A stretch of DNA of 64,000 nt, taken from Armatimonadota bacterium. GTDB taxonomy: Bacteria; Armatimonadota; Chthonomonadetes; Chthonomonadales; Chthonomonadaceae. How positions within the stretch are numbered: position 1 is the first letter of the stretch; the number at the start of each line of letters is the position of its first letter. The translations under genes and the position numbers were made by a program. Under the pieces are notes generated by a model, which saw only the letters and a list, made by a program, of their open reading frames with translations, was not told the DNA's origin and searched no databases. This document shows positions 1-64,000 of the stretch, piece after piece. The DNA lies in the NCBI GenBank assembly GCA_028871815.1, contig JAGWMJ010000008.1, positions 124,001 through 188,000 on the forward strand, in the 5' to 3' direction.

Positions 1-533
1 CCTCCACCGCGCAGACCGGTCCTCCCGCGAATGTGGTGGACTACCTCAAGTTTCTCAAAGGCGTTGAACGGCGCAAGGAGGCATTGATCCGTAAGGAGAC
101 CGGCGATGCCTTGTTGATGCTGGATAACGTCAAGGCGCTTTCGGGCTCGATCGATGACAGCACATACAACAAAACCTTTCAGGGCGTATCCGGCAATACA
201 ACATCCATGGCGGATGATTGGAACTCGCTGACGCAGTACTTCAACAGCGTTCCCCCACCCGTTGCGTGTCAGCAGCTTCATGATAGGTACTATGACCACC
301 TTGGCAAAATCCAGGGCATGATGGCGGAGGTACAGGACGCACTGGGCAAAGTGGGATCCAACGCACCCGACGCCATTCATGAGCTCTCCAACATGCAGGG
401 CAAGGCCTCGGCGGATGCCGACACGGCCATCCAGAAGGCCGATGACGCGCTTGCCGCTGTCTGCAGCGAGTATCAGATCCCGAAGGATTTCTCGGTCCGC
501 GGCGACGGCGGAGCGAGCAGTATTCTGCAGTAA
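1..533 (+). CDS. Hypothetical protein, 5' end outside the window
   Basis: The reading frame is open from the first bases of the window to a TAA ending at 533, so the true start lies upstream; a GTG at 33 is only an internal candidate. The visible part (about 177 residues) is rich in charged residues and alanine and looks mostly helical, with a probable coiled segment around Gln/Met/Ala-rich stretches and two Cys. No catalytic motif or family signature was recognised. It is followed by a repeat-rich, gene-free stretch, so nothing in the context gives a function. Confidence 0.6.
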   Translation, partial: STAQTGPPANVVDYLKFLKGVERRKEALIRKETGDALLMLDNVKALSGSIDDSTYNKTFQGVSGNTTSMADDWNSLTQYFNSVPPPVACQQLHDRYYDHLGKIQGMMAEVQDALGKVGSNAPDAIHELSNMQGKASADADTAIQKADDALAAVCSEYQIPKDFSVRGDGGASSILQ

Positions 534-589
534 ACCCGCAGCGTTGAGGCTGTTTGGCGAGCTCCGCATGACGACGTAACGGCGCGCCC

Positions 590-1000
590 CGGGCAGGCGC
601 CCACCAAATGGGACCAATGCGACATATAGGACATATAGGTTCGCGCACGCGTTGTCAGCAAGTGGAATGGTTCCGGCTTTGCCCCCGGGCTGTGCGCCAG
701 GCGCAGATTCCGGCTACCGCATATGTCTCATATGTCCCATTGGTCGCATTTTCAGCAGGCGTTCCGCGGTGCCATCGCGTTTGGCTGGGGTACGCGCCCA
801 CCAGATGCGACATATAGGTTCCCGCACACGTGCCCGGCAAGCGGAGTAGCGGCGCCCGGGCTGTGCGCCAGGCTTCGGTTCCGGTGCCGCATATGTCTCA
901 TATGTCCCATTGGTCGCATTTTCAGCAGACGTTCCGCGGTGCCATCGCGATCGGCTGGGGTACGCGCCAACCACATGGGACCAATGCGACATATAGGAGG
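590..1000. repeat. Tandem unit of 170-196 bp built on nine-base-phased inverted arms
   Basis: The boundary string cgcgcc(c/a)acca recurs near 597, 793 and 963, giving unit lengths of about 196 and 170 bp. Each unit has a plus arm (ATGGGACCA-ATGCGACAT-ATAGGACAT, 606-639, shorter at 803-818 and 972-997) and a minus arm (CATATGTCT-CATATGTCC-CATTGGTCG, 719-752 and 894-927). The arms are phased every nine bases and are near reverse complements: about 28 of 33 positions match for 606-639 against 719-752. Transcripts could fold into long imperfect hairpins. The flanking sequence (gctgtgcgccaggc, ttttcagca, gttccgcggtgccatcgcg) is also repeated. No coding sequence is credible here. Confidence 0.85.
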
Positions 1001-1103
1001 ATGACCACCGGCGACACGGTGGATGGTGCGGCTGAGACGCCGGCAATAGCGATGCCGACCGGCCGAAGCCGCGGGCTTGAGCCTGCCCGGCTGCCCGTTC
1101 GGG

Positions 1104-1109
1104 TATAAT
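1104..1109 (+). promoter_or_regulatory. Putative -10 element of the hopanoid/RND operon
   Basis: A perfect TATAAT inside gggtataatcgcg lies 44 bases before the hpnH ATG. No convincing -35 at 17 bp was found (ttgagc at 1077 is 21 bp away). The same GGTATAATC context occurs before the 15011 gene and upstream of actA, which supports it being a real element. Confidence 0.5.
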
Positions 1110-1152
1110 CGCGCCATTCCCGGCGGTCGCTGCGGTTCGGCGAGAGCACCTC

Positions 1153-2154
1153 ATGAGATATCCCATTGGCTTTACTCTAACTCAGGCGCGCCATCGCTCC
1201 AGGATGGAGCGCTCCGGCCAGCAGCGGTACCCTACCGTGCTGATGCTCGAGCCGCTGTACACCTGCAACCTGGCCTGCATCGGGTGCGCGGTGGAGCGCC
1301 ATACCGGCAAGCTGAAGGACCGGATGACGCTGGAGCAGTGCTTCAAGGCTGTGGATGACTGCGGCGCTCCCATAATCAACCTGTGCGGAGGCGAGCCGAC
1401 CCTCTACCCGGAGCTGCCGCAGTTGATCGAGGGGCTTATCCAGCGCGGCAAGTACATCATTCTTTGTACCAACGCCCTGAAACTGGATACCAAGGTTTTC
1501 GATGTCATTCCTCCAAGCTCGCATCTCTTCCTGATGATTCATCTGGACGGCATGAAGCAGACGCACGATTACGTATGCAACCGGGAGGGTGTGTTCGACA
1601 CTGCCATCAAAATGATCAAGGGCGCCCGGAAGCGCGGTTATCTCACGTACATCAACACCACGGTCTTCAAGGAGACCCAGGTGGAGGAGGTAGAGGAGAT
1701 GTGCAAACTGGTCGACAAGCTGCGCGCCAACGGAATCCTGATTTCGCCGGGTTACGAGTACGATAGCGTGGATGCCGATATCTTCCTTTCGCGCGAGCAA
1801 ATCCACGAGAAGTTCCAGACCATCCGGCAGTTTTCCAGGCGGTATAAGGTCAACGCAACCCCCATGTTTTTGGAGTTTGCCGCCGGCATTCGAGAGCTGC
1901 CATGCGCGCCCTGGTCTACCGTGAACTACACGCCAAACGGCTGGAAGGCGCCGTGCTACCTCATCGGCGAGTCGCACATCGCCACGTGGCAGGAGTTCTG
2001 GGAAAAGACCGACTGGCAGTACTGGGAATCTCGCAAGGATGCGCGCTGCAGCAACTGCAAGATGCACAGCGGATTTGAACACAGCGCGGTCAGCGAGGCG
2101 ATGAAGTCGGTGAAGGGCACGATACAGCTGACGGCATGGGCGCTCTCCAAGTAG
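1153..2154 (+). CDS. hpnH: Adenosyl-hopene transferase HpnH (radical SAM)
   Basis: HpnH is the radical SAM enzyme that adds a 5'-deoxyadenosyl group to a C30 hopene, the first step from hopene to C35 bacteriohopanepolyols. The 333-residue protein has the family N-terminus (MRYPIGFTL), the CNLACIGC cluster motif (CxxxCxxC, residues about 38-45) that binds the SAM-linked 4Fe-4S cluster, and the following GGEP motif of radical SAM barrels. Length matches the family. The ATG at 1153 gives the expected N-terminus although its ribosome site is weak. It heads a same-strand run with hpnA, ispH and hpnG, which fits a hopanoid side-chain role. No squalene-hopene cyclase gene is in the window. Confidence 0.92.
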   Translation: MRYPIGFTLTQARHRSRMERSGQQRYPTVLMLEPLYTCNLACIGCAVERHTGKLKDRMTLEQCFKAVDDCGAPIINLCGGEPTLYPELPQLIEGLIQRGKYIILCTNALKLDTKVFDVIPPSSHLFLMIHLDGMKQTHDYVCNREGVFDTAIKMIKGARKRGYLTYINTTVFKETQVEEVEEMCKLVDKLRANGILISPGYEYDSVDADIFLSREQIHEKFQTIRQFSRRYKVNATPMFLEFAAGIRELPCAPWSTVNYTPNGWKAPCYLIGESHIATWQEFWEKTDWQYWESRKDARCSNCKMHSGFEHSAVSEAMKSVKGTIQLTAWALSK

Positions 2155-2173
2155 CCCACGAAACGCCGTCGCG

Positions 2174-3196
2174 TTGAGTTCCGGCGAGGCCGATACCGCC
2201 CTGGTAACCGGGGTTACAGGCTTTCTCGGCTTCCATGTGGCGCAGCTTCTGCTGGAACGGCCCGGCGTGCAGGTGCGGGCATTGGCACGGGCTTCCAGCA
2301 ACCGTGCCCATCTGGACCTGCTTGCCTGCGACCGCTTTCAACCGGTCATCGGCGACCTGAACGACCGCGACTCGCTGCGCAAAGCTCTGTCTGGATGCCG
2401 GCGTCTTTACCACGTCGCCGCCGACTACCGCCTCTGGTCGCGTGATCCACGCGAGCTTTACCGCTCCAATGTAGATGGCACGCGCAACGTGCTCCAGGCG
2501 GCCGCAGATTGTGGCGTGGAACGTGTGGTGTACACCAGCACGGTCGGCGCGCTGGGCCGCACCAAAAACGGATCGCCGGCGGATGAAGATACGCCGGTAT
2601 CGCTTGAGGATATGACCGGCCACTACAAGCGCTCCAAATACCTCGCGGAGGAAGTGGCCCGCGAATACGCGGAACGCGGTTTGAACGTGGTGATCACCAA
2701 CCCCAGCACGCCGGTGGGCGAGCACGATATCAAACCCACGCCGACCGGCCGCATCATACTCGACCTGCTGAACGGTGGTATGCCCGCATTCGTGGACACG
2801 TGGTTGAACCTGATTGACGTGCGTGATGCGGCTCGGGGCACACTTCTCGCCGGCGATAGAGGTGCGGCGGGCCGGCGTTACATTCTCGGGGCTGAGAACG
2901 TATCACTGGCAGAGATGCTGCGTATGGTTGCCGTGGCGGCCGGTCGCAAGCCGCCGAGGATCCGGCTGCCGTGGCGCGTGGCGTGGGCTGCGGTGGGCGC
3001 CGAAAACCTGCTGGTTGCCGGATTGCTGCGGCGCGAGCCCAGGCACCCGTTGGAAGGCGTGCAGATGGCGCGCAAACCGATGGTGTTTGATAACACCCGG
3101 GCGGTGCGTGAACTGGGACTGGAGTGCGCGCCCGTGAGCTCAGCAATGGCGCGTGCGGTATCATGGTTTCGCGAGAACGGCATGGCGCGAGGGTAA
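2174..3196 (+). CDS. hpnA: Hopanoid-associated sugar epimerase HpnA-like, NAD(P)-dependent
   Basis: An extended short-chain dehydrogenase/epimerase of 340 residues. The N-terminal glycine motif (TGVTGFLG) binds NAD(P), YTSTVGALG supplies the catalytic Ser/Thr region, and YKRSK carries the YxxxK pair. The best start is a TTG at 2174, 19 bases after hpnH, because no ATG or GTG precedes the Rossmann motif in frame; no clear ribosome site is visible, suggesting translational coupling. HpnA proteins are known by association with hopanoid loci and their exact substrate is not established. Position directly after hpnH supports this assignment over a generic NAD-dependent epimerase. Confidence 0.82.
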   Translation: MSSGEADTALVTGVTGFLGFHVAQLLLERPGVQVRALARASSNRAHLDLLACDRFQPVIGDLNDRDSLRKALSGCRRLYHVAADYRLWSRDPRELYRSNVDGTRNVLQAAADCGVERVVYTSTVGALGRTKNGSPADEDTPVSLEDMTGHYKRSKYLAEEVAREYAERGLNVVITNPSTPVGEHDIKPTPTGRIILDLLNGGMPAFVDTWLNLIDVRDAARGTLLAGDRGAAGRRYILGAENVSLAEMLRMVAVAAGRKPPRIRLPWRVAWAAVGAENLLVAGLLRREPRHPLEGVQMARKPMVFDNTRAVRELGLECAPVSSAMARAVSWFRENGMARG

Positions 3197-3223
3197 CCCG
3201 CATTATCCGGTTTGGAGAGTTGA

Positions 3224-4135
3224 ATGACGCCAGAAAGCAAGAACGGCGCTGTCGACGCACGGCGCACGGTTGAGATGGCCGACGAAGTGGGATTCTGCTT
3301 CGGCGTGAAGCGCGCCATCAACCTCACTCGGGATGCACTTGATGAACGCAAGGAGGTGTTCATCCTCGGTGACCTTGTGCATAACAAGGCCGTTACCGAC
3401 GAGCTGCAGGCCAAAGGGCTGCAGCGGCTGGATGAGTACGATGATCAGCACCGTGGCACGATGGTTATCCGTGCCCACGGGTTGCCGCAAGAGAAGATTG
3501 AAGAAGCGCAGAAGCGTGGAATCGAGGTTGTAAACGCTACCTGTCCGATCGTGCTGCGGGCGCAGGAAGCAGCACAGGAGCTTGAGAGGCTCGGCAGGCA
3601 GGTGGTGATTATCGGCGACAAGAACCACGCCGAGATCAAGGGCATCCTCGGAGCTCTTCAGAAGCCCGCGCTCGTCATCGACAGCGTGGAGGAGCTTTAC
3701 TCCTACAAGGAGACCTACCTGCTGCGCCGCAAGGTTGGCGTGATCTTTCAGACGACACACGCATTGGAGTTGTGCCGCGCCATCCTGAACGAACTGGTGT
3801 TCATGTGTAAGGATATTCAGATTATCAACACGATCTGCCGGCCGGTACGGAATCGCCAGGATGATGCCGTTGAACTGGCCAGTCGAGTGGAGCTGATGAT
3901 CGTGGTCGGTTCGCGCACCAGCGCAAACACCACCGAGCTCGCCGCGCTGTGCAAACACCACAATCCCAACACGGTCCAGGTGCAAGGCGCCGCAGAGTTG
4001 ACCGATGAAATGATGGGCGACTGGCGCCATGTAGGCATCGCCTCCGGACTTTCCACACCGGAGGACCTGGTGGAGGAGGTGCGCCTGAAGGTGCTGCGCA
4101 GTGCGCCCGTCGGGCCGGATGGCGTCCGGGCGTAG
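3224..4135 (+). CDS. ispH: 4-hydroxy-3-methylbut-2-enyl diphosphate reductase IspH/LytB
   Basis: Last enzyme of the MEP pathway, reducing HMBPP to IPP and DMAPP with a 4Fe-4S cluster. The three cluster cysteines are visible at about C25 (GFCFGVKRAI), C107 (NATCPIV) and C205 (NTICRPVRNRQ), with spacing close to E. coli IspH. The conserved GSRTSANT and SGLSTPEDL segments near the C-terminus are also present. At 303 residues the length is normal. A ggagag site lies before the ATG. It sits between hpnA and hpnG, so isoprenoid supply and hopanoid modification would be transcribed together. Confidence 0.95.
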   Translation: MTPESKNGAVDARRTVEMADEVGFCFGVKRAINLTRDALDERKEVFILGDLVHNKAVTDELQAKGLQRLDEYDDQHRGTMVIRAHGLPQEKIEEAQKRGIEVVNATCPIVLRAQEAAQELERLGRQVVIIGDKNHAEIKGILGALQKPALVIDSVEELYSYKETYLLRRKVGVIFQTTHALELCRAILNELVFMCKDIQIINTICRPVRNRQDDAVELASRVELMIVVGSRTSANTTELAALCKHHNPNTVQVQGAAELTDEMMGDWRHVGIASGLSTPEDLVEEVRLKVLRSAPVGPDGVRA

Positions 4136-4856
4136 CGGGCCGGAAGCGAGCCAATTCGCCTCCATCGTTCTCTTTGCACTGCCTCGTGAGGCCGTTCCAC
4201 TACGAAAGACGATCGAGGCGGGCAGGCACGGCTCTGGCGTCAGCATCGCGGTATCGGGTATAGGAGCTGCAAACAGCCGCCTGGCGGCGGAACGGTTACT
4301 GCGCGGGGCCGGCACGCAGCCCGTGCAGCTTGTGATCGCCGGCTTTGCCGGCGCGCTCACGCCGGCCATTGCCCCGGGTGACGTGATGGTAGCGACGCGT
4401 GTCATGTGCGTGACGGGTGGACCCGAGTTGCTGCCCGATAACAGGCTGATGGAGGCGGCGAGCTGGGCGCCGACGCAGCAAGCCGCCCATCGCGGCGCGC
4501 TGATCAGTGCGCCCGTTGTGCTGACCAGCAAAGACGAGAAGCAGCGGCTGCACGCCTCTTCGGACGCAGATGCCGTCGATATGGAGTCGTATGCCGCAGC
4601 CTGCGCGGCCGTTGATGGGGGTGTTCCGTGGCTCTGTGTCCGGGCGATCACGGATCGGTGTGATGAGAACCTTCCAATCGATTTCAACCGACTTGGCCCG
4701 GCAGCCTCGTCGCCATCGGCCGTCGGCCGGTTTGCCGCCGTTCGTCCGCGGTCGTGGCCCGGACTCGTGCTGCTTGGCCGGAACTCAAGCCGGGCCGCGC
4801 GGAGCCTTGCTGTTGCCATTCACGCCCTGCTCATTCACCTGCAGGCCGCTGAGTAG
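4119..4856 (+). CDS. hpnG: Hopanoid-associated nucleosidase/phosphorylase HpnG-like
   Basis: Nucleoside phosphorylase-fold protein of about 245 residues. HpnG removes adenine from adenosylhopane, the product of HpnH, on the way to bacteriohopanetetrol. Visible features are VSGIGAANSRLAAERLL and VIAGFAGAL in the N-terminal half and DAVDMESYAAACAA, the Met-Glu motif that binds ribose in this superfamily, followed by RAITDRCDE. The ATG at 4119 overlaps the ispH end by 17 bases; a GTG at 4101 is an alternative. Without the hopanoid neighbours it could only be called an MTA/SAH nucleosidase-like protein. Confidence 0.82.
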   Translation: MASGRSGPEASQFASIVLFALPREAVPLRKTIEAGRHGSGVSIAVSGIGAANSRLAAERLLRGAGTQPVQLVIAGFAGALTPAIAPGDVMVATRVMCVTGGPELLPDNRLMEAASWAPTQQAAHRGALISAPVVLTSKDEKQRLHASSDADAVDMESYAAACAAVDGGVPWLCVRAITDRCDENLPIDFNRLGPAASSPSAVGRFAAVRPRSWPGLVLLGRNSSRAARSLAVAIHALLIHLQAAE

Positions 4857-4865
4857 CGGGCCGGA

Positions 4866-6221
4866 ATGAACGCGTCACATGCGCCCGGACGCTTGGGACG
4901 GTGGTTATGGATGCTCGTGCTCGCCTGCGCCGTGAGCGCTCATGCGACGCAGCAGCCGACGCCCGGCGCAATGAAGATATCCGACCTCGTCACCGAAGCT
5001 CTCGCTCAAGCGCCCGAGCCGCGGGAATATCGCTATGCTTTTCTGGCGGGAGTCACGCGGCTCGAACCGGAGCGCCCCACGGCCTCTCCCAGCCTGCGGG
5101 CCGACCTGCGCGGCGGTATCCAAACGCCTTCACTCCACTTTCCGCGTCCGGACGAGGCGCCGGCCACGGTTCTCTCCTCCGACGCCAGCAGCTTCAGTCT
5201 CACCTACCGGCAGCCGGTCTATCGCGCTGGACTGCGCCCGGCCGCGGCACGGTACCGAGCTGATGAAATGGTGCTGCAGCTGGAGTACCGTCAGGCCTTG
5301 CTGGATTTTGCCTGGAGCGTGAGATCCGCATGCATCGGCCGCCTGGAGGCGGACGACGCGCTGGCGGTTGCTGAAGACTCTTTGGAGGGCGCTAAACGGT
5401 ACGAGAAGCTGGTGCACGGACAGATTGCGGCCGGAGCCGCCCGGCCGATTGACGCTCAAACGGCGGCGGCTCAAACTGCCGAGGCCCGTTCGGCTCTGGA
5501 GAGCGCCAGATCGGCTGCGCTGCTGGCACGCCTGAATCTGAACCGGCTTCTTGGCCGGCCAATCTCCAGCGCGAGCCGTATACTGCCACCGCAGCCGGTT
5601 GGCGCCCCGCCTTCCGAACCCGACGACGCCATAAAGATGGGTGAAAGCAGCAGCACCGAACTGGCCATTCTGAACTGCGAAATCACCGCTGCGCGCGCCG
5701 GGGAGAGCCTTGCACATCTCCAGGCGGCGCCGGCGCTGGATTTTGAGGCCCGGGTTGTGGAGCAGGCGCCAACCGCGTTGGCGCCTGAGAACTACGCCGC
5801 CGCTTTCCTGGAGCTATCGGCGCCGCTGCTTGGCGGCAGCGCCGCGCGAAGCGATGCAAAGGCGGCACGGGAGGAAGCCGGCCGCCTGGCTGCAGCCCGG
5901 GACGCTGCGTTGGCCGGAGTGGCCGTTGACATAACCTCGGCGTGGCGCCGCTATGTGGAAGCATGGGCGCAGCAGGACCTGGCTAAACGCAGGCAGTCGG
6001 CGGCCGACGCGGAACTGAAGCTGGATGAAGCTGCTTACGCCATCGGGCGCTCCTCGGCTGTAGATGTTGAATCGGCGCGGCGCGAGGCGCGCAGGGCGGC
6101 TATGCAGACGGTGCAGGCTCGATGGCAGGTTGTGCGCGCAAACTGGGATTTGGCGTACCACGAGGGCGCCGCGAGCGCCGCGATCGACCGATTGGCGCCG
6201 GCTGACGCCCCAGGCCGATGA
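4866..6221 (+). CDS. TolC-family outer-membrane efflux protein
   Basis: 451 residues beginning with a signal peptide (basic start, WLWMLVLACAVSAHA core). The rest is long alternating helical and beta segments with Ala/Glu/Arg-rich coiled-coil stretches in two halves, the layout of the outer-membrane efflux protein family. The barrel part would sit in the outer membrane and the helical tunnel in the periplasm. It starts 9 bases after hpnG and overlaps the adaptor gene by 4 bases, so it forms the exit duct of the tripartite pump encoded downstream. Its presence shows the cell has an outer membrane. Confidence 0.85.
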   Translation: MNASHAPGRLGRWLWMLVLACAVSAHATQQPTPGAMKISDLVTEALAQAPEPREYRYAFLAGVTRLEPERPTASPSLRADLRGGIQTPSLHFPRPDEAPATVLSSDASSFSLTYRQPVYRAGLRPAAARYRADEMVLQLEYRQALLDFAWSVRSACIGRLEADDALAVAEDSLEGAKRYEKLVHGQIAAGAARPIDAQTAAAQTAEARSALESARSAALLARLNLNRLLGRPISSASRILPPQPVGAPPSEPDDAIKMGESSSTELAILNCEITAARAGESLAHLQAAPALDFEARVVEQAPTALAPENYAAAFLELSAPLLGGSAARSDAKAAREEAGRLAAARDAALAGVAVDITSAWRRYVEAWAQQDLAKRRQSAADAELKLDEAAYAIGRSSAVDVESARREARRAAMQTVQARWQVVRANWDLAYHEGAASAAIDRLAPADAPGR

Positions 6222-7513
6222 AACGCTCCTCCACTGTCGCCCTGATCAGCGCCCTTGCGGTGGCGCTCTCCGGCGCAGCCTGTCAGCGGCGAGATGCTGC
6301 CACGCAACCTCCCGCTTCGCCCGCTTCGTCACACCCGCTCCGGCTGCAGGAAAGCCCCACCCTGCCAACGCAGCCAATGCCGTCATTGGAGGCCGGCGCG
6401 GTGACGCTGGTCGGCATCGTTCAGCCGCAGCGTCAGGCCCAGATCAGTCTGCCGGCGCCGGCACGGGTTGTGCAGGTGCTGGTGTCGGCCGGAGATAGCG
6501 TGCGGCAGGGATCCCTGCTGGCGCAAATCGACTCTTCCGCTGCGCTCGCGCAGCTCAACTCAGCCCGAGCCGCCGCCGACTCCGCCCGTGCGGCGTGGCG
6601 GAAAGCCGCGGCCGGGGCGGCGGCCGAGAACAACCGGGCCGTACGAGCGGTGCAGCAGGCAAACGACGCCGCTGCCGAGGCCGCACTCGGCCAGCGCAAG
6701 GCGGCGCTCGCCGCCAACGCAGCGCTGCTCGATCAGCAGCAGGAGACTGCGGCCGCACGGGAAGGTTTGGCTAAAGCGAACGTCGCCGTGACTGCGGCGC
6801 ACCACGAAGTCAATCAACTGCAACAATTGGCCGGCCTGGGCGGCGTTTCCCGCAACGATCTTGAAGCAGCTCAGGCAAAGCTGCAGGCCGCACTGGCCAA
6901 TCGCGCGGCGGCGCGAATCGCCGTTGCACGCGCCATGGCGGGCGCCCCACGCGTACCCGGCGGCTATCCCGCCGCCATCGCACAAACCGCTTTGGCGCTC
7001 GCCCGTAGGCAGACCGCTACCGCGCGGCAGGCTGTTCAACAGGCCGAGGCGCAGCGGGCATCGGCATCTGAGACCGGCGCGGCCGACGTCAGCGCCGCTG
7101 CAGCGCAGATGCGCCAGGCCGATGCCGGAGTTCAGGCTGCAGAGGCGCAGCTGAACCAGACCGACCTTCGATCGCCGATCGCAGGCGTGGTAACGGTAGT
7201 GGCCGTGCATGCCGGCGAGACGCCGCAACCCGGTACGCCGATTATCAGCGTGGAGTCGCCGAGCGGCGCAGACCTGCTCGCGCTTGTGCCGGCCCGGCAG
7301 ATGTCCCTGCTCCATACCGGCATGTCGGCCGTGGTTCAGGTGGAAACGGAACCCGGACGGCGGTACGCCGCGCGCATCACGCAGATATCGGGCGTAGCCC
7401 AACCGGACGGGCGCACGTTTCGAGTGCAGCTGCACCTGATCCACGGCGCGCTGCGACCGGCGCAGACAGCGCACATTCGCATCCCCGTGCGAACCGCGAG
7501 CGCGGGCGGCTAG
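6218..7513 (+). CDS. RND efflux membrane-fusion (adaptor) protein
   Basis: 431 residues with an N-terminal export signal ending at Cys (LSGAAC), a loose lipobox, so possibly a lipoprotein anchored to the inner membrane. The order is lipoyl half-motif (APARVVQVLVSAGDSV), a very long Ala-rich helical hairpin (about residues 100-300), the second lipoyl half (DLRSPIAGVVTVVAVHAGE) and C-terminal beta-barrel segments. This is the HlyD/AcrA-type layout linking pump to TolC. It starts with an ATGA overlap with the TolC gene and ends 6 bases before the pump gene. Confidence 0.87.
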   Translation: MKRSSTVALISALAVALSGAACQRRDAATQPPASPASSHPLRLQESPTLPTQPMPSLEAGAVTLVGIVQPQRQAQISLPAPARVVQVLVSAGDSVRQGSLLAQIDSSAALAQLNSARAAADSARAAWRKAAAGAAAENNRAVRAVQQANDAAAEAALGQRKAALAANAALLDQQQETAAAREGLAKANVAVTAAHHEVNQLQQLAGLGGVSRNDLEAAQAKLQAALANRAAARIAVARAMAGAPRVPGGYPAAIAQTALALARRQTATARQAVQQAEAQRASASETGAADVSAAAAQMRQADAGVQAAEAQLNQTDLRSPIAGVVTVVAVHAGETPQPGTPIISVESPSGADLLALVPARQMSLLHTGMSAVVQVETEPGRRYAARITQISGVAQPDGRTFRVQLHLIHGALRPAQTAHIRIPVRTASAGG

Positions 7514-7519
7514 CCGCTT

Positions 7520-10500
7520 ATGTGGTTTACCCGGCTGGCGATCAACCGGCCCATCCTCATCTGGATGGCGGTTGCAGCGATAATGGTACTCGGTATCGAA
7601 GCCCGGCTACGGCTGCCGGTTGAGTTGAACCCACGCGTCGATATACCGACCATCACCGTTACAACGGCCTATCCCGGCGCGGGGCCGCCAGAAATCGACA
7701 GTCAGGTCAGCAAGCCGATACAGGATGCCGTCTCCACGGTTGCCGGCGTGAAGGACGTGACGACGCGCTCTGAAGCAAACGTCTCGGTGATCAGCATCGA
7801 CTTTCACCTGGGAACCGATCTGGACTCGGCGCTGGCCAATGTAAGAGCGCGCCTGGATGCAGTGCGAGCCCAGCTTCCGGCCGAGTGTCGCGCGCCGGTA
7901 GTGGCCAAGCTGGATATCAACGCTCTGCCGGTTCTGTATCTGGGCTTTACCAGCCGCACGCTCTCACTGCGCCAGTTGTGGAACGCGGCCGATAACGTGG
8001 TAAAGCCGAGGCTGGAACGCATTGACGGCGTAGCGGACGTTCAGGTGATGGGCGGCGATCAACAGGAGATTCGCGTCTCGGTTGACCCGGCCCGGTTGGC
8101 ACAATTTGGATTGACCATAGAGGATGTGGTCAACGCGCTCAAGGCGGCCGGCCACGATATCTCCGGAGGCGGAATCACCTATGGCAGCCGCGAGACAGAC
8201 GTGCGACTCGCAGGCGCATTCTCGTCGCTGGATGCCATACGCAGCACGCAGATACCCGGTTCGTTTCCACAGTCGGCGGCTGCGGGCGTTCCCGAAGAGG
8301 GCATGCCGCCAACGCCGCCGGTTACCGTTGCCGATGTGGCTACCGTAACCGATACGGTTGCGCCACGCACCGAGATCAGCCGTATCAACGGACTGCCGGG
8401 CGTAAGCGTGGCGATCTCCAAGTCCCCCGGTTCCAACGCCGTGCAGGTGGTCCACAACGTGGAAGCGGCGCTGAAGGACGCCGGGCCGGCGATGGCCGGC
8501 GTGGATCAGGTGGTGCTGCGCGACGACTCGCAGACCGTGCGCGACGCCTTGACGGACGTGAACACCAGCCTCATCCTGGGCGCCGTGCTGGCCATGTTGG
8601 TCGTGCTGCTCTTTTTGCACAGCCTGCGCGGAACCGTGATCGTATCCCTGGCGATACCGCTGTGCATTGTGGCCACCTTCCTGGTTATGTGGGCGGTGAG
8701 CTTCACGCTGAACCAGATGACGCTGCTGGCGCTGTCGCTCTCTGTAGGAATTCTGCTGGACGACTCGATCGTCATCCTGGAGAGCATCACCCGGCACCTG
8801 CGAAATGGCGAAACGCCCCGCGAGGCTGCGTTCAACGGCAGGACGGAGATCGGCTTTGCCGACATCACGACCACATTGGTGGATGTTGTAGTATTTGTGC
8901 CCATAGCATTTATGGGTGGCATTGTGGGCGGATTCTTTCGCGAGTTTGGCCTTACGGTGGCGGCCGCCACGCTTTTCTCACTGGCCGTGAGCTTCTCCCT
9001 GACGCCAATGCTTGCGTCGCGGTGGTACCGTCAGGGCGAGAAGCTGGAGGCCCGCGCGGGCATCTTTGCGCCGTTGGAGCATCTGTACCAACGGCTGGAG
9101 GCCGGCTACCGCAGCGTGATCGTGCTCGCGCTGAGGCGGCGACCGATCGTGATTCTCACCTGTGGCGGCGCCATCGTTCTGGTATTCGCGCTGGCGTACG
9201 GGCGCCTGGATACCGAGTTGATCCCCGGCACCGATCAGGGCCAGATTGCGGTCAACATTCAGATGCCGCCCGGCGCCAGTTTGGCGGCTACCGATCAGTG
9301 TGCCCGTGCCGTCGAGAATCAACTGTCAAGGATGCCGGAGGTCGCGGCGACGGTCACAAACGTTGGAAGGATTCTCGGCGGCTTCGGGTCGCTGCCGCAG
9401 GATGGAGCCGAGTATGCACAGATTGGGCTGCGCCTGCGCCCACGTTTGGGCATCTGGCAGCGGCTGGTGTATCTTGGAAGGCAAACGGGCGCTCGCCTGC
9501 GAAGCGATATCGAAGTGGCCAGGAGGGCTCGCATCATAGCGGCCCCGATTGCTACAGCATTTGGAGCGAATATTACCACAGTGCCCATCCGCTCGGAGGA
9601 GGGTGCAATCGCGCCGGTAGAGATTCAGATTCGCGGCTCCAGCGTGGCGCAAATCACCGATTTTGCGGCTGCAATTCGCCAAAAGCTGGCGGCGATGCCG
9701 GGCGTCCTGGATCCGGCCGTATCGGTGCGCAGCGGGCGGCCCGAAGTGGTAGCGCTCATCGACCGTGAACGCGCGGCGGCGCTGGGTGTAGCTCCCGCGG
9801 TCGCCGGCGCCAACCTGCACGACTCGGTGGCCGGAAACACCGACTCCATCTACCGCCAGAACGGCGTTGATGTGCCGATTCGCGTTCAGGTGCACGGCAT
9901 GCAGGTCAACAACCCGAGAGTGGTGGGCAACGTGAATGTCGGCGTAGACTCGTCAGGCGCACCGATCGCGCTGGCCGATATCGCAACGCTTGAGCTCCGC
10001 AGCGCGCCAACCCGGATCGACAGCCTCAACGGACTCCGGCAGGTTACCGTTACGGCCAACCTTGCGGCAACAGCGCATATCGGCGCCATCGAGACACAGG
10101 TCAACCGCGCGCTCGCCGGGATGCCCCACGCGGGCATCGACGTCACGTGGGGAGGGGACGCGGAGACGATCAACGAAAACATCGTTCCGTTCATCAGCGC
10201 AATCCTGTTGGCCATTGCACTGGTCTATATGGTGATGGCGGCGCTGTTCAACTCACTGGGCACGCCATTTGTGATCATGCTGACGCTGCCGATGGCGCTG
10301 GTTGGGGCGGTCGGCGCGTTGGTTCTCACGGGACAGACGCTTTCGCTGGTGGCCGGCATCGGCATCATCATGCTGATTGGCCTTATGGGGCGCAACGCCA
10401 TATTATTGCTGGATTACACCAACACGCTTCGGGCGCGCGGGATGGCGCGAAACGATGCGATAGTGGCGGCTGGCGCCACCCGCCTGCGACCCATATTGAT

Positions 10501-10714
10501 GACGACCACGGCCACGATAGCGGGCATGCTTCCTGTGGCGCTGCGGATCGGACGAGCATCGGAGGTACGAGCGCCTATGGCCATTGTTGTTATTGGTGGC
10601 CTGTTGGTGTCAACACTGCTCACTCTGGTGGTGATACCGGTGCTGTACAGCGTGCTGGAGGATTACCTGCCGCGTTCACGGCGTGATTTGGTGCGCCGGA
10701 AGCCTACAGAATAG
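7520..10714 (+). CDS. RND-family efflux pump, AcrB/HAE1 type
   Basis: A 1064-residue inner-membrane proton-driven transporter. It has the family N-terminus (FTRLAINRPILIWM), a first periplasmic domain with AYPGAGPPEIDSQV, a central TM block with the proton-relay DD pair (VGILLDDSIVILES, about residues 414-415), a second periplasmic domain and the C-terminal TM block. The lysine of AcrB TM10 (K940) is replaced by Arg about residue 958 in LMGRNAILLLDYTN. Together with the two upstream genes it forms a complete tripartite pump. Its place at the end of a hopanoid operon raises the possibility that it moves hopanoids or lipids rather than drugs, but the sequence alone cannot show this. Confidence 0.93.
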   Translation: MWFTRLAINRPILIWMAVAAIMVLGIEARLRLPVELNPRVDIPTITVTTAYPGAGPPEIDSQVSKPIQDAVSTVAGVKDVTTRSEANVSVISIDFHLGTDLDSALANVRARLDAVRAQLPAECRAPVVAKLDINALPVLYLGFTSRTLSLRQLWNAADNVVKPRLERIDGVADVQVMGGDQQEIRVSVDPARLAQFGLTIEDVVNALKAAGHDISGGGITYGSRETDVRLAGAFSSLDAIRSTQIPGSFPQSAAAGVPEEGMPPTPPVTVADVATVTDTVAPRTEISRINGLPGVSVAISKSPGSNAVQVVHNVEAALKDAGPAMAGVDQVVLRDDSQTVRDALTDVNTSLILGAVLAMLVVLLFLHSLRGTVIVSLAIPLCIVATFLVMWAVSFTLNQMTLLALSLSVGILLDDSIVILESITRHLRNGETPREAAFNGRTEIGFADITTTLVDVVVFVPIAFMGGIVGGFFREFGLTVAAATLFSLAVSFSLTPMLASRWYRQGEKLEARAGIFAPLEHLYQRLEAGYRSVIVLALRRRPIVILTCGGAIVLVFALAYGRLDTELIPGTDQGQIAVNIQMPPGASLAATDQCARAVENQLSRMPEVAATVTNVGRILGGFGSLPQDGAEYAQIGLRLRPRLGIWQRLVYLGRQTGARLRSDIEVARRARIIAAPIATAFGANITTVPIRSEEGAIAPVEIQIRGSSVAQITDFAAAIRQKLAAMPGVLDPAVSVRSGRPEVVALIDRERAAALGVAPAVAGANLHDSVAGNTDSIYRQNGVDVPIRVQVHGMQVNNPRVVGNVNVGVDSSGAPIALADIATLELRSAPTRIDSLNGLRQVTVTANLAATAHIGAIETQVNRALAGMPHAGIDVTWGGDAETINENIVPFISAILLAIALVYMVMAALFNSLGTPFVIMLTLPMALVGAVGALVLTGQTLSLVAGIGIIMLIGLMGRNAILLLDYTNTLRARGMARNDAIVAAGATRLRPILMTTTATIAGMLPVALRIGRASEVRAPMAIVVIGGLLVSTLLTLVVIPVLYSVLEDYLPRSRRDLVRRKPTE

Positions 10715-10717
10715 GCG

Positions 10718-11656
10718 CTAATCCTGCTGCGGCAAGAAGCGGTCGTACAGCAAGCCCCACCGCAGACCGCGGTCACTCACCTGCAGCGAGTCGCACCCTA
10801 GCCAGTTCATTGCCTCGCGCACCATTATCGCGCCGCCGACGATGATGCCGGCCCGCGCCGGGTCCAAACCCTTCAAGGCGCGGCGCTCTTCCAGACGCAT
10901 GCTGCTGAGCCGCGCGATGGTGGTATCCAGCGCCTCTACGGTGATACGGTGCCCGTGGATCTTGCGCGCCCCACGACTGGCCGGACCATCTATGGCCGCG
11001 AGGCTTGTAAGCGTTCCGCCAACGCCAATGAGCGGCACGGGTTCGGAAAGTACAGCGGGCAGTGAGGCCTGCTCCATCGCCTGCGCCGCCGCGGCCGATG
11101 CTATCTGAAGCTCCGCCGGCGCCGGGGGGTCGGTTCTGAGGTAGTTGTCCGTGAGCTTGATCGCGCCCATTGGGATGCTGGCGCGCGAGATCGGCTCCTG
11201 GCCCCTTCCGCCAGCAACAACCTCGGTGCTTCCGCCGCCAACGTCAATCATTCTAAGGCCGTTGAGTGCTGCCCATGCCGGATCGCGCCGAACGGCGAGA
11301 AACGACAGGCGCGCCTCTTCCACTCCCGGAATTGCCGTTACGGTTACACCACATTCCGCGCTCACGGCGGCCAGAAAGCTGCGGCCGTTATGCGCCTCTC
11401 GCGCGGCGGCCGTGGCCACGGCGGCAACCTCTTCAACGCCGGCCTGGTCGCATGCCATCCGAAACTGGCAGATGGCTGCCATTGTACGCTCCATGGCTGC
11501 CGCATCCAGAACGCCGGTAGCGCCCATTCCGGCGCCTAGACGCGTTACCATTACGCGCTGCTCCAATGGCTCCAGAGCGGTAGGAGTGATGCGGGCGATG
11601 AGGAGTTTTACACTGTTGGTGCCAACGTCAAGCGCGGCTACGGTGCGATTCGCCAT
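10718..11656 (-). CDS. Ppx/GppA-family exopolyphosphatase/pppGpp phosphohydrolase
   Basis: 312 residues of the ASKHA fold: phosphate-1 motif ALDVGTNSVKLLIARI at the start, a central MIDVGGGSTEVV phosphate-2 motif, and IGVGGTLTSLAAI near the C-terminus. It hydrolyses the terminal phosphate of polyphosphate or pppGpp; which substrate is used cannot be told. At about 310 residues it is the short single-domain form without the C-terminal HD extension. The ATG at 11656 is preferred to the adjacent TTG at 11659. It lies 3 bases after the TrkA-like gene and converges with the RND gene with only 3 bases between stops and no visible terminator. Confidence 0.9.
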   Translation of the reverse strand: MANRTVAALDVGTNSVKLLIARITPTALEPLEQRVMVTRLGAGMGATGVLDAAAMERTMAAICQFRMACDQAGVEEVAAVATAAAREAHNGRSFLAAVSAECGVTVTAIPGVEEARLSFLAVRRDPAWAALNGLRMIDVGGGSTEVVAGGRGQEPISRASIPMGAIKLTDNYLRTDPPAPAELQIASAAAAQAMEQASLPAVLSEPVPLIGVGGTLTSLAAIDGPASRGARKIHGHRITVEALDTTIARLSSMRLEERRALKGLDPARAGIIVGGAIMVREAMNWLGCDSLQVSDRGLRWGLLYDRFLPQQD

Positions 11657-11659
11657 CAA

Positions 11660-12334
11660 TCAGCTGCCGCTCCGCACCGTTTCTGCGAAGAGGTCACGCA
11701 GTTCATGTTCCAGCTCGGCATTTACCAGGGCAATAACGCTGTCGCCGGCGCGCACAACGGTCTCGGGCGACGGAAGTACCGCACGCGTATCGCGAATAAC
11801 GCACACGATGAGCGCGTCCTTGGGCAGTGCGAGGTCGGCGACCGGGCGATCGGCGACGGGCGACCGGTTGCTGATCTCAATCTCAACGATCTCGATATTA
11901 CCGCCTTGCAGCGCCGCGAGGGGTATCACCTCTCCGCCACCCACTTCCTGTTCGATCAGGTTGTAGATGATTTTGGTGGAGCTGACGGTGGCGTCGATAC
12001 CCAGCTCCTTGAAGAGCACTTCATTCCGTGGATCGTTCACGCGTGAGATGGTGCGCGGTACGCGATGCTCCATTTTCGCCATCTGGCAAACGACCAGGTT
12101 ATCGTCGTCGCTGCCCGTGACGGCTACTACCACATCGGCGCGGGCGAAGCCGGCATCCTGCTGCTGTGCCACTTCACAACCATCACCCTGCATCACGATC
12201 TCACCCAACTCTTCCGAGACGGTGCGGTACCGTGGGCGATCCTTTTCCAGCAGCAGCACTTCGTGGTGCGCTGCGGCCAGAGTTTTGGCCAGATAGTAAC
12301 CGACATTGCCGGCTCCGACAATAATCACATACAT
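11660..12334 (-). CDS. RCK-type potassium regulatory protein (TrkA-N + TrkA-C)
   Basis: 224-residue cytoplasmic regulator of a K+ uptake or channel system. Residues 1-130 are an RCK_N Rossmann domain with the NAD motif VIIVGAGNVGYYLAKTL and acidic pair LLEKD; the C-terminal third (IEISNRSPVADRPVADL to the end) is the RCK_C ligand-binding domain. It is half the size of E. coli TrkA, like KtrA/CglK-type proteins. It follows a second RCK gene after 3 bases. No TrkH/KtrB membrane subunit is in the window. Confidence 0.88.
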   Translation of the reverse strand: MYVIIVGAGNVGYYLAKTLAAAHHEVLLLEKDRPRYRTVSEELGEIVMQGDGCEVAQQQDAGFARADVVVAVTGSDDDNLVVCQMAKMEHRVPRTISRVNDPRNEVLFKELGIDATVSSTKIIYNLIEQEVGGGEVIPLAALQGGNIEIVEIEISNRSPVADRPVADLALPKDALIVCVIRDTRAVLPSPETVVRAGDSVIALVNAELEHELRDLFAETVRSGS

Positions 12335-12337
12335 GGT

Positions 12338-12802
12338 CTATTGGGCGTGCGAGGTGTAGTTCTTGACGTAATCGGCGGAGAAATCGCTGGTGAGGCCCCA
12401 GTCATCGGTTTCGACGAACTGCTTCAGAAGGCCGCTTGCGATTGTGGTGCTGCAAAGCGTAATGATACCCATCTGGCGGTACCGATCGGCACGGATCGGG
12501 TCGTAGATTCGCGCGATCACCTTTCCGATTTTGAACCGGTAGCGGGCGATCTGCGCCGCCATGATGTTGCGGTTATCGCCCTGCGTGACCGCAATAAACA
12601 CGTCGGCCGCGGGCACGCCGGCCGCGCGCATCACATCTTCATCAATGCCGTTGCCGATAACGCGGCGGCCCTTGTAGCGCGCGCCTAAACGGCGGAATGC
12701 ATCGCTCTGCTGATCGATGACGGTAACCTCGTGGCCGTCATCAAACAGCATCCGTGCAAGCGTGGATCCCACGCGGCCGCACCCGAGTATCACAACGTTC
12801 AC
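12338..12802 (-). CDS. RCK_N-only TrkA-like NAD-binding protein
   Basis: 154 residues with the Rossmann NAD motif MNVVILGCGRVGSTLARML and VTVIDQQSDAF; the RCK_C domain of the neighbour is lacking, only a short helical tail remains. The GTG start at 12802 is fixed by a strong AGGAGGT ribosome site (12811-12818) 8-9 bases upstream. It is the first gene of a three-gene minus-strand unit with the full-length RCK protein and Ppx/GppA. Two unequal RCK proteins side by side may form a hetero-oligomeric gating ring; this is inference. Confidence 0.86.
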   Translation of the reverse strand: MNVVILGCGRVGSTLARMLFDDGHEVTVIDQQSDAFRRLGARYKGRRVIGNGIDEDVMRAAGVPAADVFIAVTQGDNRNIMAAQIARYRFKIGKVIARIYDPIRADRYRQMGIITLCSTTIASGLLKQFVETDDWGLTSDFSADYVKNYTSHAQ

Positions 12803-12861
12803 GCTACCGGTACCTCCTCAGCCGCCCGCAGCCGCCACTGTTGGGCAGTGTGCTTGAGTGT

Positions 12862-12888
12862 ACTATAACGCCGCGCCTGCGCGCTCAA
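12862..12888 (-). promoter_or_regulatory. Putative promoter of the RCK/Ppx unit
   Basis: On the minus strand TTGAGC (12888-12883) and TATAGT (12867-12862) are 15 bp apart, about 60 bases before the GTG start. The spacing is shorter than optimal, so the assignment is tentative. The divergent 164-bp gap also serves the isochorismatase gene. Confidence 0.4.
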
Positions 12889-12966
12889 CCCCTGCCAAAA
12901 CGGCGGTGATTACCGTATCCTTAGTCCGGATGTTCTTCGCAAGCGGCATGCATTCAGGAGGTTGTC

Positions 12967-13536
12967 ATGACGGAACCTGTTCGGGCAAAGGGACTGCTGG
13001 GCGCTGCCGGCACGGTGCTGGTTGTTGTGGATATGCAGGCGCCTTTTCTGGCGCCGATCTTCGAGCGGGAGCGTGTGGAGGCCAACGTACAACTGCTGTT
13101 GCAGTCGCTGCCGCTGTTTGGCGTGCCGGTCATGGCCACCACTCAGTATCAGGCACGCATGGGCGATACCATTCCGGCGCTGAAGGAACTGCTGCCGCCG
13201 GAAACGCCGGTGTTGGACAAACTTGCATTCAGCTGCGCCGGCAATCCGCAGTTTACTGCAACTCTGGCGGCGATGTCTCGGCGCCAGATACTGCTTTGCG
13301 GAATCGAAACGCACATCTGCGTCAGCCAGACCGCGCATGACCTGCTGGCCCTCGGCTACGAGGTTCACGTTGCCGGGGACGCCGTCTCCTCACGCGCAAA
13401 GCTGAACTGGCGGCTGGGTCTGCAGAAAATGGCGGCATCGGGGGCGGTCATCACTTCGGCAGAAGCGGCCGTATACGAGGTGATGGAACGCGCCGGCACG
13501 CCGGAGTTCAAGCGCGTCATACCCTTTGTGAAATAG
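12967..13536 (+). CDS. Isochorismatase-family cysteine hydrolase (YcaC-like)
   Basis: 189-residue alpha/beta hydrolase of the isochorismatase superfamily. The likely catalytic triad is Asp22 (VVVDMQ), Lys85 (VLDKLAFSC) and Cys118 (CGIETHICVSQT), in the canonical order. Length and the GIETHICV segment match the YcaC/nicotinamidase-like branch rather than true EntB isochorismatases; the substrate is unknown. A CAGGAGG ribosome site lies 5-6 bases before the ATG. No siderophore or NAD-salvage genes are near. Confidence 0.88.
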   Translation: MTEPVRAKGLLGAAGTVLVVVDMQAPFLAPIFERERVEANVQLLLQSLPLFGVPVMATTQYQARMGDTIPALKELLPPETPVLDKLAFSCAGNPQFTATLAAMSRRQILLCGIETHICVSQTAHDLLALGYEVHVAGDAVSSRAKLNWRLGLQKMAASGAVITSAEAAVYEVMERAGTPEFKRVIPFVK

Positions 13537-13553
13537 GTATGGAGGATCACGCC

Positions 13554-14915
13554 ATGCGCCGTGGCGACGCGGGCGACGTGGATGGTGAGCCGGCGCTTTT
13601 CGTTGAGGAGCCGGAATCCGACTTCGATGCGAGTGCCTCTGCCGGCGCGCCGCTGGCTGCGCGCATGCGGCCACGCACGCTGGACGAACTGGTCGGCCAG
13701 GAGTCGATTGCGGGAGCCGGCAGCCAGTTGCGCCGCGCCATCGAACAGGATCGCGTCTCATCGATCATCCTTTGGGGACCTCCAGGAAGCGGCAAGTCGA
13801 CCCTGGCCCGGATCGTTGCTCGCCACACGCGAGCCTGGTTTCAGGAGTACAGCGCCGTTACCACCGGCGTGGCCGATGTCCGTCGCGTTATAGCGGCTGC
13901 GGCCGAGCGGCGTCGTAAACTGGACCGGCGCACCATCCTCTTCATCGACGAGATCCATCGCTGGAACAAGGCCCAGCAAGATGCGCTGCTGCCGCATGTG
14001 GAGAGCGGCGCGATCTCGCTGATCGGCGCCACAACCGAAAATCCCTACTTCGAGATCAACGGCCCGCTTCTTTCACGGGTCCGTCTGTTCCGGCTCCAGC
14101 CGCTCACCGAACCCGATCTGCTGGCGCTGCTGAAACGGGCGATGGCCGACAAGGATCGCGGACTCGGCGCGCTTTCGCTCACTGCCAACGAGGATGCGCT
14201 CGAACACCTGGCGCGGATCGCCGGCGGCGACGCGCGTCGCGCTTTGACGGCCCTTGAAGCGGCATCGGCCGCTTGCATGACCTTGCCGGAAGCGGAAGGC
14301 CGGCTCACGCTGAAACTGGTGGAAGAGGCGGCGCAGCAGCGAGCGGCGCGATACGACCGCACCGGCGATGAGCACTACGACACGATCTCGGCATTTATCA
14401 AGAGCATCCGCGGATCGGACCCGGACGCGGCGATCTACTGGCTGGCAAAGATGCTGGATGCCGGCGAGGATATCCGGTTTATTGCGCGCCGGCTGGTGAT
14501 TTTGGCGTCGGAAGACGTGGGTAATGCCGCTCCATCCGCGCTTACCCTGGCGAATAGCGCCGCGCAGGCCGTGATGTTCGTCGGCTTGCCGGAGGCACAG
14601 TTGATTCTCGCTCACGCGACGATCTATCTGGCATGCGCGCCAAAAAGCAATCGTTGCACGCTGGCGCTAAGCGCTGCCCGGGCGGAGATCGAGTCGAACG
14701 GCGCCGGTCCGGTACCAACGGCGCTCCGCTCGTCGGGCTCCGACGGGTTGTACCTCTACCCACATGACTTCCCCGGCGCCTGGGTGGCGCAGGAGTACCT
14801 GCCGGCTATTGCCGTCGGAAAGCGTTTTTACCATCCGGGATCTGAGGGCGCGGAACTGGAGATTGGGCGAAGGCTGGAACAGCGACGAGGTAAGGCGCAT
14901 AACCCGGAGAGCTAG
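13554..14915 (+). CDS. rarA: Replication-associated recombination protein RarA/MgsA (AAA+ ATPase)
   Basis: AAA+ ATPase acting at stalled replication forks, related to clamp loaders. Visible are the Walker [10 protein letters not shown] (about residue 75), Walker [10 protein letters not shown], sensor 1 [14 protein letters not shown] and the C-terminal MgsA tetramerisation domain starting near [19 protein letters not shown]. The ATG at 13554 is preferred over 13539 because GGAGG (13541-13545) lies 8 bases before it; using 13539 would put the ribosome site inside the gene. Length 453 residues fits the family. Confidence 0.93.
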
Positions 14916-14993
14916 GTGGCAGGCGCTAACAGGAGCTCGGATACCATCATATTAGTTCGCTGCCTGGTGGCGCCCGCTTCACCTGCGTTCCGG

Positions 14994-14999
14994 TATAAT
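14994..14999 (+). promoter_or_regulatory. Putative -10 element before the 15011 gene
   Basis: A perfect TATAAT in ccggtataatcgctg lies only 11 bases before the ATG at 15011, which would give a nearly leaderless transcript. No clear -35 is visible. The context matches the elements at 1104 and 22286. Confidence 0.45.
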
Positions 15000-15010
15000 C
15001 GCTGATTGTT

Positions 15011-16345
15011 ATGCGTTCCAACCGTGGCGCCAGGCCGCGCCCCTCATTGCGTTTTCGCGGTCGGATACCCCTGTGGTACGTCGCTTTGGCGGGGCAATTC
15101 GCCAGCGGCATGCCAGTTGCGGCGCTAGCGCGCCCGACCCAGCCGCCGGCGCCGGGCTGGCACATACAGATCCTCTATTTTGGATGCCCTGCCGCAGTCG
15201 GTCGGCCAGGTAAGCCCGTATCGATGCTTTGCGTCCTGCAAAACACCGGCTCTGCCAGCCTGCCCGCGGGGAGTCTCAGGGTGCAGTGCTCACCGGCGTT
15301 TGGTATGGATTACACCAGCGGAAACACCCGGCCGATGCTCCCCGCTTTACCCGCCGGGCAGGCAGTGGCCTTTCGCTGGACGTTCGACGCCAACACGGAC
15401 GGCGCTCCCATGGCGGCGTCTGCGATCCTGAAGCCGGCGGCTCTGCCTGACCCGACAGCGATCAACCTGAACGCAGCAGAGGCGCTCAGCACACGCGCGG
15501 TGCCGCCGGCGATTGCCGATCCGCCGGTGCTGCCCGCTACCATTGGCCTTGCTGAAGTGCCGATGCTGGCTGCGCAAGGGGCCGGTGAGACGCTCAACGG
15601 CCCGGTGACGGGCATACCCTGGGCGCGAACCGCCGGCGGCATCGGCGCCATTGGCAACGGCCTGCTCCGTGTACGGGTATCTGCCTGTCGAAACGGCGCG
15701 GCACTGCTCTCTCTGGACTCCGGCTCCGGAGCAGCCTGGAACGCAGCGGCATACGCCTGTGGCGTGATCCGGGTGTGTACCGCCAGCCCGGGTCAGAGCG
15801 CGTGGTGGCGGAGGTTCACGGTTGCGACGCTGGCGGCATCCGAAACCCCCGATTCAGCGGTGCTCACGCTCCACGGAAAAGTGGGTAGAGGCTGGAACGC
15901 CATAATCACGCTGACCGTCACCCGCGATACCGGGGTAATCCAGGGGCAGGTACAGTTGACGGCCGTAAGGAACATGGAGCTTGCCACGCTCCAACTCCCG
16001 ATGCTCTATCCGGCAAACGCAGACTCGCTGCTGAACGCGCCAGTTGGCGTGCCGCAGCCGGTACCGATCCCGGCGGAAGAGCCAATCGGCGCACGACTGG
16101 CGATGGTGAAGGATGGCAGCGCGACGGCGCTTTCATGGAGCGCCACTCCGCCGCTGCCGGGTTGGACCGCGCAGCCGGTTGAGCCGGCTACCTCGTCCAT
16201 ACCCGCGCCCTCGGGCGTGGAGTGGTCGGCCGGCGTCACGCCGGTAGGTGTAAACCCGGGAACCTCCATCACGATCCCATTCCGATTGCTGGTGCTGCCC
16301 GGCGCTAATGCCGCCGCGGAAGCGCCACGGCTTGTGCAGCCGTGA
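15011..16345 (+). CDS. Secreted beta-rich protein of unknown function
   Basis: 444 residues. The N-terminus has basic residues followed by a hydrophobic stretch (WYVALAGQFASGMPVAALA), a plausible signal peptide. The region around residues 60-130 (MLCVLQNTGSASLPAGSL, then FRWTFDANTDG) reads like an immunoglobulin-like CARDB/DUF11-type domain. The rest is rich in Ala/Pro/Thr with alternating beta patterns and no catalytic motif. It ends overlapping the GTG of ispE by 4 bases, so it is probably co-transcribed with ispE. I do not recognise a family with confidence. Confidence 0.7.
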   Translation: MRSNRGARPRPSLRFRGRIPLWYVALAGQFASGMPVAALARPTQPPAPGWHIQILYFGCPAAVGRPGKPVSMLCVLQNTGSASLPAGSLRVQCSPAFGMDYTSGNTRPMLPALPAGQAVAFRWTFDANTDGAPMAASAILKPAALPDPTAINLNAAEALSTRAVPPAIADPPVLPATIGLAEVPMLAAQGAGETLNGPVTGIPWARTAGGIGAIGNGLLRVRVSACRNGAALLSLDSGSGAAWNAAAYACGVIRVCTASPGQSAWWRRFTVATLAASETPDSAVLTLHGKVGRGWNAIITLTVTRDTGVIQGQVQLTAVRNMELATLQLPMLYPANADSLLNAPVGVPQPVPIPAEEPIGARLAMVKDGSATALSWSATPPLPGWTAQPVEPATSSIPAPSGVEWSAGVTPVGVNPGTSITIPFRLLVLPGANAAAEAPRLVQP

Positions 16346-17268
16346 CGAACGCCGTAACGCTTCAGTGCCCTGCCAAGGTGAACTTTACGCTCGACGTCCT
16401 CAGCCGGCGCCAGGATGGATACCACGGAGTTGAGACGCTCCTGCAGTCGATATCGCTCGCCGACAGGCTGACCATCGAGCCGGCCGCAGCTGGAATACGA
16501 ATGGAGTGCTCCGGCCCCGCAAGCGCGGGCGTGCCGGTCGATGGCCGCAACCTGGCATGGAAGGCGGTGCTGGGCGCGTGGCGCGCGGCGCGAGGCGACT
16601 CGGCGATGCCCGGCCTGATGCTGCGTCTGGAGAAACACGTGCCGCCGGAAGCTGGGCTTGGCGGTGGCAGCAGCGATGCCGCCGGCGCCCTGACCGCAGC
16701 CAACCACCTGATGCGCCTGGAGCTGGACAACAGAACACTGACCGGGCTGGCGGCGGAGCTTGGATCGGACGTACCGTTTTTTCTCCACGGCGGCTTTGCA
16801 GCTGCTTCGGGACGTGGAGAGCGCATTCAGGAGCTGCCCGATCTGCCGACCTTGTGGCTGGTCGTTGTAAAACCGCCCGTCCACAGCAGCACGGCCACGG
16901 CCTACCGGGCGCTGGATGCTGTGCCGCAGCGCAAGAGCCATCGTGCAACACAGGTTATGCAGGCGGCGGCGGCAAACAAGGACTGGAATCGGTTGATATC
17001 GGGAATGTGCAACGACTTTGAACCTGCCGTCTTCAACGACCTGCCCGCGGCGGCGGCAGCACGCGACGACCTCGTGATGGCCGGTGCGATCACCGCTCAC
17101 CTCTGCGGCAGCGGCTCGGCCGTATACGGCGTTGCCGCGTCGGAAGCCGACGCTGCGGCAATATCCGCAAGCGTGCGCCGTAGGTATTCGCTGGTCTACA
17201 CCGCACGAACTCTCTCGCGCAGCGAAGCGAGCTTTCACCCTGGTGAGGAGAGTGGATGGGTGAGCTGA
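16342..17268 (+). CDS. ispE: 4-diphosphocytidyl-2-C-methyl-D-erythritol kinase IspE
   Basis: GHMP kinase of the MEP pathway, phosphorylating CDP-ME at the 2-hydroxyl. The start CPAKVNFTLDVLSRRQDGYH is diagnostic for IspE (Lys and Asn/His substrate residues), the ATP loop PPEAGLGGGSSDAAG is at about residue 105, and a C-terminal LCGSGSAVYGVA motif 3 is present. The GTG at 16342 overlaps the upstream stop (GTGA). Length 308 residues is typical. With ispH at 3224 the window holds two MEP steps. Confidence 0.95.
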   Translation: MTNAVTLQCPAKVNFTLDVLSRRQDGYHGVETLLQSISLADRLTIEPAAAGIRMECSGPASAGVPVDGRNLAWKAVLGAWRAARGDSAMPGLMLRLEKHVPPEAGLGGGSSDAAGALTAANHLMRLELDNRTLTGLAAELGSDVPFFLHGGFAAASGRGERIQELPDLPTLWLVVVKPPVHSSTATAYRALDAVPQRKSHRATQVMQAAAANKDWNRLISGMCNDFEPAVFNDLPAAAAARDDLVMAGAITAHLCGSGSAVYGVAASEADAAAISASVRRRYSLVYTARTLSRSEASFHPGEESGWVS

Positions 17269-18083
17269 AGGCAAGCAGCGAAGGAATCCCGGTTGTGGTG
17301 CTCGCGGGCGGCAAGTCCAGGCCGGAACTGGCTGCCGCTACCGGCGCGGAGTCGCGGGCAAATGTGAAGCTGGGCGGCATCGCCCTGCTGGACCGCGTTC
17401 TTGCGGCGCTGAGCGCGGCGCGCTCCGGCGGCGCTCCGCTTGGCGCCGTCATTGTGGTCACGAGCGCGGCAAATCCTCCGGACTGCACTCTGGTTGCCGA
17501 CGCCGGTGGCTTCGTGGAGAATCTGTTTGCCGGCCTATCGGCCGCCGGAGCCGCGGAGAGCTGTCTGATCTCCACATGCGATATACCGTTCGTCACCGCC
17601 GGCGCTATCACCCACCTGACGGAAAACGCAGGGCGGCTGCTGATAGAGGGCGAGGCAGACCTGGTCTGGCCGATCGTACCGGTAGCGACCTGTTACGAGA
17701 AGTACCCGGGCGTAAAGCGCACTGCCATCAAGGTACGCGAAGGGCAGTTTACCGGCGGCAACATGATGTTGGCCCGTCCCGCAGCATTGCTGGCCAAGCG
17801 CAGCCGGATTGCCCAGGTTTACGGTGCACGCAAGAGCCCGCTTCGCCTTGCCATGATGCTGGGTCCCTCGGCGGTGGCTCGGCTTGCGGTTTCGCAGACG
17901 GCGGCGCCCGGCGCGCTCCCACTGGCATGGCTGGAGCGCCGCGCATCTGCGATCATCGGAGCGCGAGCTCGAGCCCTGATTTCGCCGTACGCGGAGTTGG
18001 CCACCGACCTGGACCGTGCAAGTGATTTTGAGGCGGCTGAGGCGTTTATACGGCGAGACTCCGGAGAGGCGGGAGCTGAATGA
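17256..18083 (+). CDS. MobA-like NTP transferase family protein
   Basis: 275 residues with a nucleotidyltransferase start VVVLAGGKS, but lacking the usual GxSxRMG continuation; instead RPELAAATGAESRANVKLGG provides a lysine in the place of the usual PK. A central LISTCDIPFVT matches the D-x-P metal-binding motif of the MobA/NTP_transf_3 fold. The C-terminal third is an Ala/Arg-rich helical part. The ATG at 17256 overlaps ispE by 13 bases and has a gaggag site. Substrate unknown; no molybdopterin genes are near, so MobA itself is unlikely. Confidence 0.78.
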   Translation: MGELKASSEGIPVVVLAGGKSRPELAAATGAESRANVKLGGIALLDRVLAALSAARSGGAPLGAVIVVTSAANPPDCTLVADAGGFVENLFAGLSAAGAAESCLISTCDIPFVTAGAITHLTENAGRLLIEGEADLVWPIVPVATCYEKYPGVKRTAIKVREGQFTGGNMMLARPAALLAKRSRIAQVYGARKSPLRLAMMLGPSAVARLAVSQTAAPGALPLAWLERRASAIIGARARALISPYAELATDLDRASDFEAAEAFIRRDSGEAGAE

Positions 18084-18922
18084 TGACCGACGGCCGTGAT
18101 GACGCCTGGTTGGATGCCGCGATTGAGCGCGAGGAAGCGCGCTGCGGTGGCGAGATATCGCTGGAGGCGCGCAGCCTGACCGGCACGTTCGCCGCAAGCC
18201 GCCATGCAGCCCGTCAAGTGACTTCTGCAAGCGTGGTGAAGTTGCCAATCCTTCTGGCGGCGGCGCTGCTGGTGGAGCGAGGCTCGGTTGGCTGGACCGA
18301 CCAACTGGAGCTCCGCGATGATGGCAAGGTGCCCGGCTCCGGTGTGCTGACACAACTCACACCCGGCTTGACGCTCTCGTTGAGAGATGCCTGCTGCCTG
18401 ATGACCACCGTTTCGGACAACACAGCCACCAATCTGGTGATCGATCACGTTGGTCTAGATCGAATCAACCAGGAGATCGAACGGTTTGGCCTTGCTGGGA
18501 CCCGGGTCTTTCGAAAGGTGTTCCACGATGACGACCCTGCGAAGCCCAATCCGTTCGGTTTCGGCGTGGTTACCGCGCGCGACATGGCGCTTCTACTTTC
18601 GCAGCTTCATACCGGCCAGGGAATGTCGCCCGGGTCGCGCACCGAAATGTTGAAGATGCTTGAGCAGCAGTACTACCGTGACGGCATTCCACGGCTGCTT
18701 CCGGATGGCTGGAGTTACGCCGGCAAGACCGGCGCCGTGGACGACGTTCGAAACGATGTGGGCCTGGTGACTTCGCCAGCCGGCGGCTGCATGGCGCTTG
18801 CCATATTCGTGCAGAAGCTGCCAAAAGTGCTCTGGACTGCCGACAACCCCGGCCTGCTTGCAATTGCCAACCTCGCCCGCGAGATATGTGGTCGCTGCTC
18901 CGAGGCGGGCGCCGATGGCTGA
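18080..18922 (+). CDS. Class A beta-lactamase-fold serine hydrolase without signal peptide
   Basis: 280 residues with the three class A landmarks at correct spacing: S51-V-V-K54, S112-D-N114 and K216-T-G218 (offsets 61 and 165 from the serine, against 60 and 164 in TEM numbering). The omega-loop ExxxN is not recognisable: the region reads FHDDDPAKPNPFG, with Asp but no Glu. There is no N-terminal signal peptide; the protein begins with an acidic soluble segment. It overlaps the upstream gene (ATGATGA) and the phosphatase gene. A cytosolic esterase/peptidase-like activity is as likely as beta-lactam hydrolysis. Confidence 0.85.
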   Translation: MMTDGRDDAWLDAAIEREEARCGGEISLEARSLTGTFAASRHAARQVTSASVVKLPILLAAALLVERGSVGWTDQLELRDDGKVPGSGVLTQLTPGLTLSLRDACCLMTTVSDNTATNLVIDHVGLDRINQEIERFGLAGTRVFRKVFHDDDPAKPNPFGFGVVTARDMALLLSQLHTGQGMSPGSRTEMLKMLEQQYYRDGIPRLLPDGWSYAGKTGAVDDVRNDVGLVTSPAGGCMALAIFVQKLPKVLWTADNPGLLAIANLAREICGRCSEAGADG

Positions 18923-19776
18923 AGCGCAGAGACAGATCGACGGATGGACGCGATCCGTTGAGTGAATTGCAGCCGTGCCCGAATCCGGAGATGCTCGTCG
19001 CCATTGGTGATATCCACGGCATGGGAATGATGCTGCGCGACCTGATTCGCCGCATCGAAGCGCTAGGGCTTCCGCCCGAGACGCCCTGGGTGTTTTTGGG
19101 AGATTACGTAGACCGCGGCGAGGATTCGGCGGGCGTGTTGAACACCCTGCTTGAGTTGCAGACGCAGCGGCCGGACACGATCTTCCTGCGCGGCAACCAC
19201 GAACAGCTGATGCTCGACGCCGGCGATGCGTCACGAAGGCTGGTGCATACCGACCCCGGCATGCTGGTTTCGGCCTCCGACGCCATGCAACACTGGCTGC
19301 AGAACGGTGGCAGCGAAACCCTGCTCTCCTACCAGCGCCGATGGACGGACGAAGCGTTGGAGCACTGGTGGGATCAGATACCCGAAGAGCACTGGGAGTT
19401 CCTGCGCGCAACGCGGCTGGAGTACATCACGGAGCGTTACCACTTCGTCCACGCCGGTGTGCTGCCACCCGGCGCGAACTGGAACGCCGATGACTTTGGC
19501 CTGGACTACCGCCTCTGGATCCGAGAGCCGTTTCTCTCGAGCAAGGCCGATTTTGATGGCCGGGTGGTGGTGTTCGGGCACTCTCCGCAGCGCAATCACC
19601 GCCCAATGGTCCGAACCAACAAGATCGGGCTGGATACCGGCGCCGTGTTTCACGGAAAGCTGACGGCTGCCGTGCTCCGTCCCGGACCACAGCGACGACG
19701 CCTGCCGGCGCCGCGCATCGTTCAGGCGCCATGGCAGGAAACGCCCGTACCGGAACTGCCTTTTGATGACGAGTAG
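18886..19776 (+). CDS. Calcineurin-like metallophosphatase (PP2A-type Ser/Thr phosphatase fold)
   Basis: Binuclear-metal phosphatase with all core motifs in order: GDIHG (about residue 41), [14 protein letters not shown], and later histidines in [12 protein letters not shown] and VVFGHSPQ. This is the bacterial PrpA/PrpE and ApaH-like group, so substrates may be phosphoproteins or dinucleoside polyphosphates. The start is uncertain: ATG 18886 overlaps the upstream gene by 37 bases, while ATG 18991 begins just before GDIHG, with TTG 18958 between. The C-terminal 30 residues are Pro/Arg-rich. Confidence 0.86.
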
Positions 19777-19841
19777 TGGAGCGAGGTGCGGCAGTATTGG
19801 CAGGGGTATACTCAGGGCATCGAAGGTATGAGGTTTTGCGG

Positions 19842-21725
<1,884 letters not shown>

Positions 21726-22398
21726 GGCGGCTGGGTAGAAGACGGTTGGCCGCGGTGGATCTTCCAGCTTGCCCTATAGTTGCCAGGCGATCGCGAACCG
21801 CCGGCTCGGTCGGATCGGAGGAGTCAAGGGCAACGGCCGAATGCACTCGTGCATACGCAGCTAATGGCCAATGCGTCCGGTGGCCGATTTGCAGCGCCTC
21901 GCTCCGTCATAGATGCCTTCCCGCTATCACCCTGAACGCGATGCGCTGCGCCCAGGCAGCGTAAAGGCACCTCAGTGGGCTTGTGCGGGTTCAACAGGCA
22001 TGAGGACCTGATGTTACAGATGCTTCCGATTGGCTCTGGCAGCAAAAACAGTTACACTGTTTCGACCGGGTTGCACGCACTTTATATGCTATAGTGAATA
22101 CATCATGCTGGTGAGTGCCCATTCGGCGCTGGGTATTCACCTTCGCTGCCGCTCCACCGGCAGCAGAGTGACCGCGTTCCAGTTCCAACCGTAGTGCGTT
22201 CGGTGGCAGGGGGAGTTCTGTTGCCGAACTTCGTGAAATAAAGTACAAATAGCGGCGCCCCTACCAGCGCGCCGACTGCGGTAGGTATAATCCACCCGCC
22301 GCAGCCAAATGTTTGGCCGTTTGCCGGCAATCCCCCGGAAGGACGCACGGCCCCGGTACGGCATGTGGCGCCCAGATGAATCGGACAAGGGCTTTTCT
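21726..22398 (+). other. Gene-free leader before actA with possible control elements
   Basis: No credible gene lies here. A 14-base palindrome (ATGCAC-TC-GTGCAT, 21841-21854) could be an operator. AT-richer sequence at 22071-22100 (ttgcac, tatgctatagtg) resembles promoter boxes at wrong spacing. A perfect TATAAT lies at 22286-22291. The length, nearly 700 bases, suggests that the respiratory cluster is regulated separately from ctaAB. Confidence 0.45.
22286..22291 (+). promoter_or_regulatory. Putative -10 element of the ACIII/oxidase cluster
   Basis: TATAAT in ggtaggtataatccac, 108 bases before the actA ATG, in the same GGTATAATC context as the elements at 1104 and 14994. A -35 box is not clear. 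Confidence 0.5.
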
Positions 22399-23142
22399 AT
22401 GGCACAGGTATTTCCGCCCGCTGCAAATGTGCTAGCTCGCCTGAGCATTGGTGGCGGCGTGGCACTGGTCGCGGCAACCTTTGTACTCGGCAGCGGAATC
22501 ACCCGAACCTCGTACAACACCAAGGTCAACGTGCCACTGAATCAGCCGATTCCGTTCAGCCACGAGCACCATGCCACGGAACTTGGCATCGACTGCCGCT
22601 ACTGCCATACCACGGTGGAGACCTCCGCAACGGCAGGCGTGCCTCCAACACAGACCTGCATGAGCTGCCACTCGCAGATATGGACGAACAGCCCGCTGCT
22701 GGAGCCGATCCGCGAGAGCTACCGGACCGGCAAACCCATAGAGTGGAACAAGGTGAACGCCGTACCGGACTTCGTCTACTTCAACCACAGCGTCCACGTC
22801 AATGCCGGCCTTAACTGCAATTTATGTCACGGCCCGGTTCAGACCATGCAGCTGACCTACAAGGCGAAGACATTCTTTATGACCTGGTGTCTCGCCTGCC
22901 ATCGTGATCCGGCGCAGCATGTTGGCGCCCGCTCCAAAGTGTTCAGCGTCTACCAGGACTACCAGCGCGGGATGGTGGATTCCCACGGAAATCCTGTGCC
23001 GGACGAGGAAAAATCGCTGCTGCTGGGCGATGGCTATACCCGCGGACCAAACGCTCTGGCAACGGCCAACCACTGGATGGCGGTTTACCACATCGACACC
23101 ACGCAAAAGCAGCTTACGGACTGCTGGACCTGCCACCGGTAA
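22399..23142 (+). CDS. actA: ACIII subunit ActA, pentaheme cytochrome c
   Basis: ActA carries electrons from alternative complex III to the oxidase side. The 247-residue protein starts MAQVFPPAANVLARLS, typical for ActA, followed by one N-terminal TM anchor. Five CxxCH heme sites are at about residues 66 (CRYCH), 87 (CMSCH), 140 (CNLCH), 164 (CLACH) and 242 (CWTCH), the expected number. An upstream in-frame ATG at 22309 would add 30 residues unlike the family, so 22399 is chosen. First gene of actABCDEF; gap to actB is 5 bases. Confidence 0.94.
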   Translation: MAQVFPPAANVLARLSIGGGVALVAATFVLGSGITRTSYNTKVNVPLNQPIPFSHEHHATELGIDCRYCHTTVETSATAGVPPTQTCMSCHSQIWTNSPLLEPIRESYRTGKPIEWNKVNAVPDFVYFNHSVHVNAGLNCNLCHGPVQTMQLTYKAKTFFMTWCLACHRDPAQHVGARSKVFSVYQDYQRGMVDSHGNPVPDEEKSLLLGDGYTRGPNALATANHWMAVYHIDTTQKQLTDCWTCHR

Positions 23143-23147
23143 CACTT

Positions 23148-26100
23148 ATGGAGAAGCCATTGCAGCCACGTTTGGATATTACGGGCATCCGTGAGAAGCT
23201 TGCCGGACGCACCGGGCGCGATTACTGGCGCTGTTTCGAGGAGATTGCTGAAACTCCGGAGTTTGTTGCGTTTCTTGAAGATGAGTTTCCGCAGCAGGCG
23301 CGCCCGCTGAGCCAGCCCGTAGACCGGCGGCAGTTCCTGAAGCTCTCGGGAGCCGGCCTCGCTCTGGCCGGACTCGCCGGCTGCCGGTACCTCCCTCAGC
23401 GCAAGATCGTTCCTTACGTGCAGCCACCGGAAGAAGTGGCCGTGGGCAAGCCGTCGTTTTACGCGACCGCCATTTGCGAAGACGGTTTTGCCGTCGGCGC
23501 CATCGCCACCAGTCGCGAGGGGCGACCCATCAAGGTGGATGGCAATCCGGCCCACCCCTTCAGCCTGGGCTCTACGGACGCGCTGACGCAGGCTTCGCTG
23601 CTGAACCTGTACGACCCCGGCCGCGCGCAGAGTGTGAGCAATGCCGGGCTGATAGCCACATGGGAAGAGTTCACCGCCGCGGCCCGGAACGTGGTTGCCA
23701 CCGAGAAGGCGGGTAAGGGCGCCGGCATACGGATCCTGACGGAGACGGTGACCTCGCCGACGCTGGCGGCCCAGCTGACGCACATTCTGAACATGTTTCC
23801 GGCTGCCCGGTGGCATCAGTACGAGCCGGTGAACCGTGATAACGTTCGAGCCGGCGCCATCGGTGCGTTCGGGCGACCTGTCAACACGATCTACCGCTTC
23901 GACAAAGCGAACTGCATCCTGACGCTGGATGGCGACTTTCTGCTGACGATGCCCGGGCACGTACGCTATGCCGGCGATTTCGCAAGTCGGCGGCGCGTTC
24001 ACGCGGGCGCCACCACCATGAGCCGGCTGTATGCCGTGGAGAGCTGCCCCACCGTCACCGGTTCGATGGCCGATCACCGGCTCCGCTCAACCCAGGCGGG
24101 AATTGAGCAGGCGGCCAGGATGATCGCGGCAGCGATGGGCGTGCCCGGTGTACCTGCCCCGGATCCAAACGGCCCGACCTTCGATCAGGGCTGGATAGCA
24201 GCGGTGGCGAAGGATTTGCTGGCCAACAAGGGCGCCGCCGTGGTGGTGCCTGGTGACTTTCAGCCGGCGCCGGTTCACGCACTGGCGCACGCGATGAACA
24301 GCCTGCTTGGCGCCTTCGGCCAAACGGTGGAACTCACCGATCCGCCACAGGCGAACTGGGTCGACGAACAGGCTTCTCTGAAGCAGTTGGTTGCCGACCT
24401 GAACCTCAACCAGGTACGCCTTCTGTTGATTCTGGGCGGCAATCCGGTAATGACCGCACCGGCAGACCTCGAATTTGCGAGCGCGCTGACACGGGCGCCG
24501 CTGCGCGCGCACCTGAGCCTGCAGGATGATGAGACCTCTGGCCTGTGCCAGTGGGGGCTGCCGGCTTCTCACTACCTGGAAGCCTGGAGCGATGCGCGCG
24601 CGCTGGACGGCACCGTCTCCATTGTTCAGCCGCTGGTCGAGCCGCTGTTTGACACACGCTCGCCCCATGAAGTGCTCTCCTCGATTTTCGATGAGCCGGC
24701 AACGGGGTTGGCCACGGTGCGCTCCTATTGGGAACGCACGCGTCCCTCCGCCGAATTTGACGCTTGGTGGGAGAAGACACTTCGAGACGGAATCGTCGAC
24801 AAGAGCGCACTCGAGCCGCTCTCAGTTAGCCTGGCGGCGAATTGGGCCGCGGACCGGCCATCGATGGCACTGAATACTCCGGGCGGATTGGAGTTGATTT
24901 TCCGGCCCGATCCCAATATCTGGGACGGTCGAAACGCCAACAATCCGTGGCTGCAGGAGCTGCCGAAGCCGGTTACGCACCTGGTGTGGGATAACGCGGT
25001 GTTTGTCAGCCCCAAAACGGCCGAACGAATGCACCTGGCCACAGGCGACGTAGTGACGCTGGAGTACCGCGGGCATTCGGTGAAGGGACCCATTTCGGTA
25101 CTGCCCGGTCATGCCGACGGATGCGCTACGGTTCATTTCGGCTACGGGCGCGAGCGTGGCGGCATGGTGGGGCTCAACATTGGATTCAACGCGTTTCAGC
25201 TGCTTACTTCCGACGCGCCATTTGGAGGCGCCGGCGCCCAGATAACGCCCACCGGCGACACCTACAGCCTGGTCTCAACACACTCGCGCGACGTGATCAA
25301 GTTTGAGCGCGATCCGCTGCAGACGATTACATTTGCCGACTTTTTGCAGAACCCAACCATGGGCCGCAATGAAGAAGCCACGGTGCCGCCCCCCGACGAC
25401 CAGTCGCTCTATTCCGATGCGCAGCGCACCGACCACGCGTACAGTGGTTTCGGCGACTACCAGTGGGGCATGTCGATTGACAACAACCTGTGCATCGGCT
25501 GCAACGCATGCGCGCAGGCCTGCCAGGCAGAGAACAACATTCCAGTCGTCGGCAAAGATCAGGTGCGCCGCGCGAGAGAGATGAACTGGATTCGCATCGA
25601 CCGGTACTACAAGGGCTCACTGGATGACCCCACCACCTTCTTCACACCGGTACCCTGCATGCAGTGCGAGTTGGCGCCATGCGAGCCCGTCTGCCCGGTC
25701 GGCGCCACGGTTCACAGCCATGAAGGGCTGAACATGATGGTCTACAACCGTTGTGTCGGCACCCGATATTGTTCCAACAACTGCCCCTACAAGGTACGGC
25801 GCTTTAACTTCTACAAGTACACCGCCGGCCAGCCCGACCATGCTCCCGGCAACTACGATATTCCCATTCTCCGTCTCTCGGCCAATCCCGAGGTTACCAT
25901 TCGCGGGCGCGGCGTTATGGAGAAGTGCACCTACTGCGTGCAGCGCATCGATAACGCGCGCATTCAGGCGAAGAACGAACTGCGCCAAATCCGGGACGGC
26001 GAGATACTTACGGCATGCCAGCAAGCATGCCCCACCAACGCAATCGTGTTCGGCAACATCGCCGATCCGGCCAGCAAAGTATCACAACTGAAGAGTCAGC

Positions 26101-26198
26101 CGCACAACTACACGCTTCTGGCCGACCTGAATACGCGTCCACGTACCACGTACCTGAGCAAGGTAACCAATCCGAATCCGGAGATAGCAAATGCCTAG
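23148..26198 (+). CDS. actB: ACIII subunit ActB, molybdopterin-oxidoreductase-like plus Fe-S domain
   Basis: 1016 residues. A twin-arginine signal (DRRQFLKLSG, RR at 60-61) ends in a good lipobox (LAGC, Cys79), so the protein should be exported folded and lipid-anchored on the periplasmic face. Domain B1 (about 80-720) is the molybdopterin oxidoreductase fold, which in ACIII carries no cofactor. Domain B2 holds the cysteine groups for four Fe-S clusters: CIGCNACAQAC (782), CMQCELAPCEPVCP (837), CVGTRYCSNNCP (869) and CTYC (927) with CQQACP after it. It follows actA and precedes actC, the standard order. Confidence 0.94.
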   Translation: MEKPLQPRLDITGIREKLAGRTGRDYWRCFEEIAETPEFVAFLEDEFPQQARPLSQPVDRRQFLKLSGAGLALAGLAGCRYLPQRKIVPYVQPPEEVAVGKPSFYATAICEDGFAVGAIATSREGRPIKVDGNPAHPFSLGSTDALTQASLLNLYDPGRAQSVSNAGLIATWEEFTAAARNVVATEKAGKGAGIRILTETVTSPTLAAQLTHILNMFPAARWHQYEPVNRDNVRAGAIGAFGRPVNTIYRFDKANCILTLDGDFLLTMPGHVRYAGDFASRRRVHAGATTMSRLYAVESCPTVTGSMADHRLRSTQAGIEQAARMIAAAMGVPGVPAPDPNGPTFDQGWIAAVAKDLLANKGAAVVVPGDFQPAPVHALAHAMNSLLGAFGQTVELTDPPQANWVDEQASLKQLVADLNLNQVRLLLILGGNPVMTAPADLEFASALTRAPLRAHLSLQDDETSGLCQWGLPASHYLEAWSDARALDGTVSIVQPLVEPLFDTRSPHEVLSSIFDEPATGLATVRSYWERTRPSAEFDAWWEKTLRDGIVDKSALEPLSVSLAANWAADRPSMALNTPGGLELIFRPDPNIWDGRNANNPWLQELPKPVTHLVWDNAVFVSPKTAERMHLATGDVVTLEYRGHSVKGPISVLPGHADGCATVHFGYGRERGGMVGLNIGFNAFQLLTSDAPFGGAGAQITPTGDTYSLVSTHSRDVIKFERDPLQTITFADFLQNPTMGRNEEATVPPPDDQSLYSDAQRTDHAYSGFGDYQWGMSIDNNLCIGCNACAQACQAENNIPVVGKDQVRRAREMNWIRIDRYYKGSLDDPTTFFTPVPCMQCELAPCEPVCPVGATVHSHEGLNMMVYNRCVGTRYCSNNCPYKVRRFNFYKYTAGQPDHAPGNYDIPILRLSANPEVTIRGRGVMEKCTYCVQRIDNARIQAKNELRQIRDGEILTACQQACPTNAIVFGNIADPASKVSQLKSQPHNYTLLADLNTRPRTTYLSKVTNPNPEIANA

Positions 26199-26246
26199 GA
26201 CGCTCTGCCAACAGCGCTCCTCAATCGCAATCGGGGGAGCCGCCTG

Positions 26247-27686
26247 ATGCAGCCGGATCTAACTGCCACGGGTAGCGCGCCCGCGCACGAACAGGGCTGC
26301 GACGAGATGATTCTGGGCAGCCACTCCCTGAGGTCGATCGACGAGAAGATCGGCGACATCGTCTTCAACCAGGGCAAGCATCCCGCCGAATGGTTTGTGG
26401 TGTTTGGCTTCGCCTTCATTCTCGTCAACGTGATGCTGGTGGCATTCAGCTACCTTATCTTCAAAGGCGTTGGCATCTGGGGCATCAACATCCCGGTGGG
26501 ATGGGGATTTGCCATCATCAATTTCGTCTGGTGGATCGGAATCGGACACGCCGGCACGCTCATCTCGGCGATTCTGCTCCTGCTCCGCCAACAGTGGCGC
26601 AACTCCATCAACCGATTTGCGGAGGCTATGACCATTTTCGCGGTCATGTGCGCCGGCCTGTTCCCGCTATTTCATACGGGCCGTCCGTGGGTGGCCTACT
26701 GGCTGTTCCCCTATCCGAGCATACTCGGCGTCTGGCCGCAGTTCCGCAGCCCGCTGGTGTGGGACGTTTTCGCAGTTTCCACGTACATGACGGTCTCGAT
26801 CCTCTTCTGGTATGTAGGGTTGATACCAGACCTTGGCGGGATGCGTGACCGCGCGCGAAACCCGATCGCAAGGTTCATTTTCGGCGTTCTGGCCGTCGGT
26901 TGGCGCAATTCTGCCAAGCACTGGTTCCGGTACGAAACGGCGTACCTTATTCTGGCCGGCCTCTCCACGCCGCTGGTGCTCTCGGTGCACTCCATCGTAA
27001 GCCTTGACTTTGCCGTGGCGATCCTGCCGGGCTGGCATACCACCATCTTCCCGCCGTTCTTTGTGGCGGGCGCCGTTTACGCCGGTTTTGCGATGGTGCT
27101 TTTGCTGGCGATACCGATCCGGAAGTGGTACCACCTGGAAGAGTTCATCACCGACCTGCACCTGGATTGGTGCGCCAAGGTGATGCTGGCCACAGGCATG
27201 GTGGTGTTTTACGGCTATCTGACGGAGCAGTTCTACGCATGGTACGGTGGAGACGTGCACGAGATGGCCACCATGCACAACGTGACGTTTGGCGCATACG
27301 CGCCGATCTACATCACGCTGCTGATCTGCAACGGCGTCATTCCACAGTTGTTATGGCTGAAGAAGGTGCGGTACAACCCCATCGCGCTCTTCCTGATATC
27401 GCTGGTGGTGAGCTTCGGCATGTGGGTGGAGCGGTTCGTAATCGTTGTGGTTAGCCTGCAGCGCGACTTCTTGCCCGCCATGTTCAGCATGTACTACGGC
27501 ACGAAGTGGGACTATATGACCTTCTTCGGCACGCTCGGTTTCTTTACGTTTATGATGTTCCTGTTCATCCGCTTCGTTCCGATGATCAACATGGCGGAGA
27601 TGAAGGACCTGTGGCACCGGATGCATGGTCGCCGGGCGTATGTGGCGGCAGATTCCATGGAGTCGGAGGAGCAGCTCGCAGACTGA
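26247..27686 (+). CDS. actC: ACIII subunit ActC, NrfD-like quinol-binding membrane protein
   Basis: 479-residue polytopic protein of the NrfD/PsrC family with about ten TM helices. Recognisable segments are NFVWWIGIGHAGTLISAIL (first TM pair), GLFPLFHTGRPW and LVLSVHSIVSLDFA, which line the quinol site and proton path in ACIII structures. A gggggag ribosome site lies 7-8 bases before the ATG. It anchors ActB and is the main menaquinol oxidation subunit. Confidence 0.93.
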   Translation: MQPDLTATGSAPAHEQGCDEMILGSHSLRSIDEKIGDIVFNQGKHPAEWFVVFGFAFILVNVMLVAFSYLIFKGVGIWGINIPVGWGFAIINFVWWIGIGHAGTLISAILLLLRQQWRNSINRFAEAMTIFAVMCAGLFPLFHTGRPWVAYWLFPYPSILGVWPQFRSPLVWDVFAVSTYMTVSILFWYVGLIPDLGGMRDRARNPIARFIFGVLAVGWRNSAKHWFRYETAYLILAGLSTPLVLSVHSIVSLDFAVAILPGWHTTIFPPFFVAGAVYAGFAMVLLLAIPIRKWYHLEEFITDLHLDWCAKVMLATGMVVFYGYLTEQFYAWYGGDVHEMATMHNVTFGAYAPIYITLLICNGVIPQLLWLKKVRYNPIALFLISLVVSFGMWVERFVIVVVSLQRDFLPAMFSMYYGTKWDYMTFFGTLGFFTFMMFLFIRFVPMINMAEMKDLWHRMHGRRAYVAADSMESEEQLAD

Positions 27687-27717
27687 CCGGTTTGAACCGG
27701 TTGGCGGAAACACCGCG

Positions 27718-28341
27718 ATGGAAAACACAGCGACAGCACAACTCTACGGCTTGACTGCCGAGTTCCGTACCGTGGAAGACCTTGCGGCGGCGGCGCGCTC
27801 GGCCTACGCCGCCGGATTCCGCAAAATCGATGCCTACACGCCGATGCCCAATCACGAGGTTGTGGAGGCGCTCCATTTTGACGACGCCAGGGTTCCATGG
27901 GGAATCTTTATTGCGGGCATCATGGGTGGTTGTTTCGGTTTCGTGATGCAGTGGTGGGTGAACGTGGCCGGCGAGGCGTTCAAGAGCTGGGCCCGGGTGC
28001 CCGGGCCGGCCGGATATGTATTGCGGTTTCTGGTGTGGGATTGCAGCTTTCCGGAAAACGTGGGGGGCAGGCCCTACTTCAGTTGGGTAAGCTTCATCCC
28101 CATCACGTTTGAATGCACCATCCTGTTTGCCGCGCTATTCGCCGTGTTCGGCTGCGTCTTCGGCCTGAACGGCTTACCGCGACCGTACCACTCGATCTTC
28201 AATGCGCCCGGCTTCGACAGAGCGTCCTCCGATCGGTTCTTCCTCTGCATCGAGGCGAACGATCCGAACTTTGACCGGCGCGCCACCTGGGGCTTTCTTG
28301 AAACGCTGAACGCCGACGCCATCGCCGAGGTGCCGGCATGA
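27718..28341 (+). CDS. actD: ACIII subunit ActD (DUF3341)
   Basis: 207 residues with a soluble N-terminal part (LYGLTAEFRTVEDLAAAARS, then FRKIDAYTPMPNHEV) and two TM helices (WGIFIAGIMGGCFGFVMQWW and the ITFECTILFAALFAVFG region). This is the DUF3341 pattern of ActD. The ATG at 27718 is preferred to the in-frame ATG at 27625, which would overlap actC by 62 bases. Its end overlaps actE (ATGA). Confidence 0.92.
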   Translation: MENTATAQLYGLTAEFRTVEDLAAAARSAYAAGFRKIDAYTPMPNHEVVEALHFDDARVPWGIFIAGIMGGCFGFVMQWWVNVAGEAFKSWARVPGPAGYVLRFLVWDCSFPENVGGRPYFSWVSFIPITFECTILFAALFAVFGCVFGLNGLPRPYHSIFNAPGFDRASSDRFFLCIEANDPNFDRRATWGFLETLNADAIAEVPA

Positions 28342-29051
28342 CGCTCACCTTGATGCGGCGGCGTGGAACCGGAGCACGCGCGGTGCTGTTGATGGCCACC
28401 GCGGCGTTTTCATTGGGCGTGGTCGGCTGTCACATCGATATGTGGGAGCAGGAGAAGGTGAAGGCGCAGGCGCCGAGCGACTTCTTTGCCAACGGTCAGG
28501 GAGATCGGCCGTTGCCCGCCGGCACCGTGGCTCGGGCTGAGCCCTACAACCAGCTCTGGGCAGTGAACCCCGTTGTGAACAACGATATTCGCGTGGGCAA
28601 TCCGATGTATACCGGCGTGAACGCGGCCGGCAAGCCAATCGACTACATACCGGATGAAGCGCTGCACGCGTTTCCAAGTTTCAAGGCGTTTCTGCAGCGC
28701 GGGCAGAGCCGCTTCAATATATTCTGCACACCGTGCCACAGCAAGATCGGAGATGGCAAGGGCATGATTGCGCTCCGTGGCTTCGCCCTGAGCCGGCCGC
28801 CGGCCTCGTATCATACAGACCGCCTGCGGAAGACGGCCCTTGGACAGTTCTATCTGACGATGACAAATGGATACGGTGCCATGTTCAGTTATGCGGCACG
28901 CATAACCCCGGTTGATCGGTGGGCGATTGCGGCGTATATTCGTGTTCTGCAGCGCAGCGAGTACTCGCCGGTTTCACTGGTGCCACCAGATGCGCAGAGT
29001 CAGCTGGGCCAAACCTACAACGCGCCGGCCGCGGCCCCGGTGCAGGAGTAA
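28338..29051 (+). CDS. actE: ACIII subunit ActE, monoheme cytochrome c lipoprotein
   Basis: 237 residues. A signal sequence with lipobox (LGVVGC) precedes a mature protein with one heme site, FCTPCHSKIGDGKG at about residue 132, and a methionine-containing C-terminal segment (TNGYGAMFSYA) that fits the distal ligand. ActE is the monoheme subunit of ACIII on the periplasmic side. Its stop TAA overlaps the actF ATG (TAATG), so the two are translationally coupled. Confidence 0.93.
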   Translation: MTLTLMRRRGTGARAVLLMATAAFSLGVVGCHIDMWEQEKVKAQAPSDFFANGQGDRPLPAGTVARAEPYNQLWAVNPVVNNDIRVGNPMYTGVNAAGKPIDYIPDEALHAFPSFKAFLQRGQSRFNIFCTPCHSKIGDGKGMIALRGFALSRPPASYHTDRLRKTALGQFYLTMTNGYGAMFSYAARITPVDRWAIAAYIRVLQRSEYSPVSLVPPDAQSQLGQTYNAPAAAPVQE

Positions 29052-30235
29052 TGCCGGTGCCGAATTTGCCTACTGGTTTTCGCAAATTGGGCCAGGCAGC
29101 GCCGATTCTGGCGCTGGTAGGCGCAGCTATTTTTGCAGTCGGCTTCATGGCCGCCAGGACGGATACGCTGGACCAGTTTTGGCAGGCCTACTTTTACGGC
29201 TGGCTTTTCTGGACCACGATTTCGCTTGGCTGCATGCTGTGGATGCTGGTTTTGCACACGGTAAAGGCCAAATTCGCATTTCCCGTGATAAGGCCGTTTG
29301 AAGTCGGCGCAACGATGCTGCCGCTGATGTTTGTACTTCTGATACCGATATTGGCCTTTGGCCTACCCTATCTATACCCCTGGGTGAACCACGTCCAGGT
29401 AGCGGCAAGCGTGCCGATGGCGCACCGCGCCGGCTATATGAATCCGGCCTGGTTCGCCATCAGAAACATCTTTTACTTCGCCCTGTTCGGGGCGATTACG
29501 TGGCTGCTGCGCCAATCCTCGAAACGGCAGGATAGTTCCGGTGATTTTGCCGAGAGCTGGTTTCGTTCGAGCGTGGCCGCGGTAAGCGTCGTCCTTTTCG
29601 TGCTTACCGTGACTCTGGCGATCACCGACTGGGTGATGTCGCTGGACCCGCTCTGGTTCTCAACAATCTACGGCTTCTTGTGGTGCGACTATGCCGGCCT
29701 GGGAGCCATGGCGCTTATCTGCGCCATGGTTGGCCTTCAATCTCGCGGCGAGCCATACCGCAGCGCGATGGATTATGATGTGACGCGTGACCTGGGCAAC
29801 CTGCTTTTCCTGTTCATCATGGTATGGGGTTACTTTTCATTCTCGCAGTGGATCATCGTCTGGAGCGGCAACCTGCCGCACGAGATTCACTACTTCCTGA
29901 TCCGTAACCAGGGCCAGCTGCTTCCCCTGGGAGCATTCATCGTGGTGGGCGAGTTCTTCGTGCCCTTCATCGCGCTGCTCTCCAGCCGGCTGAAGCGGAC
30001 ACCCAGAATGCTCGCCGGCATCTCACTGTGGATATTGATGATGCGCGTGCTTGAGCTGCATTGGGTGGTGATGCCGATGTGGCACCCCTATGTGCTGAAC
30101 GTCACGGCGCTCGAAGTCGGCGCCTGGCTGGCATTTGCCGGCATCTGGTTCACGGCGTTCTCCATCGAGTTGAAACGAGCCGGCGTTGTGCCGCGACACG
30201 CAACCGCAGTGATGGAGGTGGCGCAGCATGCCTGA
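29051..30235 (+). CDS. actF: ACIII subunit ActF, second NrfD-like membrane subunit
   Basis: 394-residue polytopic protein, the ActC paralogue of the complex, with about ten TM helices. Typical segments include FYGWLFWTTISLGCMLWM near the start, a VNHV motif after TM3, and WGYFSFSQWIIVWSGNLP. The ATG at 29051 overlaps the actE stop; a longer in-frame ORF to 28919 is rejected since it would overlap actE by 133 bases. Gene overlap with the next ORF is 8 bases. Confidence 0.93.
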   Translation: MPVPNLPTGFRKLGQAAPILALVGAAIFAVGFMAARTDTLDQFWQAYFYGWLFWTTISLGCMLWMLVLHTVKAKFAFPVIRPFEVGATMLPLMFVLLIPILAFGLPYLYPWVNHVQVAASVPMAHRAGYMNPAWFAIRNIFYFALFGAITWLLRQSSKRQDSSGDFAESWFRSSVAAVSVVLFVLTVTLAITDWVMSLDPLWFSTIYGFLWCDYAGLGAMALICAMVGLQSRGEPYRSAMDYDVTRDLGNLLFLFIMVWGYFSFSQWIIVWSGNLPHEIHYFLIRNQGQLLPLGAFIVVGEFFVPFIALLSSRLKRTPRMLAGISLWILMMRVLELHWVVMPMWHPYVLNVTALEVGAWLAFAGIWFTAFSIELKRAGVVPRHATAVMEVAQHA

Positions 30236-30740
30236 GCACCATGCTCCCGTAACGCCCATTCCGGGCGCACGCTATGAGGAGCGCGATATTGATCTCGGCG
30301 CGATCATCCGGTGGGTGATCGGCCTGTTTGTGGCAATGGGCTTTTCGGGTGCGGTGGCGCTCGGCATCTACCACCTGTTGGTGCAGCATTCCGCCGTGAA
30401 TCCGTACGTAATCGCCGCACCGACCATGGCGCCGCCCGCGCCGGTCATCCAGGCGTATCCGCTGGAGGATATCCGGCAGTTCCGCCTGCACGAAGATCAC
30501 GAGCGCCAGACGTACAAGTGGGTGAACCAGCAGAAGGGTGTTGTGCGCATTCCCATCGCCACGGCTCTGGCGATGGTGGCCGCGGAAGGGCCCGCCGCGC
30601 TGACCTCCAAGGCCGCGAGTACGCTGAATCCGCCGGCGGCCGCGCCGGAGCCGTCCGCCTCAGGGACAACGGGCAGCGCAACGCCGGGAGCGCCGACACA
30701 GCAGGCGCCTGTGTCGCAGCCCGGTACGGGCGGTCCGTAG
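30228..30740 (+). CDS. Small single-TM protein of the ACIII/SCO region, unknown function
   Basis: 170 residues. One TM helix (IIRWVIGLFVAMGFSGAVAL, about 26-45) is followed by a soluble periplasmic-type domain with QFRLHEDHERQTYKWVN and QKGVVRIPIATALAMVA, and a Pro/Ala/Ser/Gly-rich disordered tail. Proteins with the WVN...GVVRIPI pattern occur beside SCO/oxidase genes in several phyla; no function is established. It overlaps actF by 8 bases and ends 20 bases before SCO, so it is part of the operon. Candidate assembly or supercomplex factor (inference). Confidence 0.8.
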   Translation: MPEHHAPVTPIPGARYEERDIDLGAIIRWVIGLFVAMGFSGAVALGIYHLLVQHSAVNPYVIAAPTMAPPAPVIQAYPLEDIRQFRLHEDHERQTYKWVNQQKGVVRIPIATALAMVAAEGPAALTSKAASTLNPPAAAPEPSASGTTGSATPGAPTQQAPVSQPGTGGP

Positions 30741-30760
30741 CCGCCGGAATGGGAGTTGGT

Positions 30761-31636
30761 ATGATTCGCAGTACTTCAGCAGCAGTCGTTTCGGGTCTGG
30801 CAATCTGCCTGGCCGGAGCAGCCGCGGCGCAACAGCCGGCAGTCACGGCGCAAACCATTGCGAAGGACGTTGGCTGGACGCAGCATCTTGGCGCTCAGGC
30901 GCCTCTTACTGCCATGTTCCGTGACGAAACCGGCAAGTTGGCGCCACTCTCCACTTACTTCCACCGGGGACCGGTTATTCTTATGATGCCGTTTTACCGG
31001 TGCCCTGGCGTTTGCACGCTTGAGCTGGATGTGCTGACCAAAACCCTTCAATCTCGCCTGCTTGGATTCACGCCCGGGAAAGAGTTTCAGGTGGTGGTGC
31101 TCAGCATCGATCCGCAGGAAGGCTCCAACCTGGCAGCGGCCAAGAAGGCGGAGTACGTTGGCCTGTACGGCAAGCCGCAAACGGCCGACGGCTGGCACTT
31201 TCTGACCGGTTCGTACGACCAGATCCTGCGCCTTACCAACGCCGTGGGTTTCCACTACATGTATGATGCGAAGACCGATCAGATCGCGCATCCCGCAGGC
31301 ATGGTGGTTCTGACGCCAAGCGGTAAAGTATCGCAATACTTCATGTTCAAGAGCGGGATTTTCCCGCCGCACGACCTTCGTCTGGCGCTGGTTCAGGCGT
31401 CATCCGAGAAGATTGGTTCGCTCTCCGATTCCGTGCTGCTCTACTGCTGCAGCTTTGATAGCGCGACGGGCAAGTACGGTTTCGCGGTGCAAAAGCTGCT
31501 TCGGATCGGTGGCGTGGCTACGGTGGCCGGAGTAGCCGGGTTTGTAGCCATGGCGATTTGGACCGATCGAAAGCACCATCAACCACGGGCTCCGCACGAC
31601 GAGCCAACCAGCGGCGACGAGCCGCCGATCGAATGA
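30761..31636 (+). CDS. SCO1/SenC-family copper chaperone with C-terminal TM
   Basis: Thioredoxin-fold protein that delivers copper to the CuA site of oxidase subunit II. The 291 residues include a signal peptide (VVSGLAICLAGAAAA), the copper CxxxC motif (FYRCPGVC, about residue 84), the distal His in IAHPAGMVVL, and an added C-terminal TM helix (VATVAGVAGFVAMAIW) that anchors it. The ATG at 30761 follows a GGGAG site; the ATG at 30749 is a weaker alternative. It stands immediately before coxB, its likely client. Confidence 0.9.
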   Translation: MIRSTSAAVVSGLAICLAGAAAAQQPAVTAQTIAKDVGWTQHLGAQAPLTAMFRDETGKLAPLSTYFHRGPVILMMPFYRCPGVCTLELDVLTKTLQSRLLGFTPGKEFQVVVLSIDPQEGSNLAAAKKAEYVGLYGKPQTADGWHFLTGSYDQILRLTNAVGFHYMYDAKTDQIAHPAGMVVLTPSGKVSQYFMFKSGIFPPHDLRLALVQASSEKIGSLSDSVLLYCCSFDSATGKYGFAVQKLLRIGGVATVAGVAGFVAMAIWTDRKHHQPRAPHDEPTSGDEPPIE

Positions 31637-31676
31637 AAGCGAAGTTCACGCAAAAGGTGCGCAGGGAGTCAAGCGA

Positions 31677-32699
31677 GTGCTAGGCAACTTTCGCTGGGCG
31701 CCGGACCAGGCGTCGACCATGGCCCCGAAGATCGATCTGCTGCTGAGCGCAATACTGCTGCTCACGGTACTTTTTACTGCGGGTGTCTTCATCTGTCTTC
31801 TCGTGTTCTCGATCAAATACCGGCGTGGTTCACGCGTCGACCGTTCCAGGCCGCACAATGAGAACCTGATACTGGAGATCACGTGGTCCGTCATCCCGCT
31901 GATTCTGGGCCTCTGCATCTTCGGCTGGGGCGCCGATCTCTTCGCCCAGGTCCGCCAGGCGCCGCCAAATGCCATGCAGGTTTACGTTATCGGGAAGCAG
32001 TGGATGTGGCACATCCAGCATGCAAACGGCGTACGAGAGAACAATGAGCTTCATGTACCACTCGGGGTGCCTGTCAAACTCACCATGATCTCGCAGGATG
32101 TGATTCACGACTTTTTTGTGCCGGCGTTCCGCCTGCATCAGGACGTCATACCGGGTCACTACACCAGCGAGTGGTTTATCCCAACCGAGATCGGCCAGTT
32201 TCCGTTCTTCTGTTCGCAGTACTGCGGCACCAACCATTCGGAAATGACCGGCGTGGTTACCGTAATGCAGCCGGCTGCGTTTGCACGATGGCTGGACAGC
32301 GGCGGCAACACGGCGCGCATGCCGCAATCGATGGAGGCCGCCGGCAAGCAGGTCTTCGACCACAAGCTCTGCGGTTCGTGCCACGGGCCAACCGATACGC
32401 CCCAGGGACCTTCGCTTGTGGCAATATACGGCACCCAGCGCAAGCTGAATACGGGGCAGTTTGTGATGGCCGACGATGCGTACCTGCGTGAATCCATCAC
32501 CGATCCGTACGCCAAAATCACCGCCGGATATCAGGATTCGATGCCGCAGTATCCCGAGCTGACCGAAGATCAGATTCTGCAGCTGGTGGCGTACATCAAG
32601 TCGATGGGCGGCGGGATAACGCAGAGTGAGGCAAACAAGGCGATTGTCCAGGCCGCGATCGTGAATGCGAAGAGCCCGGGTAAAGCCGGTAAGCCTTAA
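31677..32699 (+). CDS. coxB: Cytochrome c oxidase subunit II fused to cytochrome c (caa3 type)
   Basis: 340 residues. Two N-terminal TM helices, then the cupredoxin domain with the CuA ligands: His in DVIHDFFVP and CSQYCGTNHSEM (Cys179 and Cys183, His, Met). The C-terminal part adds a cytochrome c domain with CGSCHGP at about 232 and a methionine ligand in QDSMPQYPEL, the caa3 layout. A GTG start at 31677 is supported by a GGGAG site 8 bases upstream. It accepts electrons from ACIII directly or through a carrier. Confidence 0.93.
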   Translation: MLGNFRWAPDQASTMAPKIDLLLSAILLLTVLFTAGVFICLLVFSIKYRRGSRVDRSRPHNENLILEITWSVIPLILGLCIFGWGADLFAQVRQAPPNAMQVYVIGKQWMWHIQHANGVRENNELHVPLGVPVKLTMISQDVIHDFFVPAFRLHQDVIPGHYTSEWFIPTEIGQFPFFCSQYCGTNHSEMTGVVTVMQPAAFARWLDSGGNTARMPQSMEAAGKQVFDHKLCGSCHGPTDTPQGPSLVAIYGTQRKLNTGQFVMADDAYLRESITDPYAKITAGYQDSMPQYPELTEDQILQLVAYIKSMGGGITQSEANKAIVQAAIVNAKSPGKAGKP

Positions 32700-32747
32700 C
32701 AGCGGGCAGCCCGGAATGGATCAGAGAAGCGAGATGGATCGAGGATT

Positions 32748-34475
32748 ATGAGCGACATAACCGCCAACCCCGGTGATATACCGGGCGCAGCGCCCGGAAC
32801 GCGAGAGACCTATCTGAACTGGCGCAAGACCGTCGCGTCATGGCTGCTGACGGGCGATCACAAACGCATCGCGGTGATGTACATCATCTCGATCACGTTC
32901 ATGTTCTCGCTGGGTGCTGCGGCCATCGGCCTGGTGCGGATCGAGCTGACTTCGCCGCACGGCCTCTTCATGACGCACGAAACATACAACCGTATGTTTT
33001 CGATGCACGGCATCCTGATGGTCTTCTTCTTCCTGGTGCCATCGATTCCGGCCACGCTCGGCAACTTCCTGGTACCGATCATGATTGGCGCGCGCGACCT
33101 GGCCTTTCCACGGCTGAACCTGCTGAGCTGGTACCTGTACATCATCGGCGCTGTATGCGCGGTAAGCGCCATGGCGTTTGGCGGCGTGGATACCGGCTGG
33201 ACGTTCTACACGCCCTACAGCGCGCTGAGCAACTCGAACGTCGATCTGACGATTATCGGCGTGTTTATTGCGGGCTTCTCATCCATCGCCACCGGCATCA
33301 ACTTTCTGGTGACGATCCACAAGATGCGCGCTCCCGGGCTCACCTGGTTCCGGCTGCCACTTTTTGTATGGGCCATGTACGCAACCAGCATCATCATGGT
33401 GCTTGGCACGCCGGTTGTGGCCATCACCCTTTCGCTGGTACTGGTGGAGCGCGTGCTGCACATCGGTATCTTCAACCCGGCCCTCGGTGGCGACCCGGTG
33501 CTGTTCCAGCATATGTTCTGGTTCTATTCGCACCCGGCAGTCTACATCATGATTGTGCCGGGTATGGGGGTAGTGAGCGAGTTGATCGCCTGCTTCTCGC
33601 GCAAGCGGATATTCGGCTATCACTTCATCGCATTTTCCAGCATCGCCATCGCCATCCTCGGGTTCTTCGTCTGGGGCCACCACCTGTTTGTGACGTCGCA
33701 GTCGATGTATGCCGGCATGTTCTTCTCGCTAGTGAGCTTTGTGGTGGCAGTTCCATCGGCGATCAAAGTGTTCAACTGGACGGCGACCATCTACAAGGGT
33801 CGGGTGTGGATGACGGCGCCGATGCTCTATGCCCTGGGCTTTATCGGGCTGTTCACCATCGGCGGCCTCACCGGCCTGTTTCTGGCGACCCTTGGCAGTG
33901 ATGTGCATCTGCACGATACGTACTTCGTAATTGCGCACTTCCACTATGTCATGGTCGGCGGCGCCATCCTGGCCTATCTGGGTGGCATGCACTTCTGGTG
34001 GCCGAAAATCACGGGCAAGCTGTACCCCGAGGCGATAGCGCGGGTGGCCGCTATCATCTCGTTCATCGGATTCAACCTCACGTTCTTCCCTCAGTTCATC
34101 GTAGGGTATCTGGGTAATCCACGGCGCTACCACTTCTATCCACCGGAGTTCCAGGTGTGGCACGTCCTCTCCACCGCCGGCGCCTCTGTACTGGCCGTTG
34201 GCTATTTCATCCCACTCTGCTACTTCCTGTGGTCGCTGAAATACGGTGAGGACGCCGGGCCGAATCCATGGGGGGCCATCGGCTTGGAGTGGATGACTCC
34301 GTCGCCGCCCCCATCGCACAACTTTGATGAACTGCCGGTGGTAACGTGGGAAGCCTATTCCTACGACTCCGAGGATATGAACGAACCACCCACGCAGATG
34401 GACCTGGCGATAGAGCGCGCAACGGGTGGACGCTACCGCCGGGCTGAAACCGAAACGCGCGGCGAAGGAGAATAG
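32748..34475 (+). CDS. coxA: Cytochrome c oxidase subunit I, A2-type
   Basis: 575-residue heme-copper oxidase core with twelve TM helices. Heme and CuB ligands are visible: [10 protein letters not shown] (low-spin heme His), [18 protein letters not shown] (CuB histidines) and [11 protein letters not shown]. The helix VI motif is YSHPAVY at about residue 260, without the glutamate of A1 enzymes (HPEVY); this is the YS motif of the A2 subfamily, as in Rhodothermus and Thermus caa3. The K-channel segment [14 protein letters not shown] is present. It lies between coxB and coxC. Confidence 0.95.
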
Positions 34476-34482
34476 CTTCCGC

Positions 34483-35169
34483 ATGAGTTCCGAAGCCATC
34501 GAAGGTCACCACGGAGCCGCCGCCGCGGTCCATGATGAGGATCTGCACCATCAGTTTGAGGATATGGCGCAGCAGAACGACGCCTACGTCGTTGGAATGT
34601 GGACATTTCTGGTAACGGAGGTCATGTTCTTTGGCGCGCTCTTCCTGGCGTACCTCGTCTACCGGAGAATGTTCCCGGCAGCGTTTGTCGAGGCTCACGA
34701 AGAGTTGAATGTAACGCTGGGTACCGTCAACACTCTGGTGCTGCTCACCAGCAGCCTTTCCATGGCGATGGCGGTCTATTTCGCGCAGATCCGCCAGCGC
34801 GTCAAGTCGATGGGCTGCATCGCGTTTACGATGCTATGCGCCATAACGTTTCTGGTAGTGAAGGGCTTTGAGTGGAAGGCGAAATTCGAGTCGCACCACG
34901 TTCCGGGCTTCGCCTTCAAGTGGACGGGCCAGACGCCCACCGGGCAGGCCGAGATGTTCTTCAATCTCTACTTTGCGATGACCGGTCTGCACGCGCTCCA
35001 TGTGATCATCGGTATCGGGATCATGGCTGTGCTGCTGGTACTCATGAAGATGGACCACAAAGCGGTACGGTACTATATGCCGATAGAGATGACGGGGCTC
35101 TACTGGCACTTCGTCGACATCGTCTGGATATTCCTGTTCCCACTCTTCTATCTCATTCCGAAGCACTGA
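34483..35169 (+). CDS. coxC: Cytochrome c oxidase subunit III
   Basis: 228 residues with about five to six TM helices, beginning after a His-rich soluble N-terminus. Landmark segments are LVTEVMFFGALFLAYLVYR (conserved Glu) and GLHALHVIIGIGIM, and the C-terminus WHFVDIVWIFLFPLFYL. The ATG at 34483 has an AAGGAG site 12 bases upstream. The gene begins 7 bases after coxA and precedes subunit IV. Confidence 0.94.
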   Translation: MSSEAIEGHHGAAAAVHDEDLHHQFEDMAQQNDAYVVGMWTFLVTEVMFFGALFLAYLVYRRMFPAAFVEAHEELNVTLGTVNTLVLLTSSLSMAMAVYFAQIRQRVKSMGCIAFTMLCAITFLVVKGFEWKAKFESHHVPGFAFKWTGQTPTGQAEMFFNLYFAMTGLHALHVIIGIGIMAVLLVLMKMDHKAVRYYMPIEMTGLYWHFVDIVWIFLFPLFYLIPKH

Positions 35170-35182
35170 GGCGCCAACTGCG

Positions 35183-35512
35183 ATGACAGATATGGAACAC
35201 GAGCACGCCCAGCACAGCCACCACGTAACGCCCCCTTACGTCTACTTTGTGGTCTACGTTCTGCTGGTGATTTTGCTGTTTGCCACGGTTGGAGCGTATA
35301 AGGTGGATCTTGGCGCAGGGAATAATGTAATTGCGATGGTTATCGCCGCGATCAAGGCGGTACTGGTTGTGCTGTTCTTTATGCAGGTGAAGTACAGCAG
35401 CAAGCTGACGTGGGTATGGGCCAGCCTGGGTTTCGTGTGGCTGATTGTGCTCTTCTCCACCCTCGGTGATTACATCGCCCGCGGCTGGCTGCCGGTCCGC
35501 GGCTGGCAGTAA
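35183..35512 (+). CDS. coxD: Cytochrome c oxidase subunit IV (prokaryotic, COX4_pro type)
   Basis: 109 residues, His-rich at the N-terminus (EHEHAQHSHH) then three TM helices, including the conserved AAIKAVLVVLFFMQVKYSS, the mark of bacterial subunit IV. It is the last gene of the respiratory cluster that starts at actA; all gaps are under 50 bases, so one transcript is likely. No clear terminator follows. Confidence 0.92.
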   Translation: MTDMEHEHAQHSHHVTPPYVYFVVYVLLVILLFATVGAYKVDLGAGNNVIAMVIAAIKAVLVVLFFMQVKYSSKLTWVWASLGFVWLIVLFSTLGDYIARGWLPVRGWQ

Positions 35513-35575
35513 GCGCGGGCCGCCGGGTCGCCCACGGCTTTGAGACCGGCTCCGGCTGCCCACGGCAGGTCGTGA

Positions 35576-36511
35576 ATGTTTCCACCGACCGTATTCCAGT
35601 GCACGCCCAACTTTAGCGCGGCGCGGGAGCCGGCGGTGGTTCAAGCCATCGTGCAGTCGATTGCCAAAACGCCCGGCGTATGCGTTATCGACTGGTCCGC
35701 CGATGTGGAACACAACCGGTCGGTGGTTACGTTTCTGGCTGCCGACCAGGCAGTGCCCGCTGCCGCGGCGGCGCCGGCAATCGTGGCAGCGCGCCTCATC
35801 GACCTTCGCGCGCACACCGGCGCCCATCCGCGATTTGGCGCCATGGATCTGTTCCCTGTCACGCCGCTGCTCGCGGAGTCGCGACCGGCTGCCGTGGAAC
35901 TGGCAATGGAGGCAGGCCGCCGCATCTCTGAGGCCGCACGCGTGCCGATCTACTGGTACGGCTGGTGTGCGCAACCGGCGCGCCCCGCTGATCTCCCGCA
36001 AGTACGCCGCATGGCCAGGCTCTGGCTGCGGAGCGACCGCACCTCCGGTGACGCGCCGGACCTGGCTCCGGAACTGTACAGGGCTGAAACCGGCATAACC
36101 ATGGTGGCCGCACGAGGGCCCCTGGCTGCATGGAACGTGAACCTCGCGACAGAGGATATCGGTATAGCGCGCGAGATCGTTCAGCGGATCCGGCGGAGTC
36201 GCAGCACGCTGCCTGAACTGAACGGCGTCCGGGCCATGGCCGTTGCGCTTCTATCCCGCGCATGCGTTCAGGTCTCGATGAATGTAACCCGTGCGGGCGA
36301 AACGCCGCTGCCGCCCATCTACCGGTTTATCGGCGCCGTCGCCCGCCAGCTGGGCTGTGAACTTTTGGAGAGCGAGGTCGTCGGCGTGATACCGCGGGCG
36401 GCCCTGGGTGGGGAGGGACCGGAGGCCGCCGGCTGGCGGGGCTACGCGCCAGGCCAGATCCTCGAGACGTGGGAAGAAGCCGCGTGGGGCCTCACTTCAC
36501 CAGGCGGATAA
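35576..36511 (+). CDS. ftcD: Glutamate formiminotransferase (FtcD N-terminal module)
   Basis: Transfers a formimino group between formimino-glutamate and tetrahydrofolate in histidine breakdown. 311 residues corresponding to the transferase domains only; the cyclodeaminase domain is absent. Motifs: QCTPNFSAAREPAVVQAI at the start, catalytic-region HNRSVVTF near residue 45, and AHTGAHPRFGAMDLFPVTP. No other histidine-use genes are near, so its role may be in one-carbon metabolism more broadly. It converges with yvcK, overlapping by 20 bases at the 3' ends. Confidence 0.92.
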   Translation: MFPPTVFQCTPNFSAAREPAVVQAIVQSIAKTPGVCVIDWSADVEHNRSVVTFLAADQAVPAAAAAPAIVAARLIDLRAHTGAHPRFGAMDLFPVTPLLAESRPAAVELAMEAGRRISEAARVPIYWYGWCAQPARPADLPQVRRMARLWLRSDRTSGDAPDLAPELYRAETGITMVAARGPLAAWNVNLATEDIGIAREIVQRIRRSRSTLPELNGVRAMAVALLSRACVQVSMNVTRAGETPLPPIYRFIGAVARQLGCELLESEVVGVIPRAALGGEGPEAAGWRGYAPGQILETWEEAAWGLTSPGG

Positions 36512-37829
36512 TGGCTTCGGCCAGCGCCACGGCATCGTGGCGGACGACGTCGGTCTGGCTTATGTAGTTGCCGACCACCGTACGGTAGCCTCGCGCCCGG
36601 ATGCGATCGGCATCCGGTTCCACCAGTATCGAACCTGTCTGGCGGTATTTGTCCAGCAGATTTGCGCGGGGTTGGCCATTGTTGACGAGCACCACGTTGC
36701 ATACCTTCAACCCGCAGTGGCGCTCAATGGCGTCTACGTGGTCCGAGGCTGTGAAGCGATCGGTTTCGCCAGGCTGCGTCATTACATTGCACACATAGAC
36801 CTTGACAGCAGACGAACGGTGAAGCGCTTCGGCCATGCCATGCAGCAGCAGGTTTGGCAGCACGCTGGTGAAGACGCTGCCGGGCCCCAGCACGATGACA
36901 TCCGCCGACTCTATCGCCTCCAGTACCTCAGGAAGAGGACAGGTGTCATTCGGCATGATCGACATCCGCTTTATTGCCAGTGGTGAACCGGCAATGGTGG
37001 TTTCGCCCTCAATAACGCTGCCATCTTCCATCTCAGCCTGCAGCTTCACGGCATCAGCCGTCGATGGGATAACACGGCCACGGATATTGAGGACGCGGCT
37101 GGTTTCGGCAACCGCGCGTTCAAAATCACCGCCGTTGATGGCGCACATCGCCGCGATCAGCAGGTTGCCAAAGCTGTGATCGCGCAGTCCATCTCCCACG
37201 TTCCGGGCGCCGGCCGCAGCGCCGGCTCGCATATCGGTGTTCCCAAACCGGTACTGCAGCAGGCGCGTCATCTGGTCTTCCGCGTCGGCCAGGGCAACGA
37301 GGCAGTTGCGGATATCACCGGGTGGCAGAATGTTGAGCTGCTTGCGGAGGCGTCCGGATGAGCCGCCGTCATCCGATACCGTGACGATTGCGATGATGTT
37401 GCTGCTGAAGCGCTTGAGGCCCCGCAACATGGTGCTGAGGCCGGTACCACCGCCGATAACCACAATTCGGCGCCCGCGCGAAAGACGCGACTGCTCGCTG
37501 AGCGCACTCAGGAGCTTATCGCCCTTCATATCGGGCCGGATAGCCGCTACGATCGCCGTGGTGAATCGCCAGATACTGACGAGAAAGAGGAGAATGCCGA
37601 CGGTCGTAAGCAGAATGCCGGCCGACTGCGGCTGGATGCGCAGGTGACTGAGCGTGGTGAATCCCGGCAGATCGGTGGCCGCGTGGCGCGTTCTCCGGAG
37701 CCACCGGATTCCGACCAGGATGGTGATGCCCATGCAGACGCCTGCAAGGCCAATAATAGCAAGCACCAGCCAGCGCTTCACGCGCAGCCCAGGCGCCAGA
37801 ATTCGCATGGCGCTCACCACGCGGCCCAT
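36492..37829 (-). CDS. yvcK: YvcK/CofD-like protein with N-terminal membrane anchor
   Basis: 445 residues. Two N-terminal TM helices (VLAIIGLAGVCMGITILVG and GILLTTVGILLFLVSIW) precede the cytosolic CofD-fold core beginning IVVIGGGTGLSTMLRGLKR, with VSDDGGSSGRLR, PPGDIRNCLVAL and VLGPGSVFTSVLPNLL. B. subtilis YvcK binds UDP-GlcNAc-type ligands and affects cell-wall precursor supply and gluconeogenic growth; it lacks the anchor. The ATG at 37829 overlaps the rapZ stop (TGATG). The usual third partner, whiA, is not present. Confidence 0.9.
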   Translation of the reverse strand: MGRVVSAMRILAPGLRVKRWLVLAIIGLAGVCMGITILVGIRWLRRTRHAATDLPGFTTLSHLRIQPQSAGILLTTVGILLFLVSIWRFTTAIVAAIRPDMKGDKLLSALSEQSRLSRGRRIVVIGGGTGLSTMLRGLKRFSSNIIAIVTVSDDGGSSGRLRKQLNILPPGDIRNCLVALADAEDQMTRLLQYRFGNTDMRAGAAAGARNVGDGLRDHSFGNLLIAAMCAINGGDFERAVAETSRVLNIRGRVIPSTADAVKLQAEMEDGSVIEGETTIAGSPLAIKRMSIMPNDTCPLPEVLEAIESADVIVLGPGSVFTSVLPNLLLHGMAEALHRSSAVKVYVCNVMTQPGETDRFTASDHVDAIERHCGLKVCNVVLVNNGQPRANLLDKYRQTGSILVEPDADRIRARGYRTVVGNYISQTDVVRHDAVALAEAIIRLVK

Positions 37830-38794
37830 CAACGACCGCGCGATTTCCGGGCTGTTTTGCCCTGCGCATCCTGCGTTGGGCCAGCCGCCTCATTACCGCC
37901 TGTCCAGGTCTGCTCGTCCACTTCCGGCCGGCTGGCGTTCAGGTCTCTGTGTATAAGCACCGTTTCGTATCCATCGCCTCGCAGCCGCTCCTCGAGGTCG
38001 ATCGCCAGCGTGATCGAGCGATGCTGGCCGCCGGTACAGCCGATCGCGACGTTGAGATAAGCCTTGCCCTCACGGATATAAGCCGGCAGCGCGAACGCCG
38101 TAAGTTCGTACATGCGGTCAAAGAATCCGGTAAAAAGCGGGTCGGCGTGTACGTATGCAGCCACGCCGGCGTTGCGGCCATCCAGCGCCTGCAGGTGCGG
38201 CACATAGTGCGGATTCGCCAGAAAGCGCACATCAAAGACCAGGTCGGCGTCAATCGGCAGCCCGTGTTTAAAGCCGAATGAGGTTACAGTGACGAGAAGG
38301 CTGCTGTGCCGGCCGCCGGCCCACGCGTCGAGCATCGCTTCCCGAAACTGCGCGGCTGTCATCTGGCTGGTATCCAGGACCCTGTCGGCGATCGCGCGCG
38401 CATGCGCCAGCAGGCGAAACTCGGTCGCAATCGCCTGGGCAATTCCAGCAGGAGCGCCATCCTGGGTTTTCCGGAAGAACGGGTGCGGTCGACGCGTCTC
38501 TTTGAACCGACGAATGAGCGTCTCTTCGGAACTATCCAGGTAGAGCAGATCGGTCTGTATGCCGTGCTCCCTCAACTCCGCTATATACCGCTGCAGGCCG
38601 GCAAACGGCGCGCCACACCTCGGATCCACGACCACGGCCATCTGCCGTGTTTTGATCGACTGGCAGTACTCTGCCAGTTCGGGAAGCATACTGGGCGGCA
38701 GATTGTCTGCCGCGTAGAATCCGGCGTCTTCCAGGCAGTTCAGAGCAAGCGTCTTTCCGGCTCCGGATGGGCCGGTGATGATGAGGCACTTCAT
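37829..38794 (-). CDS. rapZ: RapZ/YvcJ P-loop nucleotide-binding protein
   Basis: 321 residues with Walker A GPSGAGKTLAL at residues 8-18, the conserved FYAADNLPPSMLPELAEY, DSSEETLIRRFKETRRPHP, and the C-terminal domain motif GCTGGQHRSITLA. RapZ binds GlcNAc-6-P and small RNAs in E. coli and controls amino-sugar synthesis; in other phyla the function is less clear. A short Pro/Lys/Arg-rich tail follows. It is translationally coupled to yvcK. Confidence 0.93.
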   Translation of the reverse strand: MKCLIITGPSGAGKTLALNCLEDAGFYAADNLPPSMLPELAEYCQSIKTRQMAVVVDPRCGAPFAGLQRYIAELREHGIQTDLLYLDSSEETLIRRFKETRRPHPFFRKTQDGAPAGIAQAIATEFRLLAHARAIADRVLDTSQMTAAQFREAMLDAWAGGRHSSLLVTVTSFGFKHGLPIDADLVFDVRFLANPHYVPHLQALDGRNAGVAAYVHADPLFTGFFDRMYELTAFALPAYIREGKAYLNVAIGCTGGQHRSITLAIDLEERLRGDGYETVLIHRDLNASRPEVDEQTWTGGNEAAGPTQDAQGKTARKSRGR

Positions 38795-38826
38795 GGGGAG
38801 CTTTCGGCGGCACGTGTCCTACGACG

Positions 38827-38832
38827 ATTATC
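38827..38832 (-). promoter_or_regulatory. Extended -10 element of rapZ-yvcK
   Basis: On the minus strand TGCGATAAT forms an extended -10 (TGn plus GATAAT) about 33 bases before the rapZ ATG. No good -35 is visible, which is usual for extended -10 promoters. Confidence 0.5.
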
Positions 38833-38903
38833 GCACAATCCTGCGACTTTGAACGAAGCGATAGCCGCTTGCATGCAGCCCCGAATCTATTTTTCTGTTT
38901 TCC

Positions 38904-38932
38904 TTGACTTGCATGTACAGGCCGTGTATACT
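38904..38932 (+). promoter_or_regulatory. Strong sigma-70-type promoter of the RRM gene
   Basis: TTGACT (38904-38909) and TATACT (38927-38932) are separated by exactly 17 bp, near-consensus in both boxes. Transcription would begin near 38939, about 183 bases before the ATG at 39122. Confidence 0.85.
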
Positions 38933-38938
38933 GCTCGC

Positions 38939-39121
38939 GAAGGTTTGCACCTCTAAAGACATGGAAGCCTGTTCGCCCACAGGCATTGCGATTGGTCCGT
39001 TCCCTGGTCCTCCCCGCTTCGCCCAAGGCCACGATCCTGCTCAACCCGAGGTGACTCACTTTTCCGTGCCGGCATGTGCCGGTGCGTCTCTGGTTCTGTG
39101 TCTTAAGGAGATCGTGCGGAT
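38939..39121 (+). promoter_or_regulatory. Long 5' leader of the RRM gene
   Basis: About 183 untranslated bases lie between the predicted transcription start and the ATG. They contain a hairpin GCCTGT-TCGCCC-ACAGGC (38967-38984) and a palindrome CCGGCA-TG-TGCCGG near 39069-39082. An AAGGAG site (39105-39110) lies 11 bases before the ATG. Long leaders are typical of cold-induced RNA-binding protein genes, so post-transcriptional control is plausible (inference). Confidence 0.5.
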
Positions 39122-39490
39122 ATGGCAAAGCGGATTTATGTGGGCGGACTGCCCTACTCGGCGACGGAAGAGGACCTCGAGAGCCTTTTCGCGGCCGCCG
39201 GCAAAGTGACCGATACGGTGATCGTCACCGATCGCTACACCGGTCAGGCTCGTGGGTTCGGCTTCGTAGAGATGGCGTCGGACGATGAGGCCGACAAGGC
39301 AATCAGCCAGCTGAACGGCGCACAGATGGGCGGTCGCACGCTCACCGTGAACGAGGCCAAGCCGCGGGACGACCGTCCCGGCGGTGGTGGCGGCGGCGGT
39401 GGCCGTGGTGGCAGTGGTGGCGGCGGTGGCGGGCGCGGTGGCGACCGGTACTCCGACAAGGGCTTTGGCAGCGGCGGTGGTCGCTGGTAG
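39122..39490 (+). CDS. Glycine-rich RRM RNA-binding protein
   Basis: 122 residues: a single RNA-recognition motif (residues 3-80) with RNP2 IYVGGL (5-10) and RNP1 RGFGFVEM (44-51), followed by a Gly/Arg-rich tail of RGG-like repeats. The fold and tail match the bacterial cold-inducible Rbp family, single-stranded RNA binders or chaperones. It is monocistronic: strong promoter, long leader and a terminator after it. Confidence 0.94.
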   Translation: MAKRIYVGGLPYSATEEDLESLFAAAGKVTDTVIVTDRYTGQARGFGFVEMASDDEADKAISQLNGAQMGGRTLTVNEAKPRDDRPGGGGGGGGRGGSGGGGGGRGGDRYSDKGFGSGGGRW

Positions 39491-39519
39491 GTCGCCCGGA
39501 CGAAAACTCACACGGGTTG

Positions 39520-39545
39520 TGTCAGCCGCGCCATTGCGGCTGACA
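39520..39545 (+). terminator. Perfect 10-bp hairpin after the RRM gene
   Basis: TGTCAGCCGC-GCCATT-GCGGCTGACA, a 10-bp perfect stem with a six-base loop, 30 bases after the RRM stop. It has no T-run, so it is more likely an mRNA 3'-end stabiliser or Rho-assisted site than an intrinsic terminator. Confidence 0.55.
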
Positions 39546-39644
39546 TAGCGGGTCAAGTTCCTGGAGCCGGTTGGCGACTGTGCGGCACAAACTGCAAGTA
39601 GCGCCGGTCGAGCTGTCTGTGTGAGCGCACTCCTCATGATTGGC

Positions 39645-39682
39645 GGGCATCCGGCGGTAATACCGCCGGATGCCCATTTTTA
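39645..39682 (+). terminator. Intrinsic terminator of the RRM transcript
   Basis: GGGCATCCGGCGGTA pairs perfectly with TACCGCCGGATGCCC (39645-39675, tight loop), followed by ATTTTTATT. This is a textbook Rho-independent terminator and separates the RRM gene from the next one, which begins only 43 bases later. Confidence 0.93.
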
Positions 39683-39724
39683 TTGGTCGCCGGTTATTAC
39701 CAGCCGCGGAAACCGCAGTCTCGA

Positions 39725-40855
39725 ATGAAACCGATCAAGCGCCTCGCCGCGGTCGCCACGCTTTCTGCTTTCGCCACCGTAGGCGCGGTATCTGTCGGCT
39801 CACCGTTACGCACCAGAGCAAACCTCAAAGGCGACACTCGGTTTGGCATAACGCGGTTCCCTTATGACCTCACGGTGGCTGCCGTGATCAAGTCGCAAGC
39901 GATTGCCGACAGCGCCTCCACGCTCCTGCCGGTTCATCTGGATGACGGAGTGCCCTGGAAGCAGCTTCTTGCCCACCAACCGCTGCCACCGGCCATGCAG
40001 GCCGATTGGCGCCGAATCGCCGCATCGGTTCCGATCGGACGGCCGGTCTACGTTGGATTGGCTTGTCTGGCAGCAGACCGCTTGAATCTGGCTACCGGTA
40101 CCGATGGTCACAAGCATCTGCCACTGCCCGCCGCGCTGATCGGCGCTCCGTTGGATAGTCCGATAGTCAGACACGCGTGGCTGGCATACGCACATGATGC
40201 GATCTCGGCATTTCATCCACGCTGGTTAAACCTGGGGATCGAAGCCGGCGAGGGGCTGCTGGCAAACCCGGTCCGCTGGCGCCAGTTTACGGCCCTCTAC
40301 TCCTGGGTGAGAGCAGCGCTCAAGCGGTCCAATCCCACAGTGAGCACCGGCATCTCATTTGGCCTCAACTGGCTCCGCGTACCCGTGTACGCTGCGCGCG
40401 CGCGTCCGCTGGTGAATAACAGCGACTTCCTGGGACTGAGCTTCTATCCTTCTGCGTCTGCATTTGATTTGAAGATCGGCCTGCCCGTCGGCGGACCCGG
40501 CAGAGCCGCATGGACCACTCCGCTGGATTGGGTGCACTCGTGGGCGCACAAGCCGATCGCGCTATGCGAAACCGGATATGCATCCCGCGACTGCACCGTA
40601 CCGCAGTACCACCTGCATCTCGCCGGAAACGTGCGGCTGGAGGCAGATTACGTACACGATCTGTTCCAGATCGCAAGGAAGGACCACTATCTGTTCGTGG
40701 TATGGTTCCTTGCGGTGGACTATGACGCCCTCTACCACCGCGTGGGCCATGGTCAGGACGCCATGAAGATCTGGCGGAATATGGGGCTTTTTGACAGTGC
40801 CTTGAAGGCAAAGCCGGCCTGGTCGGCGTGGATGGCCGGATTACACAACCGATAG
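39725..40855 (+). CDS. Secreted TIM-barrel glycoside-hydrolase-like protein (clan GH-A-like)
   Basis: 376 residues with a signal peptide (MKPIKRLAAVATLSAFATVGAVSVG). The mature part follows a TIM-barrel rhythm: RWLNLGIEAGEGLL near the middle could hold the acid/base Glu, DFLGLSFYPSA is a typical beta-6/7 segment, and KPIALCETGYAS carries the probable nucleophile Glu, as in GH53/GH17-type enzymes. ATG 39725 starts the signal peptide cleanly; ATG/GTG 39683 would overlap the terminator tail. Substrate not predictable. It stands alone between terminator and the TetR operon. Confidence 0.7.
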   Translation: MKPIKRLAAVATLSAFATVGAVSVGSPLRTRANLKGDTRFGITRFPYDLTVAAVIKSQAIADSASTLLPVHLDDGVPWKQLLAHQPLPPAMQADWRRIAASVPIGRPVYVGLACLAADRLNLATGTDGHKHLPLPAALIGAPLDSPIVRHAWLAYAHDAISAFHPRWLNLGIEAGEGLLANPVRWRQFTALYSWVRAALKRSNPTVSTGISFGLNWLRVPVYAARARPLVNNSDFLGLSFYPSASAFDLKIGLPVGGPGRAAWTTPLDWVHSWAHKPIALCETGYASRDCTVPQYHLHLAGNVRLEADYVHDLFQIARKDHYLFVVWFLAVDYDALYHRVGHGQDAMKIWRNMGLFDSALKAKPAWSAWMAGLHNR

Positions 40856-40906
40856 GCACAAGAACCGGATTCTGGCTGTGGCCCGATACTCCGTACTCGC
40901 TTCTGG

Positions 40907-40935
40907 TTGACATGCGTGCTGAATTTGGCGATAAT
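40907..40935 (+). promoter_or_regulatory. Promoter of the TetR-HlyD-ABC operon
   Basis: TTGACA (40907-40912) and GATAAT (40930-40935) with 17-bp spacing. The predicted start near 40942 falls inside the palindrome at 40938-40955, so a bound repressor would block initiation. Confidence 0.85.
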
Positions 40936-40937
40936 GT

Positions 40938-40955
40938 TGATTGACTGGTCAATCA
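40938..40955. promoter_or_regulatory. Palindromic TetR-type operator
   Basis: TGATTGAC-TG-GTCAATCA: perfect 8-base arms around a 2-base centre, starting 2 bases after the -10 box and ending 20 bases before the tetR ATG. The size and position fit an autoregulatory TetR site. Confidence 0.8.
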
Positions 40956-40975
40956 CGAATTAACCCGGTGGTGGC

Positions 40976-41629
40976 ATGGCAGGTAGACGCGAAGCGGCGC
41001 GCGACGAGCGACGGCGCCAGATTGTGGATGGGGCGCTGCGGGTGTTTGCGTCGCGAGGATTCTTGGCAGCCACAAATCGTGATATCGCAATGGCGGCAGG
41101 TATCGGCTCGCCCGGGCTCATCTACCACTACTTTGCCAGCAAAGGGGAGCTGCTTCGCGCAGTGATTGAACGCCACTCTCCGCCTTTGCAGCTGCTGGCC
41201 CACCGCGAGGAGATATCCGCATTGCCGGTAGAAGCAGCGCTGCGCCGGATCGGCAGCGCCTTCATCCAGGCGGTCAATGATGACCAGATCGGGCCATGCA
41301 TGCGGATGATGATTGGCGAAGCCTCGCGCTCAACGGAGTTTGCCGCGCTTCTTAGCGAGGTCGGGCCGATGCCTCTCTGGCGGTTTCTGGCCGGGTATCT
41401 CGGTGACCGGATGGCGGCCGGCCTCCTGCGTCCCGAGGACCCGGATGCCGCTGCGCGCTGCTTTATCGGGCCCCTCGTCTCCTACATGGTTCAGCGGCGG
41501 GTGCTCTGCCAGGCTGCGGCAGCCGAGCTCGATACCCACGAGCTGCTTGAGACGACGATCCGTATATTTCTGCACGGAATGCAGCTGCCTGCCGGCGCCG
41601 CGGCTGCACTACCCGGAGCGTCGCGATGA
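40976..41629 (+). CDS. TetR-family transcriptional repressor (CecR-like context)
   Basis: 217 residues. The N-terminal helix-turn-helix domain reads RRQIVDGALRVFASRGF...TNRDIAMAAGIGSPGLIYHYFASKGELL, typical TetR, followed by a ligand-binding helical domain. It overlaps the HlyD gene by 4 bases (ATGA) and probably controls its own operon through the palindrome at 40938-40955. The gene order resembles E. coli cecR(ybiH)-ybhG-ybhF-ybhSR. Confidence 0.92.
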   Translation: MAGRREAARDERRRQIVDGALRVFASRGFLAATNRDIAMAAGIGSPGLIYHYFASKGELLRAVIERHSPPLQLLAHREEISALPVEAALRRIGSAFIQAVNDDQIGPCMRMMIGEASRSTEFAALLSEVGPMPLWRFLAGYLGDRMAAGLLRPEDPDAAARCFIGPLVSYMVQRRVLCQAAAAELDTHELLETTIRIFLHGMQLPAGAAAALPGASR

Positions 41630-43086
41630 AACTCTTGAATCCGAAGTTGATCGTTCCTGTCGTCCTCGTAACGGCGCTCGGCGCCGCCAGCTGGTATGTG
41701 GAAGCCCAGCGCACTCAGGAGCGGAGCGTGCTTTCGGGCTTTTTCGAGAGTCAACCCTGCGTCGTCGCATCGCGGGTGACGGGCCGCGTACAGCAGCTGC
41801 TGGTTACGGAGGGCGAAGCCGTGCGAGCCGGCCAACCACTCGCCCTGCTGAACGCTGCGCCGGACGACGCGTTGCTGAAGCAGAAGCTGGCGCTGGAGGG
41901 GCAGGCCGCGGCGGCGCTACGGGAGGCGGTACGCGGGCCCCGGAGAGAGGATATTACACGGCAGTCGGCCGCGGTTGCGGAGGCGCAAGCCAATCTGGCG
42001 GCTCTTACAGCCGGCACGCGCCCGGAGGAGATTGCGCAGCAACGGGCACGGCTGGCTCAGGCTCAGGATGCCCTGCGGAAACTGCTTGCCGGTCCCCGAC
42101 CGCAGGAGGTAGCACAGGCCCGCGCGCTGGCGCACAGCGCTGCCGCCCAGCTTGCGGCGGCGCGCCGTGGCCCGACTCAGCAGGAGCGTGCCGAGGCTGC
42201 CGCAAGGCTGCAGGGCGCCAGGGCACAGGAACAACTGGCCCGCGCCGACGCGGCGCGCTACGCGGCACTGTACGCGCAGCAGGCGATCAGCCGGCAGGCA
42301 TACGATCAGGCTCAGGCAGCTCTCAAATCGGCGGTAGCGAACCGTTCGGCGCTGCAGCAAGCATTTATCCGTGCCGCAAAGGGCACACCTGCCGATGAGT
42401 TGCGCCAGGTTCAGCAGCAGGCTGCTGCGGCGCAGGCGGCGCTTTCACTGGTGCTGGCGGGAGCGCGCAGCCAGGATATTGCCGCTGCGCGCGCGCTGGT
42501 GGCACAGCAGCAGGCCGCCCTGATCGAGATGGTTCACGGTCCGCGACCGCAGGACATTGAAGCGGCCCGCGCGCGCATGGCGCAGCAGCAGGCGGCACTG
42601 AACGAGCTGCTTGCCGGCAGCCGCCCGGAGCAGATCGCGCAGGCAAGAGCTGCGCTGGCTGCGGCCTCCGCCGCGGCAGAGAGCGTTGCAGCGAGCGTGC
42701 ATGACAGCGTTGTGCGCGCTCCGGAGGCCGGCGTCATACTGAGCGTTCCCGTGTCCGTCGGCGACCTGCTGCCGGCCGGGGCGGAAGTGATGAAGATGGA
42801 GGACCCGACCGACATCTGGGTCCGCGTCTACATCCCTGAGACCGAGCTATCGCAGGTGAGCCCGGGCGACGCCGCGACGCTGCGGTGCGATGGCATTGCG
42901 CAGCCGGTCGGCGCTGTTGTAGAGAGTGTTTCGCCAACCGGCGAGTTCACTCCCGTGAATCTGCAGACGCCTGAAGAGCGCGGAAAGCAGGTTTTCGGCG
43001 TACGGTTGCGGCTGAAGCCGGCCGACCCGCGCGTGAAGGCCGGAATGTACGCGACCGTGGTCAAGCTCGGGAGCTGGACGCCCTAG
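41626..43086 (+). CDS. HlyD/YbhG-type adaptor with repeated coiled-coil hairpin
   Basis: 486 residues: an N-terminal TM anchor (LIVPVVLVTALGAASWYV), a lipoyl half (SRVTGRVQQLLVTEGEAV), a long helical hairpin, the second lipoyl half (VRAPEAGVILSVPVSVGD) and barrel domain. The hairpin carries 26-residue repeats starting with G-x-R-P-x-(D/E)-(I/V): about residues 104, 130, 156 and 182 on the ascending arm and 279, 305 and 331 on the descending arm. It bridges the ABC exporter to an outer-membrane duct, which must be encoded elsewhere. Confidence 0.9.
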   Translation: MKLLNPKLIVPVVLVTALGAASWYVEAQRTQERSVLSGFFESQPCVVASRVTGRVQQLLVTEGEAVRAGQPLALLNAAPDDALLKQKLALEGQAAAALREAVRGPRREDITRQSAAVAEAQANLAALTAGTRPEEIAQQRARLAQAQDALRKLLAGPRPQEVAQARALAHSAAAQLAAARRGPTQQERAEAAARLQGARAQEQLARADAARYAALYAQQAISRQAYDQAQAALKSAVANRSALQQAFIRAAKGTPADELRQVQQQAAAAQAALSLVLAGARSQDIAAARALVAQQQAALIEMVHGPRPQDIEAARARMAQQQAALNELLAGSRPEQIAQARAALAAASAAAESVAASVHDSVVRAPEAGVILSVPVSVGDLLPAGAEVMKMEDPTDIWVRVYIPETELSQVSPGDAATLRCDGIAQPVGAVVESVSPTGEFTPVNLQTPEERGKQVFGVRLRLKPADPRVKAGMYATVVKLGSWTP

Positions 43087-43101
43087 CCGGCCATTACCGC
43101 C

Positions 43102-44055
43102 ATGACACCCACGTCAAACGCTATTGAAGCGCTGGCGCTTACCCGCCGCTTTGGCGCGGTTACGGCCGTGGACGCCGTCTCATTTACGGTTGCGCCCGGC
43201 AGTATCTTCGGCTTCCTTGGGCCGAACGGCAGCGGCAAAACCACCTGTATGCGGATGCTTTGCGGCGTGCTTACGCCAACATCGGGCACGGCGACGGTAA
43301 GCGGCCACGATGTGGTGCGCAATCCCGAAGCGGTAAAGCGCTCGATCGGTTATATGAATCAGGCATTCAGCCTCTACCGCGACCTTACAGTATCGGAAAA
43401 TCTGGACTTCTTCGGCGGTATTTACGGACTGAGTGGCGCAAATCTGCGGCAGCGCAAAGAGGCAGTGGCCAACCTGGTCGGTATCGTGCCATATATGGAT
43501 CGCCAGAGCCAGTTTCTATCCGGCGGCTGGAAGCAGCGGCTGGCGCTTGCTGCGGCGCTAATCCACGAGCCGGAGATTCTGTTTCTGGATGAACCTACGG
43601 CGGGTGTTGATCCGGTTGCGCGACGGCTGCTGTGGGATTTGCTGTTTGAGTTGGCCGCTGCCGGCAAAACCCTCTTTGTAACCACGCACTACATGGATGA
43701 AGCCGAGCGCTGCAGCCAGATCGCCTACATCTATATGTCCCGGCTGATGGTGCACGGAACACCGCAGGAGCTGAAGTCGCTGCCGGCCGTGTCACCAGCC
43801 GGAACGCGACGCGTCGCTATTGAATGCGATGCCACAGCGGCGGCGCTCTCGGCTGTAAAGCAGCAGCCATTCGCTCTGGATGCCACCCTCGTGGAGGCCG
43901 AGGTGCACATGCAGGTACCCAACACCACCAGCGATGCGGATCTGCTGGCCTTTTTGCATGAACACGGCATAAGGGATGCCGCTATTCGTCCGGCGACGCC
44001 ACTGCTGGAAGATGTGTTTGTTACTCTGACGCGCGCTCAGGACCAGAAGGCGTGA
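43102..44055 (+). CDS. ABC transporter ATP-binding protein (YbhF-like)
   Basis: 317 residues with Walker A GPNGSGKTT, Q-loop MNQAFSLYRDLTVSENL, signature LSGGWKQRLALA, Walker B ILFLDEPTAGVD and the switch His in VTTHYMDEAERC. The C-terminal 90 residues are a regulatory domain. A single NBD is present, in contrast to the double E. coli YbhF. It overlaps the permease gene (GTGA). Confidence 0.92.
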   Translation: MTPTSNAIEALALTRRFGAVTAVDAVSFTVAPGSIFGFLGPNGSGKTTCMRMLCGVLTPTSGTATVSGHDVVRNPEAVKRSIGYMNQAFSLYRDLTVSENLDFFGGIYGLSGANLRQRKEAVANLVGIVPYMDRQSQFLSGGWKQRLALAAALIHEPEILFLDEPTAGVDPVARRLLWDLLFELAAAGKTLFVTTHYMDEAERCSQIAYIYMSRLMVHGTPQELKSLPAVSPAGTRRVAIECDATAAALSAVKQQPFALDATLVEAEVHMQVPNTTSDADLLAFLHEHGIRDAAIRPATPLLEDVFVTLTRAQDQKA

Positions 44056-45140
44056 GAGCGGCGCTTTTCGGCTTCAGGCGAATCCTGCTCAAGGAGTTCC
44101 TGCATATCAGCCGTGACCGCACGACGCTCGTGTTCGCGTTGGTAGTTCCGCTGCTGCAGTTGGTGCTGTTCGGCTACGCGATCAACTTCGACGTTCGGCA
44201 TGTACGTACGGTTGTGGTCGATATGGATCACTCCGCGGAGAGTGCAGCCTATATCCGGCGTCTCCAGAGTACCGAGGAGTTGGCTGTGGTGCGGTACGCG
44301 GCTACGCCGGAGGCTGCGGTGGAGGCGCTGCGAAGGAACGACGAGCGTGTGGCAGTGATTATTCCCGCCGATTTCCACCGCAGATTCGGTACGGGAAAGC
44401 CGGCGGTTGTGCACGTTCTCATCGACGGCAGCGACGGCCAGGTTGCCGGCCCCGCCCGCTCGGCAATTGCCGGTGAAAGTGGCGCCACCGGACCGGCTGC
44501 GGTGGATGCACGCGTCGATGTCCTCTTCAACCCCGACATCCGCACCGCCATCTACACTATTCCCGGCCTGGTGTGCGTGCTGCTCCAGTTGGTCACGGTT
44601 TCCCTCACCAGCTTCAGCCTTGTGCGTGAGCGGGAGCAGGGAACATTGGAACAACTCATCGTAACGCCGGTGGGCCGGCTGGGGCTGATTCTCGGTAAGA
44701 TTGCTCCGTACGCCCTGTTGGCGCTGGCCGAGCTGGTTGCCATCGTGTTCCTCGGCAGATTGATCTTCGATATCGAGATAGCCGGCAGCTTTCTGCTGCT
44801 GATGGTGCTCTCGGTTCCGTTCATTCTGGCGGCGCTCTCGATGGGCCTGTTCATCAGCACGACGGCCCGCAATCAGGTGCAGGCGATGCAGATGACGATG
44901 CTCACAACCATGCCATCCATTCTGCTCTCCGGTTATATCGCCCCGCGCGAAACGCTGCCGGCGCCTCTATACATCATCTCCGACCTGTTTCCTGTCACCT
45001 GGTTTATTCAGATCAGCCGGGGCATTATGGTGCGCGGAGCGGGTATTGCCGACCTCTGGACCTCCGTCATTCCGCTCACACTGATCGCGGTTGCTCTTAT
45101 TGCGGCAGCCACACTGCGGTTCCACAAGAGTGCCGAATAG
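44052..45140 (+). CDS. ABC-2 type permease (YbhS/YbhR-like)
   Basis: 362 residues: one N-terminal TM (TLVFALVVPLLQLVLFGYA), a large extracytoplasmic domain of about 140 residues, and a C-terminal block of five TM helices including FSLVREREQGTLEQLIVTP, the ABC-2 hallmark. The GTG start overlaps the ATPase stop. Only one permease is present, so it should act as a homodimer. Likely exports amphiphilic compounds with the upstream adaptor. Confidence 0.92.
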   Translation: MRAALFGFRRILLKEFLHISRDRTTLVFALVVPLLQLVLFGYAINFDVRHVRTVVVDMDHSAESAAYIRRLQSTEELAVVRYAATPEAAVEALRRNDERVAVIIPADFHRRFGTGKPAVVHVLIDGSDGQVAGPARSAIAGESGATGPAAVDARVDVLFNPDIRTAIYTIPGLVCVLLQLVTVSLTSFSLVREREQGTLEQLIVTPVGRLGLILGKIAPYALLALAELVAIVFLGRLIFDIEIAGSFLLLMVLSVPFILAALSMGLFISTTARNQVQAMQMTMLTTMPSILLSGYIAPRETLPAPLYIISDLFPVTWFIQISRGIMVRGAGIADLWTSVIPLTLIAVALIAAATLRFHKSAE

Positions 45141-45173
45141 CGACTATTCCGCACCAGGCCGTTACCAGGCCGA

Positions 45174-46211
45174 TTGTATGGTAACCTGTTCTGCCTCGTT
45201 TCGCTGTACCCGGAGCACTTTGCGTTGGAATCGCCGCTTATCACCTGTAGAGACCTGACGCGCGTCTACCGTGTTCACGAGCGCGAGTCGGGCGGTGTCG
45301 CCGCCGTTGGCAGCCTGTTCAAGCGTAAGTGGAAGCTGGTTCCGGCGGTCACCGACTGCACCTTTGACCTGGCGGAAGGCGAAATCGTGGGCTTTCTGGG
45401 TCCCAACGGCGCCGGCAAAACCACCACGCTGAAGATGCTCTCCGGGCTTCTATTCCCCACATCCGGCGAAGCGCATGTTATGGGCCATGTGCCCTGGAAA
45501 CGCGAGCCGGCGTTTCTGCAGCGCATCGCCATGGTGATGGGCAATCGGCAGCAGTTGATGTGGGATATACCGGCGATGGATTCGTTTCTGGTGAATCAGG
45601 CGATCTACCAGGTGCCGGAACAGCAGTTTCGCGCAACGGTGAGCGAATTGGTGGAACTCCTGGAGCTCGGCGACCTGATCAAGAAACCGGTGCGCGGCCT
45701 GTCGCTGGGCGAGCGGATGAAGTGTGAGCTGGCTGCATCGCTGCTGCACAGTCCGCCCGTGCTGTTTCTGGACGAGCCAACGCTGGGCGTGGACGTGACG
45801 ATGCAGGGCCGCATCCGCCAGTTTATTGGCGATTACAACCGGAAACGCGGGGCCACCATCCTCCTGACCAGTCACTACATGGCCGATGTGACGGCCCTCT
45901 GTAAACGTGTTATCGTGATCAACACCGGACGGATTCTCTATGACGGCGAGCTCAGCGCCCTGGCCGAGCGGATTGCGCCGTTCAAGCTGATCAAGATCGA
46001 CTTTGAGCAGCCTGCAACACAGGCACTCTGCAGCCGGTATGCAGAAGTTGTTGTCAGCAGCGCCAACAGCGCCACGCTGAAGGCTCCGCGCGCCGACGCG
46101 GCCGGCGTGGTCGCACGCATCATCGCGGACCTGGCGCCGATGGACCTTACGGTGGAAGATCCTCCCATTGAGGAGATCATCCAGCAGGCGTTCCGGCCGG
46201 AGCCGGAATGA
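45174..46211 (+). CDS. ABC transporter ATP-binding protein (COG4586 type)
   Basis: 345 residues with Walker A GPNGAGKTT, signature LSLGERMKCELAASLL, Walker B VLFLDEPTLGVD and TSHYMADVTALC. The LSLGERMKCE signature and an insert before Walker A (VHERESGGVAAVGSLFKRKW) are characteristic of the uncharacterised COG4586 group. The ATG at 45174 lacks a ribosome site; a TTG at 45225 with CGGAG 9 bases upstream is a plausible true start. It overlaps the next gene by 4 bases. Confidence 0.91.
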   Translation: MYGNLFCLVSLYPEHFALESPLITCRDLTRVYRVHERESGGVAAVGSLFKRKWKLVPAVTDCTFDLAEGEIVGFLGPNGAGKTTTLKMLSGLLFPTSGEAHVMGHVPWKREPAFLQRIAMVMGNRQQLMWDIPAMDSFLVNQAIYQVPEQQFRATVSELVELLELGDLIKKPVRGLSLGERMKCELAASLLHSPPVLFLDEPTLGVDVTMQGRIRQFIGDYNRKRGATILLTSHYMADVTALCKRVIVINTGRILYDGELSALAERIAPFKLIKIDFEQPATQALCSRYAEVVVSSANSATLKAPRADAAGVVARIIADLAPMDLTVEDPPIEEIIQQAFRPEPE

Positions 46212-47038
46212 GTCGCGGACTGCGATACTGGCTGAACACCTACCGCGAGTTTTTACGCGTGGAGGTGGCGCTGTTTGTGCAGTACCGGTTTGCCATGATG
46301 ATCTGGGCCGTTTGGGGCCTCGTTGGGCCGTTGGTCTCACTGGCGGTATGGGACGCCGCAGCAGCGTCGCGCGGCTCCGCGATACGCGGCGCCAACGGCG
46401 GAGCATTCGCCACCTCAGATTTCGCCGCTTACTTTCTGACCTTCATGGTCTTCTCGCACATCACCATGTCGTGGGACGCCGAGGACTTTGCTTTTCGCGT
46501 CCGTAACGGCAATCTTTCGCCGAGGCTGCTCAAGCCCATAAACCCGATTCACCGCGACGCCGCGTCGAACGCTGCGTTCAAGGTGACCACCGGTGCAATG
46601 ATGCTCCCGTTGTGGATCGCGCTGTTCTTGATCCTGCGTCCCACCCCCCCGGCAAGCGTCGCCGGTCTCCTGTTGGCGGTTCCCGCGCTCACGCTGGCAG
46701 CGGTACTGCGGTTCCTGCTGCAGTACTCTTTGGCGATGCTGGCATTCTGGACGACTCGGGTCGAGGCCGTCAACCAGTTCTACTACACGCTCAACGCATT
46801 TCTCTCCGGCGCCATCGCGCCATTGACGCTGTTGCCGGGGTGGTTGGGACCACTTGCGCGCCTGACACCGTTCGGCGTTACGGGCAGTTTTCCGGTAGAG
46901 CTGGCTCTGGGGAAACTGGAGGTTGCCCAGGTGGAGCAGGGCTTCGCGGTTCAGCTGGTGTGGATCGGCGTTGCGATTGCCGTGTATCGAGCGGTTTGGC
47001 GCTCCGGAATCCGCCAGTATTCGGCGGTTGGCGCATGA
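46208..47038 (+). CDS. ABC-2 family permease (COG4587-like)
   Basis: 276 residues and about six TM helices. The N-terminal cytosolic helix (YWLNTYREFLRVEVALFVQYR) and FRVRNGNLSPRLLKPINPIH fit the DUF990/ABC2_membrane_6 group that pairs with COG4586 ATPases. Both ends overlap neighbours by 4 bases, so subunits are translationally coupled. Substrate unknown. Confidence 0.88.
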   Translation: MSRGLRYWLNTYREFLRVEVALFVQYRFAMMIWAVWGLVGPLVSLAVWDAAAASRGSAIRGANGGAFATSDFAAYFLTFMVFSHITMSWDAEDFAFRVRNGNLSPRLLKPINPIHRDAASNAAFKVTTGAMMLPLWIALFLILRPTPPASVAGLLLAVPALTLAAVLRFLLQYSLAMLAFWTTRVEAVNQFYYTLNAFLSGAIAPLTLLPGWLGPLARLTPFGVTGSFPVELALGKLEVAQVEQGFAVQLVWIGVAIAVYRAVWRSGIRQYSAVGA

Positions 47039-47856
47039 GATCGCAGCCGAGGCCGCGATGGGCTCGCGCTCCGGCAATGGCGCGGCTGATACTCGCCTGC
47101 TATCGGGCGAACATTCAGACGGAGTTGGAGTATCGCGTCGACTTTGCCATGCGTATCGTTGCCAGCCTGCTTGGCCTCGTCACCACCTTTGGCGGGCTGG
47201 CGGTGGCGTTCACCTACACCCGGCAGATCGCAGGATGGACCTTTCCGGAAGCGCTGGTACTGCTGGCCGTCTACTATCTCATGGTAGGAATTGCCGAAAT
47301 GTTCATCGCGCCGGGCATGAGGCAAGTAATGGGCCAGGTGCGGGAGGGCACGTTTGACTTTGTGCTGCTCAAGCCGGTACCACCACAGCTGCTGGCCACG
47401 TTCCGTGTGGTTGATTTCTGGCGGGCAACCGATGTACTGCTCGGTCTGGCGCTTTCGATCTACACCACCACGCGGCTTGGACTGCATGTGGGGCTGCGCA
47501 GCGCCATTTTCTTTGCCATGACCCTTGTGGCAGGCGCGCTGGTAATCTACGCTTTATGGCTGGTATTAGCGACTCTGACTTTCTGGTTTATTCGGATTGA
47601 GAATATTGAACAGATTGTCTGGCTGGGATTCGAAGCGGGCCGGTACCCCGTCCGCATCTATCCGGCGTGGCTGCAGTTATCTCTGCGGTATATCATTCCA
47701 GTTGCATTTATCATCACCACTCCGGCTCAGGCGCTTATCGGGCGTCTCAGTGCGTTCGGGCTGACAACAGCGCTGGCTGTTTCCATCTGCTCCGTAATTG
47801 CCAGCTCGGCGTTCTTCCGCTTCGGCCTGCGTTACTACACCGGCGCGTCGGCATGA
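47035..47856 (+). CDS. ABC-2 family permease (COG3694-like)
   Basis: 273 residues and six TM helices, homologous in layout to the preceding permease. The segment VREGTFDFVLLKPVPPQLL parallels the LLKP segment of its partner, as expected for a heterodimeric permease. It completes a three-gene exporter whose substrate is unknown. No regulator adjoins it. Confidence 0.88.
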   Translation: MRSQPRPRWARAPAMARLILACYRANIQTELEYRVDFAMRIVASLLGLVTTFGGLAVAFTYTRQIAGWTFPEALVLLAVYYLMVGIAEMFIAPGMRQVMGQVREGTFDFVLLKPVPPQLLATFRVVDFWRATDVLLGLALSIYTTTRLGLHVGLRSAIFFAMTLVAGALVIYALWLVLATLTFWFIRIENIEQIVWLGFEAGRYPVRIYPAWLQLSLRYIIPVAFIITTPAQALIGRLSAFGLTTALAVSICSVIASSAFFRFGLRYYTGASA

Positions 47857-47998
47857 GGCGTGAACGCTGCGGCTTTCGCCGGCAGCCGGCGCAACGCGGA
47901 GCTCCCGCAATTTCCCGGTAAAGTCGGTGAGCGTGTTGGATCTACCTCCAACACTGAAGTCGCACAGGCAAAGCTCGTCGTGGTACAATTGCGATACG

Positions 47999-48406
47999 AT
48001 GATGAGTGACCGCGCGACCGGGATTAGCCGCCAGGATTGTATTCTCGGCCTCGTCAGCATCGTTAGCGGGACTGTGTTCTCAGTCGCATTCGACGCCCAC
48101 GAAGCAGCGGCGGAGACTGTGATTGCCGGTCTCGGTGGTGGCGCCGGCTGGTTTATCGGCCAGGTCGCGGGATGGCGCATTTGCAGGTCGATATCGATCC
48201 CACGCCTCTGGTGGACGAGCTTCCTCGATCCTGCACGCTGGCCAGGAGGTCGAGGGGCGCGCGGTGGCCGTCAGGTCGGCGGCCAACCTGCAGGCGTGGC
48301 GGAGGCTCGCGTTAGCCTCGGACCGGCTGGAGCCGTAGTTGGCGGGCTTATCGGCGGCGGCATCGCGTGCATGGCCGCGGCCATTGGTTGGGACCTGACG
48401 CACTAG
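47999..48406 (+). CDS. Possible small glycine-zipper membrane protein
   Basis: 135 residues from an ATG at 47999 (ATGATG). It has two hydrophobic Gly-rich stretches, VIAGLGGGAGWFIGQVAGW and AVVGGLIGGGIACMAAAIGW, both in the same frame and separated by a Pro/Arg/Gly-rich part that does not look like normal coding sequence. A tacaat box lies at 47984-47989. The gene may be real, or degraded in the middle. Confidence 0.4.
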   Translation: MMSDRATGISRQDCILGLVSIVSGTVFSVAFDAHEAAAETVIAGLGGGAGWFIGQVAGWRICRSISIPRLWWTSFLDPARWPGGRGARGGRQVGGQPAGVAEARVSLGPAGAVVGGLIGGGIACMAAAIGWDLTH

Positions 48407-48806
48407 GGATGCTGGGCTGCCCTAACCGCACCGGCGAACTGCTCCCGGCTCGGCCATCCACCATAGCGCCGCCTTTCGCCGCCCGCAGTAAGTCCAGGCT
48501 CAAACTGCTGGTGGGCGCTTCGGGATCGATCGGATCAGACGCGTGCAGCGCGCCGGCGGCACCCCGGCCGGCATACTAATCGGAGCGGCGTTTGCGACCT
48601 GAAGAAGACACCGTGTCGCTCCGTCATCCACGTTTTGCCGTTGTCCATGTGAACACGACCCGCGGTCGGCGTGCATCGTGCAAGAATCTCCGTGCGATCA
48701 CGCCGGCACCGTTCCCGCACAGCACGCTCGACCACGGCAGGATATAACGGCCATCGAGCCGAACCGGCGCGAGATACGCGCCCTTGCCCTGCCCGGAGCC
48801 GCAACA
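48407..48806. other. Gene-free 400-bp stretch
   Basis: No ORF with convincing composition, RNA gene or repeat was seen. The only recognised signal is the cggag ribosome site (48794-48798) of the GH116 gene. Confidence 0.5.
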
Positions 48807-51326
48807 ATGCCCGACATTCCCTCGTGCGACGATAATAGTAACCATACCGCTTTGCGACCACTGCAAGGAGCAGCGCTCTCGCAGGCGCGCTTCCCGCTTG
48901 GCGGAATCGGCACCGGCATGCTCTCGTTGGGTGGTCGTGGCAACCTTACCGACTGGGAAATACTGAACCACCCGGGCAAGGGCAAGACCCTGCCTTACTC
49001 CTTCTTCGCCATCCTCGCACGGTCGGAAGGGGAGGCGCCGGTGGCGCGCGTGCTGGAGCGTGCTTTCCTCCCGCCCTACTCGGCCGGTTTCGGTCTTCCG
49101 ACCGCACAGGTTGCGGGCCTGCCGCGAATGTCCGAGTGCACGATGGAAGCGACCTATCCGGAGGCTCGTATCCATTTCGACAGCGCGGATCTGCCGGTAC
49201 AGGTCGAGCTGCGCGCATTCAACCCGATGGTTCCCGGCGACGCGCGCACGTCTGGGATGCCCGTCGCCTGCTTCGAATGGACGGTGGCCAACGCAGCCTC
49301 AAAGCCGGCTGAGGTGACCGTGGTGTTCAGCCTGCTCAACGCCATCGGCTGGGATGGGCGCACGGAGCTCGGCGGTCGCCACAACAAGCTGTTTGGCCGC
49401 AATCTCAACCTTTGGCGCAGCAGCCCTAACCTCCGGGGAATACTGTTCTGCAGTGGTAAGCCGCCCCTCGACTCGCCCGCGTTTGGCACGATGGCGGTGG
49501 CGACACCAGATGCCGACGTCACGTGGCGGCTCCGCTGGGAACGCGCGGGCTGGTGGGACGATGTGCAGAGCTTCTGGGATGGCTTCACATCGAGCGGCGG
49601 CCTGCTTCCGAACGATCTGCTGCCGTCGCCATCGCCCGATGGACAGACCGACGTGGGATCACTTGGCATCCGCATGCGGCTTGAGCCGGGCGAAACCAGG
49701 CGAGCCCGGTTCGTTCTGGCATGGCACTTTCCGAATCTGGTGAACACATGGAACGGCGAGAAGGCGGTGGCCGGCTGCCGGCTCGGTAACTGGTACGCAC
49801 TGCAGTGGCGTGATGCATGGGACGCGGCCCGGGATGCCGCGGCCGGATTCGACCTGCATGGCACGCAGGTGCGCACGTTGGCGCGCGCGTTTGAAGACAC
49901 CACGATGCCGGCGGCTGTGGTCGATGCGGTCTCCGCAAACATCTCCATTTTGCGGACGCCCACCGTATTGCGCACTGCCGATGGTCGCATGAACGCGTTT
50001 GAAGGCTGCGGCGACCTGGACGGTTGCTGCGCGATGAACTGTACCCATGTGTGGAACTACGCGCAGGCGGCTGCCTGGCTTTATCCTGAGCTGGAGCGGG
50101 GTGTCCGCCGGACAGATTTCGAGCACAACACCCGGCCATCCGGCGATATGGCGTTCCGAACGCTCCTCCCGCTCATCGGCGAGCTGTGGGCATTCAAACC
50201 TGCAGCCGATGGCCAGATGGGCACGGTGATGAAGGCGTGGCGCGAATTTCAGCAGTGCGGCGATATGGCGTTTCTGGGAGATATCTGGCCGGGAGTGCGG
50301 CGTGCGATGGAGTTCGCCTGGCAGCACTGGGATGCCGACGCGGATGGGGTGATGGAGGGCGAACAGCACAACACCTACGACATCGAGTTTTACGGTCCCA
50401 ACACCATGACCGGCTCGCTTTACCTTGGGGCACTTCGTGCTGCTGAGGAGATAGCCCTGGTTCTGGGCGAAACCGGGTTCGCTCAGCGCTGCCGCGGCGT
50501 GTTTGAGGCCGGCTCGCATAAAACCTCGGAACTGCTGTTCAACGGCGAGTACTTCGTCCAGAAAGGCCCGGATGAGTCGGCGGATGGCGAGCCGCGATAT
50601 CAGTACGGACCGGGATGCCTTGCGGACCAGCTTCTCGGTCAGTGGTTCGCGCATACGATCGGCCTGGGCTACCTGCTGCCGAAAGAGCAGGTTCGCAAGG
50701 CGCTGTCGAGCATCTACCGGCATAACTTCAAGCGCTCGCTGGCCGGCCATACGTCGGTGCAGCGCGTCTACGCGCTCAATGATGAGGCGGGGCTGCTGCT
50801 GTGCACCTGGCCGAATGGTGGGCGACCGAAGTACCCGTTTCCGTACGCCGATGAGGTTTGGACCGGCATTGAGTATCAGGTTGCGGCACACATGCTCTAC
50901 GAGGGCTTGATGGATGAGGGCCTGGAGTTAACCGCGGCGGTTCGCGACCGCCATGCCGGCTGGAACCGCAATCCGTGGGATGAATGCGAATGCGGCCACC
51001 ACTATGCGCGCGCGATGTCGTCTTACAGCCTGGTTTTGGCCATGAGCGGCTGCGCGTACGATGCGCACCGCGGATCGCTTCGGTTTGCGCCACTCGCAGA
51101 CCGCGAGGATTTCCGCACGTTCTTTGCGGCCGGCGGCGCGTGGGGCGTGTATTGGCAGCGGCTGCGCGACGGCGCCTGGGAGGCCGGTCTGGATCTACAT
51201 GCCGGCAGCCTGCAGCTGCGCCGGCTTGGCGTTGGCGTGCCGGACGGACCGCTTCAGGTCACAATGAACGGGAACCGCACCATGCTGACCGTGCTCCAGG
51301 GTTCGGTGCAGCTTCCGGGATCGTGA
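48807..51326 (+). CDS. GH116 family beta-glucosidase/glucosylceramidase-like enzyme
   Basis: 839 residues. The N-terminal beta domain begins with FPLGGIGTGMLSLGGRGNL, a strong mark of GBA2-type GH116 proteins, and the C-terminal (alpha/alpha)6 barrel has the catalytic regions: HNTYDIEFYGPN (nucleophile Glu at about 527) and ADEVWTGIEYQVA (acid/base Asp at about 682). No signal peptide is seen, so it may be cytosolic. ATG 48807 is chosen for its CGGAG site. Known activities include beta-glucosidase and beta-xylosidase; the specificity here is not predictable. Confidence 0.9.
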   Translation: MPDIPSCDDNSNHTALRPLQGAALSQARFPLGGIGTGMLSLGGRGNLTDWEILNHPGKGKTLPYSFFAILARSEGEAPVARVLERAFLPPYSAGFGLPTAQVAGLPRMSECTMEATYPEARIHFDSADLPVQVELRAFNPMVPGDARTSGMPVACFEWTVANAASKPAEVTVVFSLLNAIGWDGRTELGGRHNKLFGRNLNLWRSSPNLRGILFCSGKPPLDSPAFGTMAVATPDADVTWRLRWERAGWWDDVQSFWDGFTSSGGLLPNDLLPSPSPDGQTDVGSLGIRMRLEPGETRRARFVLAWHFPNLVNTWNGEKAVAGCRLGNWYALQWRDAWDAARDAAAGFDLHGTQVRTLARAFEDTTMPAAVVDAVSANISILRTPTVLRTADGRMNAFEGCGDLDGCCAMNCTHVWNYAQAAAWLYPELERGVRRTDFEHNTRPSGDMAFRTLLPLIGELWAFKPAADGQMGTVMKAWREFQQCGDMAFLGDIWPGVRRAMEFAWQHWDADADGVMEGEQHNTYDIEFYGPNTMTGSLYLGALRAAEEIALVLGETGFAQRCRGVFEAGSHKTSELLFNGEYFVQKGPDESADGEPRYQYGPGCLADQLLGQWFAHTIGLGYLLPKEQVRKALSSIYRHNFKRSLAGHTSVQRVYALNDEAGLLLCTWPNGGRPKYPFPYADEVWTGIEYQVAAHMLYEGLMDEGLELTAAVRDRHAGWNRNPWDECECGHHYARAMSSYSLVLAMSGCAYDAHRGSLRFAPLADREDFRTFFAAGGAWGVYWQRLRDGAWEAGLDLHAGSLQLRRLGVGVPDGPLQVTMNGNRTMLTVLQGSVQLPGS

Positions 51327-51633
51327 GGCTGAACGCGTCCTTGCCAATGAATGGCCCGATGGCGCACTGAGCCAGCGCATCGCCGGCAGCAGAACCGGCA
51401 GAGACTTTGCGCGACCCTAACGGGAGCCGGCTGATGCGAGCGGATATCGATTCGGCCATCACTCTGGTGACTTCAAAGGAGTGACTGGCTGCCCCCACAG
51501 GAATGCGTGCCGATTTCGCCGGCACGGTAGTTTGGCGAGCGTGAATGTGACGGACGCCGGCGCCGTTTGCGGTATGCGCCGCAACCATGCCCGAAGCAGA
51601 CAGCCAGTCATACGGCAGCCGGCGAACGGAACG
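51327..51633. other. Gene-free stretch between GH116 and the minus-strand terminator
   Basis: About 300 bases with no convincing gene on either strand. It ends at the terminator of the convergent sigma-factor unit. Confidence 0.5.
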
Positions 51634-51671
51634 CAAAAAATAGCGGCCGCCCTCCCTCAGGAAGGCGGCCG
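51634..51671 (-). terminator. Intrinsic terminator of the sigma factor/secreted protein unit
   Basis: Read on the minus strand, CGGCCGCCTTCC pairs with GGAGGGCGGCCG (12 pairs, one G-U) around a TGAG loop and is followed by CTATTTTTT. It lies 34 bases after the stop of the Cys/Met-rich protein gene. Confidence 0.9.
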
Positions 51672-51704
51672 ACGGACCAAACGCCCGGGCGACGGCCGGC
51701 GCGG

Positions 51705-52103
51705 CTATGGATTGCCGGAAGGCATCTTCATCTTCATCGATCCCATCACCATGCCGTTCATCGGCATTGCTGAGATGTCGTGGTTGGTCTTTCCCGGAAT
51801 ATTGCCGAGCCCGGCCGCCCACCCACCTTTGCAATTGATGCACACAGGCTTGCCGGCCGCGGCGTTTGGACCGCACATGCACGAGCCCATGTGAACTGCG
51901 CAGTAGTCGCACTTCCCCTTTATACAGCAGTTGTAGTTCTTGCCATTCTTGATCTTGTCAACCGCCTTCTCCGCGCGCTTTGATGCCCGGGTTTGCGGCA
52001 TCATTTTGCCCTTCATGCCGCCGTGCATTTGCGCCACGGCCAAACCGCCGAGCATAAGAATCGGCAGCAGCATCACCGCCCCTATCCAGAGTGCCTTCCT
52101 CAT
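51705..52103 (-). CDS. Secreted Cys/Met-rich protein, probable metal binding
   Basis: 132 residues. A signal peptide (MRKALWIGAVMLLPILMLGGLAVA) is followed by a His/Met segment (QMHGGMKGKMMP), a core with eight Cys (NYNCCIKGKCDYC, CMCGPN, GKPVCINCKGGW) and a C-terminal tail with seven Met in 17 residues. The pattern suggests a periplasmic Cu/Zn-binding protein; no enzyme motif is seen. The ATG at 52103 has a perfect AAGGAGG site; a longer frame from 52148 overlaps the sigma gene stop. Co-transcribed with the ECF sigma factor upstream. Function is inferred from composition only. Confidence 0.82.
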   Translation of the reverse strand: MRKALWIGAVMLLPILMLGGLAVAQMHGGMKGKMMPQTRASKRAEKAVDKIKNGKNYNCCIKGKCDYCAVHMGSCMCGPNAAAGKPVCINCKGGWAAGLGNIPGKTNHDISAMPMNGMVMGSMKMKMPSGNP

Positions 52104-52147
52104 TCCTTGCCTCCTTACATGTTCGACCTTGTGTATCTTCGTGGTCA

Positions 52148-52666
52148 TCAGGCCATCAGGTGTTCGCGGATTAAGTGCCGCCCGCGGTAGATTCGCGTTT
52201 TCACGGTATCCGGCGGCATGTTCATCCGCTGTGCGATCTCGCGCACCGTGAGTTCCTCGAAATCACGCAGAATGATGATCTCGCGGTAGCGTTCCGGCAG
52301 CGAGCTGATCGCAGCGGCCAGATCGATACGCATCTCCGTGTCGCTGCTGGAGCGCTCCCAGGCACGTTCCTCCAGCTCCTCCGGCGCAACCGCATGATCG
52401 CGCATCCTGCGCGCGAGCCGGCGGCACTCGCGCCGGGCAATGAGGTATATCCATCCAGTGAATGCCGCCAGTGATCGTAGGGCCGGCAGCTTGCGGGAGA
52501 CAATGATCAGCGCCTCCTGAACTGCATCGTCCACATCCGCGCCTGCGCAGTAACGGGCGGCATAGCGCCGCAGATTTGGGCGGCACTGGATGATCACCTG
52601 ATTTAGAGCCTGTGCGTCGCCGTCGTGCGCCGCCTGCAGCAACCGCTCGCTCACAACCACCAGCAT
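52148..52666 (-). CDS. ECF-type RNA polymerase sigma factor
   Basis: 172 residues with sigma region 2 (DVDDAVQEALIIVSRKLPALRSLAAFTGWIYLIARRE, split across helices) and region 4 (LPERYREIIILRDFEELTVREIAQRMNMPPDTVKTRIYRGR). No anti-sigma factor gene is adjacent. The ATG at 52666 follows a GGGGAG site; ATG 52705 is less likely. It is followed directly by the Cys/Met-rich secreted protein, which may be a target or sensor partner. Confidence 0.9.
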   Translation of the reverse strand: MLVVVSERLLQAAHDGDAQALNQVIIQCRPNLRRYAARYCAGADVDDAVQEALIIVSRKLPALRSLAAFTGWIYLIARRECRRLARRMRDHAVAPEELEERAWERSSSDTEMRIDLAAAISSLPERYREIIILRDFEELTVREIAQRMNMPPDTVKTRIYRGRHLIREHLMA

Positions 52667-52782
52667 TCGCTCTCCCCAATAGCCCGCGTAACCCGTCCGG
52701 TCCATCTAACAAGAGACAGCGAAGTGGAAAAATGGGTTCAATTCATGTTGGCGGCCCGGGCGAGCGGCTGACCAAAGCCGGC

Positions 52783-54150
52783 TTACGCTTCGGGTGCTGC
52801 GAGCTGCGCCGGACGCCCGTCACCGCGGACCGCCGCGGCTGCGCCAAGCGTATAGAACGAGCCGGTGATCACCACCATCCCGTGAGGCTCTGCTTCGCGG
52901 ATGGCGCGGTGCGCCGCTGTCAGCGGGTCGCGTACCACCGTAACCTCTGGAACCAGAGGGCGCGCCGCATCGGCGATGGTTTCAGCCGACAATGCTCGCT
53001 TCCATGGCGGCCTGCATGCAATTAAGCGGGCCGCCAGCGGTGCGATCGGCTCCAGAAATCCCTTCGGGTCATGCCCCTGCAGCATTCCTACAACCAGGGT
53101 GACGCCATGCGCGCGCCATCGCGCCGCCAAATCCCGCAGGGCTTGCGAAAGCTCCTCCGATGCCATGGCATTGTGCGCGCCATCCAGCACGAGGAGCACT
53201 CCGCCGGGCATCTCCCACAGCTCCAGCCGTCCGGGCAGCGTCGCTTCGGCCAGAGCCTGCCGTACCCACGCATCCTGCAGCACAACGCCCTCACGGACGA
53301 GTTGTTCCTCCACGGCCCCAACGGCGCACGCGGCGTTTTCGCGCTGAAAGCCGCCAAGCAGCCGCATCGGAACATCGTTGTAAACAGCACGGCATGTGGA
53401 GATGGTGATGGAGCCACCGTGCGGTTCGTTCGCAGGAACACTCCAGAGCACCGAGCCGGGCGCCGCATCAACAGAACCGACGCTGCGAACCAGAGTCAAC
53501 GGCGCCTGGCGCTCTGCCGCCGTCTCGCGAATGACCTGGAGCGCGGCCTCGTCACGCGCGGCCGTGAAGCAGGGTATGCCGGGCTTGATGATGCCCGCCT
53601 TCTCCCGCGCTATCTTGGCGGTGGTGTCACCAAGCGTCGCCATGTGATCCAGCCCGATATTGGTGATGACGGTTACCGACGGCGTCACCACATTGGTGGC
53701 ATCGAGCCGGCCACCCAGGCCTACCTCCACGGCGGCATGCGTAACTCTCTGCTCCGCGAAGCACATGAAGGCAACGGCAGTTTTCAGCTCAAACTCGGTG
53801 ACGGCTCCCAGGTCGCTTGCGGAGACGGCATCCACCACGGGGCGGATTGCCGTAACAATACGTGCAAAATCGTCGTGCGAAATCGGCTCACCATCCACCT
53901 GAACGCGCTCGCACACATCGTAAACGTACGGTGAAAAGTAGCTGCCTGTATGCTTTCCGGCCGCATGCAGTATGGCCGCTGCCATGACGGTTGTAGAGCC
54001 CTTGCCCTTGGTGCCCGCCACGTGCACGATGTCAAGCTCGCGGTGCGGGTTATCCAGCCGCCGCATCAACTCTTCAAACCGGTCGTTCCCAAGCTTCACA
54101 CCGAATCGGAGAAGCCCCGACATGTAGGCCAGGGCTTCGTCAAAGTTCAT
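52783..54150 (-). CDS. folC: Bifunctional folylpolyglutamate/dihydrofolate synthase FolC
   Basis: 455 residues of the Mur-ligase fold. P-loop HVAGTKGKGSTTVMAA at about 44-59, omega-loop SPYVYDVCERVQVDGEPIS, and the LDGAHNAMASEEL motif in the C-terminal domain are present. It adds glutamate to folates, and possibly makes dihydrofolate. It is the last gene of a three-gene minus-strand unit with the sugar isomerase-like and DUF4015-like genes, an unusual company. Confidence 0.93.
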   Translation of the reverse strand: MNFDEALAYMSGLLRFGVKLGNDRFEELMRRLDNPHRELDIVHVAGTKGKGSTTVMAAAILHAAGKHTGSYFSPYVYDVCERVQVDGEPISHDDFARIVTAIRPVVDAVSASDLGAVTEFELKTAVAFMCFAEQRVTHAAVEVGLGGRLDATNVVTPSVTVITNIGLDHMATLGDTTAKIAREKAGIIKPGIPCFTAARDEAALQVIRETAAERQAPLTLVRSVGSVDAAPGSVLWSVPANEPHGGSITISTCRAVYNDVPMRLLGGFQRENAACAVGAVEEQLVREGVVLQDAWVRQALAEATLPGRLELWEMPGGVLLVLDGAHNAMASEELSQALRDLAARWRAHGVTLVVGMLQGHDPKGFLEPIAPLAARLIACRPPWKRALSAETIADAARPLVPEVTVVRDPLTAAHRAIREAEPHGMVVITGSFYTLGAAAAVRGDGRPAQLAAPEA

Positions 54151-54195
54151 ATCGGCACACCGGGCGCCGAGCCGCAGACATCGGGCCGCAAAGCT

Positions 54196-55179
54196 CTATT
54201 CCTTCGCCCAGAACATTGCGCCAGGCTTCTCGTTCACCACGGCGATCTTGAGAGTCTCCAGAGCTTTCGTCAGCCCTTCGCGCGTGCTCATCATCCCGTC
54301 TTCGTGTTCAATTGAAAGCACATCGTCGTAGCCGGTCATGCGCAGATTGGTTACAAAATCGTTCCACCACTCCTGACCATGGCCGTAACCGACGCTGCGG
54401 AAAACCCAGCTGCGTGTCGCAATATCGCCATACGATTTGACGTCGAGGTTTCCGTTGATACCGCTGTTGATTGGATCGATGCGCGTATCTTTTGCGTGCA
54501 CGTGGAAAATGGCGCCGTGCTTGCCAAGGTAACGCACCGCGGCCAGCGGGTCGATGCCCTGCCACCAGAAGTGCGATGGGTCGAAGTTACAGCCGATCTG
54601 CTCACCGGCGGCATCGCGCAGTTTGATCACGGTTTCGGGGTTGTAGACGATGAAACCCGGATGTGCCTCGATGGCAAACCGAACATTATGCTGCGCCAAC
54701 CAGGCGTTCTGCTCGCGCCAGTATGGGATCGCTACCTGGTTCCACTGGTACGCCAGCACATCCCGGTACTCATCGGGCCATGGGCAGGTGACCCAGTTGG
54801 GGTTGGTGTCATTTGGGCCGGCCGGGCAGCCGCTGAATCCGTTCACTACTCCCACGCCGAGGCGGTTAGCCAGCACCACCGCATTTCGAAACGCCTCATG
54901 ATGGGCTTTGCCGATCGCGGCGTTAGGATGGATGGGGTTGCCATGAACCGAGATTGCGGATATGCCCAGGCCGCGGCTCTCGGTCATCTGCAGCAGCCGG
55001 CGGCGGGCGCCCTCGTCATCGATCAGCGTCTGCACGCCGCCTACGTCGTTCAAATGGCGGTCGCCCGGATATGCGCCGCCGCCAAACTCCACCATCCGGA
55101 TACCGGCGCCGGCAATAATATCGAGCGCCGCCTCGATGGGCTGATCGTGAAACAGGGCGGTAAAGATGCCGATTTTCAT
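54196..55179 (-). CDS. Sugar phosphate isomerase/epimerase-like TIM barrel (AP endonuclease 2 family)
   Basis: 327 residues. Xylose isomerase-like TIM barrel with probable metal ligands in FAIEAHPGF, CNFDPSHFWWQG, IFHVHAKD and LSIEHEDG. The strong match to the IolE/IolH-type fold does not give the substrate. No signal peptide. An AGGAGG site precedes the ATG. The neighbours suggest a role in carbohydrate breakdown. Confidence 0.88.
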   Translation of the reverse strand: MKIGIFTALFHDQPIEAALDIIAGAGIRMVEFGGGAYPGDRHLNDVGGVQTLIDDEGARRRLLQMTESRGLGISAISVHGNPIHPNAAIGKAHHEAFRNAVVLANRLGVGVVNGFSGCPAGPNDTNPNWVTCPWPDEYRDVLAYQWNQVAIPYWREQNAWLAQHNVRFAIEAHPGFIVYNPETVIKLRDAAGEQIGCNFDPSHFWWQGIDPLAAVRYLGKHGAIFHVHAKDTRIDPINSGINGNLDVKSYGDIATRSWVFRSVGYGHGQEWWNDFVTNLRMTGYDDVLSIEHEDGMMSTREGLTKALETLKIAVVNEKPGAMFWAKE

Positions 55180-55212
55180 CCCGTGGCCTCCTGCGAAAAT
55201 GGTACAGAGAGA

Positions 55213-56394
55213 TTACCCCGTGGCGCCTGGGCGTGTGTGCCGCGGTCCGGCGGCCGCCTTGCCGGCCGCTGCGCCTTTCGGCGCGAGGGCTGCCTCCGTG
55301 TAGTGGCACGAGGCATTCCATAACAGGAACTGGTGGATGCCCAAATCGGCGGCCGCCTTCAGCTCCGCCTTCACCTGCTCGGGCCCATAGTGCACGTGGT
55401 AGAGACTAAAATCCTGCAGCCACGGCCGCAGCTGGCACGTTGGAACATCCTTAATCCGTTTCAGCGCGTCTACCAGCGAGAGATGCACGATCTTGTAAGG
55501 CTCGGTATTCGGATTGGGAATGCCGTATTCTCCATGAGCGTAGTGCGATGGATATGTCATCGGGCAGATGAAGTCCACCTCGCCGGCAACATTGGTACGC
55601 GTCTGGCCGATGCCCATATCGCCCGTGGTGAGGCTGGAGAGCCCAAATACGTCTGCCGAGAACCAGGCGCCTTGTGCGTGGATCTTTGCGGCGGCATACT
55701 TCAGGAATGCTTCGATCTGATCTGCGCGCAGACCGCCTTTCGGCTTGCCGGGATAGACCAGTGTGCTCACCTTGCCTTCGCTGGCAAACCGGACGTAATC
55801 GAACTGCACCTCTTCAAAGCCCTGCTTGATGGCGTCCAGCGCCACGTCCACGTTGTAGTCCCAGTTTTCCCGTTTATACGGGTTGAGCCAGGCATGATGC
55901 GTGGCGTCATACCATACCGCCCCGCCCGGCGTGTGCACGGCTAGTTCCGGATGTGCTTTGGCCAGGATCGTGTCGCGAAAGCAGGCAATTCGTGCGATTG
56001 GAAAGATGTGGTGCTGCTTCATTTCGGCCACAACGCGATCAATGTGTGGGATCATGTGCAGACTGGCGTGAATCTCCTTCGCAAGCGGGATGTCGGCGTC
56101 GTAGCTCAACTGACCGTCGTCCTTGATATCGACTACCATGGCGTTCAGTTCGGTTCTATCGCACAACCCAATGAGCGATTCGAGCTGTTTATGGTCGCCG
56201 GTGACCCATCCAGTGAGGTGAATGCCTTTAACGCCGCCGGGCGGAAGCGGTGGCATCACGGGACGGTGCAGGCCGGCGGTGCGGATCACGGCATGCGGCC
56301 GCGCGGCGCCGCCACGGTGGCAGCCGCCGGCGCCGGCAAGCGTGAGCGCCAGCAGATACAGAACCGCTGCGGGAACGTAGGCACGACGAGTCAT
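55213..56394 (-). CDS. Putative glycoside hydrolase, DUF4015/COG1306 type, exported
   Basis: 393 residues. An N-terminal signal with Cys (LALTLAGAGGC) suggests a lipoprotein. The body is a TIM-barrel-like DUF4015 protein: KGIHLTGWVTG, NAMVVDIKDDGQLSY, KQHHIFPIARIACFRD, EEVQFDYVRFASEG and FICPMTYPSHY, the marker segments of the family. The conserved Asp/Glu in VQFDYVRF and DIKDD are likely catalytic. The C-terminus is Ala/Gly/Lys-rich. The ATG at 56394 starts the signal peptide; the longer frame would run into the promoter. Confidence 0.85.
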   Translation of the reverse strand: MTRRAYVPAAVLYLLALTLAGAGGCHRGGAARPHAVIRTAGLHRPVMPPLPPGGVKGIHLTGWVTGDHKQLESLIGLCDRTELNAMVVDIKDDGQLSYDADIPLAKEIHASLHMIPHIDRVVAEMKQHHIFPIARIACFRDTILAKAHPELAVHTPGGAVWYDATHHAWLNPYKRENWDYNVDVALDAIKQGFEEVQFDYVRFASEGKVSTLVYPGKPKGGLRADQIEAFLKYAAAKIHAQGAWFSADVFGLSSLTTGDMGIGQTRTNVAGEVDFICPMTYPSHYAHGEYGIPNPNTEPYKIVHLSLVDALKRIKDVPTCQLRPWLQDFSLYHVHYGPEQVKAELKAAADLGIHQFLLWNASCHYTEAALAPKGAAAGKAAAGPRHTRPGATG

Positions 56395-56463
56395 ATGGGG
56401 GTGATCTTTCCGGCGAACAGTCAGGAGAGTGGCTACGGCGCAACGTTTGCACGCTGAACGCAC

Positions 56464-56477
56464 TATTCTATCATAAG
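56464..56477 (-). promoter_or_regulatory. Extended -10 promoter of the DUF4015-like gene unit
   Basis: On the minus strand TTATGATAGAATAG contains an extended -10 (TGA-TAGAAT) about 75 bases before the ATG at 56394. No good -35 at normal spacing. Confidence 0.55.
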
Positions 56478-56518
56478 GAACGTGACGCCGAGCAGGCAAG
56501 ACCTCCATGACCGGCAAC

Positions 56519-56547
56519 TTGTACAGATTTGCGGCTTGTGATAGAAT
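56519..56547 (+). promoter_or_regulatory. Promoter of the 56622 gene
   Basis: TTGTAC (56519-56524) and TAGAAT (56542-56547) with a 17-bp spacer; the -10 is also extended (TGATAGAAT). It is divergent from the promoter at 56464-56477, which has an identical TGATAGAATAG core. Confidence 0.8.
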
Positions 56548-56621
56548 AGGCGCTGAGTTGCATGCCGCAGTGTTGCGGCACCCTTTATACACGAAGTGGC
56601 GGCGCCCTCAGGAGTTCTGCG

Positions 56622-58355
56622 ATGCAGGCAGGTACCAACCCGGCCGCGAACGCCGGACAGGACGAGGCGCTGACGCGATTGCGCGCCAGCCCATACGATC
56701 TGCACGCGCGTGCCGAGTTCTGCATTCGCGCCTGCTCCGGGTTGACTGACTCTGCCCAGCGGCGGCTGCCCTACAGCTACGCGGAATTCCACACGGATCC
56801 GCCGATTGCACTACACGCTCCCTGGGACCACGCCGACACGGCCGGCCGGCTGCTGGAAGCACTGACGCTGACCCGTGCCATCACTGGGGCCAGCGCCGAT
56901 TCGCTGGACGAAGCCCTGGCGCGGACGCTGCGGGAAGCGCAGTCGGATACCGGCATGGTGGAGATTCCCCCATCGCCATGGGGCCAGCGTGAACCGGTTG
57001 CCGAACTGAACTGGTCGCCGTCCGGTGCGCTGCTGGCCTGGGTGACGCGCTACGTGGCCACCGACGATGTGGACGCCTCCCAACGTGCACGTCGGCTGAT
57101 TACCGCACTGCGACAGGCCGCTGTTTGGGAGGGCGATACTTGCTGGTATCCCGGTGCAATGCTTCCACCCCTTGGTTGGACGGCTCGAACGCCACCACCA
57201 CGGCGCGCCGGCGACTGCCTCATCGGCGCACAACTTGTCTTTCCGCTTTGCCGCGCGGCCGTAGCTTTTGGCAGCAACGATGCGCTTGCCCTGGCAGCGG
57301 GCCTGGTCCGTTTCCACTGTGAACGCTCGGGCGCTTTCGATGCGGATGGCCGGCTCACCAGCCTGGCGCCCGCACAGTTTGCCGGCGCCACGGGCTTCAT
57401 CCTGGGAGCGCTGAAGTACGGGCTCTGCGCTGGTCGCGACGAGGTGGTGCAGTGGGCCACCAGGGCGTTTCGGCATGCATCCGGCTATGGTACCGAGTTC
57501 GGCCTCTTTCCGCACGCCATCAGCGGTGATGAACGGTGGCAGGGCGATATATGCGCCTCTGCGGATATGCTGGCCACGGCGCTGCTGCTGGGTATGCACG
57601 TAGGTCCACTTCACTTTGCCGAAGCCGAACGGATTGGTCGCAATCACGTTCTGGAAAGCCAGCTCCTGGATTACGACTGGGTTTCCAAGCGGTTAGACGC
57701 CCCATTCTCACGCGACCTCTGGTGCGCGAATCACCCGCCCGAGGGTGTAACGGTAGATAACGTTTGCAACAGAGCGATCGGTGCGTTCTCGTCCTGGTCG
57801 CACCCGAACGACGGCTTCATTCCCGCCAATCCACGCATCATGCTGCGCTCCACGGCAGCGGGAGCCCGTTCGGTATACAACATGTGGCGATACGCCGTAA
57901 CGCGCCCCGAAGGCGCGGTTATGGTGAACTTGCATTTCTCACGCGATACGCGCTGGGCAACAGTGACCTCGCACGTTCCCAACGAGGGGAGCGTCGAGGT
58001 GCTGATGAAAACTCGCGGGGTGCTCGCCGTGCGTATACCGGATGGCGTAACGACGGACCAGATTGAGGTCATAGTCAACCAGTCACGCCCGCGCTCGGAA
58101 ACGATCCGCAACGGATATGCGTGGATGGAGGCGCTGCAGGGCGGCGACATGGTCACGGTGAAGTGGCCGTTGCCTGAACGCGCCATGGTTTACAACTTTA
58201 ACAACCAGCGGTACACCGGCTACTGGCGTGGCGATACGCTGCTGCGGCTGGATCCGCCGGGGCTGCTCTCGCCGCTCTACTGGCGCCCACTGGAGGCGCA
58301 GTCGGCTCCGCCTCATGCCGCGTTGGGTACGATCCGCGAGGTCGAGAGCCTGTAG
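56622..58355 (+). CDS. Alpha/alpha-barrel protein, probable glycosidase-like, unknown function
   Basis: 577 residues. The first 380 residues have repeated helix pairs with His/Trp/Asp-rich loops (LHAPWDHADTAGRLLEALTL, ELNWSPSGALLAWVTRYV, GDICASADMLATALLLGMH) in the style of an (alpha/alpha)6 barrel; the last 150 are beta-rich (VMVNLHFSRDTRW, YWRGDTLLRLDPPG). This resembles GH127/DUF1680-like proteins in layout, but I do not recognise a family. ATG 56622 has a CAGGAG site 9 bases upstream. No signal peptide. Confidence 0.75.
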   Translation: MQAGTNPAANAGQDEALTRLRASPYDLHARAEFCIRACSGLTDSAQRRLPYSYAEFHTDPPIALHAPWDHADTAGRLLEALTLTRAITGASADSLDEALARTLREAQSDTGMVEIPPSPWGQREPVAELNWSPSGALLAWVTRYVATDDVDASQRARRLITALRQAAVWEGDTCWYPGAMLPPLGWTARTPPPRRAGDCLIGAQLVFPLCRAAVAFGSNDALALAAGLVRFHCERSGAFDADGRLTSLAPAQFAGATGFILGALKYGLCAGRDEVVQWATRAFRHASGYGTEFGLFPHAISGDERWQGDICASADMLATALLLGMHVGPLHFAEAERIGRNHVLESQLLDYDWVSKRLDAPFSRDLWCANHPPEGVTVDNVCNRAIGAFSSWSHPNDGFIPANPRIMLRSTAAGARSVYNMWRYAVTRPEGAVMVNLHFSRDTRWATVTSHVPNEGSVEVLMKTRGVLAVRIPDGVTTDQIEVIVNQSRPRSETIRNGYAWMEALQGGDMVTVKWPLPERAMVYNFNNQRYTGYWRGDTLLRLDPPGLLSPLYWRPLEAQSAPPHAALGTIREVESL

Positions 58356-58372
58356 CCGTTGCGATATTGAGG

Positions 58373-58401
58373 TTGACAGCGCCGGCTGCCGTAGGTACCC
58401 T
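58373..58401 (+). promoter_or_regulatory. Promoter of greA
   Basis: TTGACA (58373-58378) and TACCCT (58396-58401) with a 17-bp spacer, 39 bases before the ATG. Confidence 0.7.
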
Positions 58402-58439
58402 GAGCACTCTGAAATTTGCAGTTGGACACAGGTGAAGTT

Positions 58440-58922
58440 ATGCCGCAGGAGAGCGATATTATTTTGACGCCGGCCAGCCGCGCGCGTCTTGAGGCGGAGC
58501 TTGCTGTGATGCGCACGGTGAAGCGCAACGAGATCAAGGAAGCGATTCAAAAGGCGCGGGAATATGGTGACCTCTCGGAGAACTTTGAGTATGCCGCCGC
58601 TCGCCGCGAGCAGGCGATACTGAACGGCCGGATCGCCGAGGTGGAGGCTGTGCTGGCCCGCGCGGTGATGGTTGACGAAGAGCCCGGACAGGCGGATGTT
58701 GTGGGCCTGGGCTGCGTGGTGGTGCTGCAGGAGGACGAGGAAGAAGAGTGGGAGATCGTGATTACGGATACCCATTCGGCGGATCCTTTGCAGGATCGGA
58801 TATCGTGCACCAGCCCGCTTGGAAAAGCGCTATTGCGGCGCGGGGTCGGCGATGTAGTTGAGGTGGAAACTCCGGGCGGATTGCGCGCTTACACGGTAAT
58901 CCGGGTCTCCCAGAGCGTCTAA
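58440..58922 (+). CDS. greA: Transcription elongation factor GreA
   Basis: 160 residues. The N-terminal antiparallel coiled coil carries the acidic tip EYGDLSENFEYAAARREQ with D44 and E47 (equivalents of E. coli D41/E44), which stimulates RNA cleavage by stalled polymerase. The C-terminal FKBP-like domain has SPLGKALLRRGVGDVVEVETP. ATG 58440 with AGGTGA upstream gives a normal start. Confidence 0.95.
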   Translation: MPQESDIILTPASRARLEAELAVMRTVKRNEIKEAIQKAREYGDLSENFEYAAARREQAILNGRIAEVEAVLARAVMVDEEPGQADVVGLGCVVVLQEDEEEEWEIVITDTHSADPLQDRISCTSPLGKALLRRGVGDVVEVETPGGLRAYTVIRVSQSV

Positions 58923-59174
58923 CCACACCGGGCAACGCCGGCCCACCGCTCAACCGGCGACCAACCGCCGGCTTCCGTGCCGATCGCACCTGTATCCCGT
59001 ATCTGCGTGCCGTCCAGCCGTCAGAATACGGCTGCACCGGCGCTACGGCTCTGCCACAGCATGCAGGTCTCCTTGGCGCCATCGAACTCAGCGGCGCAGG
59101 CATCGCCACATACGAAAGGCTTGCGTTCACTCGGGCGCTCAGGTCGCTTCGACGGATTCAACCGTCGAAACCAG
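58923..59174. other. Gene-free stretch with a small GC hairpin
   Basis: CCGGCG-ACCAAC-CGCCGG (58955-58972) lies 33 bases after greA but has no T-run, so it is a weak terminator at most. The rest shows no convincing gene. Confidence 0.45.
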
Positions 59175-60191
59175 CTACGCCTTTGACGCCGAAACCACCG
59201 ATTGAGGGCCGTTCGCCAGGGCATGCAGGGCGATATCGCCGAAGCCGGCGGTCTCCAGCATTGTCTGGTACTCAGCAAAGGTCCAGGCTTCCCCGCGTGG
59301 GGTTGTGGCCAGCATTACGAGGCTGAATAGCGCGGGCCCGGGCGGCGATACCCGGTCGCTCTCGGGAATAAACTCCAGTACCATCACCTTTCCCGCGGGC
59401 GCCAACGCCTCCCGGACCTTGCGAAGCAGCGTAACAATGGTTTCGGCGTCGAAATGGTGGAGGAAGTTTGGCAGCAGGACGGCGTCGAAGCCGGTACCGA
59501 ATTCGACCTCAAAAGCATCGCCCGGCCGCTCGCGAAACCGGCTGGCCACGCCAAACTTTTCCGCATTGCTCCGCGCGACCGCCAGCACTTCAGGCCAATC
59601 CTGAGCCGTGACGACTGCGCCCGGGTGCCGCGCTGCCACCTGAATACCGAACAGGCCATGCCCGGCCGCGATATCCAGCACGCTCGACTCCCCTTGGGGC
59701 AGCGTTACAAGCTCCGCAAGCTGCAAGGCGGCCGGGAACATCATCGGCGCCATGCTTCGCGCGAACTCCACCCACCTCGCATGATCACTTTCGCCATGCA
59801 GTTCGTGGGTGGTCGTCGATCCACCGGACTTGACGGCCTCGGTAAGGCGCCGAAACTGTTCGCGCGCCTGACCGAGGAGAAACCGTCGGATATCTCCGAG
59901 GTACTGCTGCGACTTGCGATTGCAAAAGCGCTGGACGTCGGGCGGATTGGAGTAGAGGCCGTTGGACTTGATCAGGAGGCCCTGCACCGTCAGGTAGTCG
60001 CACAGGATGCGCACTCCGCGCTCGGATGCACCGGTCTCCGCGGCAATCTGCGCCGCAGACTGCGGGCCGGAAGCCGCTGCCGTAAAGAGATCCAGTTCAA
60101 GCGCGGTGTTCAGCGCCTCGGTAGTCTCAAACATGCCGAGGACCGCGAAGATGCGTTCCGGTGAGTCCGGATTTGTGAGTGGGAGGGTCAT
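59175..60191 (-). CDS. SAM-dependent O-/C-methyltransferase with dimerisation domain
   Basis: 338 residues. An N-terminal winged-helix dimerisation domain (QIAAETGASERGVRILCDYL) is followed by the SAM-binding Rossmann fold with motif I SSVLDIAAGHGLFGIQVA at about 168, VTAQDWPEVL and LLPNFLHHFD. This is the family 2 O-methyltransferase architecture (acetylserotonin methyltransferase-like). The second of two tandem ATGs (60191) is 6 bases after GGAG. Substrate unknown; no pathway genes nearby. Confidence 0.88.
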   Translation of the reverse strand: MTLPLTNPDSPERIFAVLGMFETTEALNTALELDLFTAAASGPQSAAQIAAETGASERGVRILCDYLTVQGLLIKSNGLYSNPPDVQRFCNRKSQQYLGDIRRFLLGQAREQFRRLTEAVKSGGSTTTHELHGESDHARWVEFARSMAPMMFPAALQLAELVTLPQGESSVLDIAAGHGLFGIQVAARHPGAVVTAQDWPEVLAVARSNAEKFGVASRFRERPGDAFEVEFGTGFDAVLLPNFLHHFDAETIVTLLRKVREALAPAGKVMVLEFIPESDRVSPPGPALFSLVMLATTPRGEAWTFAEYQTMLETAGFGDIALHALANGPQSVVSASKA

Positions 60192-60352
60192 CATAAGCTC
60201 CTTTGTGCGGCGAGACTCTGCCGTTCCCGGCTTAACGGTACGTAATCGCGAACCCTATCTTACTGTATTGCGCGGCAAGCGGCGATACGGGAAAAGGGCG
60301 CACTCGCCGTGGCGCGGCGCTCAGCGCAGCTGACGAAGCACACCGCCGGCAA

Positions 60353-60605
60353 CCTGCGTGGAGGTGGTGGTGTCTGAAGCGGAGCGGCTCACGCGGCGGC
60401 CCAGGGCGTCGTGCCGAAGCCGGTCACCGCCGTGCCCTGCGTGATCGATTTGAGCCGGCCGCCGTTATCCATCGTGGAGCTTGTAGAGGTGCTTCCCACC
60501 GTTTCGCCGGTGCGGTTTCCTACCGGGTCCACCGTATACGAAAAGGAGTACGGGTTTGAGCCGGTCCGCGTTTCCGACGTGAGGCGGCTCCCCAGTCGTA
60601 CCGGG
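60353..60605 (-). pseudogene. RHS/YD-repeat remnant (copy A)
   Basis: The minus strand encodes YD-repeat text homologous to copy B (SNPYSFSYTVDPVGNRTGET, STSSTMDNGGRLKSITQG) but broken by at least two single-base deletions relative to it: one near 60590 (gggagc for ggcagc) and one near 60411 (tat/tac codon reduced). It also lacks the roughly 100-base module present in copy B at about 61860-61965. It has no start and no tip, so it is a dead fragment left at the array end. Confidence 0.85.
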
Positions 60606-60722
60606 TAAGCAATTGGACTCGCGGTACGATGCCGGGACCGCGGTCACTCCGCAAGCCTCAAAGGAGCGGACCGTCAGCGCGTGCGGCCGCGGGTCGAAGT
60701 CACCCGTGCGCTCGGCGGCGGC

Positions 60723-61055
60723 CTAATACCGTCGCGTCAGTCGGCCAGATAGCCCACGGAGGACGCCGATCATCCGGCTTGGAAAGGCTGAGGCGGACGC
60801 ACCAACCGACACGGCCGCCATTGCGATGCATAGTCCGCGAAAAATCTGCGGTGCGCCAAGGAGATAGGCCGCCGCCGATAAGACGCTACTGGCCCCACAT
60901 TGTAGGGAGAGCGATCCGAGCACATCGTCGACGGCTCGGCGATCGGCTACGGGACGGAAGCGACGCGCCAGCCACGCCCGTAGGCAGGCCGCGAAGGCCG
61001 CGGCAACCACGACCGCGTACTGGAATAATCGCACGTCGCTCATTTTGCCAGCCAT
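60723..61055 (-). CDS. Small membrane protein overlapping the RHS copy B tip, candidate immunity protein
   Basis: 110 residues with three hydrophobic segments (LFQYAVVVAAAFAACLRAWL, ASSVLSAAAYLLG, LCIAMAAVSVGASA) and a basic C-terminus. Starts are ATG 61055 or ATG 61043, the latter forming an ATGA overlap with the RHS stop at 61042-61040. Tight coupling to an RHS tip is the usual place for an immunity gene. No homologue was recognised, so the role is inference. Confidence 0.6.
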   Translation of the reverse strand: MAGKMSDVRLFQYAVVVAAAFAACLRAWLARRFRPVADRRAVDDVLGSLSLQCGASSVLSAAAYLLGAPQIFRGLCIAMAAVSVGASASAFPSRMIGVLRGLSGRLTRRY

Positions 61056-61825
61056 AACGCCGCGAGCGCCGGGCACATGCCGGTCAACCCGACACCTATC
61101 ATCGCGATTCCGCCCTCGGTGAGCGCATCGGCTTGGTTGTCCCCGTCCTCTCGGGCTCCTACGTAGCCTCCAAGTCCCGCACCGACAGTCCCTCCAATCC
61201 ATGCGCCGACCGCGATACCCGTCTTTGCGCCTTCGATTCCGCCCTCGATTCCACCGACTGGGCCAGCAGCGATTATGCCAACGACCGTGCCTATTATCGC
61301 CCCGCCAACGCCAACGATGATTGCACCGAGTTCTGCGTTAGTGGGACGAAAATGCCCAGTTGGATCCGCCCAGTCCACGGGATCCCCACCACAGTACACA
61401 TACGGTATCTGGTCCAGCATACTGTCCCTACTGGCGAACCGCCCGACCTGCGGATCGTAATAGCGCGCTCCTACGTGTAGTAGGCCAGCGTCGCCGTTGC
61501 TCTGGTAGGCCCAGTCGCCGGCGAAGTTGTACGGACTCGACGTTGAGCCACTGCTCGCGATCGTGTTTCCAAACGCATCGAAATCCTGCGTCGCCGTAGC
61601 CGTGCCGGAGCTGTTGGTTTCGGCGCGGGCCGAGCCCGGCGCCTCGAATGCGGGATACTCGCCGTTACGCCGGAGCAGGTCGGTGCCGAGGGTGTAAGCC
61701 GCCGTGAAGGTGCTGCCCTGCGTCTCCGTCACCGGCGCGCCGCCGGCGTACTGCGTGGAGGTGGTGGTGCCTGAAGCGGTACGGCTCACGCGGCGGCGGA
61801 GAGCGTCATAGCCGAAACCGGTCAC
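61040..61825 (-). CDS. RHS protein C-terminal part, copy B (core end plus glycine-zipper tip)
   Basis: 261 residues. The core end has the RHS hallmark GARYYDPQVGRFASRDS followed by PYVYCGGDPVDWADPTGHF, the conserved junction where tips are exchanged. The tip (about 105 residues) is a run of Gly/Ala/Ile zipper segments (GAIIVGVGGAIIG, GGIEGGIEGAKTG, GAWIGGTVGAGLGG), suggesting a membrane-inserting domain. The upstream part of the gene (61822-62130) is in another frame because of a deletion near 61850, so no complete protein is made without frameshifting. In-frame GTG at 61825 is only the first codon open. Confidence 0.8.
   Translation of the reverse strand: MTGFGYDALRRRVSRTASGTTTSTQYAGGAPVTETQGSTFTAAYTLGTDLLRRNGEYPAFEAPGSARAETNSSGTATATQDFDAFGNTIASSGSTSSPYNFAGDWAYQSNGDAGLLHVGARYYDPQVGRFASRDSMLDQIPYVYCGGDPVDWADPTGHFRPTNAELGAIIVGVGGAIIGTVVGIIAAGPVGGIEGGIEGAKTGIAVGAWIGGTVGAGLGGYVGAREDGDNQADALTEGGIAMIGVGLTGMCPALAALWLAK
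61401..61616 (-). repeat. RHS core repeat, left copy (pairs with 63785-64000)
   Basis: Aligned without gaps to 63785-64000 at a constant offset of 2384 bases; I counted about 12 mismatches in 216 bases, most clustered at a short low-constraint Ser/Thr stretch. Confidence 0.9.
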
Positions 61826-62180
61826 CGCTGTGCCCTGCGTGATCGACTTGAGCTGCCGTCGTAATCGAAGGCGAGGGTGTACGCCGTGCCGGCCAGCGTC
61901 CGTCCGGTCTGTTCGCCGTTTGCATTGTACGAGTAACTGTTCGCGAATCCGCCGCTGGTCGACGTAAGCTCATCGTCGTTATCCATCGTGAAGCTCGTAG
62001 AGGTGCTTCCCACCGTTTCGCCGGTCCGGTTGCCTACCGGGTCCACCGTATACGAAATCGAATACGGGTTTGAGCCGGTTCGCGTTTCCGAAGTGATGCG
62101 GCTGCCCCAGTCGTATCCGAATTTTACCACGTTGCTGTTGGCGTCGGTAACCTGCGTCGTGCGACGGTGGTCCGGCCGGT
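61822..62180 (-). pseudogene. Upstream YD-repeat part of RHS copy B, frameshifted
   Basis: Encodes VTDANSNVVKFGYDWGSR, ETRTGSNPYSISYTVDP, NSYSYNANGEQTGRTLAGT and ends FDYDG, where the frame is lost: the continuation QLKSITQGTAVTGFGYDAL is one frame away (junction near 61850). It is the N-terminal side of copy B and is homologous to copy A. Confidence 0.75.
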
Positions 62181-62395
62181 TGATTGCGACTCCAAGGGGG
62201 TAAGCACCTCACCGTCGGCCCAAGAGAGACCGTGGGCGGGAGCCGCCGACAGATGCCAGGCGAACGACTTCGTAGCACTGCTCGTGTCACACCTGAAACG
62301 GGGGTTAAGCGTGAGCCGGTTCTGCGTCTCCAGCGAATGCCGGAGCGCGATCAGCGGCCGGCCCAGCCAATCACCGTCATCGGTCCCCTGCCGCC
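62126..62395 (-). other. Alternative open frame with coding-like composition
   Basis: Shifted two bases from the frame of the 62351-63205 ORF, the minus strand is open and reads DWLGRPLIALRHSLETQNRL, FRCDTSSATKSFAWHLSAA and SWADGEVLTPLESQSTG, with balanced composition and no stop down to about 62126. It may be the true C-terminal part of the upstream ORF after a frameshift, or a remnant of an RHS-linked gene. Confidence 0.45.
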
Positions 62396-63205
62396 TAGGC
62401 GGTAGGCGACCACAACCCCCGTCAGTACGATGGTATTGTCGCCCTGTGCTTTCGTTGGCGCGAGCAATCCGCTAATTCGAGCGCGCCATCGAACCACAAG
62501 CCCGGGTTTGGTCGCGAACCACCAGTTAACGCGGATTATGAACCCGGGCACGGTGGTGGTGATCGCGGTTTGCATTACCATCACGCGCCCGGCGCCAGGC
62601 AGTTTCACATCGCTAACGTGCGACGTTCGCACGTTGGCGGTATGGTGGCCCGGACCGAACGGTATCGAGCAATTCCAGTCACGTTGCGACGGGCTTCGCT
62701 GCCCGGGTGCCAGCCCTGTCCAATCCGTCGCGACACTCCTCGCCTGCTGGAAAGCGTCGGACCAGTTCGGCGTGGCGGCCGGATTTGCCATCCTGACACG
62801 ACGGAACCAGCCAGCGGACCAGAATGTTTCATCGTGGGTTGCAAACGAACCGCGTTTGAGCCCGACCCGGCTGCCACGGCGTGTCGCATCGAATAACGTC
62901 AGGCCCGGACCGGCATAAGTGCATTTCTGCCTTATGTTGAGCGCAACACCACCGTGAATCCGACTGTTCGGTTCGCTGGCAGCGATAAATCCCACCCGCT
63001 CAGTCATGGCAACCGCGTCGCCCCGCCGCCAGGCACGGGAGGGTGCGGGATATCCCGCGATTAGGCCCGTGAGCGCAGTCTCGCCTCCGGTTGGGCCGAC
63101 CGCGCCTACATTTACGCGGCGTACAAAGGACATTATCACCTTAACACCTAGCACGCTAAGAACAACTACGCACAGGATCGCGCCGACACGGTATCGATTA
63201 CACAA
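62351..63205 (-). CDS. Membrane-anchored protein after RHS copy C, unknown function
   Basis: 284 residues from a TTG at 63205 preceded by GGGAG with an 8-base gap. An N-terminal TM (VGAILCVVVLSVLGVKVIM) is followed by a soluble domain rich in Gly, Arg, Trp and beta-like segments (VMVMQTAITTTVPGFIIRV, IVLTGVVVAYRLGG). It follows the RHS copy C tip after 137 bases on the same strand, so an immunity or accessory role is possible. No family recognised. Confidence 0.5.
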   Translation of the reverse strand: MCNRYRVGAILCVVVLSVLGVKVIMSFVRRVNVGAVGPTGGETALTGLIAGYPAPSRAWRRGDAVAMTERVGFIAASEPNSRIHGGVALNIRQKCTYAGPGLTLFDATRRGSRVGLKRGSFATHDETFWSAGWFRRVRMANPAATPNWSDAFQQARSVATDWTGLAPGQRSPSQRDWNCSIPFGPGHHTANVRTSHVSDVKLPGAGRVMVMQTAITTTVPGFIIRVNWWFATKPGLVVRWRARISGLLAPTKAQGDNTIVLTGVVVAYRLGGRGPMTVIGWAGR

Positions 63206-63342
63206 TGGTTTAACTCCCGGTAACAAGACCACGTGCGACTCGGAACGGTTCCTGGGTCGACGTTTACTGCGGGGGGCTCCCACCACGCGCGAACCCAGTA
63301 CCGCATCCGGCGCCGGCTTGTTCCGGGTGATTCGCGGACAGA

Positions 63343-64000
63343 CTAATCCAAAAAAGGCGCCCGGCGGGCCCGTCGTCGTGGTGGCGTGCTTGACCGCCAA
63401 TGCTCGTATCCAGCCGCATTGTTCGGCGGAATGTACTCCTGACACAGGTCACTGATGTCATTCTCCATCGCTTGATCCGTAGCTGCCTCTTTCGCGACGA
63501 TATCGATGCCCCGTCCGGCAGCTACGGCACCATCGCCAATCGTGCCTGCCACGCCCTCGGCCGATCCAACGCCATCCGTTTCTGTGATGCCCCCGAGGAT
63601 CTCCTCGACGGCGTCCTGACCTACGTCGCGGCCAAACGAACCCAGGGTGGACCATTCTGGTGTGATGCCGCACACTTGTTGCGGCGCACCCGGCCACCCG
63701 TTGATGGGTATTGGCCGCTCGTGCGTGATCGCCAAAAAGCCACTTGGATCAATGCAGCCATTCGGTTCGCCCCAGCAATACGCGTACGGTATCTGGTCCA
63801 GCATACTGTCCCTACTGGCGAACCGCCCAACCTGCGGATCGTAATAGCGCGCTCCTACGTGTAGTAGGCCAGCGTCGCCGTGGCTCTGGTAGGCCCAATC
63901 GCCGGCGAAGTTGTACGGGCTGCTAGTGCTGCCGCTGCTCGCGATCGTGTTTCCAAACGCATCGAAATCCTGCGTCGCCGTAGCCGTGCCGGAGCTGTTG
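63343..64000 (-). CDS. RHS protein C-terminal part, copy C, 5' end outside the window
   Basis: 219 residues, open to the window edge. The core (DFDAFGNTIASSGSTSS, FAGDWAYQSHGDAGLLHVG, ARYYDPQVGRFASRDS) is almost identical to copy B at DNA level. After the junction MLDQIPYAYCWGEPNGCIDPSGF the tip is unrelated to that of copy B: about 135 residues, acidic in the middle (DAVEEILGGITETDG) and with DISDLCQEYIPPNNAAGYEHW near the end. It could be the active toxin tip; its activity is unknown. Confidence 0.85.
   Translation of the reverse strand, partial: NSSGTATATQDFDAFGNTIASSGSTSSPYNFAGDWAYQSHGDAGLLHVGARYYDPQVGRFASRDSMLDQIPYAYCWGEPNGCIDPSGFLAITHERPIPINGWPGAPQQVCGITPEWSTLGSFGRDVGQDAVEEILGGITETDGVGSAEGVAGTIGDGAVAAGRGIDIVAKEAATDQAMENDISDLCQEYIPPNNAAGYEHWRSSTPPRRRARRAPFLD
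63785..64000 (-). repeat. RHS core repeat, right copy (pairs with 61401-61616)
   Basis: Near-identical partner of 61401-61616, cut by the window edge; homology probably continues beyond 64000. Confidence 0.9.

Follow-up and report, generated by a model that had tools for sequence, protein, structure and literature searches.

A conserved operon-like block of hopanoid side-chain genes and an HAE-1 tripartite pump in the Chthonomonadaceae, with hopanoid export as a candidate function

In the stretch of DNA analysed here (the window, 64 000 nt of contig JAGWMJ010000008.1), ORF listing and profile searches show seven plus-strand ORFs filling positions 1153–10714 in the order hpnH-hpnA-ispH-hpnG-OMF-MFP-RND. 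The window comes from a 3.68-Mb genome in 22 contigs (G000) within the Chthonomonadales (Armatimonadota), a little-studied order of soil and hot-spring bacteria that has a cultured member, Chthonomonas calidirosea. The first gene, hpnH (1153..2154, +), encodes an adenosyl-hopene transferase (TIGR03470, 346.6 bits against a cut-off of 225) of the radical SAM type, with CxxxCxxC present. It is followed by hpnA (2174..3196, +; TTG start), for the hopanoid-associated sugar epimerase (TIGR03466, 422 bits, cut-off 368), and by ispH/lytB (3224..4135, +), for HMBPP reductase (TIGR00216, 250.6 bits, cut-off 188; PF02401). The fourth gene (4101..4856, +) encodes a hopanoid-associated nucleoside phosphorylase (PF01048) that misses the HpnG family cut-off (TIGR03468, 99 bits versus 187); the gene is syntenic in relatives, and we treat it as a divergent HpnG, a name that comes from best family and synteny alone. 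Thus, of the names given in an earlier note on this DNA, hpnH, hpnA and ispH stand, all above cut-off, while hpnG stands only for a divergent member. A hopanoid side-chain gene set is present, with hpnH and hpnA above and the hpnG-like gene below cut-off, and with a squalene-hopene cyclase gene found by profile search elsewhere in the genome (C2:216297, 730 bits), unlinked to the block.

The three remaining genes form the complete TolC/adaptor/RND set that had been claimed, each component being identified by profile: a TolC-family outer membrane factor (OMF, 4866..6221, +; PF02321, TIGR01844), which holds its position after hpnG in relatives; an RND/HlyD-type periplasmic adaptor (MFP, 6218..7513, +; PF16576/PF13437, with TIGR01730 at 94.4 against a cut-off of 94.9); and an RND permease of the HAE-1 (ACR_tran) class, related to MdtB (RND, 7520..10714, +; PF00873, 772 bits, residues 4–1046). 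Membership of an HAE-1 tripartite system is indicated by the adaptor (HlyD/RND_mfp) and OMF (OEP family) genes that adjoin the permease gene. The description of the permease as AcrB-like is right at the family level and wrong for its nearest solved relative, which is MdtB. Downstream lies a convergent ppx gene, whose end is 3 nt past the RND stop.

From the first gene to the seventh, the intergenic gaps are +19, +27, −35, +9, −4 and +6 nt. The upper end of the previously given range of −17 to +27 agrees with this, and the lower end does not: the ispH/hpnG value is −35 with the longest ORF, and −17 requires a later start. The OMF and MFP genes share a 4-nt ATGA overlap, and the 9-nt spacing between hpnG and OMF in the window is replaced by 4-nt overlaps in several other genomes. 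“Fused”, the word used for this arrangement in the earlier note, is inexact for separate contiguous genes in an operon-like block; the accompanying statement that there is no internal terminator is borne out, as positions 1–14000 hold eight terminator-like matches against a shuffle mean of 9.6, with no excess and none convincing within the block.

A promoter-like extended −10 element, TATAAT in GGTATAAT, lies at 1104..1109 (+), 43 nt upstream of the hpnH ATG. The exact hexamer occurs just four times on the plus strand of the window, and never inside the block. The motif GGTA[TC][AT][AC]T precedes hpnH at 11 of 18 loci (chance expectation 0.03 in a 180-nt stretch), a count that is circular in that the motif was derived from hpnH upstream regions; it is found upstream of OMF at 0 of 18 loci, of MFP at 0 of 17 and of the operon RND at 0 of 11. 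A comparison of relocated with operon RND genes is less circular: a relaxed form, GGGTANNNT, lies no more than 110 nt upstream of 6 of 8 relocated RNDs and of none of the 11 RNDs in the operon (Fisher p = 0.001), with the qualifications that this form was picked after some of the sequences had been inspected and that two of the genomes are congeners. Because the promoter-like element stands before hpnH and none stands before OMF, MFP or the operon RND, we predict that the seven genes share one transcript. The expected co-expression of hopanoid and pump genes is well supported by the kept order, the coupling-type spacing, the single promoter-like element and the promoter-like sites at relocated RNDs, and from sequence the block is very probably a conserved operon. 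The region upstream of it also carries intergenic repeats with ATATGTCTCATATGTCCCATTGGTCGCATTTT-like elements (window 591–998): a 95-nt direct repeat (717–811 and 887–981, 94%) and a 41-nt repeat (591–631 and 958–998, 90%).

All seven genes are contiguous in eight Chthonomonadaceae (family f1: the window's genome, G126, G157, G154, G155, G156, G160 and G022), where G160 is counted though its RND runs past the contig end, and G154 and G155 despite a 1.5-kb insert between hpnA and ispH. They are also contiguous in both f3 genomes (G075 and G161) and in G021, from the distant family f20. The order-conservation check proposed in the earlier note thus has a positive outcome across f1, f3 and f20 genomes, and the hpnG/OMF junction at 4856–4866, on which that note had staked its reading, is conserved in relatives. 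The 1.5-kb insert is found at loci L119 and L120, in two genomes of genus g9, and the RND gene of G155 contains one in-frame TAG, which we read through. The hpnH-hpnA-ispH-hpnG part is kept in nearly all family and order relatives with sufficiently long contigs, the exceptions being G131, where hpnH alone is kept there, and G047, whose contig ends beside hpnH. OMF is the next gene 3′ of hpnG in the window, and of the 17 relatives that carry both genes, 16 show the same adjacency, the gap ranging from −4 to +95 nt; in G146, a 2.4-kb insertion separates the two. Six genomes (G067, G114, G108, G007, G057 and G120) retain OMF and MFP in the operon and have the RND orthologue on another contig. In the f2 genomes examined, the pump is never part of the hopanoid locus, and several of them have OMF-MFP-RND together elsewhere. 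The window's flanking genes (ppx, two trkA, isochorismatase and rarA) do not adjoin the operon in relatives; the block has therefore outlasted its surroundings. No hpnH, ispH or hpnG gene lies beside an RND gene outside the Armatimonadota among the more distant loci returned. Two further candidate linkages were rejected: in f17, the G015 RND adjoins recA and sigma-factor genes (named from sequence reading); in f9, hpnG is followed by squalene/phytoene synthase and amine oxidase genes in G035 and by chorismate synthase in G006.

By its sequence, the window RND belongs to HAE-1, the drug-pump class, rather than to the HAE-3/MMPL class of HpnN, the known hopanoid transporter, in agreement with the earlier statement that HpnN is a different RND type. 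In a maximum-likelihood tree of 45 RNDs, the proteins of the f1, f2, f3 and f9 hopanoid makers and the operon copy of G021 form one clade (100/99), outside which fall the RNDs of non-hopanoid genomes and the second G021 copy; the RNDs of f17, also hopanoid makers and more distant (40–42%), were left out of this tree. The f19 hopanoid makers have no homologue of the window RND at E 1e-200. Since the f17 RND is more distant and f19 is without one, the clade may merely mirror the species tree; and since both HpnN and this RND are missing from the f19 makers, hopanoid synthesis can proceed with neither present. Related RNDs with 45–48% identity occur in Armatimonadota families without hopanoids. 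Across 291 genomes, homologues (E 1e-200) are found in 34 of 44 HpnH-positive and 45 of 247 HpnH-negative genomes, a difference that taxonomy confounds, and the latter figure led us to reject a strict co-occurrence of pump and hopanoids. G102, the sole f2 genome without HpnH, also lacks the RND, and G153 is HpnH-positive and RND-negative. With the family present in non-hopanoid genomes, unlinked in about half of the order and absent from f19 makers, this distribution indicates that, across the phylum, the pump is not strictly dedicated to hopanoids. A second, related RND paralogue occurs in G047, G131, G141, G075, G036 and G082; it matches the window RND at 48–51% over the first half and 37–42% over the second. 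In the non-hopanoid family f8 (loci L128–L132), the conserved order is OMF / ABC-2 ATPase / ABC-2 permease / LolA-like / MFP / RND, with the three middle genes named from sequence reading; this order could point to a lipid-related cargo there too.

Alignment places the proton-relay residues of the window RND at D414, D415 and R958, together with the conserved Arg and Thr. R958 (codon at window 10391–10393) occupies the AcrB K940 position, which is Arg in all 23 Chthonomonadales RNDs that cover the site, in the motif GLMGRNAILL. Lys is found there in f9, f20, non-hopanoid relatives, paralogues (where aligned, the second paralogue in G047 and G141 has Lys), AcrB, MdtB and MdtC. Equivalents of AcrB D407, D408, R971 and T978 are kept in the RNDs of the order, and the K940R change suggests a functional yet modified proton relay. 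The Phe cluster of the AcrB distal pocket is missing from the window RND; as MdtB is likewise without it, we rejected distal-pocket residues as a discriminator of cargo.

The earlier note had proposed searching the genome for hpnN, and the gene is absent by a search whose positive control works. The HpnN model (TIGR03480) has no match at E 1e-10 in the window's genome and none at E 1e-30 in 151 Armatimonadota genomes. The same model gives 1012 and 940 bits in two proteobacterial records bearing both hpnH and hpnN and, run as in that control, nothing in G000, G022 or G126. A weak match in the window's genome (G000:C2:189116) was rejected as SecDF by sequence. Among the Alphaproteobacteria, every predicted producer of bacteriohopanepolyols is reported to carry hpnN (PMC12583986).

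We tentatively favor a reading in which the pump carries a product of the hopanoid pathway out of the inner membrane. One operon, with its promoter immediately 5′ of hpnH, would co-express bacteriohopanepolyol side-chain assembly (hpnH, hpnG and hpnA) with a proton-driven RND-adaptor-OMF pump, and ispH would supply isoprenoid precursors to the hopanoid pathway. In these bacteria, which have no HpnN, the candidate cargo would be a bacteriohopanepolyol or an adenosyl- or ribosyl-hopane intermediate, moved from the inner membrane toward the cell surface or the outer membrane. This export reading is supported by the kept order, tight junctions, promoter pattern, HpnN absence, RND clade and precedents for triterpenoid-linked RNDs. 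It is weakened by the HAE-1 class of the permease, by the related RNDs in non-hopanoid families and the f19 makers that have neither transporter, and by the unlinked RND in f2 and six f1 genomes. A TolC-type exit, moreover, usually discharges its cargo outside the cell and not into the outer membrane, which also counts against it. Among the precedents for triterpenoid cargo are HpnN, as cited in PMC12583986 and PMC6394551, and BstA (PMC10942540). The BstA/B/C proteins were found through guilt by association and later shown to bind sterols (PMC10942540); the success of that approach makes the inference of a hopanoid cargo reasonable, while the pump class argues in the opposite direction. A stronger version, that a dedicated HAE-1 tripartite pump of the Chthonomonadales and G021 (with Arg for Lys940 in the Chthonomonadales) exports bacteriohopanepolyols as a second, independent route replacing HpnN, is on present evidence somewhat unlikely.

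The two functions proposed in the earlier note, hopanoid export and a pump needing hopanoids, both stay candidates. Hopanoid export has a close rival in a pump serving the envelope barrier, a distinct possibility in which drugs, solvents or other toxic amphiphiles are exported, and in which hopanoid-ordered membranes are either required for efflux and low permeability or enhance them. The HAE-1 class with MdtB as nearest solved relative, the same RND family in non-hopanoid Armatimonadota and the unlinked site of the RND in many relatives all fit such a pump, as does the proposal, cited in PMC5358736, that in Methylobacterium hopanoids give the outer membrane an order that serves multidrug efflux. 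It sits less well with the fixed place of OMF and MFP, which follow hpnG in all Chthonomonadaceae loci that are long enough (in G146, with OMF after the 2.4-kb insert) despite several other RND pumps in the genome (eight matches), or with an operon lacking a regulator gene, such a gene being common for drug pumps. An inherited neighborhood without functional meaning, in which an ancestral accident put the pump genes after hpnG and shared transcription then kept them in place, strikes us as improbable: the RND stands apart in f2, f9 and six f1 genomes with no sign of pump or hopanoid loss, and the pump family predates the linkage, but the block is kept amid rearranged flanks, is present in distant f20 and retains its tight overlaps. 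Two transcription units with separate promoters, hpnH-hpnG and OMF-MFP-RND, are very improbable: several f2 and f9 genomes do have the pump genes grouped on their own, but no promoter-like element precedes OMF at any of 18 loci, and the hpnG/OMF junctions are close or overlapping.

The operon offers a named, testable candidate for another hopanoid route in a phylum without HpnN; to our knowledge, HpnN is the only established means by which hopanoids reach the outer membrane. If the cargo is instead drugs, the operon would be a natural case of efflux tied genetically to membranes ordered by hopanoids. Every component belongs to a known family; new to us are the way they are combined, the conservation of this arrangement where HpnN is absent, and the K940R variant, and we found no description in the open-access literature of a complete RND tripartite pump encoded with hopanoid genes. 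The closest comparison is HpnN itself (HAE-3/MMPL RND; Rhodopseudomonas and Burkholderia), likewise an RND-superfamily gene tied to hopanoid genes, with proposed hopanoid transfer to the outer membrane; as described in PMC6394551, HpnN acts as a lone HAE-3 protein, with no adaptor or outer membrane channel, whereas the present locus encodes a full HAE-1 tripartite set. MdtABC and AcrAB-TolC (HAE-1) share the RND fold family, adaptor and OMF with the window pump, which differs in its hopanoid-biosynthesis operon partner and in Arg for K940. The Methylococcus sterol transporters BstA/BstB/BstC resemble it in an RND protein with conserved linkage to triterpenoid (sterol) genes, but BstA is MMPL-type and has other periplasmic and outer-membrane-associated partners (PMC10942540). 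In AmeABCD of Castellaniella, too, the genes for an entire RND export channel accompany terpene genes, and terpene tolerance depends on the channel, but this monoterpene efflux system has an HAE-3 permease and two periplasmic proteins and lies in a terpene degradation island (PMC6394551).

Follow-up and report, generated by a model that had tools for sequence, protein, structure and literature searches.

Described Systems and Comparison with the Locus

The Rhs effector Tse5 possesses a membrane-depolarizing C-terminal tip, and its immunity protein, Tsi5, is membrane-bound (PMC12744356, PMC11630599). EsxX and TspA from the T7SS of Staphylococcus aureus are glycine-zipper depolarizing toxins that are neutralized by the membrane proteins ExiCD and TsaI, respectively, and ExiCD is polytopic (PMC12744356). 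The CDI ionophores of Escherichia coli are highly polymorphic tips with little in common except a putative glycine zipper, and each is paired with its own CdiI immunity protein, which is hydrophobic and also polymorphic (PMC11630599). A GxxxG-rich region of Tde1 from the Agrobacterium T6SS permeabilizes membranes (PMC10240207). The orphan rhs-CT/rhsI of Salmonella Typhimurium LT2 is an RHS fragment that lacks signals for initiation and export and is linked to an immunity gene; it shares core DNA with another rhs copy and is activated by recombination (PMC3967940).

The stretch of DNA analyzed here (the window, 64,000 nucleotides) contains an RHS core fragment, designated copy B, that is followed by a variable tip of the glycine-zipper type and by a 106-aa open reading frame (ORF). 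With moderate confidence, copy B is regarded as an orphan RHS-CT/immunity module of the membrane-depolarizing kind, with the tip as the predicted toxin and the small ORF as the putative immunity protein. It resembles the Tse5/Tsi5 pair of the Pseudomonas aeruginosa H1-T6SS in the RHS carrier and in the depolarizing tip and the membrane immunity protein, both of which are predicted for copy B. Tse5 is full length and T6SS-delivered, whereas copy B is only a core fragment in a genome in which VipB and a phage sheath were not found; the tip and the ORF of copy B match no family, and the likeness is one of description. The same holds for EsxX and TspA, which are LXG toxins of a type VII system and match the copy B tip by description, with no family match found; EsxX also needs a soluble cytoplasmic immunity pair. 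The CDI toxins use a CdiA carrier, a separate entry domain, and a five-helix ionophore domain, whereas copy B has an RHS carrier and a tip of 104 aa with about three helices, predicted at low confidence. The Tde1 zipper is located at the N-terminus and carries a DNase into the target, whereas only approximately 35 residues of the tip remain after the zipper of copy B. In Salmonella a full-length main gene lies beside the orphan and is 95% identical to it over 522 bp, unlike the present genome, where approximately 20 units occur in several arrays with a core identity of approximately 84%, some with short promoter-bearing heads.

The Copy B Core, the Tip, and the Adjacent ORF

The core fragment that is in frame with the tip extends from 61355 to 61825 on the minus strand, and the upstream part of the core (61822–62165, minus strand) is in another reading frame. 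Core and tip are encoded, in that order, by a 261-aa ORF at 61825–61040 (minus strand). The TIGR03696 model (Rhs_assc_core) matches residues 82–158 of this ORF over its entire length (1–76 of 76, E = 3.4e-17) and accounts for the last part of the core fragment. The core is complete up to the tip boundary at 61352–61354 and directly precedes the variable tip, which is the arrangement of an RHS-CT. Residues 1–160 are 87–91% identical in protein sequence to the best sister units.

The reading frame of copy B is shifted near 61850–61860, consistent with a one-base deletion, and the portion of the core from 62130 to 61822 is read in a frame that differs from that of the tip. The likeness to other units stops near 62165, as expected for a 5' truncation, and the shell and N-terminal region of a complete RHS protein are not present in a single frame. 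Copy B is therefore an orphan fragment and not a complete RHS gene, because its similarity starts near 62165 and the reading is interrupted by the frameshift near 61855. A scan for sigma-70-like sites between 60000 and 64000 gave none, where 1.0 is expected by chance. The broken core frame, the missing 5' end, and the lack of a visible promoter indicate that the module is most likely a silent, unexpressed orphan. A fragmentary rhs frame without expression signals that is linked at an ATGA to an ORF with an inferred immunity role is the arrangement of an orphan rhs-CT. The sequence-only reading had proposed coupled synthesis of the tip and the small ORF; it had reported neither the frameshift (approximately 61850–61860) nor the truncation near 62165, and the proposal is not upheld in a frameshifted copy with no visible promoter.

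The variable tip is located at 61043–61354 on the minus strand (residues 158–261 of the ORF) and terminates with the TGA stop codon at 61042–61040. It includes 27 glycine residues. The glycine-zipper stretch (61145–61336, minus strand; tip residues 7–70) contains 12 GxxxG motifs, compared with 6.3 expected from shuffles of its own composition (p = 0.0016). The difference is larger for three-residue zipper motifs in the same residues, where 12 are found, 3.7 are expected, and none of 5000 shuffles reaches 12. The zipper motifs noted earlier are thus confirmed, at a density above what composition provides. The hydrophobic peaks of the tip are 2.45 and 1.8, and the best 19-residue window (2.45) exceeds that of the shuffles (1.84, p = 0.02). 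The tip accordingly contains (G/A/S)xxxGxxxG repeats within a hydrophobic C-terminal segment, as in glycine-zipper toxins. The single-sequence AlphaFold2 model of the tip is helical with low confidence (pLDDT 66), and a Foldseek search of this model against the PDB returned nothing at E ≤ 0.001.

The 106-aa ORF, a probable membrane immunity protein, is located at 60723–61043 on the minus strand. Its ATG (61043–61041) shares the tetranucleotide ATGA (61043–61040) with the stop codon of the tip, and the overlap noted previously is therefore correct. Three hydrophobic peaks make the earlier description of a three-TM protein plausible, although their Kyte-Doolittle heights of 1.62, 1.32, and 1.57 are marginal, at or below the usual threshold. 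The AlphaFold2 model of this ORF, made without an alignment, contains only helices and is also of low confidence (pLDDT 56). The structure predictions suggested for the two monomers thus gave helices, at low confidence for both, and no fold is claimed for either protein because of this and because the tip model has no Foldseek match. The small ORF is a putative immunity gene whose product is probably embedded in the membrane. Its interpretation as an out-of-frame continuation of the tip is not favored, given its own ATG at the overlap and its helical, hydrophobic composition.

The ATGA overlap was rejected as strong evidence for a gene pair. In this GC-rich sequence, an ORF of at least 90 aa starts within −20 to +5 of 14–18% of random same-strand stop codons, and the overlap alone is therefore weak evidence. 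Such an ORF with at least two TM peaks follows only 0.4–4% of random stops. Codon usage was also set aside as a coding test; it is uninformative for both the tip and the small ORF, and low scores are obtained for many sister tips and their neighbors.

Searches of Pfam, NCBIfam, PADLOC, and PDB sequences gave no credible family for the tip or the small ORF, in agreement with the earlier remark that neither resembles a known family. No homolog of the small ORF was found in 291 genomes of the phylum, plasmids, or viral contigs after seven weak matches (E ≥ 0.003) were discarded, and no convincing homolog of the tip was found in the 291 genomes. The pair would be new if confirmed, because the tip and its neighbor fall outside the Pfam and NCBIfam families and have no credible PDB match. 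The same lack of homologs counts against the module reading, as do the marginal TM peaks of the small ORF, the uninformative codon usage, and the degraded state of the copy.

These properties bear on the alternative that copy B is a decaying pseudogene fragment without toxin or immunity function and that the small ORF is a chance frame in GC-rich DNA. The frameshift, the 5' truncation, the missing promoter-like site, the frequency with which ORFs of at least 90 aa begin at random stops, and a small ORF that has no homologs and a codon usage that is not gene-like are all consistent with such a relic. Polytopic ORFs at this position are nevertheless rare by chance (0.4–4%), the frame of the tip is open to its end, the atypical codon usage is shared with several sister tips and neighbors, and the sister units, in which tip and neighbor are inherited together, have this layout as well. 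A functionless relic is accordingly considered quite improbable.

Two other RHS remnants occur in the window. Copy A (63343–64000, minus strand), a core fragment with a different, soluble-looking tip, corresponds to C8:187343–188077 of the contig; its core runs to about C8:188077 and then ends, and it is thus also 5' truncated. No convincing immunity ORF follows the tip of copy A. Copy C (60338–60593, minus strand) is a third core remnant that has no tip and forms direct repeats with copy B at 85–93% identity. It is located just upstream of an O-methyltransferase gene (59175–60194).

Sister Units and the Association of Tips with Their Neighbors

The same core is present at approximately 20 further places in the 3.68-Mb genome. 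Clusters of sister units are found on contigs C1, C2, C9, C12, and C20, a single unit is found on C10, and partial cores are located at the ends of C4 and C5 and on C17. The DNA identity between cores has a median of 84% and falls to approximately 52% (alignment noise) just behind the core, and the tips of the approximately 20 same-core units are unrelated. The core of copy B is 68–88% identical to those of other units, mostly 79–86%, over approximately 300 nt, compared with 95% in Salmonella. Most sister tips are short (about 60–130 aa), hydrophobic, and glycine-rich, with the hydrophobic part at or close to their end; C9_150464 and C8_187343 are soluble-looking exceptions. A small membrane-protein ORF is usually found close behind the sister tips, and many of these ORFs overlap the tip or start a short distance after it. 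Several of these tips and neighbors are also atypical in codon usage.

In two tip families, tips and neighbors have been duplicated together. The tips of C1_297067 and C9_148410 are 69% identical and their neighbors 70% identical; for C1_714024 and C1_715144 both values are 46%. The dN is smaller than the dS in both duplicated pairs, but only slightly for the tips of C1_714024 and C1_715144. In a third tip family, C12_76527 and C1_716264, the tips are related and the neighbors are unrelated, and the linkage is therefore not absolute.

The association was examined with 83 nonredundant tips from this genome and its relatives in the phylum, 75 of which have a neighboring ORF. Of the 22 tips in which the hydrophobic segment is no more than 60 residues from the end, 16 are followed by an ORF with at least two TM peaks, compared with 11 of the 53 other tips (Fisher p = 3.4e-5). 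Nine threshold settings that require at least two TM peaks gave p values of 5e-7 to 0.02, and settings that require one or three peaks gave values of 0.001–0.12. Taken separately, the relatives show the association (p = 0.006); in this genome by itself it is borderline (p = 0.0495). These values apply to neighbors picked by rule as the longest ORF near the stop, with TM calls from Kyte-Doolittle profiles only and with sister units that are not fully independent. Some of the other tip neighbors are ankyrin, TPR, or HEAT proteins, folds that are common among the immunity proteins of polymorphic toxins.

The earlier proposal of a membrane toxin/immunity pair gained support at the level of the class, from the approximately 20 sister units, the two duplicated pairs, and the phylum-wide association of tips with neighbors. 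Against the module reading, the same rule assigns polytopic neighbors to 15 of 42 ordinary genes in the window, so membrane neighbors are not rare here, and the neighbors of C12_76527 and C1_716264 are unrelated.

The association also bears on a second alternative, in which the zipper is an entry (translocation) region as in Tde1, the catalytic domain has been lost from copy B, and the small ORF is unrelated or confers immunity to something else. The zipper of Tde1 carries a DNase into target cells, although the Tde1 N-terminus itself inhibits growth (PMC10240207). In several tips from relatives, the hydrophobic segment is followed by a long polar tail. Among the tip matches inspected in other genomes, only the best one is an RHS tip. 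This tip (L179; C30:60000–65590 of genome G132) ends at locus position 3441 and is followed at −4 by a soluble 293-aa ORF. Its zipper is partly similar to that of copy B (15 of 33 residues identical) and precedes a longer tail, possibly a nuclease to judge by its HH motif, with no Pfam match. A translocation role is retained as an alternative because a similar zipper precedes a possible nuclease in this distant genome. The E value of 2.3e-6 from the genome search weakens to 0.007 with composition-adjusted BLASTP, and the match may reflect similarity of composition. Most sister tips are as short as that of copy B and terminate within or close to their hydrophobic part, and the loss of a domain would therefore have to be repeated. 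Short tips with a hydrophobic end have polytopic neighbors far more often than long-tailed tips, and there is no room for a lost domain between the tip stop codon and the small ORF. Translocation with a lost domain is considered unlikely. For copy B the zipper is favored as the active part because only approximately 35 residues follow it and the neighbor is of the membrane type; the neighbor is the weaker half of this argument because of its marginal TM peaks.

Heads with a Promoter-Like Region, Proposed Mechanism, and Delivery

Seven sister units, designated heads, start with MITLVSISY (MMTLFSISY in one). They are preceded by a conserved region of approximately 140 nt that contains TTGACA (CTGACA in two), a spacing of 17 bases, and TATGAT (CATGAT in one). 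These regions are located at C1:298104–298243, C2:291736–291864, C4:416–559, C5:224097–224233, C9:153418–153559, C10:37265–37410, and C12:75301–75440. The candidate ATG of the heads overlaps the −10 box, which implies that the promoter has been misread or that translation begins at a later codon (leaderless).

The mechanism proposed for the module begins with homologous recombination, which, by analogy with the Salmonella orphan rhs, could occur through the shared core with one of the seven promoter-bearing heads. Such an event could bring the tip under the control of a promoter and circumvent the frameshift. No recombinants between copy B and other units were seen. Once fused in frame to an RHS core that is expressed, the tip would enter the cytoplasmic membrane, form a bundle in which about three helices pack against each other by their GxxxG faces, and dissipate the membrane potential. 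The small ORF product would reside in the membrane of the producer and block insertion or assembly.

Delivery is less readily explained. The heads lack the N-terminal RHS/delivery region. The sole DUF6531 RHS gene of the genome, at C5:176740, has a core that is only weakly similar. VipB (PF05943) and Phage_sheath_1 (PF04984) have no match in the genome, which is 98% complete, and the Tse5 type of delivery by a T6SS is therefore not indicated. The heads without a delivery region, the weak similarity of the DUF6531 gene, and the missing sheath proteins count against the module reading. Relatives encode long RHS proteins whose hydrophobic tips are similar, such as that at L099 (1021 aa, DUF6531, 16 RHS repeats, and a hydrophobic tip).

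Heads with a promoter and no delivery region, in a genome where neither VipB nor a phage-like sheath was found, would also suit modules that act inside the producing cell as toxin–antitoxin-like pairs and not as delivered weapons. However, competition modules typically have hypervariable tips and mosaic arrays like these, full-length RHS genes whose tips are hydrophobic occur in the relatives, and copy B itself is promoterless; this alternative is judged very improbable. A broader and rather speculative proposal, to which a low probability is assigned, is that the genome is a combinatorial store of membrane toxins, with seven promoter-bearing short RHS genes that have no delivery region and stand before, or apart from, a set of promoterless tip/immunity cassettes. 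Recombination within the core would swap the expressed tip, and the toxins would act inside the producer without delivery.

Under the favored reading of copy B as an orphan toxin/immunity module, confirmation would establish a new membrane-toxin/immunity pair. The genome-wide set of modules, some with promoter-bearing RHS heads, is of more interest than copy B alone. A little-studied lineage carries approximately 20 RHS tips, most of them membrane-directed in appearance and each beside its own probable immunity gene. This constitutes a natural set for following the joint diversification of glycine-zipper toxins and membrane immunity proteins, and it raises the question of what maintains a conserved promoter in short RHS genes that lack a delivery region.

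The contigs break inside the repeated RHS core at C1:717058 (end), C20:1, C4:3, and C5:224647, and the structure of the arrays at these ends is hidden by the assembly gap. Two head units are cut off by the ends of C4 and C5 and are probably continuous with the units that lie at the C1 and C20 ends. Two look-alike ORFs of approximately 320 aa (HAPEERHRAKSWSACVVRR and HAPLERHRARSWSACVVRR) are found near RHS units on the minus strand, at L034:7525–8475 (C9) and L033:5213–6190 (C1). The ORF on C9 comes after a soluble-looking RHS tip, at −11.
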